Shown here: piece by piece, positions 1-64,000 of the stretch
Layout of the letters: each line of letters begins with the position of its first letter
Numbering within the stretch: the stretch's first letter is position 1
Source: Chloroflexota bacterium
GTDB taxonomy: Bacteria; Chloroflexota; UBA11872; VXOZ01
DNA: 64,000 nt
NCBI GenBank assembly: GCA_028874195.1
Contig: JAPPLM010000042.1
Span: 62,001 to 126,000 of the forward strand
Direction of reading: 5' to 3'
Notes under the pieces: generated by a model
Database searches by the model: none
The model's input: the letters and a program-made list of their open reading frames with translations, nothing else
What the model was told of the DNA's origin: nothing
Position numbers and translations under genes: made by a program

Positions 1-381
1 GTCGCGCTGCCCGCCGATCGCGTGCAACGTGTGGCACGCCGAAAGTGAGGGTCGGGCCTCCGGCCTTACCCGCAGCGCATTCGTGATAGCGCCGAGCTTG
101 GAGGGAGTCACGCGCAGGTCGAGGATGGGATTGTGCTTGATGTAGTGAAAGTGCGACCCTCCCTTCCAGATCACCGGGCTCGTTGGAACTGCTACCGTCC
201 CCTCAGGGCCCACCGCGGCGAGCAGCGCGTCCACTACGGTATCGGCGCCGCCCTCGACGTAGCCAAAGCGAGATAAAGATGAGTGCACGATAACTGTGTC
301 GCCGTCCGTAAGTCCAAGACTACGCAAGCCGTCGAGCAGCATCGTGTACGTTACATGTGGGCGGGCTTCTTCAGTGGACAT
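1..381 (-). CDS. AAC(3)-family N-acetyltransferase, 3' part cut off by window edge
   Basis: Translating the minus strand from the ATG at 379-381 gives 127 codons without a stop, running off the window start. The N-terminal part carries the features of the aminoglycoside N3-acetyltransferase (Antibiotic_NAT) fold: a VIVHSSLSRFG stretch near residues 30-40, an EGG-x-DTVVDAL helix, and GPEGTVAVPTSP near residue 65. The family acetylates amino groups with acetyl-CoA. Many environmental members sit in antibiotic-unrelated clusters, so resistance should not be assumed. A GGAGAG ribosome-binding site lies about 6 nt upstream. The C-terminal half, with the remaining active-site residues, is outside the window. 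Confidence 0.82.
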   Translation of the reverse strand, partial: MSTEEARPHVTYTMLLDGLRSLGLTDGDTVIVHSSLSRFGYVEGGADTVVDALLAAVGPEGTVAVPTSPVIWKGGSHFHYIKHNPILDLRVTPSKLGAITNALRVRPEARPSLSACHTLHAIGGQRD

Positions 382-596
382 AAATGCTCTCCGTTGTCCT
401 TGGGTAAGTATCTGTCGTAAATGTACTGGGGAAATGTATGGCTTGCTATCGTATATGCAGAAGTCTAAGCTCGTTCACGCTCCAGAGTCCCACCGCGAGC
501 GAAGGGCGAAATGGTCTTGCTCGATGAGAAATAGACGGCTTGAAAAAGGAGACGAGGCAGACTCTGCCAACTACCTAGGTTACGCCGGGCCATTGC

Positions 597-1616
597 TCAA
601 AAGGCTATCACCTCTCCCGATTCCATAGAATCGGTAATAGCCAGTCCCACGCGCAGCGCCCGCCTGCCGTCGTCGCCGGAGACGCGGGGCGGTTCGCCGC
701 GACGAATGCGGCTAGCGAATTCTTGAATGGCCTCAGTGTAGGCGTGTTGGGGTTGAAATTCGTACTCTTGCGTTTCTCCCAGGTTGTTCTTGTGCGTGAA
801 TTGGGTGGGTTGAATGTTGGTGATTACCCCTTGCGGCCCAATGAGCTCTTCCTCGTGCGTCCGGAATGGCTTGAACTCCGGGCGCATACCACAAGATGCG
901 GTAATGACACCAATGTCCCCAGAGCCATACTCGATGAGCACGACGCCGGTATCCGGTGCGCTGCCCAGTCGCATGCGCTGATCCGATTTCTTATCTTCCC
1001 ACCTGAACCCACGAGCAGTCACGCGAGCCACATCACTACGAAAGAGCCACGCCCACAGATCGTAGTGGTCTGCAAACAGGTCGAGGAATACTCTCATGTT
1101 AGCTGACTCGCCGCTTGCGGAGGTGCTGCCCAAGGCGGGCATGAGACAATGCACACGGTAAATCACCGGCCGGCCGAGCAACTCCTCATCCATTAGCTCG
1201 CGGATGCGCGTAAAGCTGGGCGAAAACCGGCGTGGGAAACTCATGCCAACTGCCACCCGCTTACGGCGCGCCGTTGTCAAGAGTTCGTCATACTCGCCCA
1301 ATACGTGAGTGGTATTGCGTTCGCAGAAGATGTGTTTGTGATTGCCTACGGCGTCCAGGGCAATGGGTCCGTGCAGCGCGGTAGAGGAACACAGAGAGAT
1401 TATATTGACATCGGGGCGCGCAATAGCCGACTGGTAGCCGGTGCTGGTATTTTCGATACCAAACTCCAGCGCCAAACCGCGAGCGCGGGACTCGTCCAGA
1501 TCGACCACCGCAACCACTTGGGAATCTTCTACCGCTTGCCAGCCAACGATGTGGTGGCGCGCACTGGTACCGGCGCCGATGATGCACGTGCGAACGCGAC
1601 TAACCGGAGCGATCAT
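597..1616 (-). CDS. Gfo/Idh/MocA-family oxidoreductase with altered EKP motif
   Basis: 339 residues, the normal family length. An N-terminal Rossmann fold is visible (IIGAGTSARHH near residues 12-22, then VVDLDESRA), followed by a C-terminal beta-sheet domain containing FADHYDLWAWLF, which matches the usual H-x-x-D substrate-site helix. These enzymes oxidise or reduce sugars, inositols or related polyols with NAD(P). The catalytic-lysine segment normally read as EKP is CERN here, so Lys is replaced by Arg and Pro by Asn. The enzyme may use an unusual substrate or be inactive. No paired permease or kinase is adjacent. Confidence 0.85.
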   Translation of the reverse strand: MIAPVSRVRTCIIGAGTSARHHIVGWQAVEDSQVVAVVDLDESRARGLALEFGIENTSTGYQSAIARPDVNIISLCSSTALHGPIALDAVGNHKHIFCERNTTHVLGEYDELLTTARRKRVAVGMSFPRRFSPSFTRIRELMDEELLGRPVIYRVHCLMPALGSTSASGESANMRVFLDLFADHYDLWAWLFRSDVARVTARGFRWEDKKSDQRMRLGSAPDTGVVLIEYGSGDIGVITASCGMRPEFKPFRTHEEELIGPQGVITNIQPTQFTHKNNLGETQEYEFQPQHAYTEAIQEFASRIRRGEPPRVSGDDGRRALRVGLAITDSMESGEVIAF

Positions 1617-1980
1617 GGTATTGAATCCTTATTGCGTTCGTGAACTACGCGGAGCGAAGGGGCCTTAACGGGGACTACCACAGGAACAAACTGATACGCA
1701 GAGGGGCCGAAGTCTGGATGCGGGTTCGTATACATAGTGTAGCGCATATCGGCTGTGTACGCGATACTAGAGGCTATCTCACAAATCGTCTCGACATGCG
1801 TTTCGAGCTTCGACCCTTCGACAAGCTCAGGACAGGCAAGAGCTTCGCGCAGCCCTCAACACGAACGGATTTTTCGCTCTTCCGTTCGCCCTGAGCTTGT
1901 CGAAGGGCAGGTCTGCGCAGACAACGTATTTATGAGATGAGTTCTAGACGCATGCCCTGGGACATCGGAGGCTTACAACA
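1617..1980. other. Intergenic region with an inverted repeat pair
   Basis: No convincing gene. It contains two oppositely oriented copies of the repeat core CTTCGACAAGCTCAG: CCCTTCGACAAGCTCAG at 1814-1830 and its exact reverse complement at 1891-1907, about 60 bp apart. Small open frames across this stretch have no ribosome-binding site and follow the repeat sequence. Confidence 0.6.
1814..1907. repeat. Inverted pair of CTTCGACAAGCTCAG repeats
   Basis: The 17-bp arms 1814-1830 and 1891-1907 are exact reverse complements. The same core recurs at 8735-8749, with variants at 42032-42050, 44296-44334, 59619-59640 and 63977-63997, so it is a dispersed palindromic repeat family and not a local operator. 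Confidence 0.75.
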
Positions 1981-2778
1981 GTGCGGGTATACATGAGCGT
2001 TGACATGGAAGGACTGGCAGGCGTCGCGCTGCGCGAGCAGATTTCCCGGTATCTTGGCGGGCGGCAGTATCAACAAGGGCGCAGATTGGTGGCGGCGGAA
2101 GTCAACGCAGCCGTGGCAGGGGCCTTTGCCGGCGGCGCAACCGACGTCATCGTGCATGATAATCACGGCAGCAGCATGAACTTGCCTATCGAGCAGCTTG
2201 ACCCGCGCGTGCATGTCTACATGGGAAACCTGCCGTATCCCCAGCATGCCGTCTTGGAGCCCGACATGGACGTGTACATCTGCTTGGGATACCACGCCGC
2301 GCAGGGCAGGTTGCACGCCTTCCGGGACCATACGGTGAGTTCATCCCGCTGGAGCGACGTTTGGCTCAACGGTATAGCCGTAGGCGAACTTGGCTTGAGC
2401 GCGGCGTGCGCGGGCTACTTTGGCATCCCGGTCGGTTTAGTGGTCGGTGATGACAAAGTGTGTGAAGAGGCACGCGCGTTGTTGGGGCCCGCGGTCGAAG
2501 TCGTCTCGGTCAAGACCGGATTGGGCCGCCACGCGGCCAAGCTTTTGCCGATTGCCGCCCAGCACGACAGGATTCGCCTGGCAACGGCGCGGACGGTACA
2601 GCGCAGGGGGGCGGTGCCGCCATTCGTAGTTTCGCCGCCCTATGAATTGTGCTTGCAGTACACTTCGCCAGAATATGCCGATGTACACGCGTGCGACGGC
2701 GTCAACAGCGTGCGGCGGGATGGCACGACAATCTGCCTGCGGGGCGACAATCTGATCGATTTGGTGGGAAGGATGTGA
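1981..2778 (+). CDS. M55-family D-aminopeptidase (DppA-like)
   Basis: 265 residues starting at GTG. It begins MRVYMSVDMEG, the hallmark of DppA-type zinc D-aminopeptidases. Residues equivalent to the Bacillus DppA metal and catalytic set are present: Asp8, Glu10, His62 (in DNHG), His105 (in GYHA), His117 (in RDHT) and Glu136 (in VGELGL). The family removes N-terminal D-amino acids, for example from D-Ala peptides released from cell walls. The stop overlaps the start of the next gene by one base (TGATG), so the two are translationally coupled. No Dpp transporter is nearby. Confidence 0.88.
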   Translation: MRVYMSVDMEGLAGVALREQISRYLGGRQYQQGRRLVAAEVNAAVAGAFAGGATDVIVHDNHGSSMNLPIEQLDPRVHVYMGNLPYPQHAVLEPDMDVYICLGYHAAQGRLHAFRDHTVSSSRWSDVWLNGIAVGELGLSAACAGYFGIPVGLVVGDDKVCEEARALLGPAVEVVSVKTGLGRHAAKLLPIAAQHDRIRLATARTVQRRGAVPPFVVSPPYELCLQYTSPEYADVHACDGVNSVRRDGTTICLRGDNLIDLVGRM

Positions 2779-3743
2779 TGGTGAGAGTTTCGGCGCGCTG
2801 GTTGCTGTGCCTGCCACTGATCATGCTCTTGTCGGGTTGTTCGGTAGAGAGACAGACCCAGCGAATCAGTCGGCTCTATGACGCCGTCCGCTCCCAGCCC
2901 CAAATCCAACCGCCCGCTGATTACGTGCCAGCCGCGACGCCTGCTGTTGGCGTAGACCCAATCGCCAAGGCCGACGTGCTGGTCTTTGCAACGCGTCCGG
3001 GTGACGCCGTGGTGTCGGCGTACACTACGATTAGGCAGGCAGTCGCACAGGGCAAGCGCGTCGTCATCGTATATGTCACCAACGGTGATGCCCAATCTGA
3101 CGTGGCGCGAGCACTGGCTGAGCTTCCCGCCAGCGCTACGCCAACGCCGAGTCACTATCTGAACGGCGCGTCTGTGCTGCAAGAGTTGGCTATCCAGGTG
3201 GCGGGGAGCGCGCTCGGTGTGGAGCCGGAGGATGTCATATTTCTCGCGTACCCCGATGGCGCTCTGCATGAATTGACGGCGGAAGCGCCGGATAGAGTGG
3301 TTCGTTCACCATATACCGAGAAGGACGGTCTCTTCGACGCAGGCACAACCCCGTATCGCATGGCGCGTTCGGGTCAGGGCGTGCCCTATTCTTTCAACGC
3401 GATCCTCCATGACTTGAACGACGTACTTGTTGAACTGAACCCCAGAGAGATATACTTGCCTTCACCTGAGAGCACGGATGCGACGGTCGCGGCGGTAGGA
3501 CGGCTTATCGCGCGGTCGCTGCGTGAGGTCGTACCGCGGGAGGCACGGGTGTTTGTATACTTGCAGGAATCGGACGCGCAACCGTCTCCCGACCGGCGCG
3601 TTCCCGTGACCGATCCGGCAGCAAAGCAGCGTGCCCTCGACATGTATGCGGCGGGGGGCGGCAGCGCAGGCTGGCCCGACCTGCCGGCGGCTCTGCTAGA
3701 GGAAGAAGGCTTTTGGGAGGTCGACTATACCAAACCGATGTAG
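2778..3743 (+). CDS. PIG-L/LmbE-like lipoprotein with degraded metal site
   Basis: 321 residues from the ATG that overlaps the preceding stop; a longer frame exists upstream, but this start gives a clean lipoprotein signal (VSARWLLCLPLIMLLSGC, lipobox LLSGC). The mature part resembles the PIG-L N-acetylglucosamine deacetylase fold: DVLVFATRPGDA, then a strand and VVIVYVTNGDAQ. In active enzymes the first motif reads HPDDE; here it is RPGDA. The later HPDH-like motif is replaced by SPESTDAT. The zinc ligands therefore look lost, and the protein may bind ligands rather than deacetylate. Exported and lipid-anchored. Confidence 0.7.
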   Translation: MVRVSARWLLCLPLIMLLSGCSVERQTQRISRLYDAVRSQPQIQPPADYVPAATPAVGVDPIAKADVLVFATRPGDAVVSAYTTIRQAVAQGKRVVIVYVTNGDAQSDVARALAELPASATPTPSHYLNGASVLQELAIQVAGSALGVEPEDVIFLAYPDGALHELTAEAPDRVVRSPYTEKDGLFDAGTTPYRMARSGQGVPYSFNAILHDLNDVLVELNPREIYLPSPESTDATVAAVGRLIARSLREVVPREARVFVYLQESDAQPSPDRRVPVTDPAAKQRALDMYAAGGGSAGWPDLPAALLEEEGFWEVDYTKPM

Positions 3744-3870
3744 GAGACTTTCGCATTGGGTACGGGACATGCGCGAACTTCCGGCACTAGAGTTACAACA
3801 TAGACTCCAAAGTTTAGGTATGCGGTAGTAAAGACCCGCATGTGAGCGGGAATAACTGGAGAAGTTGAAC

Positions 3871-4725
3871 ATGAACATGCCTCGTCCATCGATCCATGGT
3901 TCAATCTTGAAAGCAGGTTTTTCACTGGAAGAGCTGCTCGAACTCGCCAAGCAGTTTAAGTTTCCCGGCGTGGATGCGTCTTTTGCCGCAGTGCGGGCGT
4001 TAGTCGAGGAAACATCGCCTGCGGCGGCGCGTGACCTTTTTGCCGCGCACGATACCGCGCCGGCCTTCATGGGCTTCTTAGCGGCGGGCATATTTGCCCC
4101 GGAAGCGGAGTTTATGGGATCGCTGGAGCAATTTGAAGAGAATTGCGCGCTTGCGGCGTCAGTTGGGTGCCGGCGCACGGGAACCTCATTCCCGAACCGC
4201 ATGCCGCTGCCGCCAAACGAGGTAAGACAGATTCTGCGAGATCGAACGGCAATTCTTGCTGAGCGAGCGGAACCTTACGGCATCGCCATCGGATTGGAGT
4301 TCCTGGGACTGCGCACGCATCGGCTGGAGGAGCCGCACCCCTTCATCAATAACGTGCCGGACACAATTGAAATGCTTCGTGAGACCGGCAGGCCTAACGT
4401 GGGTCTGATTCTTGATTCATTCCACTATTTCACAAGCGAAGGGAACCTGGACCAGATTCGCTCACTGCGCGCCTCGGACATCGTCCACCTGCACGTGAAT
4501 GACTCGCCGCACGACAACGTGATGACCCTGGAAGATACGGAACGCGTGCTGCCGGGCAAAGGTGTCATTGATTTGACCGGGTGGTTTAAGGCCATTGCCG
4601 AAATCGGCTACGACGGCTACGTGGCAATCGAGATATTTGACGAGGAATTCCGGAACCAAGAGCGTGAAGTGTCGCTAAAGATCGCTAAAGAGGCGCTTGA
4701 TGCGGTGCTGGCGCAAGTAGCGTAG
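3871..4725 (+). CDS. Sugar phosphate isomerase/epimerase (xylose isomerase-like TIM barrel)
   Basis: The start is placed at ATG 3871, 6 nt after GGAGAAG (3858-3864); a TTG six bases earlier is less likely. About 284 residues, normal for AP_endonuc_2-type TIM barrels. Metal-site features include GLEFLG (Glu), VGLILDSFHYF (Asp and His), DIVHLHVNDS (His) and a C-terminal VAIEIFDEE (Glu). Members isomerise or epimerise keto-sugars and inositol derivatives with a divalent metal. Substrate not predictable here; the neighbouring Gfo/Idh genes fit a sugar or polyol catabolic setting. Confidence 0.85.
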   Translation: MNMPRPSIHGSILKAGFSLEELLELAKQFKFPGVDASFAAVRALVEETSPAAARDLFAAHDTAPAFMGFLAAGIFAPEAEFMGSLEQFEENCALAASVGCRRTGTSFPNRMPLPPNEVRQILRDRTAILAERAEPYGIAIGLEFLGLRTHRLEEPHPFINNVPDTIEMLRETGRPNVGLILDSFHYFTSEGNLDQIRSLRASDIVHLHVNDSPHDNVMTLEDTERVLPGKGVIDLTGWFKAIAEIGYDGYVAIEIFDEEFRNQEREVSLKIAKEALDAVLAQVA

Positions 4726-4871
4726 TTCGGCCGCGCCTATTGGAGCGCGTTCTTGTCTTGGATTATCTCCCCTCACTCCGGCTCTCTCCCCAGGGAGAGA
4801 GGGATTCTTGCTTGTTGGGTTTGGGTTGGCATCGGACGGGAAGTCCGCCCGCGCCCCGCAACGGGCCGAGA

Positions 4872-4896
4872 CGTAGCGCGGGGGCTTGTCCCCCGC
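4872..4896. repeat. Palindromic GCGGGGGCTTGTCCCCCGC repeat
   Basis: CGGGGGCTTGTCCCCCG-type hairpin with a GTAGC flank, located between convergent genes. The exact reverse complement, including the flank (24 bp), occurs at 28873-28896, and a close variant at 41934-41962. It belongs to a dispersed REP-like family. Confidence 0.75.
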
Positions 4897-4936
4897 CTCT
4901 TTGCGCAAAGAACGCGCATCCTCAGAGGGTGGCACT

Positions 4937-5812
4937 CTAGACCGTCACGCTGCTGTACGCGAGCAGGATAGCGCCCAAGGCAATCACAACCGCGCCACCG
5001 ATGCGCGGCACCGGCGATGCCTCGCGCAGTACCACGATGCCCAGCACTGTGCCTATGACGACACCTACCTCCCGCAGCGGCGCCACCTGGCTCGCCTGCG
5101 CAATGGAAAGCGCAACTAGCGCAAGACTATACGCAAGCGGCGAGAGCACTGCGCCGGCGGCCATCGTAACCGGATGTGCGCGCCACACCGCGATCAACGT
5201 GCCTACCCGGCGGCGGAGCAGCCACGACATCGATATGGCCGGGCCGAGGAATGCGCCCGTCACGTAGAGCAGCGGCGGCACGTGCGAAACACCCACTTTG
5301 TCCCACAGCGTGTACGTGGCGATGGTCACGCCGGTGACGGCCGCGAACACGAGGCCGGCCGCCGGTCGAAAGTGCGCGGCTAGGGTCTGCCGCGAGAGGT
5401 TCGGGGGAATCTGGAGAATGAGCAGTCCCAAGACAATCCCAGCGATGCCGAGCCCCTGCGGCAGGTTGATGTGCTCGCCAAGGATGAGCACCGCGCCGAT
5501 GGGCGTGAGCGCCACGCCCATGCCCCGGGCCAGCGGATAGACGAGCGACATGTCGCCGTGTTCGTAAGCTTGCGCAAGCAGTATGAAATAGAACGCGTGG
5601 ATGATCGCCGTACCCAGGAAAAATCCCCAGCCAACAAGCGAAACCGATGCACCGGCAAGTACGTACAACGCAACCGGTAGCGTGGCAATGGTACCGGCCA
5701 CGCAGATGTTCCACGTGTAGATGAGGGGCCTGCCGCTACGCTTGAGGAGCAGGTTCCACGTGGCATGCGCCAAGGCCGCCGCCAGCACGAGCAACAACGC
5801 GAGCACGGTCAT
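4937..5812 (-). CDS. EamA/DMT-family transporter
   Basis: 291 residues, mostly hydrophobic, with about ten predicted membrane segments arranged as two EamA repeats: residues ~1-140 starting MTVLALLLVLAAALAHATWN, and ~150-291 ending VVIALGAILLAYS. The AHATWNLLLKR motif after the first helix is typical of the family. Inner-membrane exporter of metabolites or amino acids; substrate unknown. It is convergent with the isomerase gene and lies downstream of the CPBP protease gene on the same strand (77 bp gap). Confidence 0.88.
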   Translation of the reverse strand: MTVLALLLVLAAALAHATWNLLLKRSGRPLIYTWNICVAGTIATLPVALYVLAGASVSLVGWGFFLGTAIIHAFYFILLAQAYEHGDMSLVYPLARGMGVALTPIGAVLILGEHINLPQGLGIAGIVLGLLILQIPPNLSRQTLAAHFRPAAGLVFAAVTGVTIATYTLWDKVGVSHVPPLLYVTGAFLGPAISMSWLLRRRVGTLIAVWRAHPVTMAAGAVLSPLAYSLALVALSIAQASQVAPLREVGVVIGTVLGIVVLREASPVPRIGGAVVIALGAILLAYSSVTV

Positions 5813-5889
5813 AGTGGAACACCTCCAGGGCGCTCAGCGATACTGTTTACTGATTTGAGATTGCACTCGCCCGCTGGGGCTGTTGGAGG

Positions 5890-6861
5890 TCAAGATTTGT
5901 GCCCAGACTTGCTCCACGGGTACGCGAACCACTTATACCTCAGATTGAGAACGAGAAGCGCAAGTGCCAAACCAAAGATGTGCACGAAGTAGATAGTAAG
6001 CGCTGCCGCTTGGTCCGCATCGGCTACGAACAGAGAGGATGACGATGCTCTCCCGACCTCAAGGTTCAATACCAGCTTGTTGAAGATGTTTTGCATCGCG
6101 TGGTATCCCACCGCCAGTTCGATACCACCGTCGAGCAGCGTCATCACCGCAAGGAGTATGCCTGGGGGCATGAGCACGAGGGTAAGAATTACGACTTGAA
6201 TCGCCTCGAGGTCGGTGTTGGTAACAAAGTGTGGGACGGTGAAGAGAAACGCCGTGCCAAGGGCGAGAACCAGCCTGTTCCTGGTGAGCAGCGACAGACC
6301 TTGCAGTATGTAGCCACGGAAGAATACTTCTTCAGCGCCGGACTGAATCGAAACGAAGATAAGCACAGCTAGGACGAGGGGCAGATACTCCCGGAGGCTT
6401 TGCGCCTGGAAGGTTATCTCCACACCCGGCATGAGTCTGTACAGCAGTAGGACCACGCTGGCGACACACAGCAAGGCAAACGCGGCAAAGAGAACGCGGC
6501 TGTAGTCGAATGATGTCCTGCCGGTGGTTACCTGTGTCAAGGTCTTCTTCTGGAGAAGCATTGCGACGAGCCAAACGCCAATGAGGGCTCCCGCATGATG
6601 AAGGTAACGTAAGCCGAACTCAAGCAAGACAGAGACACCGTACACCTCGTTGTCACAGATGAACGCCAAGGCGCTGGATTTGCAGGCTTGGGAAACTACC
6701 AAAACGACGCCCAAGAATATGCCGATCACAGCGCTTGCGCCCAGAACCCACCGCCACCACTGGGTCAATCCGGTAGAGGCGGCAGCAAAGAACCGGTCAG
6801 TGGGTGTTTCGGGCCCATTGGGCGGTGATTGCGGGTCTTCGGGGGGTTGCTGAGGCTTCAT
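5890..6861 (-). CDS. CPBP-family intramembrane metalloprotease
   Basis: 323 residues with a Pro-rich cytoplasmic N-terminus (~1-30) and about eight membrane segments. It carries the ABI/CAAX motifs: GAEEVFFRGYILQGL (paired Glu and Arg), then FTVPHFVTN (His), then GYHAMQNIFN (His and Asn). The family comprises CAAX-processing-like proteases and, in bacteria, bacteriocin self-immunity or regulatory proteases. No bacteriocin genes are seen nearby, so the target is unknown. Confidence 0.87.
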   Translation of the reverse strand: MKPQQPPEDPQSPPNGPETPTDRFFAAASTGLTQWWRWVLGASAVIGIFLGVVLVVSQACKSSALAFICDNEVYGVSVLLEFGLRYLHHAGALIGVWLVAMLLQKKTLTQVTTGRTSFDYSRVLFAAFALLCVASVVLLLYRLMPGVEITFQAQSLREYLPLVLAVLIFVSIQSGAEEVFFRGYILQGLSLLTRNRLVLALGTAFLFTVPHFVTNTDLEAIQVVILTLVLMPPGILLAVMTLLDGGIELAVGYHAMQNIFNKLVLNLEVGRASSSSLFVADADQAAALTIYFVHIFGLALALLVLNLRYKWFAYPWSKSGHKS

Positions 6862-7206
6862 GTCTTGCTTGGTCTTATGTTAGGCATCTTGGGCAGTCGA
6901 TACCAATTTAGCTCTTGTGCACTTGAGTTACGTGGTTGGCAATTCTAAGAAGCAAGAGTCTTTGCTCAAAACTCCACTTCCGAAGCAGCGTTCCCGATTA
7001 TGCCACACAGATTATTGTCGCTCCAGTACGCGGGTAAGAGTAGATTGGCCAAGACGCCTTTCTTGTCAGGGCTTGCAGTACCGTAGGAATCTGCGAGATT
7101 TGGCGCTCCGCGCACAGCAACTGCGTATGTGACTGGACTGCCTCAAGAGTGTGTAGTATGGTAGCTTTAGTTTGAGCAATTTGGAGTTATTCAGGAGGAC
7201 ACGAGC
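6862..7206. other. Intergenic region upstream of the solute-binding protein gene
   Basis: 345 bp between divergent genes. I see no supported gene, repeat or clear hairpin. It must hold promoters for both neighbours; the ribosome-binding site AGGAGG at 7193-7198 before the ATG at 7207 is the only clear signal. Confidence 0.5.
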
Positions 7207-8592
7207 ATGAAGGCGGAGTTCACTAGTTTGAGCAGACGCCGGCTCTTGCAGGGCCTTGGTGCAACGCTAGGCGTGCTGGGTCTGGCAGCCTGCGGAACGG
7301 TGCAGACCGCCCCGGCCATGGAAGAGAAAGAGGCCGAGGCGCCAAAGGAAGAGAAGCCGGCAGAGGCGCCCAAACCGGCTGAGCCGACCGACGTAGACTT
7401 CCTGATCGGGCCGTTTGCCGGACGCAATGCCGACGCCATGGATACGTTGCTGGCGAACTTCCATGAAAAGACGCCGGAGATTCAGATCAAGTTGATCATT
7501 GCCGAGGCGGGCGTGAACTATCAGCAGCAAATTGCGACGTTTGTCGCCGCCGGCGCGAGTGCGGACGTGGTGCACATGTCCGGCGGGCACTTTACGTACG
7601 CCGCCGACGGTGTGGTGGTCAACTTGGATGACTTGATTAAGGCGGATGCCGACTTCGACATTAGCGCGTACTACCCGCGTGTCACCGAGTTTTATCGCGA
7701 GCCGGCAGGTGGGCTGTGGGCCTTGCCGTGGAATCATGCCACGGAAGGTGTGTATTACAACAAAACACTGCTCGCAGAGGCCGGCGTAGACGAACCGGAC
7801 GAGAACTGGGATTGGGACGATCTTCGTGACGCGGCCCGAATCCTGACCAAGGACGCCAACAATGACGGCGAACCGGAATCATGGGGCGTGGAGTTTCGCT
7901 TGGTGCGAATCGACCATGTGCTGCGGTCGTTTGGCGGTGGCTTTCTCGCCGATAACAATACGCGGTCGGTCATTACCGATCCCAAATCGATCACCGCGCT
8001 GCAGTACCTGGCCGACCTGATGCTGAAGGACCGCACCCACCCCTACCCGGCATTGGGTTGGCGGAATGGGTTTTCCGAAGGCAAGATAGCGATTTCTTTC
8101 CTGCCGGAGTGGGCGGCGGTTCGTCTCGCCGCGGTGGAAGGGCTTGACTTCGATGTCGGCGTCATGCCGCAGGGCCCGGAAGGCAGGTTTACGTTCCATG
8201 GCTCCGGTGGCGCTTCTATGTTTAGCACATCGGATTCCCAGGACGCAGCCTGGGAGGTGCTGAAGTGGTTCTGCAATTACGATGGCGGCGAGTGGGCGGT
8301 TGCTCGGGCGATTTCCTTCCCGGCCGGTTCTCCGACCGCTTTGATCGAGGCCAATGAGTACTTCTGGTCGGAGTACCTGACAACGCCGCCGAATAGGACT
8401 CGTTTCCTGCAGAATCCCGATTTCGCCGTGGTGCCCTTTGGCGGTAGTTGGGACGGCAGATTCTTCGACCAAAGCGCGCGCGCGGCGCTCCCGCAGATTT
8501 GGGAAGGCACGAAGTCGGTGGAAGAGGTAGCGCGGGAACTGGATGCCTTGTGGGTCGCACGGCTGGAGGAGACAGGCAGGCTCAAGAGTTAG
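7207..8592 (+). CDS. Extracellular solute-binding lipoprotein (family 1, sugar ABC type)
   Basis: 461 residues. The N-terminus combines a twin-arginine-like SRRRLLQG motif with a lipobox (LGLAAC), then an Ala/Glu/Pro/Lys-rich linker (residues ~40-60). The mature domain is a type-1 sugar-binding protein: LLANFHEKTPEIQIKL, then GGVYYNKTLLAEAG-like and SEGKIAISFLPEW segments. It would bind a carbohydrate at the membrane face for an ABC importer, but no permease or ATPase genes are adjacent, so it is an orphan here. The downstream Gfo/Idh and sulfatase genes suggest a carbohydrate catabolic locus. Confidence 0.88.
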   Translation: MKAEFTSLSRRRLLQGLGATLGVLGLAACGTVQTAPAMEEKEAEAPKEEKPAEAPKPAEPTDVDFLIGPFAGRNADAMDTLLANFHEKTPEIQIKLIIAEAGVNYQQQIATFVAAGASADVVHMSGGHFTYAADGVVVNLDDLIKADADFDISAYYPRVTEFYREPAGGLWALPWNHATEGVYYNKTLLAEAGVDEPDENWDWDDLRDAARILTKDANNDGEPESWGVEFRLVRIDHVLRSFGGGFLADNNTRSVITDPKSITALQYLADLMLKDRTHPYPALGWRNGFSEGKIAISFLPEWAAVRLAAVEGLDFDVGVMPQGPEGRFTFHGSGGASMFSTSDSQDAAWEVLKWFCNYDGGEWAVARAISFPAGSPTALIEANEYFWSEYLTTPPNRTRFLQNPDFAVVPFGGSWDGRFFDQSARAALPQIWEGTKSVEEVARELDALWVARLEETGRLKS

Positions 8593-8632
8593 AGGCCACT
8601 CCTGCGAATTTAGCTGCAAAGTAGTGCAGTTG

Positions 8633-8667
8633 CACATCTCCGCAGAACCAAGATCTGCGGAGATGTG
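8633..8667. terminator. 14-bp perfect hairpin after the solute-binding protein gene
   Basis: Arms 8633-8646 and 8654-8667 are exact complements (CACATCTCCGCAGA and its reverse complement), with a 7-nt ACCAAGA loop. No T-run follows, so it may be a factor-assisted terminator or an mRNA-stabilising stem and not a classic intrinsic terminator. It lies 40 bp after the stop codon. Confidence 0.5.
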
Positions 8668-8734
8668 GCGTCTTGGGACTTTGCACAGTTAACCTAAGGT
8701 CATCCGCGGCGAGTTCTTTGTCTCACGGAACGCG

Positions 8735-8749
8735 CTTCGACAAGCTCAG
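8735..8749. repeat. CTTCGACAAGCTCAG dispersed repeat, single copy
   Basis: Exact core copy of the repeat family seen as an inverted pair at 1814-1907. Confidence 0.65.
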
Positions 8750-8854
8750 CGCGAACGGTTGCGTTTGTGACTGAAACTCGCAACTTGCCACAAGCGCTCG
8801 TGGGGCCGCTTCTAAAATGGCAGCAGGATAAAGACGGAAACGAGGATAGCAGGA

Positions 8855-10093
8855 ATGAGCGCAATTCGGGTCGGCGTTGTCGGTATTGGCGGCCGCGGGC
8901 AGAACTACCTGCGATGGATTAGTGAGGTCGACCGCCGCGCGTACTTGGGGGCGGACCGGCACTGGAGCCACACGAAGCGGACCTCGTATTGGGGCACCGT
9001 GCTGCGTGAATCCCGGGACATTGCGTTTCCCGAAGAGATGTATAAGCAGTATGCGCGCAGTCTCGAGGAATATGGGATCGTGGAGACCCGAGACCTCAAG
9101 GCAGATATTGTGGCGGTGTGCGATGTACAGGAAGATCATCTGGCGACAGCCAATGAGATACTCACTGAGGAATTCGGGCGGGATGCGCCAGCAAACTACA
9201 CCGATTATCGCCGCATGCTGGACGAAGCCAATCTGGACGCCGTCGTCGTGGTCAGCGCCAACTTCACCCACCGGGAGATTGCTTGCGCGGCAATGGAAAC
9301 CGGGGCTTGGGTGCTCTGCGACAAGCCGCTGGCGACCACGGTAGCGGACTGCCAGGCAATCGTGGACGCCGCGCATCGCAGCGGCGGCAAGTGCTTCATG
9401 GGCTTTAACGAGCGGTCCAATCCGGCGGTGACCAAAGGACGCGAGATTGTGGCAAGCGGCCAGATCGGCCAGCCTCAGATGGTCCTGGCTCGGACAATAC
9501 GCCCGCCGTTTGCGCCGACACCGTGGCGCTACAGCCAGTCCCAGAGCGGTGGTGCCCTCAATGAAAAGGACTGCCACAGCTTTGATCTCTTCAACTGGTT
9601 TGTCGATGCGAAACCCGAACGCGTGATGGGCATTGGCGGCCAGCACGTACTTACGGAAAACAACGACATCATCGATCATGCCTGGGTGCTGGTGGAGTAC
9701 GAGAACGGCGCGAAGGGGTGCTTGCAGCTCTGTCTATTTTCCCCGCCTTCCACCGGGCCCGGCGCGGTGCTGGATGCTGTCGGCGCCAACGGGCGCATTA
9801 TCGTCAAGGGCGGATCGGTGGAGGTCTACGGCCGCCGGCCGCTCAATGACCGTGCCGTCTATCACGTCAGCCGTGACAGCAACATGCCGGGGCACTCCGG
9901 AGACCTGACCCAGGCCTTTCGCTTTCTGGATTGCGTCGCCCACAACAAACCGGCGCCGGCAACGCCGGAAGCCGGTATGGAGAGCACGGTAATCTGCCTG
10001 GCGGCGGAGGAGTCGATCCGGCGCGAGGGGGAGTGGGTAAACGTCAAGGCGTTTGTCGCGCAAGCGCTTGGACGACCGAGCAACCAGATATAG
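8855..10093 (+). CDS. Gfo/Idh/MocA-family oxidoreductase
   Basis: 412 residues, longer than the usual 330-390 because of an insertion at residues ~28-75 in the N-terminal domain. Rossmann start VGVVGIGGRGQNYL; the catalytic segment is CDKPLATT with the lysine intact; the substrate-site helix reads DCHSFDLFNWF. These features support an active NAD(P)-dependent sugar or polyol dehydrogenase. It follows the orphan sugar-binding lipoprotein after 262 bp and precedes a sulfatase, consistent with use of a sulfated or decorated sugar. Not a recent copy of the 597-1616 gene, which has a different catalytic motif. Confidence 0.9.
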   Translation: MSAIRVGVVGIGGRGQNYLRWISEVDRRAYLGADRHWSHTKRTSYWGTVLRESRDIAFPEEMYKQYARSLEEYGIVETRDLKADIVAVCDVQEDHLATANEILTEEFGRDAPANYTDYRRMLDEANLDAVVVVSANFTHREIACAAMETGAWVLCDKPLATTVADCQAIVDAAHRSGGKCFMGFNERSNPAVTKGREIVASGQIGQPQMVLARTIRPPFAPTPWRYSQSQSGGALNEKDCHSFDLFNWFVDAKPERVMGIGGQHVLTENNDIIDHAWVLVEYENGAKGCLQLCLFSPPSTGPGAVLDAVGANGRIIVKGGSVEVYGRRPLNDRAVYHVSRDSNMPGHSGDLTQAFRFLDCVAHNKPAPATPEAGMESTVICLAAEESIRREGEWVNVKAFVAQALGRPSNQI

Positions 10094-10098
10094 GTTGT

Positions 10099-10332
10099 CT
10101 ATTCTTCGCCCTGTCTGCCGGCTTGCATGAAGAAGCCCTCGAGTAGTCCTTCAATGCGCGCTATGCGTTCACCTAGTCGTGTTTCAACGCCTGATATACG
10201 GGACTCGAGTTCTGTAATACGATTGCCTAACCTGAGCTCGACACCCGATATGCGAGTCTCAATGCGCCAAATCAAACCGAGACATGCAATAACCGCCACG
10301 ATAGTAGGCGCCCAGCTTGCTACATGCTCCAT
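10099..10332 (-). CDS. Small membrane-anchored coiled-coil protein
   Basis: 77 residues: one N-terminal membrane helix (ASWAPTIVAVIACLGLIW) followed by a repeating amphipathic segment in which RISGVE-x-RLG occurs twice (residues ~27-35 and ~45-53). This predicts a continuous coiled coil on one side of the membrane. An AAAGGAGAG ribosome-binding site lies just upstream of the ATG, which supports a real gene. Function unknown. Its stop lies 5 bp from the stop of the convergent Gfo/Idh gene. Confidence 0.7.
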   Translation of the reverse strand: MEHVASWAPTIVAVIACLGLIWRIETRISGVELRLGNRITELESRISGVETRLGERIARIEGLLEGFFMQAGRQGEE

Positions 10333-10559
10333 TCAGTCGCTCTCCTTTCACTAAAGAGAGTATACTACGCAATCGCTTGGAGGACACAGCATTTTTGGCA
10401 TAGAGATACTATTTGCCTAGTCTGCATCATTTACTTACATGGAGTAATGCCTGCACCGGTGCCCGCTGTACGGTCTGCAACAGAGATGAAGGCTGATTCC
10501 CAATCGCGCTCTATTCAAGAGATCCAACTTGCCGCTAGCAGTTTCAGGAGGAAGAGGTC

Positions 10560-12020
10560 ATGTCAAAGCGCCCGAACATTGTCGTAATCATCACCGATCA
10601 GCAGCGCTCGGACTGCATTGGGTACGCGAACCCGGTCTTGGAAACGCCGTATCTCGACGAGCTCGCCGGGCGCGGCGTGAGGTTTACGCGGTGCTACACG
10701 AGTTCACCGTCCTGCCTGCCGTCGCGGGCCGCCATGATGACGGGCATGGACCAGTGGAATCACGGACGGCTTGGCAGTGGCGCAGGCCAAGACGCTTTGG
10801 ACTTCCCGGCGACGCTGGCGGGCGAGCTGATGAAGGCTGGCTACCACACTGCGAGCATAGGGAAGTCGGACCAGTTTCCCAGACGCGCGCTCTACGGGTT
10901 CTATGAAGCCGTGCAGGATAGCACGGGCCGTGGTCTCTGGACTGACTATATGGCTTGGCTGCGCGCGGAGACAGCCGGGAAAATCGGTGACCTCGACCAT
11001 GGTCTCGAGTGGAATAGCTTGATGGGCCGGCCAAGCCACTTGCCGGAACACCTGCACGCCACCCATTGGACCGTGAGCGAAGCGGTCAAGTTCATCGAGC
11101 GGCGCGATCCCACGTGTCCGTTCTTCCTGTGGCTGTCATTCACGCGTCCCCATGCGCCCTACGATCCCCCACCGGTCTATTTCGATATGTATAAGGACAA
11201 CCCTGATATTCCCATGCCGTCCATGGGCGACTGGGCCGCAGCATACGACGAGCCGATTGCCAGCACCACTGCTTGGCGCGGCCGGGCTCCTGACACACAG
11301 GTGCACCGCACACGAGCGGCTTACTACGGTAGCATCACCTTCATCGATCATCAGGTGGGCCGTTTCCTCTATGAGTGTAGCTGGCGCGATCGCGATGCCT
11401 TGCGCAACACACTCTTCATCTTCACCTCAGACCATGGCGACATGCTCGGGGACCACTGTCTGTGGCGCAAGGGTTACTCCAACGACGGTTCCTCGCGTAT
11501 CCCGTTCTTCATCAAGTATCCGGACACGTGGGATGAGGAGCGCGGTGGGTCTTGCGACGAGATAATCGAACTTCGCGATCTCATGCCGACCGTGCTTGAC
11601 GCCGCGCGGGTGGAGATCCCTGAATCCGTCGACGGTAAGAGCCTTCTTTCGCTCGCGCGCGGCGAAGAAACTGAATGGCGCGATTTCCTGCAAGGGGAAC
11701 AAACCAGAATCCATGGCTGGGACCAAGGCATGCAGTTCATCGCGACGAAGCGGGAGAAGTACACCTGGTTCCACCATACGGGAAAGGAGCGGTACTTCAA
11801 TCTGGTTGACGATCCGCAGGAATGTCGCGATCTCGCTGGGAACGCCGCGGCACAGGGCCGCATTGACGAATTGCGCGCATTGCTCGCCCGCGTGAACGAG
11901 GAACGGGGCGATCCGCGCGGACAGAACGGCCGGTTAGTTGTGCAGCCGAACGGCGCGCTCTTGCAATCCCCCAATTACGCCAAGTGGAAGGCCCGCGCGG
12001 ATGCTCGCATGAGCTTGTGA
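10560..12020 (+). CDS. Sulfatase (type I, formylglycine-dependent)
   Basis: 486 residues. The start follows an AGGAGGAAGAGG ribosome-binding site. N-terminal NIVVIITDQQRSD supplies the first metal-binding Asp; the activation motif SPSCLPSRAAMMTG places the Cys converted to formylglycine at residue 52; a later FTSDHGDMLGDH contributes more metal ligands. It hydrolyses sulfate esters, probably on carbohydrates. No export signal is evident, so it would act in the cytoplasm. No anaerobic sulfatase-maturating enzyme or FGE gene is adjacent. Confidence 0.92.
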   Translation: MSKRPNIVVIITDQQRSDCIGYANPVLETPYLDELAGRGVRFTRCYTSSPSCLPSRAAMMTGMDQWNHGRLGSGAGQDALDFPATLAGELMKAGYHTASIGKSDQFPRRALYGFYEAVQDSTGRGLWTDYMAWLRAETAGKIGDLDHGLEWNSLMGRPSHLPEHLHATHWTVSEAVKFIERRDPTCPFFLWLSFTRPHAPYDPPPVYFDMYKDNPDIPMPSMGDWAAAYDEPIASTTAWRGRAPDTQVHRTRAAYYGSITFIDHQVGRFLYECSWRDRDALRNTLFIFTSDHGDMLGDHCLWRKGYSNDGSSRIPFFIKYPDTWDEERGGSCDEIIELRDLMPTVLDAARVEIPESVDGKSLLSLARGEETEWRDFLQGEQTRIHGWDQGMQFIATKREKYTWFHHTGKERYFNLVDDPQECRDLAGNAAAQGRIDELRALLARVNEERGDPRGQNGRLVVQPNGALLQSPNYAKWKARADARMSL

Positions 12021-12303
12021 GCGGCATGTGTGGGATGCGTTGGCCTCAGGTTGTCTCCGCTGCGACGGATCACAAGAAAGTGGGGGCAGGCTGGTAGTTT
12101 GCGCTGGTTACATTGTTGCAGTGAATGGCCTCTACGGATTTGCGGGCATGTGGGGCAAATCCCCTCAATCCCTGTTATGATTTCCCCACAGTGGCAAGTA
12201 CAGCATGTAGAGCGACGGTTCCGGTGTTGACTCGTTAGCTGCTTTTCATACTGCCAGAGCCGTATGCAACGGCCGAGCTGCATCCCGGCATAGGGGGATC
12301 ACT

Positions 12304-14781
12304 ATGGTAGAAATGCAATCCCTGAGTCGCACACTTGGTTGGTTTTCTGGGCTGGTAACGGCTCGTCCCTGGATGACGATCTTCGTCATCCTCAACATAA
12401 CCATATTCTTGACCGCCGGAGCGGTGCGTCGCGCGCCACCCCCCGGAGATGAGGCGATACTTCCTCCAGGGAGTACCGTTGCCGAAGCGATAAATGAGAT
12501 CGATCAGCTATTTGGCGACGCTGGCGAAGCTAATGTAGTCACGCTGCTCTTTCGCGGGAACGCTCTTACGCCCGGCGGTCTCGCGCAGATGGACGCTCTC
12601 ATCGATGAGATCGTCAGCGATCCGGAAGTGAGCGCGCTCTTGGCGCCGGTCGATCCCCTCATCGCGCCCGTGCTGCTGATCAAAGCCGTGCTTCAGGTGG
12701 ACAACGTGGCGTCCGTCACGCAAGCGCAAATCGACGCCGCCCGCGGCCCTCCGGAAATCCAGGCGGTGCTTAGCGCAATGACGGGCGCCGACGCGGACGG
12801 CACTTCAGTCGCGATTGCTATTATCCGTTTGCGCGACACGGGCGATGAGCGCATACAAGACGCCGAACGCAAGATCAGTGAGGCCGCGCTGGCGGCTGAA
12901 GGCCCGCTGCAAGTGAGCAGCATCTCGCCTGTGGTGATCGAGGACGAGTACAAGCGAGCGACGCAGGAGGGGATGGGACCGTTGGTGGGGCTGGCGCTCC
13001 TACTGATCGCGGGGTTGATCCTGCTCTTCTTGCGCACGCTTTCGGATTTGTTGCTCACGCTGGCCGGATTGCTCATTTCGCTGCTATGGATTATTGGGGT
13101 GGAGGGCTGGCTGGGACCCTACGCGCTGGGCATTACCGGCCCGCCCAACTCGCTGACGTCGATGGTGCCCATCATTGTGATCAGCCTTACGGTGGACTAC
13201 GCGATTCAGATCGTCTCGCACTACCGCGAGCAGCGTCACGAAGACTTGCCGGTGGCGGAGGCCGCTCGTGTGGGTCTGCGCAACGTCACCATCCCGCTGG
13301 TGCTGGCGGCCGTCACGACAATTGTGAGTCTGCTGGTAAGTCTGTTTTCTCCTATTGGAATCATCGGTGATTTCGGCGTGATCGCGGGACTGGGTGTGGG
13401 CATGACCCTCATCGTGATGCTCACGCTGCTCCCGGCCGGCCGGACGATCATCGACCGGCGGCGGGAAGCCCGGGGCAAGCTCAAGCAGCCCCGTCTGGTT
13501 GCGACTGCCTTGCCCGGTATCGAGGGATTGGCGACACTGCTGGGCAGGAGTGTCACACGCGCCCCGGCGCCCTACCTCGTCGTTGTGCTCTTGGTCACCA
13601 TCGGGCTGGGGTATGCGGCCACGGGGATCAAGTCGGAATTCAATATCCGCGACATCTTGCCGAGAGGTGGGAGCCTGCTCACGGATATGAACACCATCGA
13701 TGCGGCCTTTGGCGGCGCCACGGAGATAGTCAGCGTGCTCGTGAGGGCCGAGGCGACGGAGACCCGCACGCTGCTGAACCTGCGCGACCTCACGGCTGCC
13801 TTCGCAGATGAAGAACGCCGGCCGAGCGCCGCGGCGGGACCGATCCAGGCCTCGTATGAGTTGCTCGTACGCGACTGGATCACCGACAGCGGCGAGCCTA
13901 GCGACAAATATGACCCGGAACTCGCCGCACTCTTCCGGGAAGCCTCCGCCAGCGTACGGCTTGATACAGCACAGATGCAGGAATTGCTCGATAGACTCCA
14001 AGCCAAGGACCCAACCCTGGCGCATCTGCTGGTCAACGATCCGGCGGGCATTGACGCAATACTGCTTCAGTTCCCGGCCTACGCGGGTGACACCAATCAG
14101 GCGAAGCTCATCCAAGATTCCCTAGAGGACCTCTGGCTCGGTGATGACAACGCTATCGTAGCAACGTCCGAGGGTATCATTGGTATCACAATAACGGATG
14201 CCATTACAGAACGGCAGACGGAGGCGATTACTACGACTATCGCGGTGGCGCTCGGGGTCCTGGCGCTCTTCTTCTGGATCACGGTGCGCCAGCCGGCGCT
14301 GTCCATCATCGCGGTGGGCCCGATTGTGCTCGTGCTCATCTCGGTGCTGGGCACCATGGCGCTGCTGGGCATTCCGTATTCACTCGTCACGTCTATCATC
14401 ACGGCGCTCTCGGTAGGTATCGGCGTGGACTACACCATCCACGTGATCCATCGCTACCGCGAGGAATACGCCCGCGGGCGGGACCCGGAGCAAGCGGCCA
14501 TCCGGACGCTCGCGACCACCGGTTCGGCGCTGCTGGGTTCCGCGCTGACAACGGCGCTCGGGCTTGGAGCGCTCGTGGCTTCGCCGCTGCTTGCGTCCCA
14601 GCAGTTCGCCATCACGGCGTCGATAACGATCCTCTACTCGCTGATCGTGTCCATTCTGGTGGTTCCACCCGCGATGACGGTCTGGGGCGCATACCAGAAC
14701 GTGCGGCTGCGCTCCAAAGTGAAGCGCTGGGCGGACGAGCTCGACTTGGAGATCGAGGCCATAGATCAGCGGTACGTGTAG
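12304..14781 (+). CDS. RND/MMPL-family membrane transporter
   Basis: 825 residues with the two-repeat RND topology: a membrane helix at ~20-40, a large extracytoplasmic domain to ~215, five or six helices to ~390, a second helix near 425, a second soluble domain to ~640, then the last helical bundle. Both repeats keep the family motif: VISLTVDYAIQIVSHYREQ and VGIGVDYTIHVIHRYREEY, with the proton-relay Asp. Relatives include MmpL, HpnN and the sterol-sensing-domain proteins that move hydrophobic lipids. It ends 27 bp before the sterol methyltransferase gene on the same strand, so the two are probably co-transcribed. Confidence 0.9.
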   Translation: MVEMQSLSRTLGWFSGLVTARPWMTIFVILNITIFLTAGAVRRAPPPGDEAILPPGSTVAEAINEIDQLFGDAGEANVVTLLFRGNALTPGGLAQMDALIDEIVSDPEVSALLAPVDPLIAPVLLIKAVLQVDNVASVTQAQIDAARGPPEIQAVLSAMTGADADGTSVAIAIIRLRDTGDERIQDAERKISEAALAAEGPLQVSSISPVVIEDEYKRATQEGMGPLVGLALLLIAGLILLFLRTLSDLLLTLAGLLISLLWIIGVEGWLGPYALGITGPPNSLTSMVPIIVISLTVDYAIQIVSHYREQRHEDLPVAEAARVGLRNVTIPLVLAAVTTIVSLLVSLFSPIGIIGDFGVIAGLGVGMTLIVMLTLLPAGRTIIDRRREARGKLKQPRLVATALPGIEGLATLLGRSVTRAPAPYLVVVLLVTIGLGYAATGIKSEFNIRDILPRGGSLLTDMNTIDAAFGGATEIVSVLVRAEATETRTLLNLRDLTAAFADEERRPSAAAGPIQASYELLVRDWITDSGEPSDKYDPELAALFREASASVRLDTAQMQELLDRLQAKDPTLAHLLVNDPAGIDAILLQFPAYAGDTNQAKLIQDSLEDLWLGDDNAIVATSEGIIGITITDAITERQTEAITTTIAVALGVLALFFWITVRQPALSIIAVGPIVLVLISVLGTMALLGIPYSLVTSIITALSVGIGVDYTIHVIHRYREEYARGRDPEQAAIRTLATTGSALLGSALTTALGLGALVASPLLASQQFAITASITILYSLIVSILVVPPAMTVWGAYQNVRLRSKVKRWADELDLEIEAIDQRYV

Positions 14782-14808
14782 AAACAGTACACCGCATAGG
14801 AAAGCGCC

Positions 14809-15846
14809 ATGCTACTCCGCAAACTATCCAGCGGGCTGAAGGCCCAATTTCAGGGGACGGACGTTCACAGTCGCGTGAATCGCTTCGATGAATGGATGGA
14901 CAGAGCGCGCGATGAGGACGCGGGCCCGACGGACTACGACCACACCGAAACCGTCAAGGAATACTACGACCTTTGCGGCGAGTTCATGGAGTTCGGTTGG
15001 GGTGAATCCCTCCACTTTGCGCCGCTGTCGCCCCAAGAGAGCCTGGAGGACTCCAAGACCCGTCACCAGCGGCTGATGATCGCCAAGTTGGAGTTGGGGG
15101 AGGGCATGACGGTGATCGATGTCGGTTGCGGTGTCGGCGGTCCGCTGCGCCGTGTCGTCCGGGAGGCCGGTGTCAGGGTAGTCGGGGTCAATAGTAATGA
15201 AATCCAGTTGGACAAGGCGAGATCGTTGGACGCCGAGGCGGGTCTCGACCATATGACCGACTACCTCGCATGCAGCTTCATGGACATGGATGCTATTGCG
15301 GACGACACATTCGACCGGGGATACGCGATTGAATCGACGTGCCATGCGCCGGACAAGGCAGGCGCGTTCGCCGAGATTTACCGCGTGCTGAAACCCGGGG
15401 CACTCTTCTGGGGCCAGGAAATGTGCATGACGGGCATGTTCGATCCCGGTGACGAGCGACATGAGGCCATCAAGAAAGAACTGATGCACGGCATCGCGCT
15501 CAAGGATATAAAGACGACGGACGAGGTGAACCGTGACCTCGAAACGGCGGGATTTCAAGTCATCGAGGGGATAGATCGGGCCGTTGGCGAAGACGATCCG
15601 ACCACGCCGTGGTATCGGCCCATGGAAGCCCGGCACGGCACGCTCGGCAACGCCCTTATCAGGATGCCGCTGGGCCGCAAGGCGATGTTCGGGGCATCCC
15701 GGCTGGCCGAGGTGCTGCGGGTGTTCCCGACGGGCTCCGCCCGTGTCATAAGGCTGCTGGATCGGACTGCCAACGCCTATGTCGCAGGCGGCAAGACCGG
15801 GATCTTCACGCCTCTGTACTGTTTCCTGGCCCGCAAACCGCTTTAG
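14809..15846 (+). CDS. Sterol 24-C-methyltransferase homologue (SMT/ERG6 family)
   Basis: 345 residues, matching eukaryotic ERG6 length. It keeps the SMT-specific regions: FMEFGWGESLHF (residues ~59-70; ERG6 has YEYGWGSSFHF), the SAM motif VIDVGCGVGGP (~102-112), YAIESTCHAP (~172-181) with the CHAP signature, and a C-terminal SMT domain ending YVAGGKTGIFTPLYCFLARKP-like. The reaction in the family is methyl transfer from SAM to a side-chain double bond of a sterol. A generic UbiE-type methyltransferase would lack the first region and the C-terminal domain. No squalene epoxidase or cyclase gene is in the window, so the sterol may be imported. Confidence 0.88.
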   Translation: MLLRKLSSGLKAQFQGTDVHSRVNRFDEWMDRARDEDAGPTDYDHTETVKEYYDLCGEFMEFGWGESLHFAPLSPQESLEDSKTRHQRLMIAKLELGEGMTVIDVGCGVGGPLRRVVREAGVRVVGVNSNEIQLDKARSLDAEAGLDHMTDYLACSFMDMDAIADDTFDRGYAIESTCHAPDKAGAFAEIYRVLKPGALFWGQEMCMTGMFDPGDERHEAIKKELMHGIALKDIKTTDEVNRDLETAGFQVIEGIDRAVGEDDPTTPWYRPMEARHGTLGNALIRMPLGRKAMFGASRLAEVLRVFPTGSARVIRLLDRTANAYVAGGKTGIFTPLYCFLARKPL

Positions 15847-15886
15847 CCCCTCGCCTTACCGGTCTCTCGGGCGATCTCATGGTGCA

Positions 15887-17920
15887 TTAGACGTTTATCT
15901 CGCGCCTCTGCTCGGCAATGACGAACTTCAGCTTCTTGCTTGGTTTGTTGTTCGGCAGGGGGCTGAACGTGAGCTTGTGCCTGAACTTCTCGGGGGACAC
16001 CTCGAGCCTGAAGTAGTGCGCGATCATCAGCACGTTGATAGCCAGTTGCCGTTCCATCATCCGCGTGCCGAGACAGGTGTGCGTGCCCAGGCCGTACGGG
16101 GCGTACGCCCGGCTGCGATGCTCATAGCGCGGCGCCGCATAGCGGTCGATATCGAAGGTGAACGGTTCGGGGAAGGCGTCTTCCATGTAGTGCGAGGCGG
16201 TCGTGGCGATATGGATCCGCGCTCCCACCGGCAACTCGAAGCCCTCCACCACACAGGCGTTCATGACGTTGCGAATGGACATGGGCACAACCGGGTACAT
16301 GCGCATGACCTCCATGAGGAAGCGGTGCGTGACGTCCAATGCTTCCAGGGTGAAGTCCTCGCCCTCCGGATCGCCATTCTCAAATAAGGCGTCGGCTTCT
16401 TTCTGAATCCTTGCGTACATGTCGGGCTGCGCCGCCATGGCATAGACCGCGAAGCTTAGCGAATCGCCCAGGTACATGCTGGCAAGCAGCGGCGCCGAGA
16501 GCACAAACGCCAGATTAGATTCCGGCAGGAACTGCGGATCGCTGGCATGCAGGCTGAGCAGGTCATCCGCGAGATCCCGCGGACGACCCGCGCGATGGGC
16601 GGGGGTATGGACGCTTTGGACCCGGTTCACCACCTCTTCGACTCTTTTCGCCCGGCGTCTCATGCCGGGGGTATAGAGCATGAATTTGGGCAGGATCCGC
16701 GCGACGTGCGTGGACAGCCCTCGTTCTTTATATGCCATGAGGTCGTCGATGATATCTTGTGATTCTATGCTGATGAAGAACGGCGAAAGTTGCGCATTGA
16801 TCATCCGCCGGCTCAGCGACCGTGCAGGGTAGGATTCACCGACCTTCCAGTCCGCCATATAGGTCCGGACGCTACGATAGACCTCATCCAGTTGTGTCTC
16901 CAGCCGCTCGCGCGAATTTCCGGGAGACATGGCCTTGCGCAACCGGAAGTGGTCGGCGCCATCCACGGCAGGTATGAGCCCGGACGCGCCGTAGACCTTT
17001 TCGAAGTCGGTAAAGTAATCCCTCGCTCTCAGATAGTGGCGCCCGTTCTGTTGGACCCATTGATTGACGCGGGGCCCGGCCATGAAGATGAGGGGCTCGG
17101 AAAAGGGCGGGCGTAACTGAAACACCGGGCCGTACTCTTGCCGAAGCACCGCAAAGATCGCCGGAATGTTGCCGCTGCGGACATGCGGGTTGAGCAGCAC
17201 CTTGTGCAACGGGACAACCGGAATCTGTTTGGCAAGAGCGGACCGCTGGAGCAGCGGTCCCGCGAAACTGTTGGCAACCGCCTCGGCGACGGACCGGCCG
17301 ATCAAACTCATCCTGCAGATGAGTTTGATGCGTTCCTCTGACTCATCTTCAAGTTGGAAGATGAAGCGCAGGACGTCGCACGTATCGAGGAGGCAGATAA
17401 TGATGACATCTCTTAGGCTGGGAATCTCATTGTCGAAGATCGTCTTGTTCACGCGCGTCTTGACGAACTCAACCGCAGTGGTGCCGCGGGATCTAGCGTA
17501 AACTTCCGTTTGCCAGGAAGTGCGCGCCAGCGTCCAGAATTCGCCCTCGTGATAATCCAGGACATTTTGCTCGACCAAGCGCTCCAGAATCAGATCGATG
17601 ATTGCCGGAGCGCGAAAGACGAGCCGCTCGACCCAATACTGAACAGTTTGCTCTTCCGGTTCGTTTGCGATTCTCGCAAGAATGGGATCCAAGACGGGAT
17701 TGCCTGTCTCTGTCCGGTCCAGAACTTTAAGGGATTCCCCATCCGCGTCAATGCGGTATCTGATCAAGAGTTCCGCCAGTAGGGCGCCAATGATGGCGCA
17801 GTTCAAATTCCAGCCGGGCACTTGGTGGAAGTAGCCGGTCTCCTCGTTGAGGAACATCAGGACGAGTTCTTGCGGCAGCGTTAGCTCATGGGTGGCAACG
17901 CGGTCTGTTGTGACAGACAC
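15887..17920 (-). CDS. GPP34 (GOLPH3-like) domain fused to cytochrome P450
   Basis: 677 residues in one uninterrupted frame; P450s are normally 400-450. Residues ~12-225 match GPP34: LTLPQELVLMFL, GWNLN (Trp38), ALLAELLIRYRIDAD, TGNPVLDPILARI, TVQYWVERL and ILERLVEQNVL, each with a clear GOLPH3 counterpart. Residues ~235-670 form the P450: HFRLRKAM C-helix, I-helix LASMYLGDSLSF, ExxR as Glu537-Arg540, and heme loop YGLGTHTCLG with Cys616. A full AAGGAGGT site precedes the GTG start, and no internal start with a ribosome-binding site is evident at the domain junction. GPP34 binds PI4P in eukaryotes; here it may dock the P450 to a membrane. No redox partner is adjacent. It is convergent with the SMT gene. 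Confidence 0.9.
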   Translation of the reverse strand: MSVTTDRVATHELTLPQELVLMFLNEETGYFHQVPGWNLNCAIIGALLAELLIRYRIDADGESLKVLDRTETGNPVLDPILARIANEPEEQTVQYWVERLVFRAPAIIDLILERLVEQNVLDYHEGEFWTLARTSWQTEVYARSRGTTAVEFVKTRVNKTIFDNEIPSLRDVIIICLLDTCDVLRFIFQLEDESEERIKLICRMSLIGRSVAEAVANSFAGPLLQRSALAKQIPVVPLHKVLLNPHVRSGNIPAIFAVLRQEYGPVFQLRPPFSEPLIFMAGPRVNQWVQQNGRHYLRARDYFTDFEKVYGASGLIPAVDGADHFRLRKAMSPGNSRERLETQLDEVYRSVRTYMADWKVGESYPARSLSRRMINAQLSPFFISIESQDIIDDLMAYKERGLSTHVARILPKFMLYTPGMRRRAKRVEEVVNRVQSVHTPAHRAGRPRDLADDLLSLHASDPQFLPESNLAFVLSAPLLASMYLGDSLSFAVYAMAAQPDMYARIQKEADALFENGDPEGEDFTLEALDVTHRFLMEVMRMYPVVPMSIRNVMNACVVEGFELPVGARIHIATTASHYMEDAFPEPFTFDIDRYAAPRYEHRSRAYAPYGLGTHTCLGTRMMERQLAINVLMIAHYFRLEVSPEKFRHKLTFSPLPNNKPSKKLKFVIAEQRREINV

Positions 17921-18089
17921 AAGTCTTACCTCCTTGTACGACTTGAAGCCTGGGAGGCCATGTTAGCATGGTAAAGAGTTGGGAAGGCTGCCCTTAACGT
18001 GATCAAGAAAGGGAATGGACTCTACGCACTAATGAGGATGCGGCGCACATTGGGCGATAGCGCGCCGGCAGTGTGATACACAAATAGCT

Positions 18090-18118
18090 TTGTTATTATT
18101 GATTTAGGTTAGTTTATT
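18090..18118 (+). promoter_or_regulatory. Possible promoter for the Rieske oxygenase gene
   Basis: TTGTTA at 18090-18095 and TTTATT at 18113-18118, spaced 17 bp, in an AT-rich patch of the intergenic region between the P450 and Rieske genes. Each box matches consensus at 4 of 6 positions. Confidence 0.3.
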
Positions 18119-18154
18119 GGCGATCATGCTGTCAATCGAGATTTAGTGCGATAG

Positions 18155-19216
18155 GTGTCAAAGATGATAACCCAACTCAAGCCGTCTGAGAACGGCACAC
18201 TGCCATCCCCCTTTCCGGAGGGCTGGTACTTCATCGCAAGCCGCAAAGAAATAGAGAAGGAAAAGCTCATCCAGAAGACATGGATGGGCGAGAACATCGT
18301 CGCCTTTTGCGATGAGAGCGGGCGCATCTGCGTCGCTGAGGCCTACTGCCCGCACTTGGGCTCCGATCTCAGTCCTACCGCCGGGGGACGCGTCCGCGAG
18401 GGTCGGCTGGTATGTCCCTTCCATGGCTATGCGTTCGACGCCACCGGCACGTGCGTGGCAACGCCGTACGCTCCGCCACCCAGATATACTGGGCTGCGCA
18501 CCTTCGAGACAGAGGAAATCGCAGGCATAATTTTTGCCTGGTGGGGCATTGAGGGACGAGAACCGCAGTGGCGGTTGCCTGCGAATTCAGTGGACGAAGA
18601 CGGCTGGTGCGACCTGGAAATCCGCACTGTCCGCTTTGCCGGCCATCCGCAGGAGACATCGGAAAACGCGGTTGACTTGGCCCATCTGCGCTACATCCAC
18701 GGCTTTGGCGCCGTGGAACGTGTGGAACCGGTATCGGTGGACGGCCCCTATCTGAGGAGCCGTTTCAACTTCAGGTCCACGCGGTCGATTGCGAAAATCG
18801 CAAAACTCACGTTTGATCTCTCTGCCGATACCCACGTCTATGGACTGGGGTACTCGTTCGTGGATATCCGCGAACACTCAATCGGCATGGACATGCGCCT
18901 GTGGGTACTGTCGACCCCTGTCGACGGCACGCTCATAGAGATGTCGCTGGTCTCGCAAGTGCGGGAGATACGCCAGCCGAAGCGTTGGCTTGCCGGCCTG
19001 GGGTTTCTCCCGGTGGGGCTGCGCGCGCCCGTCATGAACAGGTTCACCGCGTCTCAGCAAGAGCGGGAAGTGCTGCAGGATGAGATCATCTGGAGCCGCA
19101 AGCGGTACCAATCCCGCCCGCGCCTCTGCAAGTCCGACGGCGAGATCACCAGGTATCGGCGCTACTGTGCCCAGTTCTATCCCGACCTAAGCGAGAACGG
19201 CAGTTCTGCTGACTGA
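18155..19216 (+). CDS. Rieske non-heme iron oxygenase (KshA/DAF-36-like)
   Basis: 353 residues from GTG 18155 (ATG at 18164 is an alternative). The Rieske cluster ligands are Cys65-x-His67 (CPHLGSDL) and Cys87-x-x-His90 (CPFHGYAFD). The mononuclear iron site reads ENAVDLAHLRYIHG with Asp174, His177 and His182, and the distal acidic ligand probably lies in LQDEIIWSRKRY. The C-terminal IW-x(4)-Y...RRYCAQFYP pattern is that of 3-ketosteroid 9-alpha-hydroxylase, cholesterol 7-desaturase and related sterol oxygenases. This supports a steroid-like substrate, though the exact position attacked is unknown. No dedicated reductase gene is nearby. Confidence 0.85.
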   Translation: MSKMITQLKPSENGTLPSPFPEGWYFIASRKEIEKEKLIQKTWMGENIVAFCDESGRICVAEAYCPHLGSDLSPTAGGRVREGRLVCPFHGYAFDATGTCVATPYAPPPRYTGLRTFETEEIAGIIFAWWGIEGREPQWRLPANSVDEDGWCDLEIRTVRFAGHPQETSENAVDLAHLRYIHGFGAVERVEPVSVDGPYLRSRFNFRSTRSIAKIAKLTFDLSADTHVYGLGYSFVDIREHSIGMDMRLWVLSTPVDGTLIEMSLVSQVREIRQPKRWLAGLGFLPVGLRAPVMNRFTASQQEREVLQDEIIWSRKRYQSRPRLCKSDGEITRYRRYCAQFYPDLSENGSSAD

Positions 19217-19293
19217 AGACACGGGATGCTCCACCTGCATCGGCTCTTGTCCGGCCCGCCTCGATTTGACAAGCCCCTTTACCGCTTGCACCG

Positions 19294-20676
19294 CTACGCC
19301 TTTCGAAACCGCCAGCCGTACATGATCCTGCCGTAATAGTTGAACATCCGCTTGGCCGCGGGATCATTGAAAGGGTAGTCCGCGCCAAGCTGCCTGGCGG
19401 TGGCAAGTCCGGTGACGAGGCAGGTCTCCTGGCTGTTGATCAGCGTGTGCGCGCCGCAGTGCCACGTGCGCCGCTTGCCCTGAATGAAGCGGAACAGGTT
19501 GACGAGCCACGCTACGTGACGCACGTCATGGACGATGTGCTGAAACCACCACTTCTTAACGACCTTCTGTTCATCAATAGTACTGATGGGGTTGTAGGTC
19601 ACCAGGCACGGCTTGTCCGAGCGGTGAGCCCACGGTTGCTGGTTGTGCATGATGTACGTGATCTCATAATTGTCCGGTCGCGCGCCGTACTGCTCGATGT
19701 GGTTGCTCCGCGTGGTCAGCGGCTTCACTTCATTGTCCGGCAGGACTGAAGAGTCGGAATGAACGACGGTATGGTTGTGGAGTTCGCTCTCATAGCGTAT
19801 CGACGAGAGAATGTAGCGCTCCAGAAACGTGGGCTTGTCGAGCATCATCAGCGTCTGGTTGGCATTGCTCGCGAAGATCACCTCGTCAAAGGTCTCCCGT
19901 TCACCGTTTTCGTCCTCGACCACGACGCCGGTTGCCTGACGATATACCTTGCGGATCGGGCGGTTGAGATAGATCTTGTCTCGGAAACCGGCTGACAGAT
20001 TTTCGTAGATGCGGCGCGTGCCCCGGTCCCACGTCTGCATCGGCGTAGCGGACTCGATGTCGAAGAACTCGAGATATCTTGCGAAGAGCGCCGCGGGCAT
20101 ATCGAAGACGTTCGTCGCCATGAGGAAATTGACGAACATTGGCTTGAGTATCTTGTATCTAAAGTCCCCGGAGAAGCCGCCGAGGTTCAGCAATGCTCCC
20201 ATGCTCAGGTAGTTGAAGGGATTCAAAGCGTTCAGTAGCTTCGACTGGGAACGGGTCAGACCTCCAAACCAATGGAGACGCCGCAGGAGTCTTTGGAACT
20301 GCGCAATCTCAGATTGGAGTTGCCGCCTGATGTCGGAATCGAAGTCGTGGGCGTACACCTGGCCGCGGTACTTCACGCTGTAGCTGAATTTGGTATCGAT
20401 CAACTCGATGCCAAACTGCTCCATCAACAGCAGAACGTGGTGATAGACCGAGGGTATGCAGGCGGTGACGGAAATATCGAAGGGAATCGTGCTGCCGTCA
20501 GCCTGCGGCATGTCGGCGGTAATGGCATTGCCGCCGATCTGTTCATGAGCCTCGAACAGCCGAAAGTCAAACCGGTCCGAGCTATGGTGCAGCGCCCAGG
20601 CGGCGCCCAATCCTGAAATACCTCCACCCACAATGGCAATTCGCCGTCGCATTGTCTCAGCCGCATCAGTTGGCAT
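19294..20676 (-). CDS. FAD-dependent amine-oxidase-like oxidoreductase
   Basis: About 460 residues from the ATG at 20676; an upstream TTG (20721) would add 15 residues, and an ATG eight codons further in is also possible. A dinucleotide-binding motif RIAIVGGGISGLGAAWAL is followed by LFEAHEQIGGNA, typical of flavin amine oxidases, desaturases and protoporphyrinogen-oxidase-like proteins. The C-terminal WHCGAHT...GLATARQLGADYPF completes the FAD site. Such flavoproteins oxidise or desaturate lipids and carotenoids. It is convergent with the Rieske gene (77 bp between the stops) and is grouped with the sterol-type island by position only. Confidence 0.8.
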   Translation of the reverse strand: MPTDAAETMRRRIAIVGGGISGLGAAWALHHSSDRFDFRLFEAHEQIGGNAITADMPQADGSTIPFDISVTACIPSVYHHVLLLMEQFGIELIDTKFSYSVKYRGQVYAHDFDSDIRRQLQSEIAQFQRLLRRLHWFGGLTRSQSKLLNALNPFNYLSMGALLNLGGFSGDFRYKILKPMFVNFLMATNVFDMPAALFARYLEFFDIESATPMQTWDRGTRRIYENLSAGFRDKIYLNRPIRKVYRQATGVVVEDENGERETFDEVIFASNANQTLMMLDKPTFLERYILSSIRYESELHNHTVVHSDSSVLPDNEVKPLTTRSNHIEQYGARPDNYEITYIMHNQQPWAHRSDKPCLVTYNPISTIDEQKVVKKWWFQHIVHDVRHVAWLVNLFRFIQGKRRTWHCGAHTLINSQETCLVTGLATARQLGADYPFNDPAAKRMFNYYGRIMYGWRFRKA

Positions 20677-20949
20677 GGTTTTCAATCCGGTTTCCCCCGT
20701 CGGCTGCCGTCCGGTCGGCAACGAAAGTTCGGATCAGGGAATCGGGACGCCGCATGCGGTGCGCTCGGCGTTTTCGAGAAAACCATCGCGCCGGGCCGCT
20801 CTCGGTACAAAGACTAAAAATCTGGACTACGCTTAGCATAGCGGATGATGGTGGGAAGTGTGCGCTTGGCCAGGGCGCTGCTGTTTGGGCGAACAACCGA
20901 GTCCGGGGTCACGTAGTGAGTTGAGAGAATTGTTAGTTTCAGGCATGGA

Positions 20950-22155
20950 CTACAGGTAGTCATCTAACGCTTTCAGGAAGTTCTTGTAGACGCACTGCTG
21001 TTCCCAGATGATGCCGTCAACGCCCAAGCGCCACCACTCATCGGGCATGAAGTAGACGGATACTTCCGCCTCGGACCCCCAACGACCCCACCAATTGATC
21101 AAGTGGAGATTATCGGACTGTGTGAGCCAGAGAGCGAGATCGATGAGCGTTTCATTGCCGACAAGTTGCGCCTTGTGGTAGCAGGCGGTCATAAGTTGAA
21201 AGAGGGCGCGCTGGGGGTCATTGCCCAAGAAGAATTCGGCACCTCCCGAACCCGCCCACGTGCTGGGGAACGGCGGCAGCGCAAGCTGATGGGCTTGGCT
21301 GCCGTAGGCATCGATGACCTCTGTAGCCGTCGCGGGGGCGACACCCTCACCTTCCAGGTACCGCGGCAGCGCCTCCATGAATTCGAATACGCCGCTGTCG
21401 TAGTACTGGTGCTCGCCGAACGTCTCGAAGTCCCAACCGACCATCACGAATTGGCCGTCGGCACGCCTTACCCAATGCGCATAGTCGTCTGCCATCAGCG
21501 GCCAGCCCGCCCACTGACGCTGCGAAAAGCGGTAGCCGACATCGTCACTTAGCTCGTAGTGCCGCGCAAGCAGTTTTACGCCTGGGCGGTGATGGTAGAG
21601 ATACGTAGGCTGACGCCAGCCCAGTATCCATTCCCTCCCGTCCATAAGGGCGCCTTGAAAGCCGGCGCTTTCCAGCGCGCTCACAATCGTTTCGGAAACG
21701 AGCATTTCGGTGGTGTCTGTCACTATAGGTCTTTTGCCAAAGTGCCCGTGCAGATCGTCTGCCATGGCCTTCATTCGTGAAGTGAATTCCGGCAGATCGA
21801 TCAGCATGAGGAACGAGTGATAGGGATCAACGCCAATCAGCTCCGTATTGGGGTGGGCCACGATGCGCTTGAAGCCTTCAAGCACACTTGGATCCCAACG
21901 CTGCGCTTGCTTGACCAGTGAAAGCGAGATGCCAAAGCAGAGCTTGAGGCCGCTGTCGAGAAGCCGCAGCCACAGTTCCGTAGCCGGCTTGTAACAGTAG
22001 CGGGCTACTTTGCGAAAGTACCGCTCATTCATCTTCTCATCGAAGAGGAGCGGCGCCATTTCCTCCGGCGCGGTGCCGGGCGGGATAACGTTGGCGGGCA
22101 GTCGTACGCGCCGGGGCTGATGGGCGATAACGTAGATTACGAGATTCTCAGCCAT
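20950..22155 (-). CDS. Glycoside hydrolase family 57 protein
   Basis: The start is set at ATG 22155 (MAENLVIYVIAHQ), which overlaps the stop of the upstream glycosyltransferase by 8 nt; this gives 401 residues. A GH57-type beta/alpha barrel is indicated by IYVIAHQPRR at the N-terminus, an internal TDTTEMLVSETI segment and VMVGWDFETFGEH, matching the family's conserved region around the catalytic Asp. GH57 enzymes hydrolyse, branch or transfer alpha-glucans. The overlap with a GT4 gene suggests an alpha-glucan synthesis or remodelling pair. Confidence 0.85.
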   Translation of the reverse strand: MAENLVIYVIAHQPRRVRLPANVIPPGTAPEEMAPLLFDEKMNERYFRKVARYCYKPATELWLRLLDSGLKLCFGISLSLVKQAQRWDPSVLEGFKRIVAHPNTELIGVDPYHSFLMLIDLPEFTSRMKAMADDLHGHFGKRPIVTDTTEMLVSETIVSALESAGFQGALMDGREWILGWRQPTYLYHHRPGVKLLARHYELSDDVGYRFSQRQWAGWPLMADDYAHWVRRADGQFVMVGWDFETFGEHQYYDSGVFEFMEALPRYLEGEGVAPATATEVIDAYGSQAHQLALPPFPSTWAGSGGAEFFLGNDPQRALFQLMTACYHKAQLVGNETLIDLALWLTQSDNLHLINWWGRWGSEAEVSVYFMPDEWWRLGVDGIIWEQQCVYKNFLKALDDYL

Positions 22156-23452
22156 TTGGGTTGCTTTGCACGTCAATGCCCTGCTTGGCAGCGAGGTATT
22201 CGACTTTTCCCACCAGGTCGCGAATGGTCGAATCCCAGGTAAAGAGCGCCGCCGTCTGCCGCGCATGACGCTTTATCTGCTTGATCACGTCAGGCTGGCT
22301 GTGCACGAGTTGCAGATAGCTCGCTAATTCTGCCGGGTCGTCGGTCTCGACTGAGAGGGCGTTGTGCAACTGCACGGCGTAGTCCTCCCCGGTAGTCCCT
22401 GTGACCACCACGGCCCCGCATGCCATTGCCTCCAGTCCCACCAGTCCGAACGGTTCGTAGCCGCTATTGGCCAGTACCGCATCGACCGCAGAATAGAACA
22501 CGCGTTGCAGCGCCTCGGGCACAAAGTCGCAGAGATTCAAGACATCCGCGTGGTCGCTGGCAGCGAGAATTGCATCCAATGCCCCTTCTAAATTGGAGTT
22601 GTCGCTATAGATATCTTGTACCACGAGGCCCATTTCCGCCGCCCGGTGCAGCACGTCGCCGCCGTGGGGCTCCAATCCGCCACGGGCGATGAAGCGTACA
22701 CGGTGGCCGGCGTGCTTCAACTGACCCGCGGCTTCAATGGCTTGGAGCCAGCGCTTATCCGGATCAAATCGTCCCATCTTGAGCAGCAGAAAGTCTGCGG
22801 CCATACCTCTGCGCAGCCTCCGTACCGGCTGCTGCGGCACTTTCTCCAGCAACCGGCGGGGAATGCCGTTAGGCAGGACGAGCGGGTTCAGCCCCCAGTC
22901 CCAGAGACGGTGCTTCATGAAGCGGCTCACGGTGGTAATGGTGGCAATGAAGTCGAGGCGGGGGAGGTCGATGTGACCGAACCCGAACTCGTTATTTGCG
23001 TTCCAAAGCAGCACACACTCCTGGCGTAAGCCGTTGAAATGGAGGGAATCGCTGAGGCGCGCCAGCGTTTCCGTCGTATGCCACTCTTCCGCCATGACCA
23101 CGGTAATTTGGCCTTGGTCGGCAGCGGGTCGCACGATACGATCGGTCACGAACCAGGGAACGCTGTTGGCGTAGTCAATCAGCTTGTCCCATTCGGCCTC
23201 GTAAGCGCCGGTGGGATGCGCGTGGCTGATCCATTGGCACCAACGATAGAGATGCAAGTTGCCGCATTCGGTGGTCTCCACAGATGGCAGGCTTGGGTCG
23301 CCAATGAAGATGAGGTGAGTCGTGAATCCCGCTTGCGCGAGGGCACGAGCAAGCTCGGTGACGCGCGTCCCAAGTCCACCGGCTTGCGAATACCGATCGG
23401 GGCCCTCGAAGCTGAGTATGACGAACTGGGCGTTGTTGGGGGTAATGCTCAT
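22148..23452 (-). CDS. GT4-family glycosyltransferase
   Basis: 434 residues, GT-B fold. The N-terminal half has GLGTRVTELARALAQAGF, typical of glycogen-synthase-like GT4/GT5 enzymes; the C-terminal half has KMGRFDPDKRWLQAIEAA and the donor-site motif EPFGLVGLEAMACG (E-x7-E). It transfers a sugar from an NDP or phosphate donor. Translational overlap with the GH57 gene implies joint work on an alpha-glucan such as glycogen or a methylglucose polymer; the product cannot be fixed from sequence alone. Confidence 0.87.
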   Translation of the reverse strand: MSITPNNAQFVILSFEGPDRYSQAGGLGTRVTELARALAQAGFTTHLIFIGDPSLPSVETTECGNLHLYRWCQWISHAHPTGAYEAEWDKLIDYANSVPWFVTDRIVRPAADQGQITVVMAEEWHTTETLARLSDSLHFNGLRQECVLLWNANNEFGFGHIDLPRLDFIATITTVSRFMKHRLWDWGLNPLVLPNGIPRRLLEKVPQQPVRRLRRGMAADFLLLKMGRFDPDKRWLQAIEAAGQLKHAGHRVRFIARGGLEPHGGDVLHRAAEMGLVVQDIYSDNSNLEGALDAILAASDHADVLNLCDFVPEALQRVFYSAVDAVLANSGYEPFGLVGLEAMACGAVVVTGTTGEDYAVQLHNALSVETDDPAELASYLQLVHSQPDVIKQIKRHARQTAALFTWDSTIRDLVGKVEYLAAKQGIDVQSNPNG

Positions 23453-23608
23453 AGTCGCACCGGCTCCACTGCCTGTAAGGATGCTTCATTGAATCCTTGT
23501 GGTCGTGTGCCGAGCTGGGAGCGGCCCTGCGCAGCGAGACGCGCCGCGTCTCTCCATGTCCCAGCGGTTCCCAGTCGGCGTTTGAGCATCAGTATATGAC
23601 ACAAACGC

Positions 23609-25576
23609 CTAGACGTCGAGATGCTGGACTTCCTTGGCGTGCGCCTGGATGAAGCGTTTACGCGCCTGCGGGTCGTCACCCATGAGTTGATCGAACACCA
23701 AACTGACGGCGGCCTGGTCCTCCAACATAACCTGCAGGAGCTTGCGGCGTGCTGGGTCCATCGTAGTTTCCCACAGTTGGTCGGCATTCATTTCGCCGAG
23801 ACCCTTGTAACGCTGGATAGCGGCGTTCGCGCGGCTGAACTGCTTGAGAATGCGGTCGCGCTCGTCGTCATCCCAGGCGTAGTGGACGTCGCGGTTGCGG
23901 GCCACGCGATAGAGTGGGGCTTGCGCGATATAGAGGCGCTGGTTGGTGATGATTTCGCGCATGTAGCGGAAGAAGAACGTGAGCAAGAGCGTACGGATGT
24001 GGGCGCCGTCCACGTCGGCGTCGGTCATGATGATGATCTTGCCGTAGCGCAGTTTCGCAATGTCGAAGGTCTCGCCAATGCTTGTGCCCAACGCCGTAAC
24101 CAGCGCGCGAATCTCGGCATTGGAGAGCATGCGGTCGAGGTTGGTCCGTTCGGCATTGAGGATCTTCCCCCGCAGCGGGAGAATTGCTTGGAAGCGTCGC
24201 TCGCGTCCCTGTTTGGCGTTGCCGCCCGCAGAATCGCCCTCGACGATGAAGATCTCGGCATTCTCCATGCTGCGCTCGGAGCAGTCGGCAAGTTTGCCCG
24301 GCAGCGTAGAGACATCCAAGTAGCCCTTGCGCGCCACCATGTCCCGCGCCTTTTGCGCGGCAATGCGCGCGCGGGCGGCGTTCAGGCACTTCTCGATGAT
24401 GGCTTTGCCTTCGCTGGGATGCTCTTCCAGGTACTGGCCGAGTTTCTCGTTGACGGTGGCTTCCACGAAGCCGCGCACTTCCGAATTGCCGAGCTTGGCT
24501 TTGGTCTGTCCCTCGAATTGGGGATTCGTTAGGCGCACGCTGATAACGGCCGTCAGTCCCGTACGCACGTCATCTCCCGTTAGGGAGAGGTCTTTTTCCT
24601 TGATGAGGTTTTGCTTGCGGGCATAGTCATTCAGCGTACGTGTCAGGGCAGAGCGAAACCCGGTCAAATGGGTGCCGCCGTCGACATTATTGATGGTGTT
24701 CGCAAACGCGTAGATGCGCTCGTCAAAGCTTTGGGTATACTGCAGTGCCGCTTCTAGCTGCAGCGAATCCGCTGCTCCGGCGAAGAAAATCTCCTCATTG
24801 TTAATGACCGTTTTGCGCCGGTTCATTTGGTGCACAAAGGCGCGAATCCCGCTCTCGAAGTAGAAGGTCAGTTCGCGCGCGGTCCGTTCATCGCGGAACT
24901 CGATGCGCAGTGCGGGACAGAGGTACGCAACCTCACGGAAACGTTGCGCGAGCGTGTTGAACTCATAGTCCAGGGTTTCCATGATCTCGGAATCAGGGAG
25001 GAAGTGGATGGTAGTGCCATTGCGGTCCGTTTTGCCCATACGCTCGACTTGGCCGAGCGGCGCGCCGTTCCGATACTCTTGCCGGTAGACGTAAGGCGCC
25101 TGGTAGACGGTAGCAACGAGTTTTGTCGAGAGGGCATTGACGATAGAGACCCCGACACCATGGAGTCCGCCTGAGACCTTGTAGCTCTTGCCGCCAAACT
25201 TGCCGCCGGCGTGCAGCCGAGTGAGGACGGTCTCCAAAGCCGATACACCGGTCTTTTCGTGCACGTCGACCGGAATGCCGCGACCATTGTCCTCGATTGT
25301 GACGCTGCAATCCGCATGAATTGTGATGAGGATACGGTCGCAGAGGCCCGCGAGCGCTTCGTCTACACTATTGTCAACCACTTCGTAGACAAGGTGGTGC
25401 AGTCCTCGGACATCAGTACTGCCAATGAACATGCCCGGCCGCGTGCGTACGGGCTCGAGTCCTTCCAAGACCTGGATGTCGGCAGCGGTATAGTCATTTA
25501 GATCAGCAGCAGTTGGCTCCGGCTCGACTACGATTGTCGCAGTGCCGCCGCCGTCTTCCATAGTCTTCTTAGCCAT
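23609..25576 (-). CDS. gyrB: DNA gyrase subunit B
   Basis: 655 residues, the short GyrB form lacking the proteobacterial insertion. The GHKL ATPase appears as EVVDNSVDEALAG, DNGRGIPVD and SGGLHGVGVSIVNAL; the TOPRIM part has IVEGDSAGG and IIMTDADVDGAHIRTLL; the C-terminus carries YKGLGEMNADQLWETTMDP. It supplies the ATPase and TOPRIM functions for negative supercoiling with GyrA, which is not in the window. ParE is the alternative, but the single short B subunit fits GyrB in this type of genome. Confidence 0.93.
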   Translation of the reverse strand: MAKKTMEDGGGTATIVVEPEPTAADLNDYTAADIQVLEGLEPVRTRPGMFIGSTDVRGLHHLVYEVVDNSVDEALAGLCDRILITIHADCSVTIEDNGRGIPVDVHEKTGVSALETVLTRLHAGGKFGGKSYKVSGGLHGVGVSIVNALSTKLVATVYQAPYVYRQEYRNGAPLGQVERMGKTDRNGTTIHFLPDSEIMETLDYEFNTLAQRFREVAYLCPALRIEFRDERTARELTFYFESGIRAFVHQMNRRKTVINNEEIFFAGAADSLQLEAALQYTQSFDERIYAFANTINNVDGGTHLTGFRSALTRTLNDYARKQNLIKEKDLSLTGDDVRTGLTAVISVRLTNPQFEGQTKAKLGNSEVRGFVEATVNEKLGQYLEEHPSEGKAIIEKCLNAARARIAAQKARDMVARKGYLDVSTLPGKLADCSERSMENAEIFIVEGDSAGGNAKQGRERRFQAILPLRGKILNAERTNLDRMLSNAEIRALVTALGTSIGETFDIAKLRYGKIIIMTDADVDGAHIRTLLLTFFFRYMREIITNQRLYIAQAPLYRVARNRDVHYAWDDDERDRILKQFSRANAAIQRYKGLGEMNADQLWETTMDPARRKLLQVMLEDQAAVSLVFDQLMGDDPQARKRFIQAHAKEVQHLDV

Positions 25577-25608
25577 AGATGTCCCTTTGTGTAATTGTGT
25601 TTGGAGTG

Positions 25609-26535
25609 CTAAGGAGCCGTGGGTTCACCCCGAGAGATAAGCAACCGATTCCACACGTACATGAACATGGCGATGGTCACCCACGTACCCACGTACGCAT
25701 TGCCAACCGTAGCGATGATCCTCCCAATGCCGATATTCAGGATTGCCAAGTCCATGATTACGCTCCACACAATGCTCGTGCCAAAGGCGATGAGCCAATA
25801 GAGAAGGAAGACGCCGATAAAGGACCACGGGTTGCTGTGAATCAGGTCGAGAGTCAGCCGAATCACCCTGGGTAGACGCTGGCGCACGAGCGCGAGGCTG
25901 TCTACGATGAAGAAGGCATAGAATACAATCCAAAGCAATCCAGCGATTGAGAGCAAGAACAGCAGGGTTCCTATAAAGGGGATGGTTGCGAGGAGCAGCG
26001 TAGCAACGGTGAACGGGACCACCGTAACTACCAGCAAGATGCCGGCTAGTCCGGCGAGCCGGATCGCCAAACGCGCCACTCGGGGCACCAAGATTTCCCA
26101 GGTCAATGTGCGCTGTTGAACTTCTGACGCAATCAAGGCAAGGTAGATGCTGCCCAGCACAAGGCTGATCGGAAGGAGCAGCACGAAGGCAAACAGCAAT
26201 TGTGGGTATGATTCCAAGACCACCGTTGCACTCGCTTCAGCCTCGACAGCGGAAATCCCCAGGGAAGGCACCCACACCCCTAGGAGGAGTGAAAGCAAGT
26301 TCGAACGCCGGATGAATGAAAACATGGTGCCATTTTCTGAGCCTGCGCCCTCGTCGAGGGAAGAAGGAGATCCTTCTGCCAAAGGGAGGAGCTCCGGCCC
26401 AAGCATGACGCGCGGCGCCAGCCAGATGAGCAAGTCTAAGCCGATCGGCAACAGGACAAGCCAGATACGCCGATTGAGCAGAGTACCGGATTCTGCCAGG
26501 GCTTCGATAGGCCGGAGTGTGCGCGGTTCATTCAC
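25609..26535 (-). CDS. Multi-pass membrane protein of unknown function
   Basis: 308 residues from a GTG start, with about six hydrophobic segments (IWLVLLPIGLDLLIWL near 23-40; several from ~130 to ~300). A soluble loop of ~60 residues follows the first helix. I do not recognise a catalytic motif; the overall form resembles DUF4013-like or glycerophosphodiester-phosphodiesterase membrane-domain proteins, but that is a weak guess. It lies 32 bp downstream of gyrB's start on the same strand, so gyrB may be read from the same transcript. Confidence 0.7.
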   Translation of the reverse strand: MNEPRTLRPIEALAESGTLLNRRIWLVLLPIGLDLLIWLAPRVMLGPELLPLAEGSPSSLDEGAGSENGTMFSFIRRSNLLSLLLGVWVPSLGISAVEAEASATVVLESYPQLLFAFVLLLPISLVLGSIYLALIASEVQQRTLTWEILVPRVARLAIRLAGLAGILLVVTVVPFTVATLLLATIPFIGTLLFLLSIAGLLWIVFYAFFIVDSLALVRQRLPRVIRLTLDLIHSNPWSFIGVFLLYWLIAFGTSIVWSVIMDLAILNIGIGRIIATVGNAYVGTWVTIAMFMYVWNRLLISRGEPTAP

Positions 26536-26542
26536 AATATGT

Positions 26543-26572
26543 ATTATACCAGATTCAGGATGTCGTCCTCAA
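26543..26572 (-). promoter_or_regulatory. Promoter with perfect -10, near-leaderless start
   Basis: On the minus strand: TTGAGG (26567-26572), 18-bp spacer, TATAAT (26543-26548). The GTG start of the membrane-protein gene is at 26535, only 7 nt past the -10 box, so the expected transcript start falls at or next to the start codon. This may drive both this gene and gyrB. Confidence 0.65.
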
Positions 26573-26666
26573 TTTGGCGGACGCTCTCATGCCAGTAATG
26601 ACGGGAAGAAAGGCACTTTGTTGCAGCAGGCAAAACGAGCTGGACGAAACAGAGGAAGAGGCTAAC

Positions 26667-27578
26667 ATGCGTGTCATTATCGCCGGTGGCAGCGGGTTGA
26701 TTGGCCGCGCTTTGACTCAGCATCTTTGCGCGCAAGGATACGCGGTTGTCGTCCTGAGCCGGCAGCCGCATACGGTGAGGGATCTGCCCGAGGGCGCCAA
26801 CGTTGCCGGCTGGGACGGCAGCAGCAGCGAGGGATGGGAAGACCTGGTTGATGGTGCCCACGCGGTGGTGAACCTTGCCGGGGAAGGCATCGCCAGCAGG
26901 CGCTGGACCTACGCGCAGAAACGACGCTTGTGCGATAGCCGCATACGGTCGACGCACGGCATCGTGGCCGCCCTGCGTGCTGCGCCGCAAAAGCCTGCCG
27001 TGCTGCTCCAAGCCTCCGCAGTGGGCTATTACGGGGATACTGAGGACGAGGAGGTTGACGAGCAACACGCGCCGGGAAAAGGCTTCCTTGCCGACCTATC
27101 TCAAGAGTGGGAACAGGTTTCGGCGGCGGTTGAGGAAGTCGGGACGCGGCGGGTGGTGCTGCGGTTGGGCGTTTCGCTCAGCGCAGCAGGCGGCATGCTG
27201 CCGCGCGTCGTACTGCCTTTTCGGTTCTTTGCAGGCGGCGCCTTGGGCAGTGGTCAGCAGTGGGTGCCCTGGATACACATTGAAGATACGGTTCGGGCGA
27301 TGGAGTTCATGATTGCCCACGAAGAGCTATCTGGACCTGTAAACGTCTGTGCTCCCAATCCGGTGCAGTTTTCCGACTTTGCCAGTGCCGTGGGAAAGAC
27401 GTTGAGGCGTCCGTCGCTGTTCCGCGTGCCTTCCTGGGGGATTCGTCTTGGCATGGGCGAAATGGGCGATGTTGTGTTGCACGGCCAACGTACTCTGCCG
27501 GCGCGGTTGACTGATGCAGGGTTTGCGTTTCGGTATCCTATTGTTGAGGATGCGCTTAAGGCTGCATTGGGTGAATAG
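26667..27578 (+). CDS. TIGR01777-family NAD-dependent epimerase (YfcH-like)
   Basis: 303 residues from ATG 26667, preceded by an AGAGGAAGAGG site; an in-frame upstream extension lacks a good site. N-terminal Rossmann motif MRVIIAGGSGLIGRAL, the family signature ASAVGYYGDT, and a C-terminal DUF1731-like part (VPSWGIRLGMGEMGDVVLHG). This is an atypical short-chain dehydrogenase family often near cell-division or DNA-repair genes, whose reaction is not established. Divergent from the gyrB-side transcript. Confidence 0.88.
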   Translation: MRVIIAGGSGLIGRALTQHLCAQGYAVVVLSRQPHTVRDLPEGANVAGWDGSSSEGWEDLVDGAHAVVNLAGEGIASRRWTYAQKRRLCDSRIRSTHGIVAALRAAPQKPAVLLQASAVGYYGDTEDEEVDEQHAPGKGFLADLSQEWEQVSAAVEEVGTRRVVLRLGVSLSAAGGMLPRVVLPFRFFAGGALGSGQQWVPWIHIEDTVRAMEFMIAHEELSGPVNVCAPNPVQFSDFASAVGKTLRRPSLFRVPSWGIRLGMGEMGDVVLHGQRTLPARLTDAGFAFRYPIVEDALKAALGE

Positions 27579-27693
27579 GCGGAGAGTCGATAGATCCACC
27601 AACCGGCCTTTTGCGCCGCTTTGTCTGTCCCGCTAGTGTATTTAGTGAGAATTCAAGGCTACGTTTCAAGAAGAACAGAATAAGGTGGTTGTT

Positions 27694-28800
27694 ATGAGTG
27701 CGAATTCTGCGGATTCTCGATTTATCTACGTCGGCACCTTTACCGGGGTCGACTTCCACGGCGGCGGAGCAGAGGGCATCTACGTGTGTCGCATGGATAT
27801 GACTTCCGGCGCAGTTGAATTGGTACATACCGTACCGGATGTTCCCAATCCATCGTATCTCGCGCTTCATCCAAAGCTGCCGATTCTCTACGCGGTAAAC
27901 GCCGTACCGGAGATCGACGGCCATGACGGCGGCGCAGCGAGCGCATTTGCGGTAGATCCCGCCACTGGCGGCCTGACATTTCTCAACCGGCAGTCGTCGT
28001 GCGGGTCCGGCCCATGCCACGTCAGCGTCGAGCAGTCTTGCAGGTATGTCATTACGGCAAACTACTCCAGCGGCAGCGTGGCGATCTTGCCTATTGAGGA
28101 GGACGGGAGCTTGGGGCCGGCGACGGACTGGGTGCAGCATGTCGGTTCCAGTGTGAATCCCGATCGCCAAGAAGGCCCTCACGGGCATTCATTCACGCCC
28201 GACTTGGCAAACAACTATGCTTTGGCGTGCGATCTCGGACTTGACCAAGTGCTCGTCTACCGCCTTGATCTCGAAAACGGCAAGCTGCCGCCGGCGGACC
28301 CGCCGTTCGCTACGGTCGCACCGGGCGCGGGTCCCCGCCATCTCGCCTTTCACCCCAGCGGCCGCTTCGTCTATGTGATCAACGAAATCGGCAATACGAT
28401 GACCGCCTTTGCCTACGATCAGGAGCGGGGCGCTTTGAGCGAGATTCAGACAATTCCGACGCTGCCGCCGGACTTCACCGATACCAGCCACACCGCAGAC
28501 GTGCACGTGCATCCGAATGGGCGATTTGTCTTCGGTTCTAATCGCGGACATGACAGTATCGTCATCTACGCGGTGAACGAGGCGGACGGCACCCTCAGTC
28601 TCGTCGGGTACCAGTCCACGCTCGGCGAGGTGCCGCGCAACTTCGTGATCGATCCTACGAGCACATTCTTGTTGGCGGCAAATCAGGACACCGATACCAT
28701 TGTCACATTCCGCATAGATGCCGAAACAGGAATGCTAACGCCCACGGGGCATGTTGCCAGTGTGCCCACGCCCGTGTGTTTGAAGTTTGCGACGCTCTAG
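27694..28800 (+). CDS. Beta-propeller lactonase (6-phosphogluconolactonase-like)
   Basis: The ATG at 27694 follows AAGGTGG by 5 nt and is preferred to the in-frame GTG at 27685; this gives 368 residues. The sequence shows repeating propeller blades: SYLALHPKLPILYAVN, PRHLAFHPSGRFVYVINE, and DVHVHPNGRFVFGSNRG, plus HGHSFTPD at the presumed active centre. Members hydrolyse 6-phosphogluconolactone or other sugar lactones (cycloisomerase 2 family). Cytoplasmic; no signal peptide. No pentose-phosphate genes are adjacent, so the substrate is unproven. Confidence 0.85.
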   Translation: MSANSADSRFIYVGTFTGVDFHGGGAEGIYVCRMDMTSGAVELVHTVPDVPNPSYLALHPKLPILYAVNAVPEIDGHDGGAASAFAVDPATGGLTFLNRQSSCGSGPCHVSVEQSCRYVITANYSSGSVAILPIEEDGSLGPATDWVQHVGSSVNPDRQEGPHGHSFTPDLANNYALACDLGLDQVLVYRLDLENGKLPPADPPFATVAPGAGPRHLAFHPSGRFVYVINEIGNTMTAFAYDQERGALSEIQTIPTLPPDFTDTSHTADVHVHPNGRFVFGSNRGHDSIVIYAVNEADGTLSLVGYQSTLGEVPRNFVIDPTSTFLLAANQDTDTIVTFRIDAETGMLTPTGHVASVPTPVCLKFATL

Positions 28801-28872
28801 AGTGTGGGCTGGCCTGTCAACACTGGAACGTGAGAATCCTTGCATAGTGCCGTGTCTCTTCTAGGGCGAGGA

Positions 28873-28896
28873 GCGGGGGACAAGCCCCCGCGCTAC
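28873..28896. repeat. GCGGGGGACAAGCCCCCGC repeat, inverted copy
   Basis: Exact 24-bp reverse complement of the copy at 4872-4896, including the CGCTAC flank. Confidence 0.75.
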
Positions 28897-29017
28897 TAAC
28901 AGGATTCAGGTCACTCCGTCATTTGTATGTTGTAAAGGGTGTGCAAATGAGGGCGTGTGAGAGGGATACGCGAGAGGCGCGTCGTGTCCGTCATTGCCAT
29001 GAAAGTAGCACGAGGGA

Positions 29018-29100
29018 CTCCGTCATTCCCGCGAAAGCGGGAATCCATCTTCACCACGCACACCCTGGATTCCGGCGAAGGCCGGAATGACGTCAGGGAG
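29018..29100. repeat. GTCATTCC-ended inverted repeat element
   Basis: Left part CCGTCATTCCCGCGAAAGCGGG and right part CCGGCGAAGGCCGGAATGACG form two small hairpins and pair with each other at the ends (GTCATTCC/GGAATGAC). GAATCCATCTTC lies between them and recurs in the element at 39784-39967. Confidence 0.7.
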
Positions 29101-29293
29101 TTAGCCGCCTTTTCAATTGCTTGTGTGGTCCCCACAAGGTCATCGTAATTCCCGTCAATGCGCACCCCCATACGGGGTCGCGGAATCCATCTGGCTTTTT
29201 TTATGCGGAACAAGGCATCCGCTCGAACAAGAAAACGGCGACTTGTCAGAAGCAGGGAAAATCTTCCAGATCATTCAGAGCGACAGAGTAAAC

Positions 29294-30133
29294 CTACGGC
29301 CCCATGGTCTCGGACTGCCGGATACTGTGCTCCGGCCGGGAGATAATCTCCTGGTGCAATTCGCTCAACGCAAATACCGGGCCGTCGCGGCACACCCGCT
29401 GGTAGCCGCGTGGCGTTGTAACGACGCAGCCGAGACAGACCCCCATCGCGCAGCCCATCTGGTTTTCCAGCGACACCTGGATGGGCTTCGTGCTGTTCCA
29501 TCCCCAGCGTCGCGCCTGATACGCGGCGTCAATTGACGTCAGCATCGGCCAGGGACCGCAAATGTAGACGGCGTCGCTCCAGAGGTAATAGTCCGCAATG
29601 AGGTCGGTCACCGGCCCGTGATAGCCCGCGGAACCGTCATCGGTTGCCAGCACGTACTCTACTTCCGGCGGTACAAGTTCAGCGGGGAGGTGACGTTCGG
29701 CTGTGCGAGCGCCTGCCAGCAGCGTCACTGCATAATCCTGCGGAATCATTGTCTCCGCCAAGAAGACTAACGGCGCGGTGCCAATACCGCCACCAACCAT
29801 CAGCAGATTGCCCGGATTGGGCGAAGTGGAGAAGGTTTTCCCCAGCGGGCCAAGCTGCAAGATTTCCTCCCCAGGCCGTCGGTTCTTGAGAATCTCAGTG
29901 CCATGCCCGACTACCTGATAAAGTATGTCGAGCGTCCCCGCTTCGCGGTCAACTGTGAGCATGCTGAAGGGACGCAGCAGCAGTGGATCGATGCCGTCGC
30001 CGCACCGCACATGGACGAATTGCGCAGGCCGGCACTGCCTAGCAATCTCCGGCGAATGCAAGCGAATGACAAGCAGCCCATCAGCGACGGGTTCGTTCGA
30101 AACGACCTTGGCCAACTCTTGGACCACGCTCAT
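29294..30133 (-). CDS. pyrK: Dihydroorotate dehydrogenase electron-transfer subunit
   Basis: 279 residues, last gene of the pyr operon. A ferredoxin-reductase-like FAD domain (LLLRPFSMLTVD, the FAD-binding R-x-Y/F-S motif) and an NAD domain (LLMVGGGIGTAPLVFLAE) precede the C-terminal 2Fe-2S site CAMGVCLGCVV...VCRDGPVF with four Cys. PyrK shuttles electrons from class 1B PyrD to NAD. PyrD is not in the window, so the partner gene is elsewhere or beyond a rearranged end. 60 bp separate it from carB. Confidence 0.9.
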   Translation of the reverse strand: MSVVQELAKVVSNEPVADGLLVIRLHSPEIARQCRPAQFVHVRCGDGIDPLLLRPFSMLTVDREAGTLDILYQVVGHGTEILKNRRPGEEILQLGPLGKTFSTSPNPGNLLMVGGGIGTAPLVFLAETMIPQDYAVTLLAGARTAERHLPAELVPPEVEYVLATDDGSAGYHGPVTDLIADYYLWSDAVYICGPWPMLTSIDAAYQARRWGWNSTKPIQVSLENQMGCAMGVCLGCVVTTPRGYQRVCRDGPVFALSELHQEIISRPEHSIRQSETMGP

Positions 30134-30193
30134 GGCTCACATTTGCCATTCTTCTAAAACCAAGAACGCAAGGATCACGACTGCCAAGCGGTC

Positions 30194-33100
30194 TTAGCGG
30201 TCATCCCGATACGCGCACAGTGGCTGCACCAGGTACGCATCCTGCTGCAGCGAAAGGGCGGTTGCCAGGGCGCGTGAGGTATCCAGCGACGTGAGGCAGG
30301 GAATCTGCAGTTCAACTGCTGCGCGGCGGATGAAAAAGCCGTCTTGCAAGACCGCTCGGCCGCCCGTAAGCGAGTTGATGACGGCTTGCACCTCCCCATC
30401 CCGGATCACTGAGACCACGTTTGGCGTGCCTTGCAAGCGCTTGCTAATCATGCGCACGGGTATGCCCATGGAGTCAAGCATGCTAGCTGTGCCCTCAGTC
30501 GCCATAAAATTGTACCCGGCGGCGGCGAGCTGGCGGACGATGGGGCGAATGGCGTCTTTGTCCGCATCCGCGATGGAAAGTAGAAAGGTGCCGCCGGCAG
30601 GGACATTGAGCCCGGAAGCCACCATTGCCTTGTACAACGCCGCCTCAAACGTGACGTCAACCCCCATGACCTCGCCGGTGGATTTCATCTCCGGCCCCAC
30701 TGACGTCTCCACGCCGCGGAGCTTTGCCATGCTGAACACCGGTGCCTTTACTGCTACCAACGGCTGCTTGGGCCACAGACCACCCTTATAGCCCATTTCG
30801 ACTAGTGTCTTGCCAAGCATCGTCAGCGTCGCCAGACGCACCATCGGCACGTCGGTGACCTTGCTCAGGAAGGGCACGGTGCGGCTTGAACGCGGATTCA
30901 CTTCGAGCACAAACACCTCGTCCTGGAATATCACGTATTGGATATTCACCAGTCCCAGCACACCCAGTTCCAGGCAGATGCGCGTCGTGTAGTCCACGAT
31001 GGTCTGCTCGGTGTGCGCGTGCAGGTCGCGGGGCGGATACACCGCAAAGCTATCCCCGGAGTGCACCCCGGCGCGTTCGATATGCTCCATAATCCCGGGA
31101 ATGAGCACATCCTTGCCGTCGCAGATGGCGTCTACTTCAACCTCCTTGCCTTGGAGATACTTGTCTACCAAGACTGGGTGGCGCGTCGAAAGCTGTACGG
31201 CGGTTGCCACGTAGCTCTTGAGGTCTTCCGGCGTATTCACAATCTCCATGGCGCGGCCACCGAGCACGTATGATGGCCGCACCAGCACCGGGTAGCCGAT
31301 GTTCGAGGCAATGGAGAGGGCATCTTCGACGTTGGTGACGGCAGCGCCGGGCGGTTGGGGTATGCCGAGCCGGTCCAGGAACGCCTCGAACTTGCGGCGG
31401 TCTTCAGCCAGATCGATGGCTGAGACGCCGCTGCCGGCAAGCGCGACATTCTCCAACGTCAGCGGTTCGGCGAGATTGATTGCCGTCTGGCCGCCGAATT
31501 GCACGATGGTTGGGGGCACGCCTTCGTTGTCGAGGACGTTGAGGACGCTTTCGGTGTCGAGCGGCTCAAAGTAGAGGCGATCCGAAGTGTCAAAGTCCGT
31601 GGAGACCGTCTCCGGATTACTATTCACCATAATGCTCTGCACGCCGGCGCTGGCAAGCGCCCACGCCGCGTGCACTGAGCAGTAGTCAAACTCAATGCCT
31701 TGGCCGATGCGAATTGGACCGGATCCAACTACGGCGGCTCTCTCTGCCGTTAAGGTAGGCGCGTCATTTTCAAGCTCGTAGGTGCTGTAGAAGTACGGCG
31801 TCTGCGCTTCGAACTCGGCGGCGCACGTGTCTACCATCTTGTAGACCGGCACGATGCCCCATTGCTTCCGCATCTCGCGCACGCGGGCAGGGAGAACGTC
31901 GGCCAAGGTGCCGATCTGGGAATCCGCAAAGCCTAGGCGTTTCGCTTCCCACAGCAAGCCAGGTGTAAGTGAATCGGTCAGAAGGCGTTGCTCCATGTCG
32001 CGAATGCCGGCGAACTTTTGCAGGAAGAAGGTGTCAATGTGGGAGCGGCGCGCCAGCTCTTCCACGGTAGTCCCCCGCCTCAGCGCGCTCATAATTGCCC
32101 AAAGGCGCAGGTCGCTGGCCTCGGTGATGTGTTGCCAGACAGCTTCCGGGTCTCTTTGCCACTGTTCGTCTTCCCACATGAGACTGCGGTCGCCGATTTC
32201 AAGTCCCCGCACCGCTTTTTGTAGGGCTGCTTCCAGCGTGCGGTCAATTGCCATGACCTCGCCGGTGGACTTCATCTGCGTACCGAGCACACGGTCTCCC
32301 GATGGAAACTTGTCGAAAGGCCAACGGGGAATCTTGACGACAACGTAGTCAAGGGCCGGTTCGAATGCGGCGGTAGTTTTCTCCGTGATTGGATTAGGCA
32401 GCTTATCGAGAGTACGGCCAATGGCAATCTTTGCCGCCATGCGCGCGATTGGGTAGCCGGTAGCCTTGGAGGCGAGCGCCGATGAGCGACTGACGCGAGG
32501 ATTCACCTCGATGACGCGATAGGCAAACGAGTGCGGGTCCAGCGCCAACTGCACGTTGCAGCCGCCCTCGATGCCCAGCGAGCGAATGATGTTCAGAGAC
32601 GCGGTGCGCAGCATTTGGTACTCGCGGTCGCTCAACGTCTGGCTGGGAGCAATAACGATGGAATCACCGGTATGCACGCCCATAGGGTCGATGTTCTCCA
32701 TGTTGCAGACGGTGATGCAGTTGTCGGCGCTATCGCGCATGACTTCGTATTCGATCTCTTTCCAGCCCAGCAAGTACTCTTCCACCAGCACCTGGGTGAT
32801 GGGGCTGGCGGAGAGGCCGCCGGATACCACGGTGCGCAGTTCGTCCGGCGTGTGCGCGATGCCGCCGCCGGTGCCGCCGAGCGTGTAGGCCGGCCGGATA
32901 ACGGCCGGCAGACCGATTTCAGCTACAAATGCTTCCGCTTCTTGCACTGAGTTTACGGTTTTGCTGGCGGGGATGGGTTCGCCAATCTCGGTCATGGTCT
33001 GCCGGAAGAGTTCCCGGTCTTCCGCTTTCTGGATGGCTGACAGCGGGGTGCCCAAGAGCCGCACATTGTACTTTGCAAGCACGCCCGCGTCGGCGAGGGC

Positions 33101-33394
33101 AACGGCCAGATTGAGGCCGGTTTGCCCGCCGAGGGTAGGAATGAGCCCGTCGGGCTGCTCGCGCGCAATGATGCGCTCGATGACCGGCACCGTGAGCGGC
33201 TCGATGTACACGACGTCGGCTATATCCTCATCGGTCATGATAGTGGCGGGATTGGAGTTGACGAGGACTGAGGTTACGCCTTCCTCGCGCATGGCTTTGC
33301 ATGCCTGCGTGCCGGCGTAGTCGAATTCGGCAGCTTGGCCGATAATGATCGGCCCCGAACCGACGATGAGCACTTTGGACGGTCTATCTGTCAT
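30194..33394 (-). CDS. carB: Carbamoyl phosphate synthase large subunit
   Basis: 1066 residues, the usual length. Starts with [22 protein letters not shown]. The two homologous ATP-grasp halves are clear: [14 protein letters not shown] in the first and [16 protein letters not shown] in the second, followed by the allosteric domain ([24 protein letters not shown]). It makes carbamoyl phosphate from bicarbonate, ammonia (from CarA) and two ATP for pyrimidine and arginine synthesis. The start overlaps the carA stop by 4 nt. Confidence 0.97.
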
Positions 33395-34596
33395 GAAATG
33401 AGCTCTGTGAATTCGTCGAAGATGTACTGGTTGTCTTGGGGGCCGGGGCAGGCCTCGGGGTGGTACTGCACGCTCAATACCGGCAGATCGTGGTGGCGGA
33501 GGCCTTCCACAGAACCATCGTTCAGGCTGATGTGGCTCACACGGAAGCCGGAGTTCTCAGGGATGCTGCCGGCGTCAACCTGAAAGCCGTGGTTCTGCGT
33601 CGTGATGTGCACTTTGCCGCTCTCGATGTCTTGCACGGGGTGATTGGCGCCCCGGTGACCGAACTTGAGGCGACTGGTTCGCGCGCCCGCCGCGAGAGCG
33701 ATGATTTGGTGCCCCAAGCAGATGCCCAACAGCGGATAGCGCTGCATGAGCTTCGCCGTGGTTGCGACCGTAGCGGCGACCGCACCGACTTCCGGGTCTC
33801 CGGGTCCGTTGCACACTACCACCCCGTCAGGGTCGATTTCACGGATTTCCTCGTACCGTGTGCCGTACGGCACCCACACCACCTCGGCGCCGCGACTCGT
33901 AAGCGAATGCGCGATATTGTGCTTGCCGCCGGTGTCGATGAGGACGACACGTTTCTGTGCGGCGGTTCGCGCAGGCATTGACCAAGGCTCCCAAGGCGCG
34001 TGAGGCGTGTGTTTCCCCGTGTTTACTGAGACTTCACCGACCACGTCGTGGTCGGACAGTGGCGTTACGTGTTGCGCGCGGGCTATGCAATCGTTTACAT
34101 ACGCGTCAATTCCCGGCGTGCGGCCGCTCGACCACAAGAACGGATCGTATGCTTCATCCGGCAGAACGTCCGGCGGCGCCACCGTAAGCACGGCGCGTTT
34201 GAAGCCGTGGGTACGGAGGTGCTGGGTAATGGCGCGCGTATCCAGTCCGTAGATGCCGGGGATGTTATTGGTTGCCAGAAACTCGTCGAGCGCGTGTGTG
34301 GCCCGCCAGTTACTCGGGTGCGGACAGAGTTCACGTACGACGAGACCGGACAGCCAGGGATGCACCGACTCCATGTCCACCGGCGTGATGCCGTAGTTGT
34401 TGATAAGCGGGTACGTTAGGGTTACGATCTGCCCACGGTAGGACGGATCGGTGCAGATTTCCTGATAGCCGGTCATGCTCGTGTTGAAGCACAACTCGCC
34501 GGCGGCGTCTTTGGCTGACCCAAAGGCCCGGCCAAAGAAGACCTTGCCGTCTTCCAGGGCGAGAAGGGCATGGGGATGGATTGGTACGTCCGTCAC
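33391..34596 (-). CDS. carA: Carbamoyl phosphate synthase small subunit
   Basis: 401 residues. The N-terminal small-subunit domain has [21 protein letters not shown]; the C-terminal class I glutamine amidotransferase domain has GPGDPE and the nucleophile elbow [16 protein letters not shown], with the HPE triad end in [10 protein letters not shown]. It hydrolyses glutamine and passes ammonia to CarB. The 4-nt overlaps with pyrC and carB show translational coupling. Confidence 0.96.
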
Positions 34597-35936
34597 GTCT
34601 GTGTAGCACCTCTCTGTTCATAGCCGTCAGCGACTTGGACCGGTCGACCTGCAACGAACGTCAATGCCACCCTTGCGGGGAGAGTCGTCCCGGCGATGGG
34701 CGTGTTCTTGCCTTTCGACGCAAACGCAAGCGGATCTACTATCCACGAACTAGTGAGATCAAGAAGGACAACATCTGCCGGTGCTCCCGGGGCTAGTGTG
34801 CCTGTTGGCAAGTCGAATACGCGCGAGGGTTCCACTGTCAGCTTGCTGATGAGCGTTTGCAGCGTAATCCTGCCGTCTTGCACTAACTGATATGCCTGCG
34901 AGAATGCCGTCTCAAGGCACGAGATGCCTGATTCCGCTTCGCTAAACTCACAGAGCTTATCGGTTGTGCTGTGCGGCGCGTGGTCGGTGGCTATCGCGTC
35001 AATTGTGCCGTCATTGAGCCCCTCGATGAGGGCTTCAACGTCAGTCTCGGTACGGAGAGGCGGCTTGACTTTGGCTTGCGTGTCATAGGCAAGCGCGGAC
35101 CCATCTTCCACGGGCAAGCTTTCGGCGACAATTGCGTCGGTGAGCGTGAGGTGGTGGGGCGTAACCTCAGCGGTGATGCGAACGCCTTGCTGTTTTGCCG
35201 CACGGATGATTTGCACGCTGCCTTGCGTGGAGACGTGGGCGATATGCACGTGCCCACCCGTGCGCCGCGCCAAGAGAGCATCCCGCGCCACCATCGTTTC
35301 CTCGGCTTCCGCCGGCATCCCCGGTAAACCGAGCCGCAGCGAGGTGAGTCCTTCGTTCATGACGCCACCGTGCGCGAGCGAGGGCTCTTCGCAATGGTTC
35401 ACGATTGGTTTGCCCACAAGGAGACTGTATTCAAGGGCGTGGCGCATCATGCGAGCGTCGGCTATCGGCAGACCATCGTCGGAGAACGCAACGACGCCCG
35501 CATCCGACAGGGCTGCCATCTCCACGAGCTGTGTGCCGCCAAAGCCTTGGGTGACGGCGGCCAGTGGAGATACTCTTGCGGCTCCGGCATTCTTGGCGCG
35601 CTCTAGAATGAAGGCCACCGTTGCCGGAGTGTCCACAACCGGATCAGTATTCGCCATGCTGCACACCGTCGTGAAGCCGCCCTGCACGGCCGCGCGCGTG
35701 CCGGTAGCGATAGTCTCCTTGTATTCGAAGCCCGGCTCGCGCAGATGGCAGTGCAGGTCCACAAAGCCAGGAGTCAACAGGAGGCCGCTTGCGTCGACAA
35801 CGGGAAGCCCATCGGAATCGATTGAAGCCCCGACACGCGCAATCTTGCCATCCGCAACTAGTACATCCCGAACCGCGTCGAGGTCGTTTGCGGGATCGAG
35901 CACCCGCGCTCCCTGTATCAACCAGTTCTCGCTCAT
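34593..35936 (-). CDS. pyrC: Dihydroorotase
   Basis: 447 residues, type I (bacterial PyrC/AllB-like) amidohydrolase. The metal motif DLHCHLREPG is followed by HCEEPSLAHGG, VHIAHVSTQGS and ATDHAPHS, which together supply the zinc and catalytic ligands. It closes carbamoyl aspartate to dihydroorotate. Third gene of the operon, with 4-nt overlaps at both ends. Confidence 0.95.
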   Translation of the reverse strand: MSENWLIQGARVLDPANDLDAVRDVLVADGKIARVGASIDSDGLPVVDASGLLLTPGFVDLHCHLREPGFEYKETIATGTRAAVQGGFTTVCSMANTDPVVDTPATVAFILERAKNAGAARVSPLAAVTQGFGGTQLVEMAALSDAGVVAFSDDGLPIADARMMRHALEYSLLVGKPIVNHCEEPSLAHGGVMNEGLTSLRLGLPGMPAEAEETMVARDALLARRTGGHVHIAHVSTQGSVQIIRAAKQQGVRITAEVTPHHLTLTDAIVAESLPVEDGSALAYDTQAKVKPPLRTETDVEALIEGLNDGTIDAIATDHAPHSTTDKLCEFSEAESGISCLETAFSQAYQLVQDGRITLQTLISKLTVEPSRVFDLPTGTLAPGAPADVVLLDLTSSWIVDPLAFASKGKNTPIAGTTLPARVALTFVAGRPVQVADGYEQRGATQT

Positions 35937-36880
35937 GCAATTCGCTCCGATGTACCTGCGAGGAGATAGAAGATGGCCATGCGCACTGCGACGCCGTTCG
36001 TGACCTGATCCTCGATGACGGCCTGTTCACTGTAGGCGAGCTCGGGTGTTATCTCCACGCCCTGGTTCATCGGTCCGGGGTGCATGATGAGCGCGTTGGG
36101 ACGCGCGCGCCGCATGCGCTCTTTCGTCAGACCGAAACGGGCGGCATATTCTCGCATTGATGGCAGGAGCCCGCTCGCCATGCGCTCACGCTGCAAGCGC
36201 AGCATCATCACCAGGTCGGCATCGCAAATCGCCTCATCGAGATCGTACGAAATCGTTACACTAGGCAAGCTTTCCACCATACCCAACACATCCGGTGTCA
36301 GAAGAGTCGGCGGCCCGCAGAGCACGATATCGGCGCCCATCTTGCCAAAGCCCCAAAGATTGGAGCGTGCCACACGGCTATGCACGATGTCACCGACGAT
36401 GACGAGCTTCAACCCTTCAATCGTGCCCAGTCGTTCCTGAACGGTAAAGAGATCGAGCAGCGCTTGGCTGGGGTGGGCATGCCAGCCATCGCCGGCATTG
36501 ATGACGGACGCGTGCAGCCAGGACGCGGCCAGGTACGGTGCACCTGCTTCCCAGTGACGCATCACTATCATGTCGGCGCCTAAAGCCTGCAACGTGCGCA
36601 TCGTGTCAATGAGCGACTCGCCCTTTTCGACGCTGCTCTGGCTGGCGGAGACATTGACCAAGTCTGCGGAGAGATTCTTCGCTGCCAACTCAAAGGAGGA
36701 GCGGGTGCGCGTGCTGGCCTCATAGAACATGTTGACAATCGTCTTCCCCCGCAAAGTTGGCACCCGCCGGATGGGTCGGGAGAGGATCTCCGTCATAGCG
36801 GCGGTGGTCTCCAGCAGGAGCGTGATCTCCTCAGATGAAAAGTCATCCAGGTCGAGGAGGTCTTTGCGCGCGAGCGGCAT
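35933..36880 (-). CDS. pyrB: Aspartate carbamoyltransferase catalytic chain
   Basis: 315 residues. Carbamoyl-phosphate motif FYEASTRTRSSFE and the phosphate-binding MRHWEAGAPYLA segment, then aspartate-domain features DIVHSRVARSN and HPGPMNQGVEI. It joins carbamoyl phosphate and aspartate. No pyrI regulatory gene is present, as expected for an operon under PyrR control. It abuts pyrR. Confidence 0.96.
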   Translation of the reverse strand: MPLARKDLLDLDDFSSEEITLLLETTAAMTEILSRPIRRVPTLRGKTIVNMFYEASTRTRSSFELAAKNLSADLVNVSASQSSVEKGESLIDTMRTLQALGADMIVMRHWEAGAPYLAASWLHASVINAGDGWHAHPSQALLDLFTVQERLGTIEGLKLVIVGDIVHSRVARSNLWGFGKMGADIVLCGPPTLLTPDVLGMVESLPSVTISYDLDEAICDADLVMMLRLQRERMASGLLPSMREYAARFGLTKERMRRARPNALIMHPGPMNQGVEITPELAYSEQAVIEDQVTNGVAVRMAIFYLLAGTSERIA

Positions 36881-37580
<700 letters not shown>

Positions 37581-37599
37581 AGAAGACTTTCCAGTCCTT

Positions 37600-37628
37600 A
37601 GGATAGCAGACAATGGATGTCCCTGCAA
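37600..37628 (-). promoter_or_regulatory. Promoter of the pyr operon
   Basis: Minus strand: TTGCAG (37623-37628), 17-bp spacer, TATCCT (37600-37605). Transcription would start near 37593, giving a leader of about 158 nt that contains the PyrR site and terminator in the right order. Confidence 0.65.
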
Positions 37629-37809
37629 TGGATGAAAGCTAAAATAGAACGAACGCTTGCTAAACCGAGAGAATGCTATTTCAGGAAGTTGTAATGTTCA
37701 TCTGCCGTTGGTAGAATACCGCTGGGAAGTGCGGCAGGCGCTTTCCCCAGGCGGCAGTATGGTTGCCGACATGGCAGTACGTTAGTATGACGCTGCATGA
37801 TGTTTGCTA

Positions 37810-37815
37810 TATAAT
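37810..37815 (+). promoter_or_regulatory. Consensus -10 box upstream of coaD
   Basis: Perfect TATAAT 35 bp before the coaD GTG start. A poor -35 (TATGAC at 37786-37791, spacing 18) is the best candidate. The ribosome-binding site GGAGG lies at 37840-37844. Confidence 0.5.
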
Positions 37816-37849
37816 GTGGTTCGACTAGCACGGGAAGGCGGAGGAAAAC

Positions 37850-38329
37850 GTGCGCACGGCGCTCTATCCTGGGAGCTTCGATCCGGTTACAAACGGACAC
37901 ATGGATATTATCGCCAGGGCGTCCCGACTATTCGATACACTGTTCGTGGGAGTGTACGCTAATCCCAAGAAGGACGTGCTCTTCTCATTGGAAGACCGTG
38001 TGAGAATGCTTACGAGCGCAGTAAAGCAGTGGCCAAACGTTCAGGTCAGAAGCTTTGCAAATCTCACTGTAGAGTGCGCGCATGAACTTGGAGCCCAGGC
38101 GTTGGTACGCGGCTTGCGGGCGGTAACGGACTTCGAGTATGAGTTTCAACTTGCCGCAATGTATCAACAACTGCGGCCTGATCTTGAAGTGGTTTGCCTC
38201 ATGACGTCGGTTAAGTACTCGTTCTTGAGTGCGAGCCTCGTCAAGGAGGTAGCAAAGCTGGGAGGCAACGTCGACGCATTCGTGCCGGAGGTTGTTGCGG
38301 CACGCTTGCGCGAAGTACAAACTGCATGA
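37850..38329 (+). CDS. coaD: Phosphopantetheine adenylyltransferase
   Basis: 159 residues from GTG 37850, preceded by GGAGG. N-terminal ALYPGSFDPVTNGH contains the T-x-GH nucleotide-binding motif; VRGLRAVTDFEYEFQLA and the C-terminal SVKYSFLSASLVKEVA (the ISSSxVR-like region) are family hallmarks. It adenylates 4'-phosphopantetheine to dephospho-CoA. First gene of a plus-strand run that continues to rpmF. rsmD, its frequent partner, is 12 kb away. Confidence 0.96.
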   Translation: MRTALYPGSFDPVTNGHMDIIARASRLFDTLFVGVYANPKKDVLFSLEDRVRMLTSAVKQWPNVQVRSFANLTVECAHELGAQALVRGLRAVTDFEYEFQLAAMYQQLRPDLEVVCLMTSVKYSFLSASLVKEVAKLGGNVDAFVPEVVAARLREVQTA

Positions 38330-38413
38330 TTGCCCGGCATGTGCTTTCATGCAGATGCCGCTTGTGCTGTTATGAACGCATAATGTGGGTGGAGGATAAG
38401 AGGGGTATCCAGG

Positions 38414-38920
38414 ATGGACATATTTGCACTAATCGAGCGTCTTGAGGCGCTGGTCAATACGGGCCAGCGGGTACCCTTTGTCAATAAGATTATGCTGGAC
38501 GAACAAGAGTGCCTTGACGTTATCGCACAGATGAGAATGTCGGTGCCCGATGAGGTGCGACAGGCCAGGCGCATGTTGCAAGAGCGCAGCCGTATCCCCG
38601 AGCAGGCCCGCTTGGAGGCAGAGCGCATTGTGGCAATCGCCCATGAACAGGCAGAAGAAGTACTCTCCGAGCATGGGTTAGTCCGGGCGGCAGAAGACAA
38701 TGCACGCCAAATCGTGGAGGATGCTGAAGAGCAAGCCAGTGAAATTCATCGGGAATCGGATGCCTATGCCGTGCGGTCGCTCACTGATTTACGGACACGG
38801 CTCGAGCAACTGCATGAGCGCGTACAGATTTTCCTTGAAGCAATGGCGGACACCGAACCGGAGGGTGTTCCTTCAACGCGCGCGCGCGGTGATCGTACCT
38901 CACAGGACTTGGTAGAGTAA
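38414..38920 (+). CDS. Coiled-coil protein of unknown function
   Basis: 168 residues, highly charged, predicted long helix from ~45 to ~145 rich in Glu, Arg and Ala (ARLEAERIVAIAHEQAEEVL and following). The N-terminus MDIFALIERLEALV is amphipathic and there is no membrane segment. It resembles the helical stalk of ATP synthase subunit b or DivIVA only in general form. Placed 9 bp before the YceD gene, in the coaD to rpmF run, so it may be co-expressed with translation or lipid genes. Confidence 0.72.
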   Translation: MDIFALIERLEALVNTGQRVPFVNKIMLDEQECLDVIAQMRMSVPDEVRQARRMLQERSRIPEQARLEAERIVAIAHEQAEEVLSEHGLVRAAEDNARQIVEDAEEQASEIHRESDAYAVRSLTDLRTRLEQLHERVQIFLEAMADTEPEGVPSTRARGDRTSQDLVE

Positions 38921-38929
38921 GATAGAATC

Positions 38930-39484
38930 ATGGATAGGCTGGCCCTAAACGTGGCCGGGCTGCTGCGAGAGACGTCAGGCACGTCGCGTCGTCTCGAGAT
39001 TGAAGGCTTCCTGCCACGTTGGGAAGAAATCACGCTTGTCTGCCCAATTGAAGGTGCAATTGAGTTAGTCCGCGCTGGAAAAGGTATCGTTGTTAGAAGC
39101 GATCTTCAGGCAGTGGTCGAGTTAACGTGCTGTCGCTGTCTGGATGCCTTCGCTGCAGAAGTGCTCGTACAGTTTGAGGAAATGTACTACCCGCTTGTTG
39201 ATCTGGCGACGGGAATGGCGCTTCGTTTAGATTACGGTGACATCGATCCTGAGTTCTTAATTGAAAACGTCGATCAGTTTGACCTCAGTGATGCCGTTCG
39301 GCAACATATTGAAATCAGCCAGCCGCTCATGCCCCGTTGCCAGCCGGAATGCCTTGGCATATGCCCGGAATGCGGCGCCGACCGCAACAGCAGTCTCTGC
39401 ACGTGCGTAGAGGAGACGCCGGACATCAGGATGGCGCCAATCCAAGAGATGCTGCGGCAGATGGAGCAGGAGCAAACGGCCTGA
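38930..39484 (+). CDS. YceD/DUF177-family protein
   Basis: 184 residues. Contains the family's VELTCCRCLDAF segment near residues 63-74 and a C-terminal cysteine cluster (CPECGADRNSSLCTC) that could bind zinc. YceD proteins are encoded next to rpmF in most bacteria and, in plants and Escherichia coli, are linked to 23S rRNA accumulation. The next gene is rpmF, in the standard arrangement. Confidence 0.9.
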   Translation: MDRLALNVAGLLRETSGTSRRLEIEGFLPRWEEITLVCPIEGAIELVRAGKGIVVRSDLQAVVELTCCRCLDAFAAEVLVQFEEMYYPLVDLATGMALRLDYGDIDPEFLIENVDQFDLSDAVRQHIEISQPLMPRCQPECLGICPECGADRNSSLCTCVEETPDIRMAPIQEMLRQMEQEQTA

Positions 39485-39514
39485 AGCTAGACCCATGATA
39501 GATGTGAGGTGACA

Positions 39515-39706
39515 ATGGGCGCACAACCGAAGAAGAAAATTTCGCGTTCGCGGCAGGGCAAACGACGCTCGCACTTGCACAATCTGAGCGTACACTTGAT
39601 AGCGTGTCCGCGGTGCCGCCAGCCGGTGCCGTCCCACACGGTATGCTCATTTTGCGGCTACTACCGCGGCCAGGAAGTGTTGGAGATCGAGACCCCGGGC
39701 TCTTAG
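39515..39706 (+). CDS. rpmF: 50S ribosomal protein L32
   Basis: 63 residues from ATG 39515, with GAGGTG just upstream. Starts MGAQPKKKISRSRQGKRRSH, the usual basic L32 head, then a zinc ribbon CPRC...CSFCGYY. L32 lies near the peptidyl-transferase exit region of the large subunit. In many genomes plsX and fabH follow; here a 184-bp repeat element and then fabD follow directly. Confidence 0.96.
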   Translation: MGAQPKKKISRSRQGKRRSHLHNLSVHLIACPRCRQPVPSHTVCSFCGYYRGQEVLEIETPGS

Positions 39707-39783
39707 GGTTATCTTCCGACGATGGCCGGGCTGACTTCGTATTGGCATGCTCAAATGGGTTGCGGCGGCGTACACCCTAAGGC

Positions 39784-39967
39784 CCGTCATTCGGCGAAAG
39801 CGTGGTTGGGAAACCGAGGAATCCATCTTCACCGTGCTCCGTGCACACTGTCTCAAGCGGGGACTTGCTCCCCGCTTGCTGAATTCCTGGAGAGCGGTAT
39901 ACATGGGGAGACGGAGAAGATGGATTCCGCGCCCCCGCGCGGGGGCGAGTTTGCACAGGAATGACGG
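39784..39967. repeat. 184-bp MITE-like nested inverted repeat
   Basis: Ends CCGTCATTC (39784-39792) and GAATGACGG (39959-39967) are exact inverted repeats. Inside are a second exact pair, GGAATCCATCTTC (39818-39830) with GAAGATGGATTCC (39916-39928), a 10-bp hairpin at 39854-39878 (CAAGCGGGGA / TCCCCGCTTG) and a G/C-rich hairpin near 39930-39946. No coding capacity. It shares its ends and the GAATCCATCTTC box with 29018-29100. Confidence 0.75.
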
Positions 39968-40006
39968 ACCCGCATGCCGTAACTCATTTGCATGAGGAAT
40001 AGACCA

Positions 40007-40987
40007 ATGGGAAATAGAGCGTTCGTGTTTCCGGGGCAGGGCGTGCAACGTGTGGGTATGGGCGCGGACGTAGCGGAGCACTCTCCTGCCGCTAAGAACG
40101 TGTACGCCATGGCGGACGCCGTCCTTGGCATGGAAATGACTGCTCTCAGCTTCACAGGCCCGGTAGAGGCGCTTACGGAAACACGTAACGCACAGCCTGC
40201 CATATTCACGGCCAGTGTTGCCTGCCTGGCCGCATACGTGGAGGCGTGTGGCGCGGAGGCTCTTTCGGATCTGCCTGACGCCTTGCAGCCATCCCTCGTC
40301 GCGGGCCATAGCATTGGCGAATTCACGGCATTGGTTGCCGCGGGGGCGATTTCGTTCGAGGATGGGCTGCGCTTGGTGCAAACCCGTAGTCAGCTCATGC
40401 AACGCGCTGTAGAAGACGCGCCCGGTGGTATGGCGGCGGTCATTGGCGTTTCGCCCCAGGTGGTTTTGCAACTCTGTGCGCGGGCCCGTGGGGCGGATTC
40501 ACGCAGCACTGTGAGTATTGCCACCTTCAATACGCCCCAGCAGGTCGTCATTGCCGGCGACACAGCGGGGTTGAGCAGAGCGATAGCTTTGCTCAAGGAG
40601 CACGGAGCGCGGCGCATCGTTCCTTTGAGAGTTGGCGGCGCTTTTCACACGCAATTGATGGCATCGGTGCAGGCTGAATGGAGCGCCGCGGTAGAGGCGG
40701 CGCCACTCGCGCAGCCGCACATTCCCATCGTGGCGAATGCAACCGCCAATATCGTGACCTCGGTAGAGGCCTTGCGACATGAACTTATCGTGCAAATGAC
40801 GTCGCCGGTGCGTTGGGCGGCTACGCTTGATATTCTCTTGCGCAGGAATCTGGATCCCATTCTCGAATTCGGGCCTGGCGCCGTGCTCACCAGGATGATT
40901 GGGAGTATCGCAACCGCTGAAGCTGCGGTTGCGATTGACTCACCGCAAGCGGTCCGGCAGGCTGCCGCAGCCGGCACGGTCGCGTAG
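40007..40987 (+). CDS. fabD: Malonyl-CoA:ACP transacylase
   Basis: 326 residues from ATG 40007, placed after GAGGAA; an in-frame ATG at 39992 is less likely. FVFPGQGVQ near residues 7-15, nucleophile Ser102 in GHSIGEFTALVAAG, and the catalytic His in GGAFHTQLM. It loads malonate onto acyl carrier protein for fatty acid synthesis. fabG follows after 152 bp. No other fatty-acid genes intervene, so this is a partial fab cluster. Confidence 0.94.
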   Translation: MGNRAFVFPGQGVQRVGMGADVAEHSPAAKNVYAMADAVLGMEMTALSFTGPVEALTETRNAQPAIFTASVACLAAYVEACGAEALSDLPDALQPSLVAGHSIGEFTALVAAGAISFEDGLRLVQTRSQLMQRAVEDAPGGMAAVIGVSPQVVLQLCARARGADSRSTVSIATFNTPQQVVIAGDTAGLSRAIALLKEHGARRIVPLRVGGAFHTQLMASVQAEWSAAVEAAPLAQPHIPIVANATANIVTSVEALRHELIVQMTSPVRWAATLDILLRRNLDPILEFGPGAVLTRMIGSIATAEAAVAIDSPQAVRQAAAAGTVA

Positions 40988-41139
40988 GTGCACCGGAGCC
41001 TGTTGCGGCGCATGCGGCAATGATGCGCTGGCGCAATCCTGCACTGAACTACCGAGGCAGTTTGTGGGGTCTATGCGCGTGTGCATCAGGGGCTGCGTTT
41101 TTCTGGTAGACAACAGTATTGCCATATGAAGGATGAGCT

Positions 41140-41880
41140 ATGAAGGGGCAGGTTGCGCTGGTCACTGGTGGTTCGGGGCATCTAGGTGCGGCCATTTGCG
41201 CGCGGCTAGGCAAAGAGGGCGCCCACGTATTCGTGCACTACCACAGTGGCGCGGAGGCGGCTGAGCGAGTCGTCGCGGGAATCTCCGCCCAGGGGGGCAG
41301 CGCCAGCGCGATCCAAGCCGACGTTACCGATGCTGTCGAGATTGATGAGATGGTAAAGTCCATCCACGCTGAATGCGATAAGATCGATATCCTCGTCAAC
41401 AACGCCGGCATCACCCGGGATACGCTTTTCGTGCGCATGAGTGAGGCCGATTGGGATGCGGTGGTGGACACGAACCTCAAGTCGGCATTCCTGTGCAGCA
41501 AGGCGGTTGTGCGCAACATGCTGCGCGCCCGCTACGGACGGATAGTCAATGTCTCCTCGATAGGGGGATTTATGGGCGCGCCGGGTCAGGCGAACTATTC
41601 CGCCTCAAAGTCCGGCCTCTGGGGTTTTACGCGTTCGCTTGCCCGGGAAGTGGCGCCGCGGAACGTGACCGCAAACTGCGTGGCGCCAGGCTATTTCGGC
41701 GGCCCTATGACGGATACTATCCCCGCGGAAATGATTGAGACTATTCTCAGAATCATTCCCCTTGGCCGCTACGGCGAACCCCATGAACTCGCGTCTACGG
41801 TGGCGTTTCTGGCCTCCGAAGATGCCTCGTACATAACCGGTCAAATCTTGATCGTTGACGGCGGCATTATGATGTATTAG
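41140..41880 (+). CDS. fabG: 3-oxoacyl-ACP reductase
   Basis: 246 residues, classical short-chain dehydrogenase. Cofactor motif TGGSGHLG (residues 9-16), NNAG at 87-90, catalytic Ser140, Tyr153 and Lys157 (in ANYSASKSG), and a C-terminal SYITGQILIVDGG. It reduces 3-oxoacyl-ACP with NADPH. Position after fabD supports fabG over a generic reductase. Confidence 0.9.
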   Translation: MKGQVALVTGGSGHLGAAICARLGKEGAHVFVHYHSGAEAAERVVAGISAQGGSASAIQADVTDAVEIDEMVKSIHAECDKIDILVNNAGITRDTLFVRMSEADWDAVVDTNLKSAFLCSKAVVRNMLRARYGRIVNVSSIGGFMGAPGQANYSASKSGLWGFTRSLAREVAPRNVTANCVAPGYFGGPMTDTIPAEMIETILRIIPLGRYGEPHELASTVAFLASEDASYITGQILIVDGGIMMY

Positions 41881-41930
41881 AGATGGGTGCCTCGTCTGTT
41901 TTGCTGAGTGAGGGCAACGGTGGCACAGGG

Positions 41931-42050
41931 CAAAGCGGCGGGGCGCAAGCCCCCGCGCTACGTTGTGGTCGGTGCTGTGCGGGCACGTGACGAGGACAAA
42001 GGTTTCGCTGCCATGCATCCGATAGCACAGGCCCTTCGACAGGCTCAGGA
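41931..42050. repeat. Two dispersed repeats between fabG and accC
   Basis: A GGGGCGCAAGCCCCCGCGCTAC copy (41937-41960, variant of 4872-4896 in inverted orientation) and a CCCTTCGACAGGCTCAGGACA copy (42032-42050, variant of the CTTCGACAAGCTCAG family). They occupy most of the 267-bp gap. Confidence 0.65.
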
Positions 42051-42147
42051 CACGTTTGTAACCTGTGCCGTAGCGCAGTATTGTCGAGATTGTCGCGCAG
42101 TCCGGTTACTTCTCAAGACAAGGATATTGAACCACTAGGTAAACGCG

Positions 42148-43482
42148 GTGTTTCAGAAGATCCTCATTGCCAATCGGGGTGATACAGCCTTAAGGGTGAT
42201 CCGGGCCTGTCGCGAGCTAGGCATCGCGACGGTCGTTGCCTATGCGGATGCGGACCGGGATTCATTGCCGGTCCATCTTGCCGATGAAGCCGTGTGCATC
42301 GGCCCCGCGCCGGCGAGCAAGTCCTACCTGAACGTGCCGAACATCATCAGCGCCGCCTTCATCACGGATGCCGAGGCCATTCATCCTGGAATTGGGTTCT
42401 TGGCGGAGGACACCTACTTTGCCGAAATCTGCGAGAAGTACGGCATCACCTTCATCGGTCCCGGTCCGAACGTCATTCATGCCATGGGGGATAAGACGAA
42501 CGCCAAGGCGGCGATGCGCAAAGCGGGTCTCGCGGTAATCCCGGGTCCGGACTCGCCGGTCAGGAACGTGGCGGATGCCCTCGAGGTTGCCGAATCCATT
42601 GAGTATCCGGTGGTGCTAAAAGCGGCCGGTGGAGGCGGGGGACGCGGCATTCGTTTCGTGGGCGATGAGGAAGAAATGGTGGTCGCTTTCCCGGTGGCCC
42701 AGGCGGAAGCCCAGGCGTCGTTTGGCAACCCCCGGCTCTACCTGGAGAAGTACATCTCGCCCGCTCGCCATATCGAGGTGCAGATTCTGAGAGACGATCA
42801 AGGCAACGCGGTGCAATTGGGCGAGCGCGACTGCAGCATTCAGCGGCGGTACCAGAAGCTCATCGAAGAGTCGCCGTCTCCCGTGCTCGATCCTGAAGCG
42901 CGAGAGGCTATCGGCGCGGCCGCGCTGCACGGTGTCAATGCGGTTGGGTATACGTCGGCAGGCACGGTGGAGTTCCTGGTCGATGAGGCGTTGAACTTCT
43001 ACTTCATGGAGATAAACTGCCGCTTGCAGGTAGAGCACACCGTTTCGGAAGAGACCACCGGCATCGATATAGTGCAAGAGCAAATCCGGATTGCGGCAGG
43101 CGAATCACTCGCGTTCAATCAAGCGGACGTCGTCTTCCGCGGCCACGCCATCGAGTGCCGGCTTACGTCCGAAGACCCCGAGCATGACTTTCGGCCGGAG
43201 AGCGGAGAGGTGTCGAATTTCCTTGCCCCAGGCGGTCCGGGTATCCGCGTCGATTCGCACCTCTACAGCGGCTACGTCGTCCCGCCGCACTACGACTCAC
43301 TGATCGCCAAGGTCATTGCTTGGGCGCCCGGCCGTACTGAGGCCATAGACCGCATGCTCCGGGCGCTTGACGAGTGTGTCATCGACGGCGTGAAAACCAA
43401 TCTTGACTTCCACAGAAGAATCCTCCGCGCGCAGAGCTTTCGCGAGGGCAGCTTTGACGCGAACCTGCTAAACCTCGTCTGA
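42148..43482 (+). CDS. accC: Biotin carboxylase subunit of acetyl-CoA carboxylase
   Basis: 444 residues from GTG 42148. ATP-grasp enzyme starting KILIANRGDTALRVIRACRELG; glycine-rich loop AAGGGGGRGIRFV; LQVEHTVSEETTGIDIVQEQI near residue 295 holds the catalytic Glu and Arg region. It carboxylates biotin on the BCCP subunit. accB is not adjacent. Full-length pyruvate or propionyl-CoA carboxylases are excluded by the length, and the fab context favours the acetyl-CoA enzyme. Confidence 0.92.
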   Translation: MFQKILIANRGDTALRVIRACRELGIATVVAYADADRDSLPVHLADEAVCIGPAPASKSYLNVPNIISAAFITDAEAIHPGIGFLAEDTYFAEICEKYGITFIGPGPNVIHAMGDKTNAKAAMRKAGLAVIPGPDSPVRNVADALEVAESIEYPVVLKAAGGGGGRGIRFVGDEEEMVVAFPVAQAEAQASFGNPRLYLEKYISPARHIEVQILRDDQGNAVQLGERDCSIQRRYQKLIEESPSPVLDPEAREAIGAAALHGVNAVGYTSAGTVEFLVDEALNFYFMEINCRLQVEHTVSEETTGIDIVQEQIRIAAGESLAFNQADVVFRGHAIECRLTSEDPEHDFRPESGEVSNFLAPGGPGIRVDSHLYSGYVVPPHYDSLIAKVIAWAPGRTEAIDRMLRALDECVIDGVKTNLDFHRRILRAQSFREGSFDANLLNLV

Positions 43483-43603
43483 GCTGTGCCAATGAGGTGG
43501 TCCCAAGGCGCGAGGCTCAGAAGCATACGTTGCGACGACCAACCCCTTCGCCGTTACCAACTGTGAGGCGGCGGTTGACTGGAATCACGACAAGGCACAC
43601 CGG

Positions 43604-44074
43604 ATGACGGCCAGTCCTGCCAAAATAACCAAAGGGCGCATTCACCCGCGTCACCACGCGCGCGTAGCAGCGATGCAGGCGCTATTTGCGCTTGACATGT
43701 CCGATGATCTACCGGAAGTCGTGCTGGAGCGGGTGTCTTGCATGGCCGACATCAAGGCTGATGCCCGCGAACTCTTGCAAAACCTCGTTGGCGGTGTCCG
43801 CAGCCACCAGGCCATGATCGATGAAAAGATACGGCAAGCCGCGCCAATGTGGCCCATGGACCAGATGGCGCGCGTGGATAAGGCCATCATGCGCCTCGCT
43901 GTATACGAGCTCTGCTTCGTCCCCGAGGTGCCGCCGAAAGTGGTCATCAACGAAGCGGTGGAATTGGCGAAAACTTACGCTTCCGACAACGCTCCCCGCT
44001 TCATAAACGGCGTGCTGGGCACGATCTATGAACGAGACGTGGCAAGGCGATCTGAGGATAGCGCCTCAGTGTGA
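43604..44074 (+). CDS. nusB: Transcription antitermination / rRNA processing factor NusB
   Basis: 156 residues. RHHARVAAMQALFALDMSD (arginine-rich RNA-binding start), then PMDQMARVDKAIMRLAVYEL and VVINEAVELAKTYASDNAPRFINGVLG, both highly conserved in NusB. It binds boxA RNA with S10 in rRNA antitermination. Last gene of the run; a structured RNA region and T-rich terminators follow. Confidence 0.94.
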   Translation: MTASPAKITKGRIHPRHHARVAAMQALFALDMSDDLPEVVLERVSCMADIKADARELLQNLVGGVRSHQAMIDEKIRQAAPMWPMDQMARVDKAIMRLAVYELCFVPEVPPKVVINEAVELAKTYASDNAPRFINGVLGTIYERDVARRSEDSASV

Positions 44075-44099
44075 GATGAGCAGCTACTTGACGCATGCT

Positions 44100-44252
44100 G
44101 GCACTCTCGCTCGATGGCTGAGCTTAGTACTATTCATGCCTTCGGAGCCGGTTACACGGTCAAATCCCTGTGTCCCAAGATGAGACAGTACCGTGAATAG
44201 TGTCTTGGGAGCAAGCGAGAATTCCCTACTCATATGGGAGCTTTTTTTAAGA
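44100..44252 (+). ncRNA. Structured RNA candidate downstream of nusB
   Basis: Several long complementary segments: TCTCGCT 44105-44111 with AGCGAGA 44214-44220 (enclosing); ACTATTCATG 44129-44138 with CGTGAATAGT 44192-44201 (10 pairs, one wobble); CACGGT 44155-44160 with ACCGTG 44190-44195; TCCCAAGA 44173-44180 with TCTTGGGA 44203-44210. The second, third and fourth exclude or cross each other, so alternative folds or a pseudoknot are possible. A TCCC/GGGA hairpin and T7 run (44242-44248) end it. No coding capacity is evident. Confidence 0.45.
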
Positions 44253-44295
44253 AATTCACCGACGAGCCGCTTGACTTCAGGAGCAAAAGGCAAAG

Positions 44296-44334
44296 TACCC
44301 GTTCATCCTGAGCCTGTCGAAGGATGAACGGGTA
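44296..44334. terminator. Bidirectional-type terminator built from a repeat
   Basis: A 14-bp perfect stem, TACCCGTTCATCCT (44296-44309) with AGGATGAACGGGTA (44321-44334), 11-nt loop GAGCCTGTCGA, followed on the plus strand by ATATTTTTCTTT. The loop and stem are a variant of the CTTCGACAAGCTCAG family. It lies between convergent nusB and rpmB. Confidence 0.7.
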
Positions 44335-44503
44335 ATATTTTTCTTTGCGGACTCTTGGTTATTTGCGCGTGAGGCGCGTGGCTCTTCTGGCTCGTGAAAC
44401 AGTCAGGCCATAAACTGCTATTGCCTGAAGACCTCTCTCACACCTGTTTACCATCGACGAGAAAGACACACGCATTGGTGGAAAGACGCGCGCGTGTTCG
44501 CGT

Positions 44504-44716
44504 CTAGGCCGCGGCGGACTTCGCCTGGGTGCGGAGGCAGCGCGTGCAGATGTTTACTTTCTTGAGCTGACCGTCCACGAGCAGGCGCACCTTCTGCACG
44601 TTGGCCTTCCACACTTTGCGGGTCTTTGGCGCGCGGTAGCGCCACTGGCCGGAGGCCTGGTGCTGGATATTGTGGCCGACTTGCGCGCCCTTGTTACACA
44701 CTTCGCAAACTGCCAT
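44504..44716 (-). CDS. rpmB: 50S ribosomal protein L28
   Basis: 70 residues from ATG 44716, after GAGGAAGG; a longer upstream frame is excluded by this start. Starts MAVCEVCNKG, then HNIQHQASGQWRYRAP, KTRKVWKANVQKVR, and NICTRCLRTQ. The two C-x-x-C pairs mark the zinc-binding form of L28. Single-gene transcript with its own promoter, divergent from the FakA-like gene. Confidence 0.95.
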   Translation of the reverse strand: MAVCEVCNKGAQVGHNIQHQASGQWRYRAPKTRKVWKANVQKVRLLVDGQLKKVNICTRCLRTQAKSAAA

Positions 44717-44804
44717 GAAACCTTCCTCAGTCCTAGCGTTCGTTCGTGCCAATCTTGACCGTGCGTTCAATCTGTCGCTATGATGAGCGTGTCACCAAGC
44801 TCCA

Positions 44805-44834
44805 ATGGTAGCATAGATTTGGCCGTGTGCTCAA
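44805..44834 (-). promoter_or_regulatory. Probable rpmB promoter
   Basis: Minus strand: TTGAGC (44829-44834), 18-bp spacer, TACCAT (44805-44810) with a TGC extension directly upstream of the -10. It gives a leader of about 80 nt before the rpmB start. Confidence 0.45.
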
Positions 44835-45002
44835 TACTCCGTACCGCTTGACATTTACGGTGTTTCCATTGCCTCGTGTCAACCGGGCTTGTGAATGGAC
44901 GCAATGGCAGAATGAAAGGTAGGGGGGCACGAAGGTTCTCTGCTCCCGTGAAGGAAACGAGAACGGGCGCCCTTGTCGTCGCAGGAGAGGTCCGCAAACA
45001 CG

Positions 45003-46679
45003 GTGGATGACATTCAGACCGGACGAGAAGTTCAAGAAGAAACCGCGACAGGCTGCGATGGGCGCAGTCTCATGGGGGCGTTGGAGTACGGCTATCATCT
45101 TCTCGCGGCTAACAAGGAGGAGATCAATCGGCTCAATGTCTTTCCGGTGCCCGACGGCGATACCGGTACGAACATGTTGCTCACTTTGGAAGCAGCCCTG
45201 CAGGCGGGAAGCCAGGCCGAGAGCACGCGTGCCGGGCATGTAGCCCAAGCGGTCTACCGTGGCGCCTTGATGGGTGCGCGCGGCAACTCCGGTGTCATCT
45301 TCTCGCAGTGCTTGCGCGGGGTTGCGGATGCGCTCGCGGGTGCGGACACAATTACGGTTTCAGGACTTGTACGCGCGCTGCGCTCAGCCTCGGACTCCGC
45401 CTATGCGGCGTTGCAGGAACCGGCAGAAGGCACGATGCTGACAGTTTCGCGAGATACCGCGGAGGCGTGCGAATCACTGCCAGCGGATGCCGAGATGCAG
45501 GATGTCCTGGCTACGGCCGTAGCCGCCGCGGAACGCTCGGTTGCCCGTACGCCCCAATTGCTGGCTGTATTGCGGGAGGCCGGTGTGGTGGATGCCGGCG
45601 GACAGGCGCTGTGGCTGCTCGTGGAAGGCGCGCGCCGCTACGTAACCGGCGAAGCTGTAGACCAGGTGGAGCTGCCCACCAGCGAACGGGCCTTGCTGCC
45701 TGAGATTGCCGTGGTTACGGAGACTCTGTACGGGTACTGCACGGGATTCTTGGTGAGCGGCGCGGATCTTGACGTCATGGAGATGCGCCACGCGGTCGCG
45801 GAGCGCGGCGACTCGGTTGTCGTCGTGGGGGACGAGGACTTGGTGCGGGTCCACGTGCATACGGAGAACCCAGGCGCCGTACTTGATCTCGCGCGGGGAG
45901 TGGGCAATCTGCATCGCATTGAGATCTTCAACATGGACGATCAGTACGAACGGGCGCAATCCGCGCTCGCCGACGGAGACCTGCCAGGCATAGAAGTTGC
46001 TGTGCCTGAGGCTCCCGTTGAGACCCGTGAACAGTGTGTTGTCGCCGTGGCGGATGGCGAGGGCCTCAAGGACATTTACGAACAGATGGGCGCAACCGTG
46101 GTGAGCGGTGGCCCGACCATGAATCCCAGCACCCAGGAAATCCACGCGGCGATTGTGGCTGCCAATGCCAACCATGTGTTTATCCTGCCGAATGACAAGA
46201 ACGTCATTCTCTCCGCGGAGCAGACGCGGGACTTGGCGGAGTGTGTCGTCCACGTACTGCCGACGTACTCGATGGCACAAGGGATTGGGGCGCTCTTCGC
46301 GTTTCAAGAGGAAAGCGAACCCAGCGAGAACGTTGCGGCAATGCGAGACGCGGCAGAGAGCATGCAGTACGGCTCCGTCACCTTGGCCACCCGTGACGCC
46401 ACGGTGGACGGCGTGTCCGTCTTGCAGGGACAATGGCTCGCTTTGGCGAATGGTCGCGTATGCGCCGCGGAGGATGAGCTGGAGGCCGCTTTACTGGCGG
46501 CGGTCACGCGTATGGGGGCGGACTCGTCTGAGCTGCTTAGCTGCTACTTTGGGGCCGATGTTGCGGAAGATGAGGCGCAAACTCTCGTTGACCACGTGCA
46601 AGCGGCATTCCCGGAACTTGAAATCGAGGTCATCTACGGCGGCCAGCCGCACTATCCCTACCTGCTGACCCTTGAATGA
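45003..46679 (+). CDS. DAK2-domain protein (fatty acid kinase FakA / YloV type)
   Basis: 558 residues from GTG 45003, 12 nt after AGGAGAGG; a TTG ten codons earlier is possible. The DhaL-type kinase domain (~30-200) has NRLNVFPVPDGDTGTNML with the metal-binding Asp residues and GARGNSGVIFSQCLRG. The C-terminal FakA/DUF1949-like half holds GGPTMNPSTQEI and FILPNDKNVILSAEQT. FakA phosphorylates fatty acids held by a FakB (DegV) partner, and no degV gene is seen here. recG follows after 6 bp, a very common pairing. Confidence 0.9.
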   Translation: MDDIQTGREVQEETATGCDGRSLMGALEYGYHLLAANKEEINRLNVFPVPDGDTGTNMLLTLEAALQAGSQAESTRAGHVAQAVYRGALMGARGNSGVIFSQCLRGVADALAGADTITVSGLVRALRSASDSAYAALQEPAEGTMLTVSRDTAEACESLPADAEMQDVLATAVAAAERSVARTPQLLAVLREAGVVDAGGQALWLLVEGARRYVTGEAVDQVELPTSERALLPEIAVVTETLYGYCTGFLVSGADLDVMEMRHAVAERGDSVVVVGDEDLVRVHVHTENPGAVLDLARGVGNLHRIEIFNMDDQYERAQSALADGDLPGIEVAVPEAPVETREQCVVAVADGEGLKDIYEQMGATVVSGGPTMNPSTQEIHAAIVAANANHVFILPNDKNVILSAEQTRDLAECVVHVLPTYSMAQGIGALFAFQEESEPSENVAAMRDAAESMQYGSVTLATRDATVDGVSVLQGQWLALANGRVCAAEDELEAALLAAVTRMGADSSELLSCYFGADVAEDEAQTLVDHVQAAFPELEIEVIYGGQPHYPYLLTLE

Positions 46680-46685
46680 GGCGCC

Positions 46686-49130
46686 ATGCCCCGCTCCGAA
46701 CCGCGCGATCGTAAGGAGACCTTGCACCGTATTCTTGAGCAAGAGGCGCGCCGGGGCTATGACGACGGCGCGGTGATTGGCGGACTGGAGCGCCTGCTTG
46801 CGAACTGGCAGGCGGAGGTCGCTGCCAATCCAAGTAGGGACGCCCAGAACCTGGCTACAGTCGGTGGTGTGCTGCAGGGCTATAACGCGCTCGAACCGTC
46901 CGCTAGAGCCGAGCGGGTGAAAAGCGCGCTCCGACTCCTAGACGGTCAAGCGGATGCCGCTTCTTCCCCGCAAAACCGTGCATCCCGCCCCCGCCGCGAT
47001 GTGAATGCGTCACCCGCAAAGGCGATAACAAAGACTGTGCGCACGCGCAAGCGGCGCGCCGCAGGACCGAAAGCCGGTCTCAGTTCACCCCTTACCGCTG
47101 TGCCCATGTTGAAGGCTGAGGACGCCAAGCGACTCGAAAAGCTTGGCCTCTCTACGCTCGGTGATCTGATTCAACACTTTCCGCACCGGCACATCGACCG
47201 CAGCAGCATCAAGACCATCGCTGATCTCAAACCCGGCGAAGAGGCTACGATCGTCGCCAACGTGATGCAGGTGGAGAACCGTCGGGTAACCCAAGGCCGC
47301 ATGGTCATTACCGAGGCCGCCCTGGCGGACAAGACCGGCTACATCAAGGCTGTCTGGTTCAACCAGCCGTTCTTGCAGCAAAGCCTGACCAACAAGCGCC
47401 GCGTTACGGTGGCCGGCAAGGTGGAAGTCAGTCGTTCCGGGCTGGAGTTGCGCTCGCCGGAGTATGAATTTGCCGAAAGTCCCGAGCAAGGCTTGCACGT
47501 GGGACGTCTGGTGCCGGTGTATCCGTTGACGTCCAATCTCTCAGCCAAATGGATGCGCCGCTGGGTCCACTCCGCGCTCGATATGGCCCTCCACGCAGTG
47601 GCAGAGGTGGTGCCGCACGACATCCTGGAGCGAAACTCCCTGCTGGGCGCGCAAGAGGCCCTGCGCCAAATGCACTTTCCTGAAAGCGCTGAGCATCTCC
47701 GGCGCGCTGTCCACCGCCTGGCTTTCGACGAGTTCTTCTGCATTCAGCTTGGCACGCTGCTGCGCCGTCGGGAGTGGCAGCTCGATCAACCCGGCATTCC
47801 GGTCGACGTGGAGCCTGAGACAACGCGGGCGTTTCTCGAATCGCTTCCTTTTGCGCTTACACACGACCAGGAACAGGCGCTTACTGAGATCCTGAGCGAC
47901 GTGGCTAAGCCGGCTGCCATGAACCGCTTGCTGCAAGGTGACGTGGGCGCCGGCAAGACGGTGGTCGCAGCGGCGGTGGCGCTGCAAATGGCAAAGCGCG
48001 GCCTCCAGACCGTCATCATGGCGCCAACGGAGGTCTTGGCGGAACAGCACATACGCACGTTCCAGAGCTTTCTCGATCCCTTCGCAGTGCGCAGTGCGCT
48101 GCTGACCGGCAGCACGCGCAAAAGTGAACGCAGGAAGATTCTGGCTGACCTGGAGGTAGGCGCCCTTGACCTTTTGGTGGGCACGCACGCCGTAATTCAG
48201 GATGACGTTATGTTTGCCGACTTAGGTCTGGCAGTTGTGGACGAACAGCACCGGTTCGGCGTGCGGCAGCGGGCCGTCCTGCGGCGTAAAGGCCGGAATC
48301 CGCACGTGCTCGTGATGACGGCGACGCCGATTCCGCGCTCCTTGGCGCTCACGCTCTACGGTGATCTGGACGTCTCCGTCATACGCGAGATGCCGACCGG
48401 AAGACTGCCGATTACGACCCGCTGGGTGCCAGTGGAAAAGCGCACACAGGCGTATGAATTTGTCGCGAAGCAGATTGGGGAAGGACGGCAGGCTTTCATC
48501 ATCTTCCCACTGATAGAGGAGTCCGAGACACTGGAGGTGCGCGCGGCCAAGAGCGAGTTCAATCGCTTGCAAAAGGAAGTCTTCCCCCAGTTGGCGGTGG
48601 ACTTGCTCCACGGGCGGTTGACGAGCAGGCAGAAAGAGAAGGTCATGCGCGCGTTTGTGGAAGGCGAGACCGACATCTTGGTCAGTACGCCGGTTGTGGA
48701 GGTCGGCATTGACGTGCCGAATGCAACCGTTATGATGATCGAGAGCGCCGAACGCTTCGGCTTGGCGCAACTTCATCAATTTCGGGGTCGCGTGGGTCGC
48801 GGCGAGCACAAGTCGTACTGCCTGCTCTTGTCGGATTCGGCGAATGCGGCGGAAAACGAACGCTTGCGCATCCTCGAGGAACAGCGCGATGGCTTCGCGC
48901 TGGCGGAAAAGGACTTGATGCTGCGCGGACCGGGCGAGTTCTTTGGCACCCGCCAAGCCGGGCTTCCGGCGCTCAAGGTGGCCAAGCTCTCCGATCTTTC
49001 GACTTTGGAACTTGCCCGCAAGGAAGCGAAGACGCTGTTCGCAGCCGATCCCACGTTGGAACTGCCCCGACACGCCGGCCTTGCGCAACGGGTGGCCGCA
49101 TTCTGGCGTGTAGAGAGCGAACTCTCGTGA
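46686..49130 (+). CDS. recG: ATP-dependent DNA helicase RecG
   Basis: 814 residues, about 120 longer than typical RecG because of an N-terminal extension (~1-140, Arg/Ala-rich). Then the wedge OB domain (GEEATIVANVMQVENRR), helicase motifs GDVGAGKTVVAAAVAL (near 418), VVDEQHRFGVRQR (near 518), MTATPIPRSLALT, and QFRGRVGRGEHKSYC. RecG reverses stalled forks and processes Holliday junctions. It sits between the FakA-type gene and a NUDIX gene, with a 4-nt overlap to the latter. Confidence 0.95.
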   Translation: MPRSEPRDRKETLHRILEQEARRGYDDGAVIGGLERLLANWQAEVAANPSRDAQNLATVGGVLQGYNALEPSARAERVKSALRLLDGQADAASSPQNRASRPRRDVNASPAKAITKTVRTRKRRAAGPKAGLSSPLTAVPMLKAEDAKRLEKLGLSTLGDLIQHFPHRHIDRSSIKTIADLKPGEEATIVANVMQVENRRVTQGRMVITEAALADKTGYIKAVWFNQPFLQQSLTNKRRVTVAGKVEVSRSGLELRSPEYEFAESPEQGLHVGRLVPVYPLTSNLSAKWMRRWVHSALDMALHAVAEVVPHDILERNSLLGAQEALRQMHFPESAEHLRRAVHRLAFDEFFCIQLGTLLRRREWQLDQPGIPVDVEPETTRAFLESLPFALTHDQEQALTEILSDVAKPAAMNRLLQGDVGAGKTVVAAAVALQMAKRGLQTVIMAPTEVLAEQHIRTFQSFLDPFAVRSALLTGSTRKSERRKILADLEVGALDLLVGTHAVIQDDVMFADLGLAVVDEQHRFGVRQRAVLRRKGRNPHVLVMTATPIPRSLALTLYGDLDVSVIREMPTGRLPITTRWVPVEKRTQAYEFVAKQIGEGRQAFIIFPLIEESETLEVRAAKSEFNRLQKEVFPQLAVDLLHGRLTSRQKEKVMRAFVEGETDILVSTPVVEVGIDVPNATVMMIESAERFGLAQLHQFRGRVGRGEHKSYCLLLSDSANAAENERLRILEEQRDGFALAEKDLMLRGPGEFFGTRQAGLPALKVAKLSDLSTLELARKEAKTLFAADPTLELPRHAGLAQRVAAFWRVESELS

Positions 49131-49804
49131 GCGATTCTTACACCGATCAGGACGAACTCTTCGACGTGTGCGATTCGTTGGGGAGACCGCTGGGACTGCG
49201 CAAGCGACGGGGAGATGTGCACAGAGACGGCGACTGGCACCGTTCGCTGCATTGCTGGGTGGTGGGACAATACCGCGACGGCACGCCGTACATTGTCTTT
49301 CAGCGCCGGTCTGAAACGAAAGACACATCTCCAGGAAAATTGGATGCAACGGTGGGCGGTCACCTGGCAGCCGGGGAATCTATCGAAGAGGCCCTGCGCG
49401 AATCCGAAGAAGAGATTGGCCTCAAGCTCACAATGAGCGATCTCTTGCCGCTCGGAGTGCGCCAGGCTGCTATTGATACAGAGCCCGGCGTGCGCGACTA
49501 CGAAGTGCAATTTGCTTTTGTCCATCAGTCCAACTTACCGCTTACTGACTTTCGGCCTAACCCTGCCGAGGTCACCGCGCTCGTTGAGGTTCCAATACCG
49601 GATGCCCTTGACCTCTTCACCGGCAAACGCACCGAGATTTCTGCGAAAGCGCTGTGCAATCAACGCTGCCATCCCAATGAAGCATGGATCGCGGAAAAAC
49701 GGATTCGTGTGGAACACTTTGTTCCACAGGCCGATCGCTATTTCTACCGGGTGTGCGTGCAAACAGAATTGCTTTACCAAGGCTATCCGCATGTCTCAAT
49801 TTGA
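49127..49804 (+). CDS. NUDIX hydrolase with shortened Nudix box
   Basis: 225 residues from GTG 49127, which overlaps the recG stop. The N-terminus DELFDVCDSLGRPLGLRKRRGDVHRDGDWHR-like region matches the IDI/YfcD subfamily of NUDIX proteins. The box reads GGHLAAGESIEEALRESEEE; one residue is missing between the first Glu and the Arg compared with G-x5-E-x7-REUxEE, although the RE and EE pairs remain. Substrate unknown; isopentenyl-diphosphate isomerase is possible only by similarity of the flanks. Confidence 0.85.
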   Translation: MSDSYTDQDELFDVCDSLGRPLGLRKRRGDVHRDGDWHRSLHCWVVGQYRDGTPYIVFQRRSETKDTSPGKLDATVGGHLAAGESIEEALRESEEEIGLKLTMSDLLPLGVRQAAIDTEPGVRDYEVQFAFVHQSNLPLTDFRPNPAEVTALVEVPIPDALDLFTGKRTEISAKALCNQRCHPNEAWIAEKRIRVEHFVPQADRYFYRVCVQTELLYQGYPHVSI

Positions 49805-49938
49805 GGCTCACGCGGCCTAGAGTTTGGGGTGGTTGTGCACCCAACATTTAGTCGCTAGGCCACCGAGCACAATGCAAGGCGCGCTAATGAAAGCTGCTCT
49901 AAGACGTAGACCTAATCGAGTGAGATGAAGACGTGAGT

Positions 49939-50487
49939 ATGCGCATCATCAGCGGCACAGCCGCGGGACGGCGCTTGCGCGCGCCGAAATCGCAACTGGT
50001 GCGGCCGACGCTCGATAAGGTCAAGCACGCCATTTTCAATTCCCTTGGCGAGAGTGGTGGGCGTGGACGTGTGCTGGAACTCTTTGCGGGCACGGGCGCG
50101 CTGGGCATCGAGGCCTTGAGCCGGGGAGCGGAGTGGTGCGACTTCGTGGATGTGCTGCCAGCCTCTTGCCGCGCTATTCGCGAAAACTTGCGTACAGCGG
50201 GTCTGAAGGACCGCGCGCGCGTGATTCAAGCGCGCGTGCCGGGCGCCCTTGGCCGTCTACGTGAACCTTATGACCTCGTTCTGGCAGACCCGCCGTATCA
50301 CACCGTTAATCACGAGGACTGGCTGCCGGCGCTTGCGGAGTCGGAGATAACTGCAAATGGGAGCATCGTCGTCGTTGGCCACTGGAAGAAGAAACTGCCA
50401 GACGCGCAGTGGGGCGGGCTGCGGTTGCTCCGGCGTCGCCAGCACGGTGACTCGATGTTCAGCATCTACGCTGTGGAAGACGTGTAG
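49939..50487 (+). CDS. rsmD: 16S rRNA (guanine(966)-N(2))-methyltransferase RsmD
   Basis: 182 residues from ATG 49939 (GTG 49933 is an alternative). MRIISGTAAGRRLRAP is the usual RsmD start, then RPTLDKVKHAIFNSL, ELFAGTGALGIEALSRGA (SAM site) and LVLADPPYH (N-methyltransferase motif IV). It methylates G966 of 16S rRNA. It follows the NUDIX gene after 134 bp and is convergent with murG. Confidence 0.94.
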   Translation: MRIISGTAAGRRLRAPKSQLVRPTLDKVKHAIFNSLGESGGRGRVLELFAGTGALGIEALSRGAEWCDFVDVLPASCRAIRENLRTAGLKDRARVIQARVPGALGRLREPYDLVLADPPYHTVNHEDWLPALAESEITANGSIVVVGHWKKKLPDAQWGGLRLLRRRQHGDSMFSIYAVEDV

Positions 50488-50500
50488 ATTGAGCCATCAG

Positions 50501-51697
50501 CTACGGGCCGGTCCGGTTGGGTAGGGTGACGGTAGCTTCCGCGAGATGCCGTGCGGCATCAGGCCTGGCGAGCTTCCTCGCAGCGCATGCCATTGCCTTA
50601 CGCCTCTCTTCATTGGTTACAAGCTCGCTTACGGATGTACATAAGCGTTCGCCAGTCAAGTCCGCCTGCTCGATGACGGTCGCTGCGCCTGCGTGCTGGG
50701 CATGCTGGGCATTGCGCCGCTGTTCGTCGCCACCGGTTGGCACCAAGGGGACGAGAATCGCCGGTTTGCCCAGGGCGAAGAGTTCTGCCAGCGTGCCCGC
50801 GCCCGACCGGCTCACGACCACGTCCGCAAGCGCATAGAAGTGCCCAATCTCGTCCGCTACGAAGTCAGCCACGTGGTAGCGACTTTGCAGATTGCTCGGC
50901 AGCGCCGCGCGAACCTCACGCAAGTGCTCAACGGCGGGAATTCCATCCCGCGTCTGACGCCCACATTGATGGATGATGCGACACACGACAAGAAGATCGG
51001 GCAACGCCGCTTCAACGGCGCGATTGACGTGTTGCGCGCCTTGCGCTCCGCCAGTCACGTACAGGGTCGGCAGAGCTTCAGCGTTCGCAAGTCCGGTGAG
51101 CGCGAGCGCCGCCTCGGGATTGCCGTTGAAGATGATCGGGCGCACCGGGTTGCCGGTTACGAGAGTTTTTTTACGCAGGCGCGCCGGCAGGTCACCCTGG
51201 GCAGATTCATAGGTCAGGGCGACACGGTCTGCCAAGCGGGAGGCGATACGGTTGGCAAGTCCCATCTGGACCGTTTGCTCGTGCGTGATCACGGGTACGC
51301 GCAGCAGCGAAGCCGCGACGACCGGCGGTACACATACAAAGCCTCCGGTGCTCAATACGACGTGAGGGCGGAAGCGCGCAACCGCGATCACTGCTTGCAA
51401 CACTCCCCAGGGCAGCCGCAGCGCGTCGAGGAGGTTGCGCCAGGAGAAGTGACCGAGGAGATGCCGCGACCGGCGCAGCTTTCCGGTGGCAATTGCGGAG
51501 AAGGGCAGTCCGGCCGCGCGCACCAACTCACGCTCGATCCCCGTGTGGCTGCCTATGTAGAGAAAGGCGGGTTGCCACGTGCCGTCCTGTTCGGCAAGCG
51601 CCTTGATCGCTTCTACCGTAGCGAGCGCAGGCGTCACATGCCCGCCGGACCCGCCGCCGGTGACGAGGATGCGGAGTTGGCGCTGACTGTTCGTCAT
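50501..51697 (-). CDS. murG: UDP-GlcNAc:lipid I N-acetylglucosaminyltransferase MurG
   Basis: 398 residues, slightly longer than usual. Starts ILVTGGGSGGHVTPALATVEA, the conserved lipid I site loop, and the second domain has VTGGAQGAQHVNRAVEA and VVSRSGAGTLAELFALGKPAILVPL. It makes lipid II for peptidoglycan. It is outside the usual division/cell wall cluster. Its presence implies a murein wall. Confidence 0.93.
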   Translation of the reverse strand: MTNSQRQLRILVTGGGSGGHVTPALATVEAIKALAEQDGTWQPAFLYIGSHTGIERELVRAAGLPFSAIATGKLRRSRHLLGHFSWRNLLDALRLPWGVLQAVIAVARFRPHVVLSTGGFVCVPPVVAASLLRVPVITHEQTVQMGLANRIASRLADRVALTYESAQGDLPARLRKKTLVTGNPVRPIIFNGNPEAALALTGLANAEALPTLYVTGGAQGAQHVNRAVEAALPDLLVVCRIIHQCGRQTRDGIPAVEHLREVRAALPSNLQSRYHVADFVADEIGHFYALADVVVSRSGAGTLAELFALGKPAILVPLVPTGGDEQRRNAQHAQHAGAATVIEQADLTGERLCTSVSELVTNEERRKAMACAARKLARPDAARHLAEATVTLPNRTGP

Positions 51698-51839
51698 TTG
51701 CGATGGGTCCCCCTTTGTGCGAGCTCTCCGACGAGCTAAGCAAATAGACAGGCGCTTCCCAAGCGTACGTTTCTACCATGCCAAGAGCAGCGCAGCGCTT
51801 CAAGCGTGCACGACACTGGAAAGGGCTGTGCGCTTTCCC

Positions 51840-53027
51840 TTACAAGAGCGTGCGTATCGCATCTGCCAGCCGCGCAAAGTCTTGCTCGGTGTTGAAGTAC
51901 GCGGCGGAGGTCCGCACTCCCGGGGGCGTAGTCGTGTGACGCGTGATAATCCCTTGGCGCCGGAGTTCTTGCGCGATTTCCGCGGGATTTCTGCCCGGCA
52001 CATTGAATGTTATGATACCCGCCGACTTGTCAGCAGACCGGGGAGTAATCACATCGACACCGGGAATCTCAGCGAGGATCCGGTGCGCATTGTTGGCTAG
52101 ATCACCAATGTGTCGGTAGACATTGGAAAAACCTAAGTCGTGCAGCCAGGAGAGTGCCGCGCGCAGGCCGACCAGGGCGGCATGGTTGCGGGTACCAAAT
52201 TCAAATCTTCGTGCGCTCGGCTGCATGCCAAAGCTGAATTCCTCGCCAGTCCACGAAAAGCTCTCGAATGTACCGGCCCCAACCCCGCTTAGATTGAGTG
52301 CGCCTAAGCGGTTCCTCCGTACGTAGAGAATGCCGGTCCCCTTGGGACCGCAGAGCCACTTGTGTCCATTGCTGACAAAGAAGTCGCACGCCAATTCTTG
52401 AATATCCACGGGCACTGCTCCCAGCGACTGCGCCCCATCTAAGAGTGACATCGCTCCGTGTTCCCGGGCGAGTTGACATATCCTCTTGGCCGGCAGTCGG
52501 ATGCCGCTCTCACAGCTGACGTGACTGAAAGCGATAAGACGAGTCTTTGCGGTGAGAGCCGCCCCGACACTCCGTAAGGTGACGAGTGGATCGGCTTCAA
52601 TCCGAAACACTCGCACCTTCACGCCTCTCTTGTCTTGCAGATAGGCCGCCGGATGGCTCAGCGCCGGGTGTTCCTGATCGGAAATCAGGAGTTCGTCGCC
52701 CGGCTGCCAGTCCAAACCTTGGAGCACGATGTTGTGCCCGTCAGACGCATTGCGGGAAAAGGTAATCGTATCGGCATGGGCGTGCAACAGGTCTGCGACG
52801 GCCTGCCGGGTGCGCTCAAGTTCCGCATGGCGCCATTCAAGCGCCGCGTGTCCCTCCCGCTCTTGGCGCGAAATGGCTGCGAGGTATTCGGCGAGAACCG
52901 GCTCCGCGAGCAGCCCTTCAGTGCCCGTGTTGAGGTAGGTGTGGTCACTAAGAAATGGAAGCGCTGCACGTATCGAACTGCAATCGTACACAGACATGGG
53001 TGGCAAAGGACTTTCCGCCTTGGGCAT
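51840..53027 (-). CDS. Class V aminotransferase (cysteine desulfurase-like / IPN epimerase-like)
   Basis: 395 residues, PLP-dependent fold I. The Schiff-base lysine is in FFVSNGHKWLCGPKGTG (near 225); DGAQSLGAVPVDI provides the PLP-contact Asp; NTGTEGLLAEPVL at the N-terminus marks class V. Families with this layout include isopenicillin N epimerase-like proteins and IscS/SufS. A SufS-type active-site Cys loop is not obvious at the C-terminus, so cysteine desulfurase function is uncertain. It stands alone between murG and the iron transporter. Confidence 0.85.
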   Translation of the reverse strand: MPKAESPLPPMSVYDCSSIRAALPFLSDHTYLNTGTEGLLAEPVLAEYLAAISRQEREGHAALEWRHAELERTRQAVADLLHAHADTITFSRNASDGHNIVLQGLDWQPGDELLISDQEHPALSHPAAYLQDKRGVKVRVFRIEADPLVTLRSVGAALTAKTRLIAFSHVSCESGIRLPAKRICQLAREHGAMSLLDGAQSLGAVPVDIQELACDFFVSNGHKWLCGPKGTGILYVRRNRLGALNLSGVGAGTFESFSWTGEEFSFGMQPSARRFEFGTRNHAALVGLRAALSWLHDLGFSNVYRHIGDLANNAHRILAEIPGVDVITPRSADKSAGIITFNVPGRNPAEIAQELRRQGIITRHTTTPPGVRTSAAYFNTEQDFARLADAIRTLL

Positions 53028-53084
53028 GGGCGAACGAGAGTCTCTACCAATATACCCTGTCTGGCACTGCTACGGAGATGCGGG

Positions 53085-54119
53085 TTATTGCGAGCGAGCG
53101 AATGTGCGCGGTTGGGTCGTAAGCTGGCAGTGAACGCGGGTACCCGGCGGGAGCGGCGCTCCCAATAAGCGTACCTGGATGTGCTCACCCGAATCGAGAC
53201 GGACCATGACCGTGCTGTCATGGCCGTAGAAGCTAGCAGCAACGACATGCGACTGGCCGTCCGGGGCTTCCGTCAGGGCAACGTCCTCCGGACGGAACAT
53301 GAGTTCGAGGTCCCCGCCTTGCGCATCCCCATTGACCGCAATGCGGCCTAGCGCGCATTGCGCGTGACCCTCAGTAACACTGGCATTAAGGAAATTCGCT
53401 CCGCCCACAAACTCCGCCACTTCCCTAGAGGCCGGATAGTGATAGAGTTCTTCCGGTTTGCCGACTTGTGCGATGCGGCCGTCCCACATGACAGCCACCC
53501 TATCGGCCAGGCTGAGCGCCTCTTCTTGATCGTGAGTGACAAAGATTACGGTCGCACCGGCCCTGTCGAGGATCTCACGCGTCTCTGCACGAATGCGCGC
53601 GCGCAAGGCCACGTCCAGATTGGAAAACGGTTCATCGAGCAGGATGACATCGGGTTCCGGAGCTAGAGCTCGAGCTAACGCTACTCTTTGCTGTTGTCCG
53701 CCAGAGAGTTCATTCGGCATCCGCTTACGGACACCTTCCAGTCCCACCAATTGCAAGGCATTGCTTACGCGCTCACGCTGGTCGGACCGCTTTTGCACAC
53801 CATAAGATACGTTCTTCTCAACAGTCATGTGTGGGAAGAGGGCGTAGTCTTGGAAGACCATTCCCACGCGGCGTTTTTCAGGAAGGACCCACCTTTTAGG
53901 ACCGACGACACGGACTTCACCGATATCAATCGTGCCAGTTTCTGGTACCTCAAAGCCGGCAATGAGCCGCAGAAAGGTTGTTTTCCCGCACCCGCTTGGC
54001 CCAAGCAAGCCGAGAAATTCTCCCGGGGCCACGGAGAGGTCGACCTGGTCTACGGCCAAAACGGAGCCGTAACGCTTCGTGACGTTCTTGCAGCGGATTG
54101 CAAAAGGATTTAAGCTCAT
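53085..54119 (-). CDS. Iron(III) ABC transporter ATP-binding protein
   Basis: 344 residues. Walker A GPSGCGKTTFLRLIAG, signature LSGGQQQRVALARALAPEPDVILLDEP-like region (motif LSGGQQ near 140), switch His in VIFVTHDQEEALSLADRV, and a C-terminal TOBE domain (~270-340, DLELMFRPEDVALTEAP). This is the FbpC/PotA class of importers. Third gene of an SBP-permease-ATPase operon; the gap to the permease gene is 9 bp. Confidence 0.92.
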   Translation of the reverse strand: MSLNPFAIRCKNVTKRYGSVLAVDQVDLSVAPGEFLGLLGPSGCGKTTFLRLIAGFEVPETGTIDIGEVRVVGPKRWVLPEKRRVGMVFQDYALFPHMTVEKNVSYGVQKRSDQRERVSNALQLVGLEGVRKRMPNELSGGQQQRVALARALAPEPDVILLDEPFSNLDVALRARIRAETREILDRAGATVIFVTHDQEEALSLADRVAVMWDGRIAQVGKPEELYHYPASREVAEFVGGANFLNASVTEGHAQCALGRIAVNGDAQGGDLELMFRPEDVALTEAPDGQSHVVAASFYGHDSTVMVRLDSGEHIQVRLLGAPLPPGTRVHCQLTTQPRTFARSQ

Positions 54120-54128
54120 GGACCTATT

Positions 54129-55742
54129 TTAAGTCTCCTTAACGGCAAAAAGCAATGTCGGCAGGAGAGAGATGCTCAATAGGACAAAGATCACAGGTGC
54201 GGCGTCGGCAAAGAAGCCTTCCTCGGTCAGCGACCAGACCTCTGTGGCAAGAGTCTTGAATTCAATCGGACCGAGCAGTAGCGTGATAGGGAGTTCTTTT
54301 AGGGTGGTTACGAATACCAAAATGCCGCCAGCGGTAGCGCCGCCGCGCACAAGCGGCAGGGTTATGGTGCGTAGCGTGGCATGCCAGGAGCGACCAAGGC
54401 TACGCGATGCCTCTTCGAGCGATGGCTGGACCTGTAGCAGCGACGTGCGGGCATTGCCGTAAGCTTGCGGCATGAAGCGAATAAGATAGGCGGCAATCAA
54501 GAGGAAAAAGGTCTGGTAGATGAATGGCGCGACGTTAGCTCCAAAAAAGACGAGAGAGAGCGCTATGACAATGCCGGGCAGGCCATACCCAAGGTAAACG
54601 GCAAATTCGAATGGCTTGGTGAGACGGCGTGGAAAACGCACGGTTAGGTAAGCCACCGGCATGGCTAGCGCTACTGCGGCGACTCCGGCGGCGGCGGAAA
54701 CCCAAAGCGAATTCCATGCAAGTTGAGGCAGCGCGCTATAGTTCGTGGCGTGCGCAATGCTTCGGAACAGCCAATAGCCAACTGTGACGGTGGGCATGAC
54801 AATACCCAATACCAAAACACCTACACAGAGCACTAGGGCCGGTATCCTCCACTTTCCCAAGGTAATTCGGCGCGGCGGCCGCATGCCGGTGCGCGTGCCG
54901 CTATGGTATTGCGCTCTTCCTCGGCTCCAGTGCTCGAGTGCAAGAATGAGCAGGGTCATACCAACCAACACGAGCGCCAAACCGGCTGCCATGTGCCGGT
55001 CGAAGGATCCTTGGTAATGCACGTAGATGACACGCGTGAACGTATCGAATTGCAAGAGCGATACCGCGCCGAAATCACTCAGCGTATAAAGGGCAACGAG
55101 AAGCCCGCCGGCTGCAATGGCGGGCCGCAGTTGCGGGAGAATTACACGCCAGAACGTCGTCCAACTGCTCTGGCCTAGGCTGCGGGAGGCTTCTTCCAGT
55201 GTGTAGTCCATGCCCTGCAATGCCGCGCGCACAACCAAAAAGACGTAGGGGTAGGTGAAGAGCGTCAGCGCCAGCCAGGCGCCTGGAAAACCGTAGATTT
55301 CCGGTAGTCGTTCCACTCCCAGGGGCTCCAGCAATCGCTGCAGCATACCGCGTGGGCCCAAAGCCCCGATAAACACGAATCCACCAACGTAACTGGGCAC
55401 GGCAAGTGGGACGATCAAGAGGCCGGTCCAATAACGCCGAAAAGGCAAGTCACTGCGCACGACGAGCCAGGCCAGAGGGACGGCGATGACGATAGCGCCA
55501 AGGGTAACGGCGGAGGCAAGAGTGACGCTATTGAACAGGATAACGGCAGTACGCGGCCTAAACAGGAGACGCCAGATTTCGTCCGCCGCGCTTGCCGCGC
55601 GCAGCAACAGGTAGGCCAGGGGCAGAAGAATCGCGAGTGCGACTAGCAGACTGGCAATGAAGATAGGCAGAGGCGGACCGGCGGACCTATTGGTCCGCCA
55701 GCCGCCTCGTACAGTCTCACGAAGCGATAGGGGTAACTCCAT
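54129..55742 (-). CDS. Iron(III) ABC transporter permease (fused two-half FbpB type)
   Basis: 537 residues with about twelve membrane helices: two homologous permease halves (~1-270 and ~285-537). Each carries an EAA-like loop, EEASRSLGQSSWTTFWRVILPQLRP in part in the first and EEASRSLGRSWHATLRTI in the second (cut to key residues EEASRSLG). This is the fused FbpB/ThiP form used for ferric iron. Between SBP and ATPase genes with 15- and 9-bp gaps, so one transcript. Confidence 0.92.
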   Translation of the reverse strand: MELPLSLRETVRGGWRTNRSAGPPLPIFIASLLVALAILLPLAYLLLRAASAADEIWRLLFRPRTAVILFNSVTLASAVTLGAIVIAVPLAWLVVRSDLPFRRYWTGLLIVPLAVPSYVGGFVFIGALGPRGMLQRLLEPLGVERLPEIYGFPGAWLALTLFTYPYVFLVVRAALQGMDYTLEEASRSLGQSSWTTFWRVILPQLRPAIAAGGLLVALYTLSDFGAVSLLQFDTFTRVIYVHYQGSFDRHMAAGLALVLVGMTLLILALEHWSRGRAQYHSGTRTGMRPPRRITLGKWRIPALVLCVGVLVLGIVMPTVTVGYWLFRSIAHATNYSALPQLAWNSLWVSAAAGVAAVALAMPVAYLTVRFPRRLTKPFEFAVYLGYGLPGIVIALSLVFFGANVAPFIYQTFFLLIAAYLIRFMPQAYGNARTSLLQVQPSLEEASRSLGRSWHATLRTITLPLVRGGATAGGILVFVTTLKELPITLLLGPIEFKTLATEVWSLTEEGFFADAAPVIFVLLSISLLPTLLFAVKET

Positions 55743-55757
55743 ATGTTCAGGGTGGTA

Positions 55758-56807
55758 TTAGATCAGTTCTACCTCTTGCAGGAGTTCAAGTGTGCCGCGC
55801 AGGTCGGCGAGATCGCTGAGATCGATATCGGGTGTCTCAATCGAAGAGAGTGGCGGCAGATCGGAATGGGCCGCAACCCCTTGTGCCAGCGGATACTCGT
55901 ACGTCTTTGAGGAGAAGTACTCTTGAGACTGCTGCGAGAGAAGATAGGCCACAAATTGCTCAGCGGCAGCGTGATTCTGCGAACCCGCAATGATGCCTGC
56001 GCCGGCCACGTTGATGAGCGAGCCCAGATCGCCATTGGGCGGGAAATAGTTATCGGCGGGCACATTGCCCTGCTCGGCGCGAATGCGGAAGAGGTAGTAG
56101 TGGTTGACGAAACCAACGCCAATTTCCCCGTCCACGGCAGCCTGCACTGTAGGCGTATTCTTGGGGTAGACGTTCGGTTCGTTGGCTTTGATGCCCTCCA
56201 ACCAGGCACGGGTTCCATCATTGCCGAGCGACACGCGCATGGCGGTGACGAACGCCTGGAACGAACCGTTCGTGGGCGCCCAACCGATGCGGCCCTTCCA
56301 ACTCGGGTCGACGAAATCGAGAATTGAGGGCGGGAGGGTTTCCGCCGGCGCGCTCTCCGTGTTGTGCACTACCACACGCGCGCGGCCGGAGGCGCCAACC
56401 CACATTCCCTCCGGTGAACGGAAGCGTGGTTCCACTGCGTTGAGGATTGCTTCGGGCAGGGCAGCAAGGCGATTCTCGATCTGCAACGCGCCCAGAGCGC
56501 CGGCATCCTGTCCATAGAAAACGTCAGCGGGGCTGTTGGCGCCCTCTTCAAGGATGGTCGCCGCAATTTCGGCGGTGCCGCCATATTTTACTTGAATATC
56601 GATGCCGGTGTCATTGCCAAACTGCTCCAACAGCGGCCCGACCAAACTCTCACTGCGACCGGAATACACCGTGAGACTAGACGGTTCGGATTCAGAAGTA
56701 TCAGCAGTTTCATCAGGCGTGACGACTACTTGGCCGCATGCCGCCCCAATTGCGACGGGAAGCAACGCAGCCGTTGCCTTGAGAAGAGTACGACGATTTA
56801 CATACAC
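55758..56807 (-). CDS. Iron(III) ABC transporter substrate-binding lipoprotein
   Basis: 349 residues. Signal MYVNRRTLLKATAALLPVAI ends in a lipobox (IGAAC), with an Asp/Glu/Ser-rich linker after it. The mature protein is a class II periplasmic binding fold: SLTVYSGRSESLVGPLLE at the N-terminus and VGFVNHYYLFRIR with the paired Tyr that bind Fe(III) in FutA/FbpA proteins. First gene of the operon; palindromic operators lie 180-270 bp upstream. Confidence 0.93.
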   Translation of the reverse strand: MYVNRRTLLKATAALLPVAIGAACGQVVVTPDETADTSESEPSSLTVYSGRSESLVGPLLEQFGNDTGIDIQVKYGGTAEIAATILEEGANSPADVFYGQDAGALGALQIENRLAALPEAILNAVEPRFRSPEGMWVGASGRARVVVHNTESAPAETLPPSILDFVDPSWKGRIGWAPTNGSFQAFVTAMRVSLGNDGTRAWLEGIKANEPNVYPKNTPTVQAAVDGEIGVGFVNHYYLFRIRAEQGNVPADNYFPPNGDLGSLINVAGAGIIAGSQNHAAAEQFVAYLLSQQSQEYFSSKTYEYPLAQGVAAHSDLPPLSSIETPDIDLSDLADLRGTLELLQEVELI

Positions 56808-56986
56808 GTATGATGGCTCCTTTGCATGCCACTATGCTTGCGTATTCGCTATGTCTTGTCATGCGCTTCAAGGCCTTTGAGCACAAGTTTCGCCAACGAG
56901 GCAACCCGGCACAAACCGGACCTTTTCTGGCGCTTGGAAGTTAGTGCCTCGCGTCAGAATGTTAGAGGTTAGCCTGATTGGCAAAA

Positions 56987-57002
56987 GTTAAGGTACCTTA
57001 AC
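56987..57002. promoter_or_regulatory. Palindromic operator 1 (DtxR/MntR-like)
   Basis: Perfect 16-bp palindrome GTTAAGGTACCTTAAC. The half-sites TTAAGG/CCTTAA recur at 57058-57075. It lies 180 bp upstream of the iron-binding-protein start. The form differs from a Fur box and resembles DtxR/IdeR or MntR operators; a third weak element AGGTTAGCCTGA is at 56966-56977. Confidence 0.5.
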
Positions 57003-57057
57003 CTCCAAAGAGAGTCAAGCGATTCCGGGCAAAAACCTAGAATATGACTAGGGATTA

Positions 57058-57075
57058 AATTAAGGCGCCTTATTT
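57058..57075. promoter_or_regulatory. Palindromic operator 2
   Basis: TAAGGCGCCTTA (57061-57072) is a perfect 12-bp palindrome, flanked by AA/TT pairs with one mismatch. It shares TAAGG...CCTTA half-sites with operator 1, 56 bp away start to start (57002 to 57058). Confidence 0.45.
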
Positions 57076-57376
57076 GGTGTTAATGGTAATGCCTTAGCCG
57101 CTCTCTTTGACGTCTGCGCGGATTCCAGAGATCGAGTGGGTGCGTTGGGTTCTCTTGACTTCATGATCGTCGAGATTCTCCTGGATGCGTGTCGCTTCAA
57201 ATCCTACTTATCAGATGGGTTTTCAGCACGATCACATGATCGAAGCGGAGTGCAGCCGAGGAGTGATGGTGATAAAATCCTCCAGAGGGCTGCTCAGTTC
57301 GCTCTTTCCCACCCTGCCCTCTCACATTTCGACGAGACCCTGAGCTTTGCTCCATCGCCGTACGGAGTAGTGTTCC

Positions 57377-59572
57377 TTGATCACAAATCCTGATGCCTTG
57401 CTGGCAAATCTTAATGAACCGCAGCAACGCGCGGTTGAGACGACGAATGGTCCCGTACTCATCTTGGCCGGAGCCGGTTCCGGCAAGACACGGGTGATCG
57501 TCCACCGCATTGCCTATCTCATGCTCGCCAAGCGCGTGCCGCCGTGGCAGATTTTGGGGGTTACGTTTACAAATAAAGCTGCTGGAGAAATGCGCGACCG
57601 GGTACGGGAACTCGCAGGGCCGATTGGCGATAACGTGCTGCTGAGCACGTTCCATGCGTTCTGCTCGCGCATCCTGCGCCGTGAACTCCGGCGGCTCGGC
57701 TGGGAAGAAGGCTTCACGATTTACGATGACGCCGACCAGTTATCCGTCATTAAAGACGTGCTCAAGGCCCTCGATATCAATGAAAAGCGGCTAAGCCCCC
57801 GTGCCGTCTTGAACACCATATCCCGCGCCAAGGACGAACTTATCACCCCGCACGTGTTTGCCGAGCACGCCCAAGGACCTTTTGAAGAAGCCGCGGCGCG
57901 GGTTTACCGGCGCTATCAAGACACCCTCCGCAATGCCAATGCCCTCGACTTCAATGATCTCATCATGTTCGTGGTGCAACTCTTTCGCGAGTTTCCCGAC
58001 GTGCGCGAACACTATCAGGACCGCTTTCGCTACATCATGGTTGACGAATACCAGGATACGAACCATGCGCAATACGAGTTGGTGCGGCTGCTGTCTGCGA
58101 AGTACCGCAATCTCTGCGTCGTGGGTGACGACGACCAAGGCATCTACAGTTGGCGGGGCGCCGACCTGCGCAACATCCTGGATTTCGAGCGTGAATATGA
58201 CGACGCGGCCGTCATAAAGCTGGAGCAGAATTATCGCTCCACACAAAACATCCTGGATGCCGCCCACGGTATCATTAGCCGCTTGCCAAACCGCCGCGAC
58301 AAGCGGCTGTGGACGGAAAACGGCGGCGGCGCGCCGCTGGTGGTCTTGCCTGCGCTCGATGAGGAAGATGAGGCGCGCCTCATTGTGAATACAGTGCGCC
58401 GTTTGCAGGACGAGGGTCTTGGCTTGAGCGATTGCGTTGTGATGTATCGCACCAACGCGCAATCGCGCGCTTTGGAAGATGCTTTGGTGACGTATGGCAT
58501 TCCCTATCAACTGGTAGGGGGCGTTGCGTTTTATCAACGGCGGGAGGTCAAGGACGCCTTGGCCTATCTGCGGGTGGTTCACAATCTCAGTGACAGCCTC
58601 AATTTTCGGCGCATTGTGAACGTGCCGCCGCGCGGGATTGGCGCCAAGACGTTCGCGGCGCTCTCAATGTGGGCCGAAATGCAGGGAACTCCCCCTGCTG
58701 AGGCGGTCTTGCGGCTGGCGGCTGGCGATGTCACGGACCCCTTGCCGGTGACGGCGCGGGCGCGCGTTGCGCTGGAGAGCCTCGGTCACCTGCTCAGCGG
58801 ATTTCGTCGTGAGATGGAGCGTTTGCCCCTGAGCGAGTTTGTGAAGACGGTCGTCCGGGAGAGCGGGTATCTGGAGCATATTCGCAATAATGACAACCCA
58901 GAGGAGGCGATAGACCGCGAGGAGAACCTGGATGAGTTGGTGGCTGCCGCCGCGCGCTTTGACGAGGTTGAACCACCTCAAGGTCTGAGCCTCTTTCTGC
59001 ACGAAGCAACGCTAGTTGCCGATGTCGATCGCATGAACGAGGACGGCGGCCTGACCCTCATGACGATGCATAACGCCAAGGGTTTGGAGTTTCCGGCGGT
59101 GTTTGTGGCGGGGATGGAGGAGGAGCTCTTCCCGCACATTCGCTCGCTTGACGATCCGGAGCAGTTGGCGGAGGAGCGGCGGCTGTGCTACGTGGCGCTC
59201 ACGCGGGCCAAGGAGCGGCTCTACCTGCTCTATGCCGCCCGGCGCTACAGCAGCCAGTCGCTTGGCAGGATTCCTTCACGCTTCATCACGGAACTGCCCA
59301 TGGAGCTTGTGACCGGTCCCGGTATGCACATGCAAACCCCGGTGGAGTCTGTGTGGCAAGGGTCGCGGTCTGCTTCCCCTCCGCAGCGCGAGCCGGCATC
59401 TCAGGAGCAGAAGTACCGCGACGGCGACCGGGTGCGGCACACGGTTTTCGGCGAAGGCAGGGTAGTGAGCAGCAAGATCACCGACACGGACGAAGAAGTG
59501 ACCGTCGCCTTCCCCGACATTGGCATCAAGCGCCTCTCCGCCTCGTTCGCGCCGCTGGAGAAGCTTGGGTAG
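57377..59572 (+). CDS. pcrA: UvrD/PcrA-family 3'-5' DNA helicase
   Basis: 731 residues from TTG 57377; the first in-frame codons ITNPDALLANLNEPQQRAV are already conserved. Walker A ILAGAGSGKTRVIVHRIAYL, then TFHAFCSRILRRE, VDEYQDTNHAQY (motif II), DDDQGIYSWRGAD, TMHNAKGLEFPAVFVAG and VALTRAKERLYLL. The C-terminal ~45 residues (GDRVRHTVFGEGRVVSS) form the Tudor-like domain that binds RNA polymerase in PcrA/UvrD. Functions in nucleotide-excision repair and removal of stalled complexes. Confidence 0.94.
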   Translation: MITNPDALLANLNEPQQRAVETTNGPVLILAGAGSGKTRVIVHRIAYLMLAKRVPPWQILGVTFTNKAAGEMRDRVRELAGPIGDNVLLSTFHAFCSRILRRELRRLGWEEGFTIYDDADQLSVIKDVLKALDINEKRLSPRAVLNTISRAKDELITPHVFAEHAQGPFEEAAARVYRRYQDTLRNANALDFNDLIMFVVQLFREFPDVREHYQDRFRYIMVDEYQDTNHAQYELVRLLSAKYRNLCVVGDDDQGIYSWRGADLRNILDFEREYDDAAVIKLEQNYRSTQNILDAAHGIISRLPNRRDKRLWTENGGGAPLVVLPALDEEDEARLIVNTVRRLQDEGLGLSDCVVMYRTNAQSRALEDALVTYGIPYQLVGGVAFYQRREVKDALAYLRVVHNLSDSLNFRRIVNVPPRGIGAKTFAALSMWAEMQGTPPAEAVLRLAAGDVTDPLPVTARARVALESLGHLLSGFRREMERLPLSEFVKTVVRESGYLEHIRNNDNPEEAIDREENLDELVAAAARFDEVEPPQGLSLFLHEATLVADVDRMNEDGGLTLMTMHNAKGLEFPAVFVAGMEEELFPHIRSLDDPEQLAEERRLCYVALTRAKERLYLLYAARRYSSQSLGRIPSRFITELPMELVTGPGMHMQTPVESVWQGSRSASPPQREPASQEQKYRDGDRVRHTVFGEGRVVSSKITDTDEEVTVAFPDIGIKRLSASFAPLEKLG

Positions 59573-59602
59573 CCAACGCTAAAAAGCCAGTATCCGTTCG
59601 TC

Positions 59603-59637
59603 CCCGTATCAAGTACGGGACAGGCTCAGAGCCTGTC
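59603..59637. repeat. Two adjoining hairpins after the helicase gene
   Basis: CCCGTA/TACGGG (59603-59608 with 59614-59619, loop TCAAG) and GACAGGCT/AGCCTGTC (59619-59626 with 59630-59637, loop CAG). The second, with GTCGAAGG after it, is a variant of the CTTCGACAAGCTCAG family. Possible transcript end, but no T-run. Confidence 0.55.
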
Positions 59638-59669
59638 GAAGGACGGATGACTACTATTCTCGCACCCTC

Positions 59670-59954
59670 CTAGGTTCCATTCCCGCCGGTGGCGGTCGGG
59701 GAGGGCGGTGGTATAACAGTAGGGATAGACTCCGTCCCGTTTCCGCCGGTTATCTCGGCCACTGCGAAGAACTCCACATACACCACTCCTCCAATGACAA
59801 GCGCCAGCAACGACAGTGTTCCCAGCACGATGAATATGACGCCTGCCAAGTGGTGCGCGTCACTGCGGTTTTGACGCACCAGCCAGATGCCGGCGACCAG
59901 TAGGATTGCAGCAGGCGATCCCAGCAGGAGAAGTAGGTACAGCAACGTTACCAT
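59670..59954 (-). CDS. Small membrane protein, tandem paralogue A
   Basis: 94 residues: two membrane helices (~3-25 and ~35-65) joined by IWLVRQNRSDAHHLAGV, then a Pro/Thr/Ser/Gly-rich tail (TVIPPPSPTATGGNGT). GGAAGGAGCG precedes the ATG. About half the residues are shared with the protein at 60015-60290, and the gap between the genes is 60 bp. Function unknown. Confidence 0.75.
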   Translation of the reverse strand: MVTLLYLLLLLGSPAAILLVAGIWLVRQNRSDAHHLAGVIFIVLGTLSLLALVIGGVVYVEFFAVAEITGGNGTESIPTVIPPPSPTATGGNGT

Positions 59955-60014
59955 GGCTGGACGCTCCTTCCAGATTAGCTTGTATGAGTTGAGTTCCCCG
60001 CACGGAGCACGCGC

Positions 60015-60290
60015 TCAGTTTCCACCCCCGCTTGTGGGAGTAGGAGAGGGAGACGGTATGGGACTAGGCATAGGAATAGGCGTTACTCCACCCTCGGAGG
60101 TAACTGAGACGGGAATCGAAGGCACAAGCACAGCAGAGAACGACAGCAACAGCAGTCCCAAAACGATCCCGATGACGCCTGTCAAGTGGTGGGCAGTGCT
60201 CCGGTTCTCCCGCACCAACCAGATGCCGGCGATCAGGAGGATTGCGGCGGGCAATCCCAATATGAGAAGAAGGTACAGCAAGGCTCCCAT
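60015..60290 (-). CDS. Small membrane protein, tandem paralogue B
   Basis: 91 residues from the ATG at 60290 (GAGGAG about 7 nt upstream; an in-frame GTG three codons earlier is too close to the site). LLYLLLILGLPAAILLIAGI and WLVRENRSTAHHLTGVIGIVLG match paralogue A closely; the tail PIPMPSPIPSPSPTPTS is longer in Pro-Ser repeats. Two membrane helices with a disordered extracytoplasmic or cytoplasmic tail. Function unknown. Confidence 0.75.
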   Translation of the reverse strand: MGALLYLLLILGLPAAILLIAGIWLVRENRSTAHHLTGVIGIVLGLLLLSFSAVLVPSIPVSVTSEGGVTPIPMPSPIPSPSPTPTSGGGN

Positions 60291-60470
60291 GACCGACACT
60301 CCTCTATGCGGTGATAGAACACGCTACCGTCCGCTGCGTTAAGCGTACCACTGATCTGCTGCCTGTCAGCCTTGAAAGGGAGGGTTATTAGGATATTCTT
60401 AGGTTAGAAGCAATGTGACGTGCTGCGATGGAGCAGTTCTGGGTCTACAGAGAAACATCCGCTTAGGGAT

Positions 60471-61505
60471 TTAGAGCAGCAGACTCGCGTCGCCGAAGCT
60501 GTAGAAGCGATAGTTTTCTTCGATTGCCGCCCGGTAGATGCGCTTGAGTTCATCCAAGCCCGTATACGCTGCCACGAGCAGCAGCAGGGTCGAGCGGGGC
60601 AGGTGGAAGTTCGTCAGGATGCCGTCGACCACGCGGAACGTATAGCCGGGGTAGATGTAGAGGCGCGTTTCGCCGCTGAAAGGCTGCATCACTCCCTGCG
60701 CATCAGCGGCGCTTTCCAGCGCGCGCACGCTCGTTGTCCCTACCGCTATCACTCTGCCTTGCCGCGCCTTGGTTTCTTGAATCAGTTGTACCGTCGCCGC
60801 GGGCACTTCTAGGTACTCGCTGTGGATAGGGTGCTGCAACGGGTCGGCCTCGCGGATGGGCTGGAACGTGTCCAAGCCGATGTGGAGCGTAATGAAACCG
60901 AAACGCACACCGTATGCCTCGAGGTCTTGGACGAGCCGCGGCGTGAAGTGCAGACCGGCGGTGGGCGCGGCGGCAGAGCCGCTTACGCGGGCATAGGTAG
61001 TCTGGTAGCGGTCGGGATCCTCAAGGGGTTTTCGAATGTACGGCGGCAGCGGCACGGTACCGCTGCGCTCGAGCACAGCGGCCGGGTCTACTAGAAAGTG
61101 AACGAGCCGCTTGCCGTGTGGGAGCACTTCACCGATTTCAACAACGTCGGGGACATTGCTGTCGCTGGAATCCAAGAGAACACGCACACCGGGCCTGAGG
61201 CGTTGGGAAGGGCGTACCAGCGCCTCCCAGGCGTCCTCTTGTCGTGGGCGCAGCAAGAGCAACTCGACTTTGCCTCCGGTTGCCTCGCGCCGGCCGAAGA
61301 GGCGCGCATGTATGACACGAGTATCGTTGGCCACCAGCACGTCGCCGGGCTGCAGGAAATCCGCTAGGTGGGCGACACGGCTATGTTGAATCTCGCCCGT
61401 GCTCCGTTGGTAAACGAGCAACCGGGCCGCGTCGCGGGGTTCGCACGGCTGTTGCGCGATGTAGTGCGGCGGAAGCGCGTAGTCGAGGTCTTCAAGCCGA
61501 ATCAT
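60471..61505 (-). CDS. queA: tRNA preQ1(34) S-adenosylmethionine ribosyltransferase-isomerase
   Basis: 344 residues. DYALPPHYIAQQPCEPRDAARLLV near the N-terminus (first 20 residues of it are diagnostic), VLVANDTRVIHARLFG, PTAGLHFTPRLV and TNFHLPRSTLLLLVAAYTG are all QueA-specific. It transfers the ribose of SAM to preQ1 at the tRNA wobble position to make epoxyqueuosine. Stands alone; tgt is not in the window. Confidence 0.96.
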   Translation of the reverse strand: MIRLEDLDYALPPHYIAQQPCEPRDAARLLVYQRSTGEIQHSRVAHLADFLQPGDVLVANDTRVIHARLFGRREATGGKVELLLLRPRQEDAWEALVRPSQRLRPGVRVLLDSSDSNVPDVVEIGEVLPHGKRLVHFLVDPAAVLERSGTVPLPPYIRKPLEDPDRYQTTYARVSGSAAAPTAGLHFTPRLVQDLEAYGVRFGFITLHIGLDTFQPIREADPLQHPIHSEYLEVPAATVQLIQETKARQGRVIAVGTTSVRALESAADAQGVMQPFSGETRLYIYPGYTFRVVDGILTNFHLPRSTLLLLVAAYTGLDELKRIYRAAIEENYRFYSFGDASLLL

Positions 61506-61580
61506 AGTCCCTCTGCTATCATGGGGTGGACTTTCTCTCGTCGTGATGACACGTACATAGAATAGGGTGTAGTTCCGTCC

Positions 61581-62537
61581 ATGGCAGCGCTAACAGTAGT
61601 CTTGTCGACATGGAGTGAGCGTCAGGACAAAGTTGAGCAATTACGACATAGATTCTCGCAGATCGAATTCGTCGTGCCAAGCAATGACGCCGAGTATGCC
61701 GAGGTCATGCCACGGGTCCACGTCGTGGTGGGGCGTTTGCCACAAGAGTTGTTGCCCCATGCGCACAACCTACGTTGGGTCCAGAATCAAGGCGCGGGTG
61801 TCGACCGGCTGCTGACTCCTGAGATTGTAGACTCCGATGTTGTTGTAACGAATGCACAGGGTCAGCACGCGCCACAGATTTCTGAACACGTGCTCACCAT
61901 GATGCTCTGTTTTGCACGGGACTTCCGCAAAGTCCTGCAGGCGCAACGTGACCACGTGTGGCGGCCGCCGGGCTTCAACCCCTTTTGCCTGGAAGGTCAG
62001 ACACTCGGTGTGATTGGGGCAGGCGGGATCGGCAGAGCACTGGCCGCGAAAGCCCACCACCTAGGCATGCGCGTGATTGGACTGCGCCGCAATCCGAAGG
62101 AACGGCCCGCATATCTCGATGTGTTGGTGGGAGTGGACGGACTGCACGGACTCTTGCGCGAATCGGACCATGTCGCAGTGTGCTGCCCGCTCACCCGGGA
62201 GACGACGGGGTTGATAGGGGCTAAGGAACTTCGTCTGATGAAGTCTACCGCGTACATCTACAACATTGGTCGCGGTAAGATCATTCAGGCAGAGCCGCTG
62301 TTGCAAGCGCTGAAGGAAGGCTGGATCGCAGGGGCCGGCCTTGATGTGACAGACCCCGAACCACTCCCCCCGGACGCTGAACTCTGGGACTTGCCAAACG
62401 TCATAGTTACTCAGCACACCTCTGGGTCGGTGCCGGACAACGACGATCGCTTCTTTGACCTGCTGGAAGAGAACATTGGGCGTTTCCTAAATGGCGAACC
62501 GCTTCTCAACGTGGTGGACAAGGAGGCGGGCTACTAA
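61581..62537 (+). CDS. D-2-hydroxyacid dehydrogenase
   Basis: 318 residues. NAD-binding GVIGAGGIGRALAAKA (~143-158), the catalytic Arg in YNIGRGKIIQ, the Glu in DVTDPEPLP and the His in VIVTQHTSGS. The N-terminal substrate domain contains WVQNQGAGVDRLL. It reduces 2-oxo acids to D-2-hydroxyacids with NADH or NADPH; substrate unclear (glyoxylate/hydroxypyruvate and phosphoglycerate enzymes are relatives). It is divergent from queA by 75 bp. Confidence 0.9.
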   Translation: MAALTVVLSTWSERQDKVEQLRHRFSQIEFVVPSNDAEYAEVMPRVHVVVGRLPQELLPHAHNLRWVQNQGAGVDRLLTPEIVDSDVVVTNAQGQHAPQISEHVLTMMLCFARDFRKVLQAQRDHVWRPPGFNPFCLEGQTLGVIGAGGIGRALAAKAHHLGMRVIGLRRNPKERPAYLDVLVGVDGLHGLLRESDHVAVCCPLTRETTGLIGAKELRLMKSTAYIYNIGRGKIIQAEPLLQALKEGWIAGAGLDVTDPEPLPPDAELWDLPNVIVTQHTSGSVPDNDDRFFDLLEENIGRFLNGEPLLNVVDKEAGY

Positions 62538-62744
62538 GCGCCTTCTTTCAAAGGATTAGCTGGAAGTGACCTTGGGGAAGTTCAAACCGCGCCGTTCGCT
62601 TTAGTGGAATTCCCGCTGGGGTTTGTTTGGGAACGGGCGCGGGTAGCGCTGGTAGCATAAGGGCGCAAGCGCTTTGCCTGAGACATTGCACAGCAACGAT
62701 CGGAATACGCGGACAATGCACGCACCTCAAGGGAAGTCGAGAAC

Positions 62745-63773
62745 GTGATAACCGTCGTCGGCACCGGCACGTGGGGCACCACGTTAGCGGTGCAACTCGC
62801 ACGCGCTGACCGTAGCGTCCGCTGGCTTGCCCGCACTGACGACGAGGCCGTGCAGTTGCGTGAATCGGGTGAGAACCAGCGCTTCTTGCCTGGCACGGAA
62901 ATACCGCCCGCCATCCACATCACGAGCGACCCTCTGGAAGCGCTGGAAGGCAGTGACCTCATACTCCTCGTGGTGCCGTCGGAAGCGATGCGCCGGAACG
63001 TCCGTTGGATCGCGCCGGGTATAGCAACAGACTCCATTCTCGTCTCCGCCACCAAGGGTCTCGAAACTGATGCCGGCAAAACAATGTCGGCTCTCATTAG
63101 TGAAGAGTTGCCGAATCTCGCATCCGATCGCATTCTGGCGCTCTCCGGACCTAATCTCGCCCGCGAAATTGCCAAGGGCCAACCCGCCGCCGCGGTGCTG
63201 GCAGGGAAAGACCCCCAGCTTACGCGACAGGCGCGGGAGATGCTCATGCTCCCGCGTTTTCGCATTTACACGAGCACCGATGTCTTTGGCGTTGAGTTGG
63301 GAGGAGCGCTGAAGAACGTGATGGCGATTGTCGCCGGCATCTGCGACGGCTTGCGCATTGGCGATAACGCCAAAGCGGCGCTCCTGACGCGCGGCGTGGC
63401 CGAGATGACGCGCCTTGGTGTGGCGATGGGTGCGCAGCCGCTCACCTTTGCGGGACTTGCCGGCCTCGGCGATCTCATGGCCACCTGCGCCAGCCGCCAA
63501 AGTCGCAACCGGCACGTTGGCGAGCAACTGGCGCAAGGAGAGTCACTCGAAGCCATTCTGGCAGCTATGACCAATGTGGCCGAGGGTGTGCCAACAACGC
63601 GCGCCGCCCTGCGCTTGGCGCGCAGCTTGCACGTGGAACTGCCAATTACCGAGTTGCTGCATGATGTCCTTTTCGGCGGCACCACGGTGGCCCAAGCGAC
63701 GGTTGAACTGCTGGAACGCGCGCCGCGAGATGAGCTTGATGGACTCAGGATGAATTCTTCTACGCGAAACTAG
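62745..63773 (+). CDS. gpsA: Glycerol-3-phosphate dehydrogenase [NAD(P)+]
   Basis: 342 residues from GTG 62745. ITVVGTGTWGTTLAVQLARA cofactor site, SATKGLE, LSGPNLAREIAKGQPAA, and the catalytic Lys in ELGGALKNVMAI; GLAGLGDLMATCAS in the C-terminal domain. It makes sn-glycerol 3-phosphate for membrane phospholipids, implying ester-linked bacterial lipids. 207 bp after the D-2-hydroxyacid dehydrogenase gene. Confidence 0.95.
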   Translation: MITVVGTGTWGTTLAVQLARADRSVRWLARTDDEAVQLRESGENQRFLPGTEIPPAIHITSDPLEALEGSDLILLVVPSEAMRRNVRWIAPGIATDSILVSATKGLETDAGKTMSALISEELPNLASDRILALSGPNLAREIAKGQPAAAVLAGKDPQLTRQAREMLMLPRFRIYTSTDVFGVELGGALKNVMAIVAGICDGLRIGDNAKAALLTRGVAEMTRLGVAMGAQPLTFAGLAGLGDLMATCASRQSRNRHVGEQLAQGESLEAILAAMTNVAEGVPTTRAALRLARSLHVELPITELLHDVLFGGTTVAQATVELLERAPRDELDGLRMNSSTRN

Positions 63774-64000
63774 CACCGAATTGAAGAGTCATTCAAATAG
63801 ACGGGCCCTGCAAGCACGCTAGATCGGAATAGGACCGCTTCTCATGCAGCGGTGATTTGCCGCACCAGATTCTCGCGGTTTCTCTCCGCCCCCGTGGAGG
63901 CGTGCTCTGCCGGCATTGGGGTCGTTGCCCTGGATCTTCATCCGCCGCTGGTTCCAGCGTTCGCCCGGAGCCGGCTTGCCTGAGCTTGACACAGGGCTGA
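63774..64000. other. Terminal intergenic segment
   Basis: 227 bp with no supported gene. It ends with GCCTGAGCTTGACACAGGG (63979-63997), a partial variant of the CTTCGACAAGCTCAG repeat. The next gene lies beyond the window. Confidence 0.5.

Follow-up and report, generated by a model that had tools for sequence, protein, structure and literature searches.

A divergent sterol methyltransferase relative and its putative sterol-tailoring gene module in sponge-type bacteria

In this work, we focused on a window of 64,000 nucleotides (i.e. the whole stretch of DNA analysed) from a Chloroflexota genome of 3.5 Mb that is 98.3% complete. Five neighbouring genes of this window, encoding a transporter, a methyltransferase, a P450 fusion, a Rieske oxygenase and a flavoprotein, are listed in Table 1. 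The methyltransferase, hereafter P0001, is read from an unbroken frame of 345 aa running from the ATG at 14809 to the stop at 15846. A ribosome-binding-like stretch (GGAAAG) lies upstream of it, the gap to the MMPL gene on the same strand is 27 bp, and the two genes probably form an operon. The P450 gene is convergent with P0001, with 40 bp between them.

Table 1. Genes of the module within the analysed window
Feature	Position	Strand	Basis
MMPL/HAE3-type transporter, sterol-sensing-domain match	12304..14781	+	PF03176, PF12349
Divergent SMT-superfamily methyltransferase P0001	14809..15846	+	PF08498 and PF08241; homologues; active-site changes
GPP34 (N-terminal) and cytochrome P450 (C-terminal) fusion	15887..17920	-	PF05719, PF00067
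KshA/SdmA-type Rieske oxygenase	18155..19216	+	PF19298, PF00355, motifs
FAD-dependent amine-oxidase-fold oxidoreductase (flavoprotein)	19294..20721	-	PF01593

Two other genes of the window were recorded. An arylsulfatase above the NCBIfam cut-off (10560-12020), which may act on sulfated host compounds, lies upstream of the module; it is in place in one congener (G087, 98% identity) and not in other genera. A CAAX-type membrane protease that weakly matches the myxosortase group (MrtC) is encoded at 5890-6861. The sulfatase, GFO, GH57 and GT neighbours were considered as module parts and rejected, as they are not conserved outside the genus. Eukaryotic contamination was ruled out, the window carrying gyrB, carAB, recG, pcrA and murG, and it is also contradicted by syntenic congeners of 82-89% nucleotide identity. 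A chance frame or frame artefact was ruled out for P0001, which is intact in 80 other loci (best 80 of 109 homologues).

P0001 passes the curated cut-offs of both SMT-superfamily domains, i.e. the Rossmann methyltransferase domain PF08241 and the Sterol_MT_C domain PF08498 (E 8.9e-15; 55 bits against a Pfam cut-off of 21.7), and it is the only Sterol_MT_C protein of the source genome. As controls, yeast and plant SMT match Sterol_MT_C, and gamma-tocopherol methyltransferase (TMT) and UbiE do not. The yeast Erg6 and Arabidopsis SMT1 reference sequences score about 100 bits each for Sterol_MT_C; aligned with them over its full length, P0001 is 35% identical to Erg6 and 40% to SMT1. An earlier note on this DNA had pointed out the GWGESLHF stretch, the CHAP motif and the C-terminal SMT domain, all of which were found again (residues 63-70; YAIESTCHAP, residues 172-181; PF08498), together with a SAM motif (IDVGCGVGGP). 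The AlphaFold model (pLDDT 77.8, pTM 0.80), whose weak stretches are residues 65-69 and 261-286, has a class I natural-product methyltransferase fold, the nearest structures being sarcosine/dimethylglycine methyltransferase, MitM, AtmM and RebM, with geranyl and farnesyl diphosphate C-methyltransferases also near in the fold search. Judged by its sequence, P0001 is a bacterial member of the SMT superfamily, its domain content being closer to that of SMTs than to that of tocopherol- or UbiE-type methyltransferases.

The clade studied here comprises P0001 and the best 80 of 109 homologues, which are 61-82% identical to P0001 in the homologue scan (60-82% in the alignment) and come from MAGs of sponge-symbiont type; it was scanned using patterns derived from P0001. 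Clade members were aligned with yeast Erg6, Arabidopsis SMT1 and canonical SMTs of the same genomes. Region I reads MEFGWGESLHF in P0001 versus YEYGWGSSFHF in yeast, so that Tyr81 is replaced by Met60 and Phe89 by Leu68, while F62, W64, H69 and F70 are kept; yeast YEW (223-225) is replaced by QEM and GDGIP (248-252) by GIALK. In yeast numbering, Y81M, F89L, F94L, Y223Q, L362C and W225M are present in all 81 members (P0001 and the best 80 of 109) and D249I in 80 of them; the L362 position is Phe in plant SMT. Nearly all aligned SMTs share the SAM motif, H90, D125, E195, E209, W286 and a C-terminal FTP segment. The claims that all SMT-specific regions are present and that P0001 bears a full eukaryote-type signature therefore did not hold, given the altered region I, the replaced YEW and GDGIP segments and the Met shared by the whole clade in place of Tyr81. 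Of the proposed bacterial sterol methyltransferase, membership of the SMT superfamily stands (PF08498, 35-40% identity) and the full 24-SMT signature falls. Region I (Tyr81-Phe91) gives cation-pi stabilisation in C24 methylation (PMC5711494), and a nematode SMT relative devoid of the region I aromatics, 4-SMT, methylates C4 of 3-oxo sterols (PMC6997595). By its residues P0001 appears as an intermediate, with two aromatic positions of region I lost and W64, F62, H69 and F70 retained, so the position of methylation is not fixed by the sequence.

Canonical bacterial SMTs keep the eukaryotic residues at most positions changed in the divergent clade. About a third of the clade genomes (some 18 of 50) carry one beside the divergent SMT, and at two loci (L005 and L050) the two genes lie a few kb apart. 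In a tree inferred without UbiE or gamma-TMT outgroups, the divergent clade forms one side of a branch with an SH-aLRT of 100. Rooting with these outgroups was dropped, as their branches of 8-10 changes per column were too long and made the root meaningless. Another two bacterial SMTs, L098 and L111, form a pair on a long branch; they come from the genomes of L074 and L069.

We further gained insight into the genes that accompany the divergent SMT. The P450 domain of the fusion has a haem site (YGLGTHTCLG), gives general P450 matches in the fold search, and has CYP51 as its nearest solved relatives in the PDB; the CYP51 I-helix motif [AG]Gx[DEH][TS] was not found in it, the corresponding stretch being LGDSLS. 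The fusion lies at 46 of the 80 loci, full-length in 43 (best 80 of 109), and genome-wide in all 50 genomes of the SMT clade. Its N-terminal half is a Golgi phosphoprotein 3-type domain, and the joining of GPP34 to a P450 is conserved at full length across several phyla. GOLPH3-type domains bind phosphoinositides in eukaryotes; by analogy, this half of the fusion may anchor the P450 at a lipid surface. In one congener (G089, L186:7760-9790), the frame is interrupted by a single TAA and split near residue 77, possibly through decay or an assembly error, and the SMT is intact. Within the open-access literature, we found neither a paper on this fusion nor a description of the module.

The Rieske protein has an intact CxH...CxxH motif, D..H....H iron site and KshA_C domain, and KshA is its nearest solved relative; its gene is present at 37 of the 80 SMT loci (best 80 of 109). 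A KshA group restricted to sponge MAGs has been described (PMC5790920), which perhaps includes this protein. The flavoprotein, whose true start is probably at about residue 16-25 of the frame, has homologues of 70-86% identity in other genomes; it is near the SMT at 20 of the 80 loci (best 80 of 109), and 44 of the 50 SMT genomes encode it. In genome G050 (L124), a 79% identical copy has a canonical SMT on one side and a squalene epoxidase-cyclase fusion on the other, which ties the module to sterols. This locus (L124:12260-18381) belongs to a gammaproteobacterial MAG and is a cluster for sterol synthesis, made of the canonical SMT, the flavoprotein and a squalene epoxidase-oxidosqualene cyclase fusion. 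The module families recur around the SMT in differing orders and strands. In a Dadabacteria MAG (L150:3956-10100), another SMT type (46% to canonical bacterial SMTs) lies beside GPP34-P450 and flavoprotein genes; the module can therefore pair with different SMTs.

A pump gene flanks the SMT at 45 of the 80 loci (best 80 of 109). It is of the MMPL type in 20 loci, all from Chloroflexota, and of the AcrB RND type in 25, all from Pseudomonadota, Acidobacteriota or Gemmatimonadota; none of these best 80 of 109 loci has both. An adaptor and an outer membrane channel are sometimes within reach at the RND loci. Such a choice of pump by phylum would suit a product crossing different envelopes, in a direction that we infer.

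Co-occurrence was surveyed in 41 genomes of the source's own class, 20 with and 21 without the divergent SMT. Genomes with the SMT encode the P450 in 20/20 cases, the flavoprotein in 19/20 and the Rieske oxygenase in 19/20, versus 3/21 each in those without (Fisher p from 7.5e-9, for the P450, to 1.3e-7, uncorrected for kinship). Around 13 canonical-type SMT genes lying apart from a divergent SMT (L135-L147), neither GPP34-P450 nor Rieske genes were found. Three congeners (G086, G087 and G090) have the MMPL, P450, Rieske and flavoprotein genes in the same order with 82-93% protein identity, and 200-250 bp of unrelated sequence at the SMT site between MMPL and P450; no SMT was found elsewhere in these genomes (G087 and G090 being 95-97% complete). 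Loss of the SMT is the simpler reading, since distant families (L005, L008 and L010) have it at this same place in the MMPL-P450 interval. As the SMT alone is missing from these congeners, it would be an optional step. Another congener, G088, is without the entire module.

Identity to the window's SMT exceeds that of GyrB by at least 10 points in 50/50 genomes (median 18), and flavoprotein identity exceeds it by at least 13 points in the 42/42 compared (median 80.5% versus 55%). Phylum labels require 15 changes on the clade tree, the minimum being 6. Taken with the shuffled gene order and patchy presence, these values favour transfer of the module between symbionts, the alternatives being strong constraint, mislabelled bins and paralogy. 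Nine loci (L015, L018, L019, L022, L029, L039, L041, L049 and L052) belong to bins of the Aplysina aerophoba metagenome (PMC5649159), and the RHO, COS and IRC bin names presumably stand for the Rhopaloeides, Coscinoderma and Ircinia sponges of PMC8163846. Among the best 80 of 109 loci, none of those whose records were read was clearly from a non-sponge habitat.

Neither squalene epoxidase (PF08491) nor squalene/oxidosqualene cyclase (PF13243) had a match in the source genome, at the completeness given above. Cyclase-domain matches occur in 25/50 clade genomes, from which sterol synthesis in half of them was considered and rejected, most proving to be DxDD hopene-type. The full-length cyclases read were either of this type or five proteins of 1.1-1.3 kaa with the oxidosqualene DCTAE motif, and two more proteins from clade genomes have the same length and score as those five. 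One long cyclase-type protein that was checked is a squalene epoxidase and cyclase fusion. From these sequences, about 7 of the 50 clade genomes could make sterols, absences being read from MAGs, whose incompleteness limits them. Because the source genome is without epoxidase and cyclase, a sterol of the host is the likely substrate of P0001. The genomic context stressed by the earlier note proved informative in another way, as a probable tailoring and transport module instead of a sterol synthesis cluster; as its genome lacks both squalene epoxidase and cyclase, it says little on de novo bacterial steranes.

We propose, with somewhat more confidence than doubt, that these genes form a transferable sterol-tailoring module, by which a host sterol is taken up, oxidised, methylated by the remodelled SMT and exported or moved by the pump. 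The bacterium would import a sterol that the sponge has produced, the GPP34-P450 fusion, Rieske oxygenase and flavoprotein would oxidise or desaturate it, P0001 would add a methyl from SAM as an optional step, and the adjoining MMPL pump would carry the product through the membrane or release it from there. The module thus described probably modifies and transports host-derived sterols in many unrelated sponge-type bacteria. We infer the sterol substrate, its host origin, the order of steps, the transport direction and the methylation position. Several observations weigh against this reading: some other terpenoid could be the substrate of the P450, Rieske oxygenase and flavoprotein, direction is not readable from MMPL or RND genes, and the congeners without SMT show that the rest of the module can work alone. 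The host-sterol part is further weakened by the epoxidase-cyclase-type proteins of about 7/50 clade genomes, which make another source possible.

As to the reaction, P0001 may be a true sterol 24-C-methyltransferase acting on host sterols with one or several alkylations, the replaced aromatics changing only the product outcome; we hold this to be possible, at somewhat less than even chances. It retains W64, H69 and F70, and its position 62 is still aromatic; the CHAP segment, E175, E189 and the C-terminal domain are likewise preserved. Additionally, 8/10 sponge-symbiont and 12/14 environmental SMTs alkylate C24 (PMC10070321), and the threshold of that study (30% identity to yeast) would admit the clade, members of which may be among those tested. 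However, Tyr81, Phe89, Tyr223 and Trp225 are lost in 81/81 members (P0001 and the best 80 of 109), and the canonical SMTs in about 18/50 of the genomes argue against mere redundancy.

Methylation of a sterol elsewhere, be it at C26 of the side chain, at C4 in the ring of a 3-oxo sterol or on a hydroxyl introduced by the module oxygenases, seems rather unlikely to us. The nematode 4-SMT acts on 3-oxo sterols via an enolate (PMC6997595); its pathway also has a Rieske enzyme, DAF-36, by analogy only, and the module supplies oxygenases of its own. The main sterol of Aplysina aerophoba, the host of the nine bins above, is aplysterol, a 26-methyl sterol (PMC10070321). Yet region I is lost only in part, the clade is also present in hosts for which 26-methyl sterols are not named, and P0001 is 35% identical to Erg6 versus 21% for the 4-SMT.

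The wider proposal, that the clade methylates sterols at a new position (e.g. as the sought C26 alkylating enzyme, or on a ring or oxygen once the module oxygenases have acted) in a host-sterol tailoring module spread over at least six phyla of sponge symbionts, is speculative, and we would give it roughly one chance in a handful. If true, some unusual sponge sterols would be finished by bacteria. If a widespread and transferable bacterial module alters host sterols in the absence of bacterial sterol synthesis, holobiont sterols would be predicted neither by host genes nor by searches for bacterial cyclases; sponge sterols and their fossil steranes serve as the earliest evidence of animals. 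The five-gene set, with its natural SMT-minus relatives, offers a direct test of bacterial tailoring and of the missing C26 methylase.

That P0001 is an SMT-like natural-product methyltransferase working on another cyclic terpenoid or a polyketide is improbable: in fold searches it comes closest to natural-product and terpene C/N/O-methyltransferases, and its active site is rebuilt, but the Sterol_MT_C domain, the sterol-sensing-domain match of the pump, the CYP51-like P450, the KshA-like oxygenase and the occurrence of the flavoprotein in an epoxidase-cyclase cluster speak for sterols. Least probable of all is a steroid breakdown pathway opened by the KshA-type oxygenase and a side-chain P450, which the KshA family of the Rieske protein, the KshA groups proper to sponge MAGs and the richness of sponges in steroid degraders (PMC5790920) would favour, but to which a methyltransferase and an adjoining pump are ill-suited, ring-cleavage genes being absent among the recurrent neighbours of the SMT.

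The tailoring module, our preferred reading, can finally be set beside known systems. P0001 shares with Erg6 and plant SMT1 the two-domain architecture, SAM motif, CHAP segment, C-terminal SMT domain and 35-40% identity; it differs in that their Tyr81, Phe89, Tyr223, Trp225 and Asp249 are replaced throughout its clade and that its genome is without epoxidase or cyclase. The nematode 4-SMT STRM-1 (PMC6997595) is likewise an SMT relative with an altered region I, in a Rieske oxygenase pathway acting on dietary sterols, whereas it is 21% identical to Erg6 against 35% for P0001. As the earlier note had said, bacterial SMTs were already reported: Brown 2023 found them functional in vitro, those of sponge symbionts included, with C24 alkylation up to a 24-isopropyl chain, some coming from genomes without de novo synthesis (e.g. 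Chlamydiae) and 26-methylating enzymes being left unidentified (PMC10070321). A bacterial SMT alone is therefore not news, and what is new here is the remodelled SMT subfamily and its module. The SMTs of that study resemble P0001 in that they are bacterial, some coming from sponge symbionts and some from genomes that have no de novo pathway, but for 13/24 of theirs a cyclase is encoded in the same cluster or MAG. Among the symbionts of Ircinia, over ten phyla, an enrichment of SMTs and clusters for steroid synthesis have been reported (PMC9531527). These ERG24-CYP51-ERG7 clusters, often SMT-flanked, share with our module the kind of host, the many phyla and a proposed transfer; they are synthesis operons, whereas the module of P0001 combines, without a cyclase, GPP34-P450, Rieske oxygenase, flavoprotein, pump and SMT.

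Follow-up and report, generated by a model that had tools for sequence, protein, structure and literature searches.

Organisation of the locus

The stretch of DNA analysed here (the window) comprises 64,000 nucleotides from a Chloroflexota bacterium. On its minus strand lies a gene (15887..17920) for a protein of 677 amino acids in which a GPP34 (GOLPH3-like) domain is joined to a cytochrome P450. The gene starts with GTG at 17920, stops at 15887 and has a directly readable ribosome-binding site, AAGGAGGT (17928..17935, minus strand), 7 nt ahead of the GTG. The Pfam scan of the protein gave these two domains and no others. GPP34 (PF05719) is recognised at residues 15-216 (17273..17878, minus strand) with 105.4 bits against a cut-off of 29.1 (E 5.4e-30), covering positions 1-199 of the 201 in the profile, and this domain also gives a profile match to GOLPH3 (3kn1). 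The P450 domain (PF00067) occupies residues 245-649 (15974..17188, minus strand) with 120.9 bits against a cut-off of 22.8 (E 8e-35), and its predicted fold matches P450 structures. Besides the profile match, the hallmarks of the P450 family are found in the ExxR motif EVMR at residues 537-540 (16301..16312, minus strand) and in the heme loop YGLGTHTCLG, whose heme ligand Cys616 (16073..16075, minus strand) is invariant in the alignment. In alignments, the I-helix segment A480-S-M-Y-L-G-D486 (16463..16483, minus strand) stands in place of AGxDT, the motif of oxygen activation. The AlphaFold model of the fusion is of moderate quality (pLDDT 81, pTM 0.70), with the B-C loop below 50.

A preliminary description of this DNA had read one unbroken frame of 677 residues without naming its strand, a perfect AAGGAGGT site, a full GPP34 domain at about residues 12-225, and a complete P450 with ExxR at 537-540 and heme Cys616; all of this is borne out on the minus strand. 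It also knew of no described GPP34-P450 fusion, which is consistent with searches of open-licence full text, in which no published example was found. In these searches, GPP34 combined with P450 or bacteria led mostly to the unrelated Bt toxin Gpp34 (Cry34), and GOLPH3 with bacterial homologs gave no matches in open-licence full text. Three features are additional to that description: a sterol context, a wide distribution and a changed I-helix.

The fusion lies in a cassette of sterol-related genes. An MMPL/RND lipid transporter, HpnN-like and with sterol-sensing/Patched homology, is encoded at 12304..14781 on the plus strand (Pfam MMPL 4e-48, Sterol-sensing 8e-15; NCBIfam HAE3 3e-59, HpnN 7e-31). 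It is followed on the plus strand by a homolog of sterol C24-methyltransferase (SMT; 14809..15846), which is convergent with the fusion and ends 40 bp from its stop. The SMT neighbour matches Sterol_MT_C (E 9e-15) and carries three SMT motifs, FMEFGWGESLHF, VIDVGCGVGGP and YAIESTCHAP, which were read by eye. Divergent from the fusion is a Rieske oxygenase of the KshA_C type (SdmA/KshA-like; 18155..19216, plus strand; KshA_C E 5e-25, Rieske 4e-17) whose best solved match is KshA (2zyl). The cassette is completed by an FAD protein of the amine-oxidase fold (19294..20721, minus strand; Amino_oxidase E 4e-15) with LkcE as its best solved match. This flavin oxidase is among the best conserved cassette genes and is 75-86% identical in other phyla. 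Upstream of the cassette, at 10560-12020 of the window, there is an arylsulfatase gene that has a 98% identical counterpart in one genome of the same genus and did not turn up in cassettes from other families; it may act on sulfated glycans or sterols of a host.

Distribution and spread of the fusion

The fusion is genuine and old, is subject to purifying selection and is common to bacteria of three phyla. A strong match was found in 25 of 41 genomes of the window's class, mostly as open frames of about 680-705 aa, and a second Chloroflexota family (f72) also has an intact fusion. Of 395 genomes sampled from the class to which an Acidimicrobiia MAG belongs, 26 carry it, as do 12 of 109 genomes of one gammaproteobacterial order (11 at E <1e-199). 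Pairwise dN/dS is 0.04-0.24 in the GPP34 and P450 domains alike. The preliminary description had named a frameshift or assembly join as what might undo it and had proposed searching genome collections for the same architecture. The source is indeed a draft genome of 81 contigs, but most same-class genomes and members of other phyla, dozens of independent genomes in total, have the same unbroken frame of about 680 aa, and it is under purifying selection; a join or chance is therefore excluded, and the probability of an artefact is negligible.

Some fusion copies are broken or fragmentary (G002, G016, G860, G845). In G002, which belongs to the same genus as the window, a stop codon in the GPP34 part splits the fusion (L132:8688-10792) and the surrounding cassette is intact. 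One Acidimicrobiaceae MAG holds two fusion copies (L006:1920-3944 and 5804-7852) with an unrelated AAA/DUF4143 gene between them. A second, divergent GPP34-P450 with 31-33% identity keeps AGxDT (L070:1272-3311, L074:8284-10287, L077:8002-10035); it is adjoined by an acyltransferase-3 gene, Pfam-checked in L070 and L077, and is interrupted by two TAG codons in G016.

The fusion tree mixes phyla, with seven Acidimicrobiia sequences nested among Chloroflexota, and AU tests mildly reject monophyly both for the Acidimicrobiia (p 0.024) and for the window's class (p 0.034). The mixed tree suggests transfer of the fusion between symbiont lineages, in a direction that it leaves without proof. Record titles and bin names (SB06xx, APA) point to sponge symbionts for part of the fusion-bearing genomes; we take these bin names to be sponge-derived, and the origin of the window's own genome is judged from that of its relatives. 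A study of sponge symbionts used 113 public MAGs of Ircinia ramosa (Kelly 2022).

The companion genes were counted on fusion loci with flanks. In Chloroflexota (19 loci) the MMPL transporter and the flavin oxidase are present in all 19, the Rieske gene in 18 and SMT in 14. The corresponding counts among 20 Acidimicrobiia loci are 12 for MMPL, 14 for the flavin oxidase, 15 for the Rieske gene and 1 for SMT, and among 10 gammaproteobacterial loci they are 0, 1, 1 and 4. Another MMPL protein, with 20-25% identity to that of the window, adjoins the fusion in most gammaproteobacterial loci. The cassette genes travel together, with order and strands shuffled among genomes.

The GPP34 domain and phosphoinositide binding

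A profile of the fusion GPP34 domain and its standalone relatives, compared with all PDB chains, matched only human GOLPH3 and yeast Vps74 (E 4.5e-15 to 6.5e-13 over the GOLPH3/Vps74 chains, with 4.5e-15 for GOLPH3 3kn1); one standalone row, L016, was left out of the alignment A3. In GOLPH3, PI4P is contacted by W81, R90, R171 and R174, the hairpin 190-201 is inserted, and in the human protein R90L alone abolishes most Golgi localisation (PMC13408441). In the profile alignment to GOLPH3, R90 corresponds to I44, R171 to P105 (E/D in relatives) and R174 to I108, and relatives have mostly I/V, E/D/P and I/V at these columns; the divergent fusions keep Arg at the R174 column. The preliminary description had stated that the Arg contacts are missing, correctly, and had offered Trp38 as the counterpart of the PI4P-contact Trp. 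The latter claim is not supported: the residue is Trp37, conserved throughout the cassette clade, and it lies eight residues before the conserved Gly45, whereas W81 lies ten before Gly91, so that it is about two residues out of register.

Because the three Arg contacts are absent and Trp37 is displaced from the W81 column, the alignment gives no support for PI4P binding, and the phosphoinositide effector was rejected as the leading idea. Binding of PI4P or another phosphoinositide as in eukaryotes is very improbable, even though the profile places the domain in the same fold family, a Trp is nearby, and the strongly conserved hydrophobic pair F128-W129 falls in the GOLPH3 hairpin segment. As judged from the alignments, the GPP34 fold has been kept and the phosphoinositide site has not, and the domain may make a hydrophobic contact with membrane or protein. 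The earlier suggestion that it may tether the P450 to a membrane lipid or deliver a hydrophobic substrate stands in part: the neighbourhood of sterol genes favours a hydrophobic, membrane-borne substrate, and the link to PI4P is not supported.

The window's genome also encodes a standalone GPP34 protein of 220 aa (L001, G000:C12:50617-51207) with 31% identity to the fusion domain, and standalone GPP34 occurs in nearly all same-class relatives carrying GPP34. This standalone protein has a Trp, and its residue at the R174 column of GOLPH3 is Arg.

The P450 domain and its I-helix

In a Foldseek comparison, the best matches of the AlphaFold model included CYP184A1, Methylococcus CYP51 and CYP46A1, with identities of about 17-20%, and the phmmer/Foldseek neighbours include CYP51 and the cholesterol 24-hydroxylase CYP46A1. 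Such model-based matches indicate a P450, not which reaction it catalyses. CYP51 identity, which the best PDB matches suggested, was rejected: the CYP51 B'-helix signature (as in VYQFTVPIFGRGVAYD, read by eye) and GQHTS are absent from the fusion and are found in separate P450s of sterol-making relatives.

The I-helix of the window's fusion reads ASMYLGD and departs from the canonical A/G-G-x-D/E-T. Throughout the fused sequences of the cassette clade, of which about 59 are distinct, ASxYxGD or a variant, one residue shorter, replaces AGxDT, and AGxDT is kept in the divergent fusions (L070, L074) and in unfused relatives (L078, L079, L133, L134). The tree puts the apparent loss of AGxDT after the fusion event, in a part of the tree with long branches.

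Link to sterol pathways

In some Gammaproteobacteria and Acidimicrobiia the fusion adjoins genes for oxidosqualene cyclase (OSC), CYP51 or ERG24. One acidimicrobial locus (L181, G401) has squalene epoxidase, OSC, the fusion and MMPL in a row, and one gammaproteobacterial locus (L208) combines a CYP51-like P450 with GQHTS, ERG24, Rieske, 3-beta-HSD, MMPL, the fusion and SMT. In G402 and f72 there is a separate locus with ERG24, a true CYP51 and OSC; the separate CYP51 of OSC-bearing genomes has VYQFTVPIFGRGVAYD and AGQHTS. The presence of a separate CYP51 in sterol-making relatives indicates that 14-demethylation is not the task of the fused P450, which is additional to it. At L183:5492-9004, squalene epoxidase (166-403) and oxidosqualene cyclase (495-1123) are encoded in one ORF, and the cyclase matches at L186:5167 onward (1263 aa) and L187:7246 onward (1141 aa) are probably the same type of fusion.

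The window's own genome, 98% complete, gave no matches to PF08491 and PF13243 (squalene epoxidase, oxidosqualene cyclase), and de novo sterol synthesis in it was rejected. A cyclase was found in none of the 6 genomes of the window's genus, and squalene epoxidase in none of the 41 class genomes. Those class cyclases whose sequences were read, from families f3 and f4, carry DxDDTA and are hopene cyclases, and the cyclase match at L088 carries neither motif. Since the window's genus is without squalene epoxidase and cyclase, the cassette would act on an imported sterol or an unforeseen lipid, and sterol from a host or the community is the probable substrate. Work by others showed methylation of sterols in vitro by bacterial SMTs from sponge symbionts, and also an active SMT in a chlamydial genome that has no sterol pathway (PMC10070321).

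Proposed function

The fusion and its sterol context are solid ground, and the fused protein is probably a sterol-modifying P450 equipped with a peripheral-membrane or docking module of its own. We infer both the docking role of GPP34 and the reaction. The P450, a relative of sterol and terpene P450s other than CYP51, would work on a membrane-borne sterol, and GPP34 would lay the soluble P450 on the cytoplasmic face of the membrane or onto the transporter, replacing the role of the transmembrane anchor in eukaryotic sterol P450s. In the window's genus, which is without squalene epoxidase and cyclase, the cassette would most probably remodel sterol from the host sponge or from sterol-making neighbours. 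The altered I-helix would imply either substrate-assisted oxygen activation or a reaction other than ordinary hydroxylation. Several points count against the sterol-modifying, membrane-docked reading: SMT is absent from several cassettes, the Rieske and flavin enzymes could have other steroids as substrates, the annotated cassette neighbours include no recognised redox partner, and the lipid-contact residues of GOLPH3 are absent from the GPP34 domain. Because the defining features of both were checked and not found, the protein is classed neither as a GOLPH3-type PI4P effector nor as a CYP51.

The altered I-helix also allows that the P450 is not a monooxygenase and instead takes a sterol that already carries oxygen (hydroperoxide, epoxide) and rearranges, dehydrates or cleaves it in a CYP74-type or peroxygenase-like manner. 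This is a considerable possibility, although it falls short of even probability. The replacement is shared by all the fused cassette-clade sequences and spares the divergent and unfused relatives, and a redox-partner gene was not found among the cassette genes. With the acid-alcohol pair lost, chemistry of the isomerase, lyase or peroxygenase kind deserves serious consideration. However, CYP107A1 acts as a monooxygenase without the threonine, through substrate-assisted proton delivery (PMC10741444), and by this analogy the lost pair alone would not exclude hydroxylation. The gap in the I-helix is of one residue, so that Tyr483 or Leu484 could occupy the place of the threonine, and redox partners may be encoded elsewhere in the genome.

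GPP34 itself could be a protein adaptor rather than a lipid binder, docking the P450 onto MMPL or another cassette enzyme and channelling sterol. The acidic groove of GOLPH3 binds the basic tails of client enzymes (PMC13408441), no other companion gene is as widespread over the three phyla as one for an MMPL protein, and the PI4P ligands have been lost while GPP34 stays under selection. The adaptor role is possible but somewhat doubtful, the gammaproteobacterial MMPL being so distant from that of the window. A catabolic role, in which the KshA-like Rieske oxygenase, the P450 and the flavin oxidase degrade host sterols for growth, is unlikely. It would agree with a Rieske protein nearest to KshA and with sponge metagenomes that are enriched in steroid degradation genes and hold sponge-only KshA clusters (PMC5790920), but SMT and the MMPL transporter fit sterol building or export, a steroid ring-cleavage gene was not recognised among the annotated neighbours, and the fusion lies within de novo sterol clusters in L181 and L208. 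Going further than the preferred reading of a sterol-modifying P450 with its own docking module, it may tentatively be suggested that sponge symbionts have a new class of P450, brought to the membrane by a GOLPH3-like domain and without the O2-activation motif, which rearranges sterols of the host or community or performs another non-standard step on them, and that unusual sponge sterols come in part from this cassette.

Comparison with known systems

The GPP34 domain resembles GOLPH3/Vps74 over nearly the full profile and in the hydrophobic residues at the hairpin position; unlike them, the fusion is bacterial, has none of the PI4P-contact arginines and is joined to an enzyme rather than recruiting one. 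Similarly, CYP51, CYP46A1 and CYP184A1 share the P450 fold and the sterol context and are the nearest solved structures by sequence and fold, whereas the fusion has about 20% identity to them, no CYP51 signature and a lost AGxDT. The Methylococcus CYP51-ferredoxin is likewise a bacterial P450 with an extra fused domain in a sterol setting, but its partner is a ferredoxin for electrons, in place of the N-terminal GPP34 seen here. The Rieske oxygenase and the RND lipid transporter are of the types known from SdmA/SdmB C-4 demethylation and BstA/HpnN transport, yet the window's proteins are far below the NCBIfam equivalog cut-offs. The available portions of the reports on sponge-symbiont clusters (ERG24-CYP51-LSS, Kelly 2022; SMT clusters, Brown 2023) share with the cassette SMT, homologs of Rieske demethylases and spread between phyla. 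Those portions do not describe a five-gene cassette with GPP34-P450, MMPL and flavin oxidase, which, in contrast to the clusters they report, occurs also in cyclase-less genomes.

Significance

To our knowledge, almost nothing is known of the function of bacterial GPP34 proteins. The genomic context ties one of them to sterol and membrane-lipid chemistry and may show the role of the fold outside the Golgi. The altered I-helix makes the chemistry of the fused P450 a testable question. The cassette is a concrete candidate gene set, apparently spread horizontally, for sterol remodelling by sponge symbionts, and is of relevance to the dispute over the makers of those unusual sterols that serve as the oldest biomarkers of animals.
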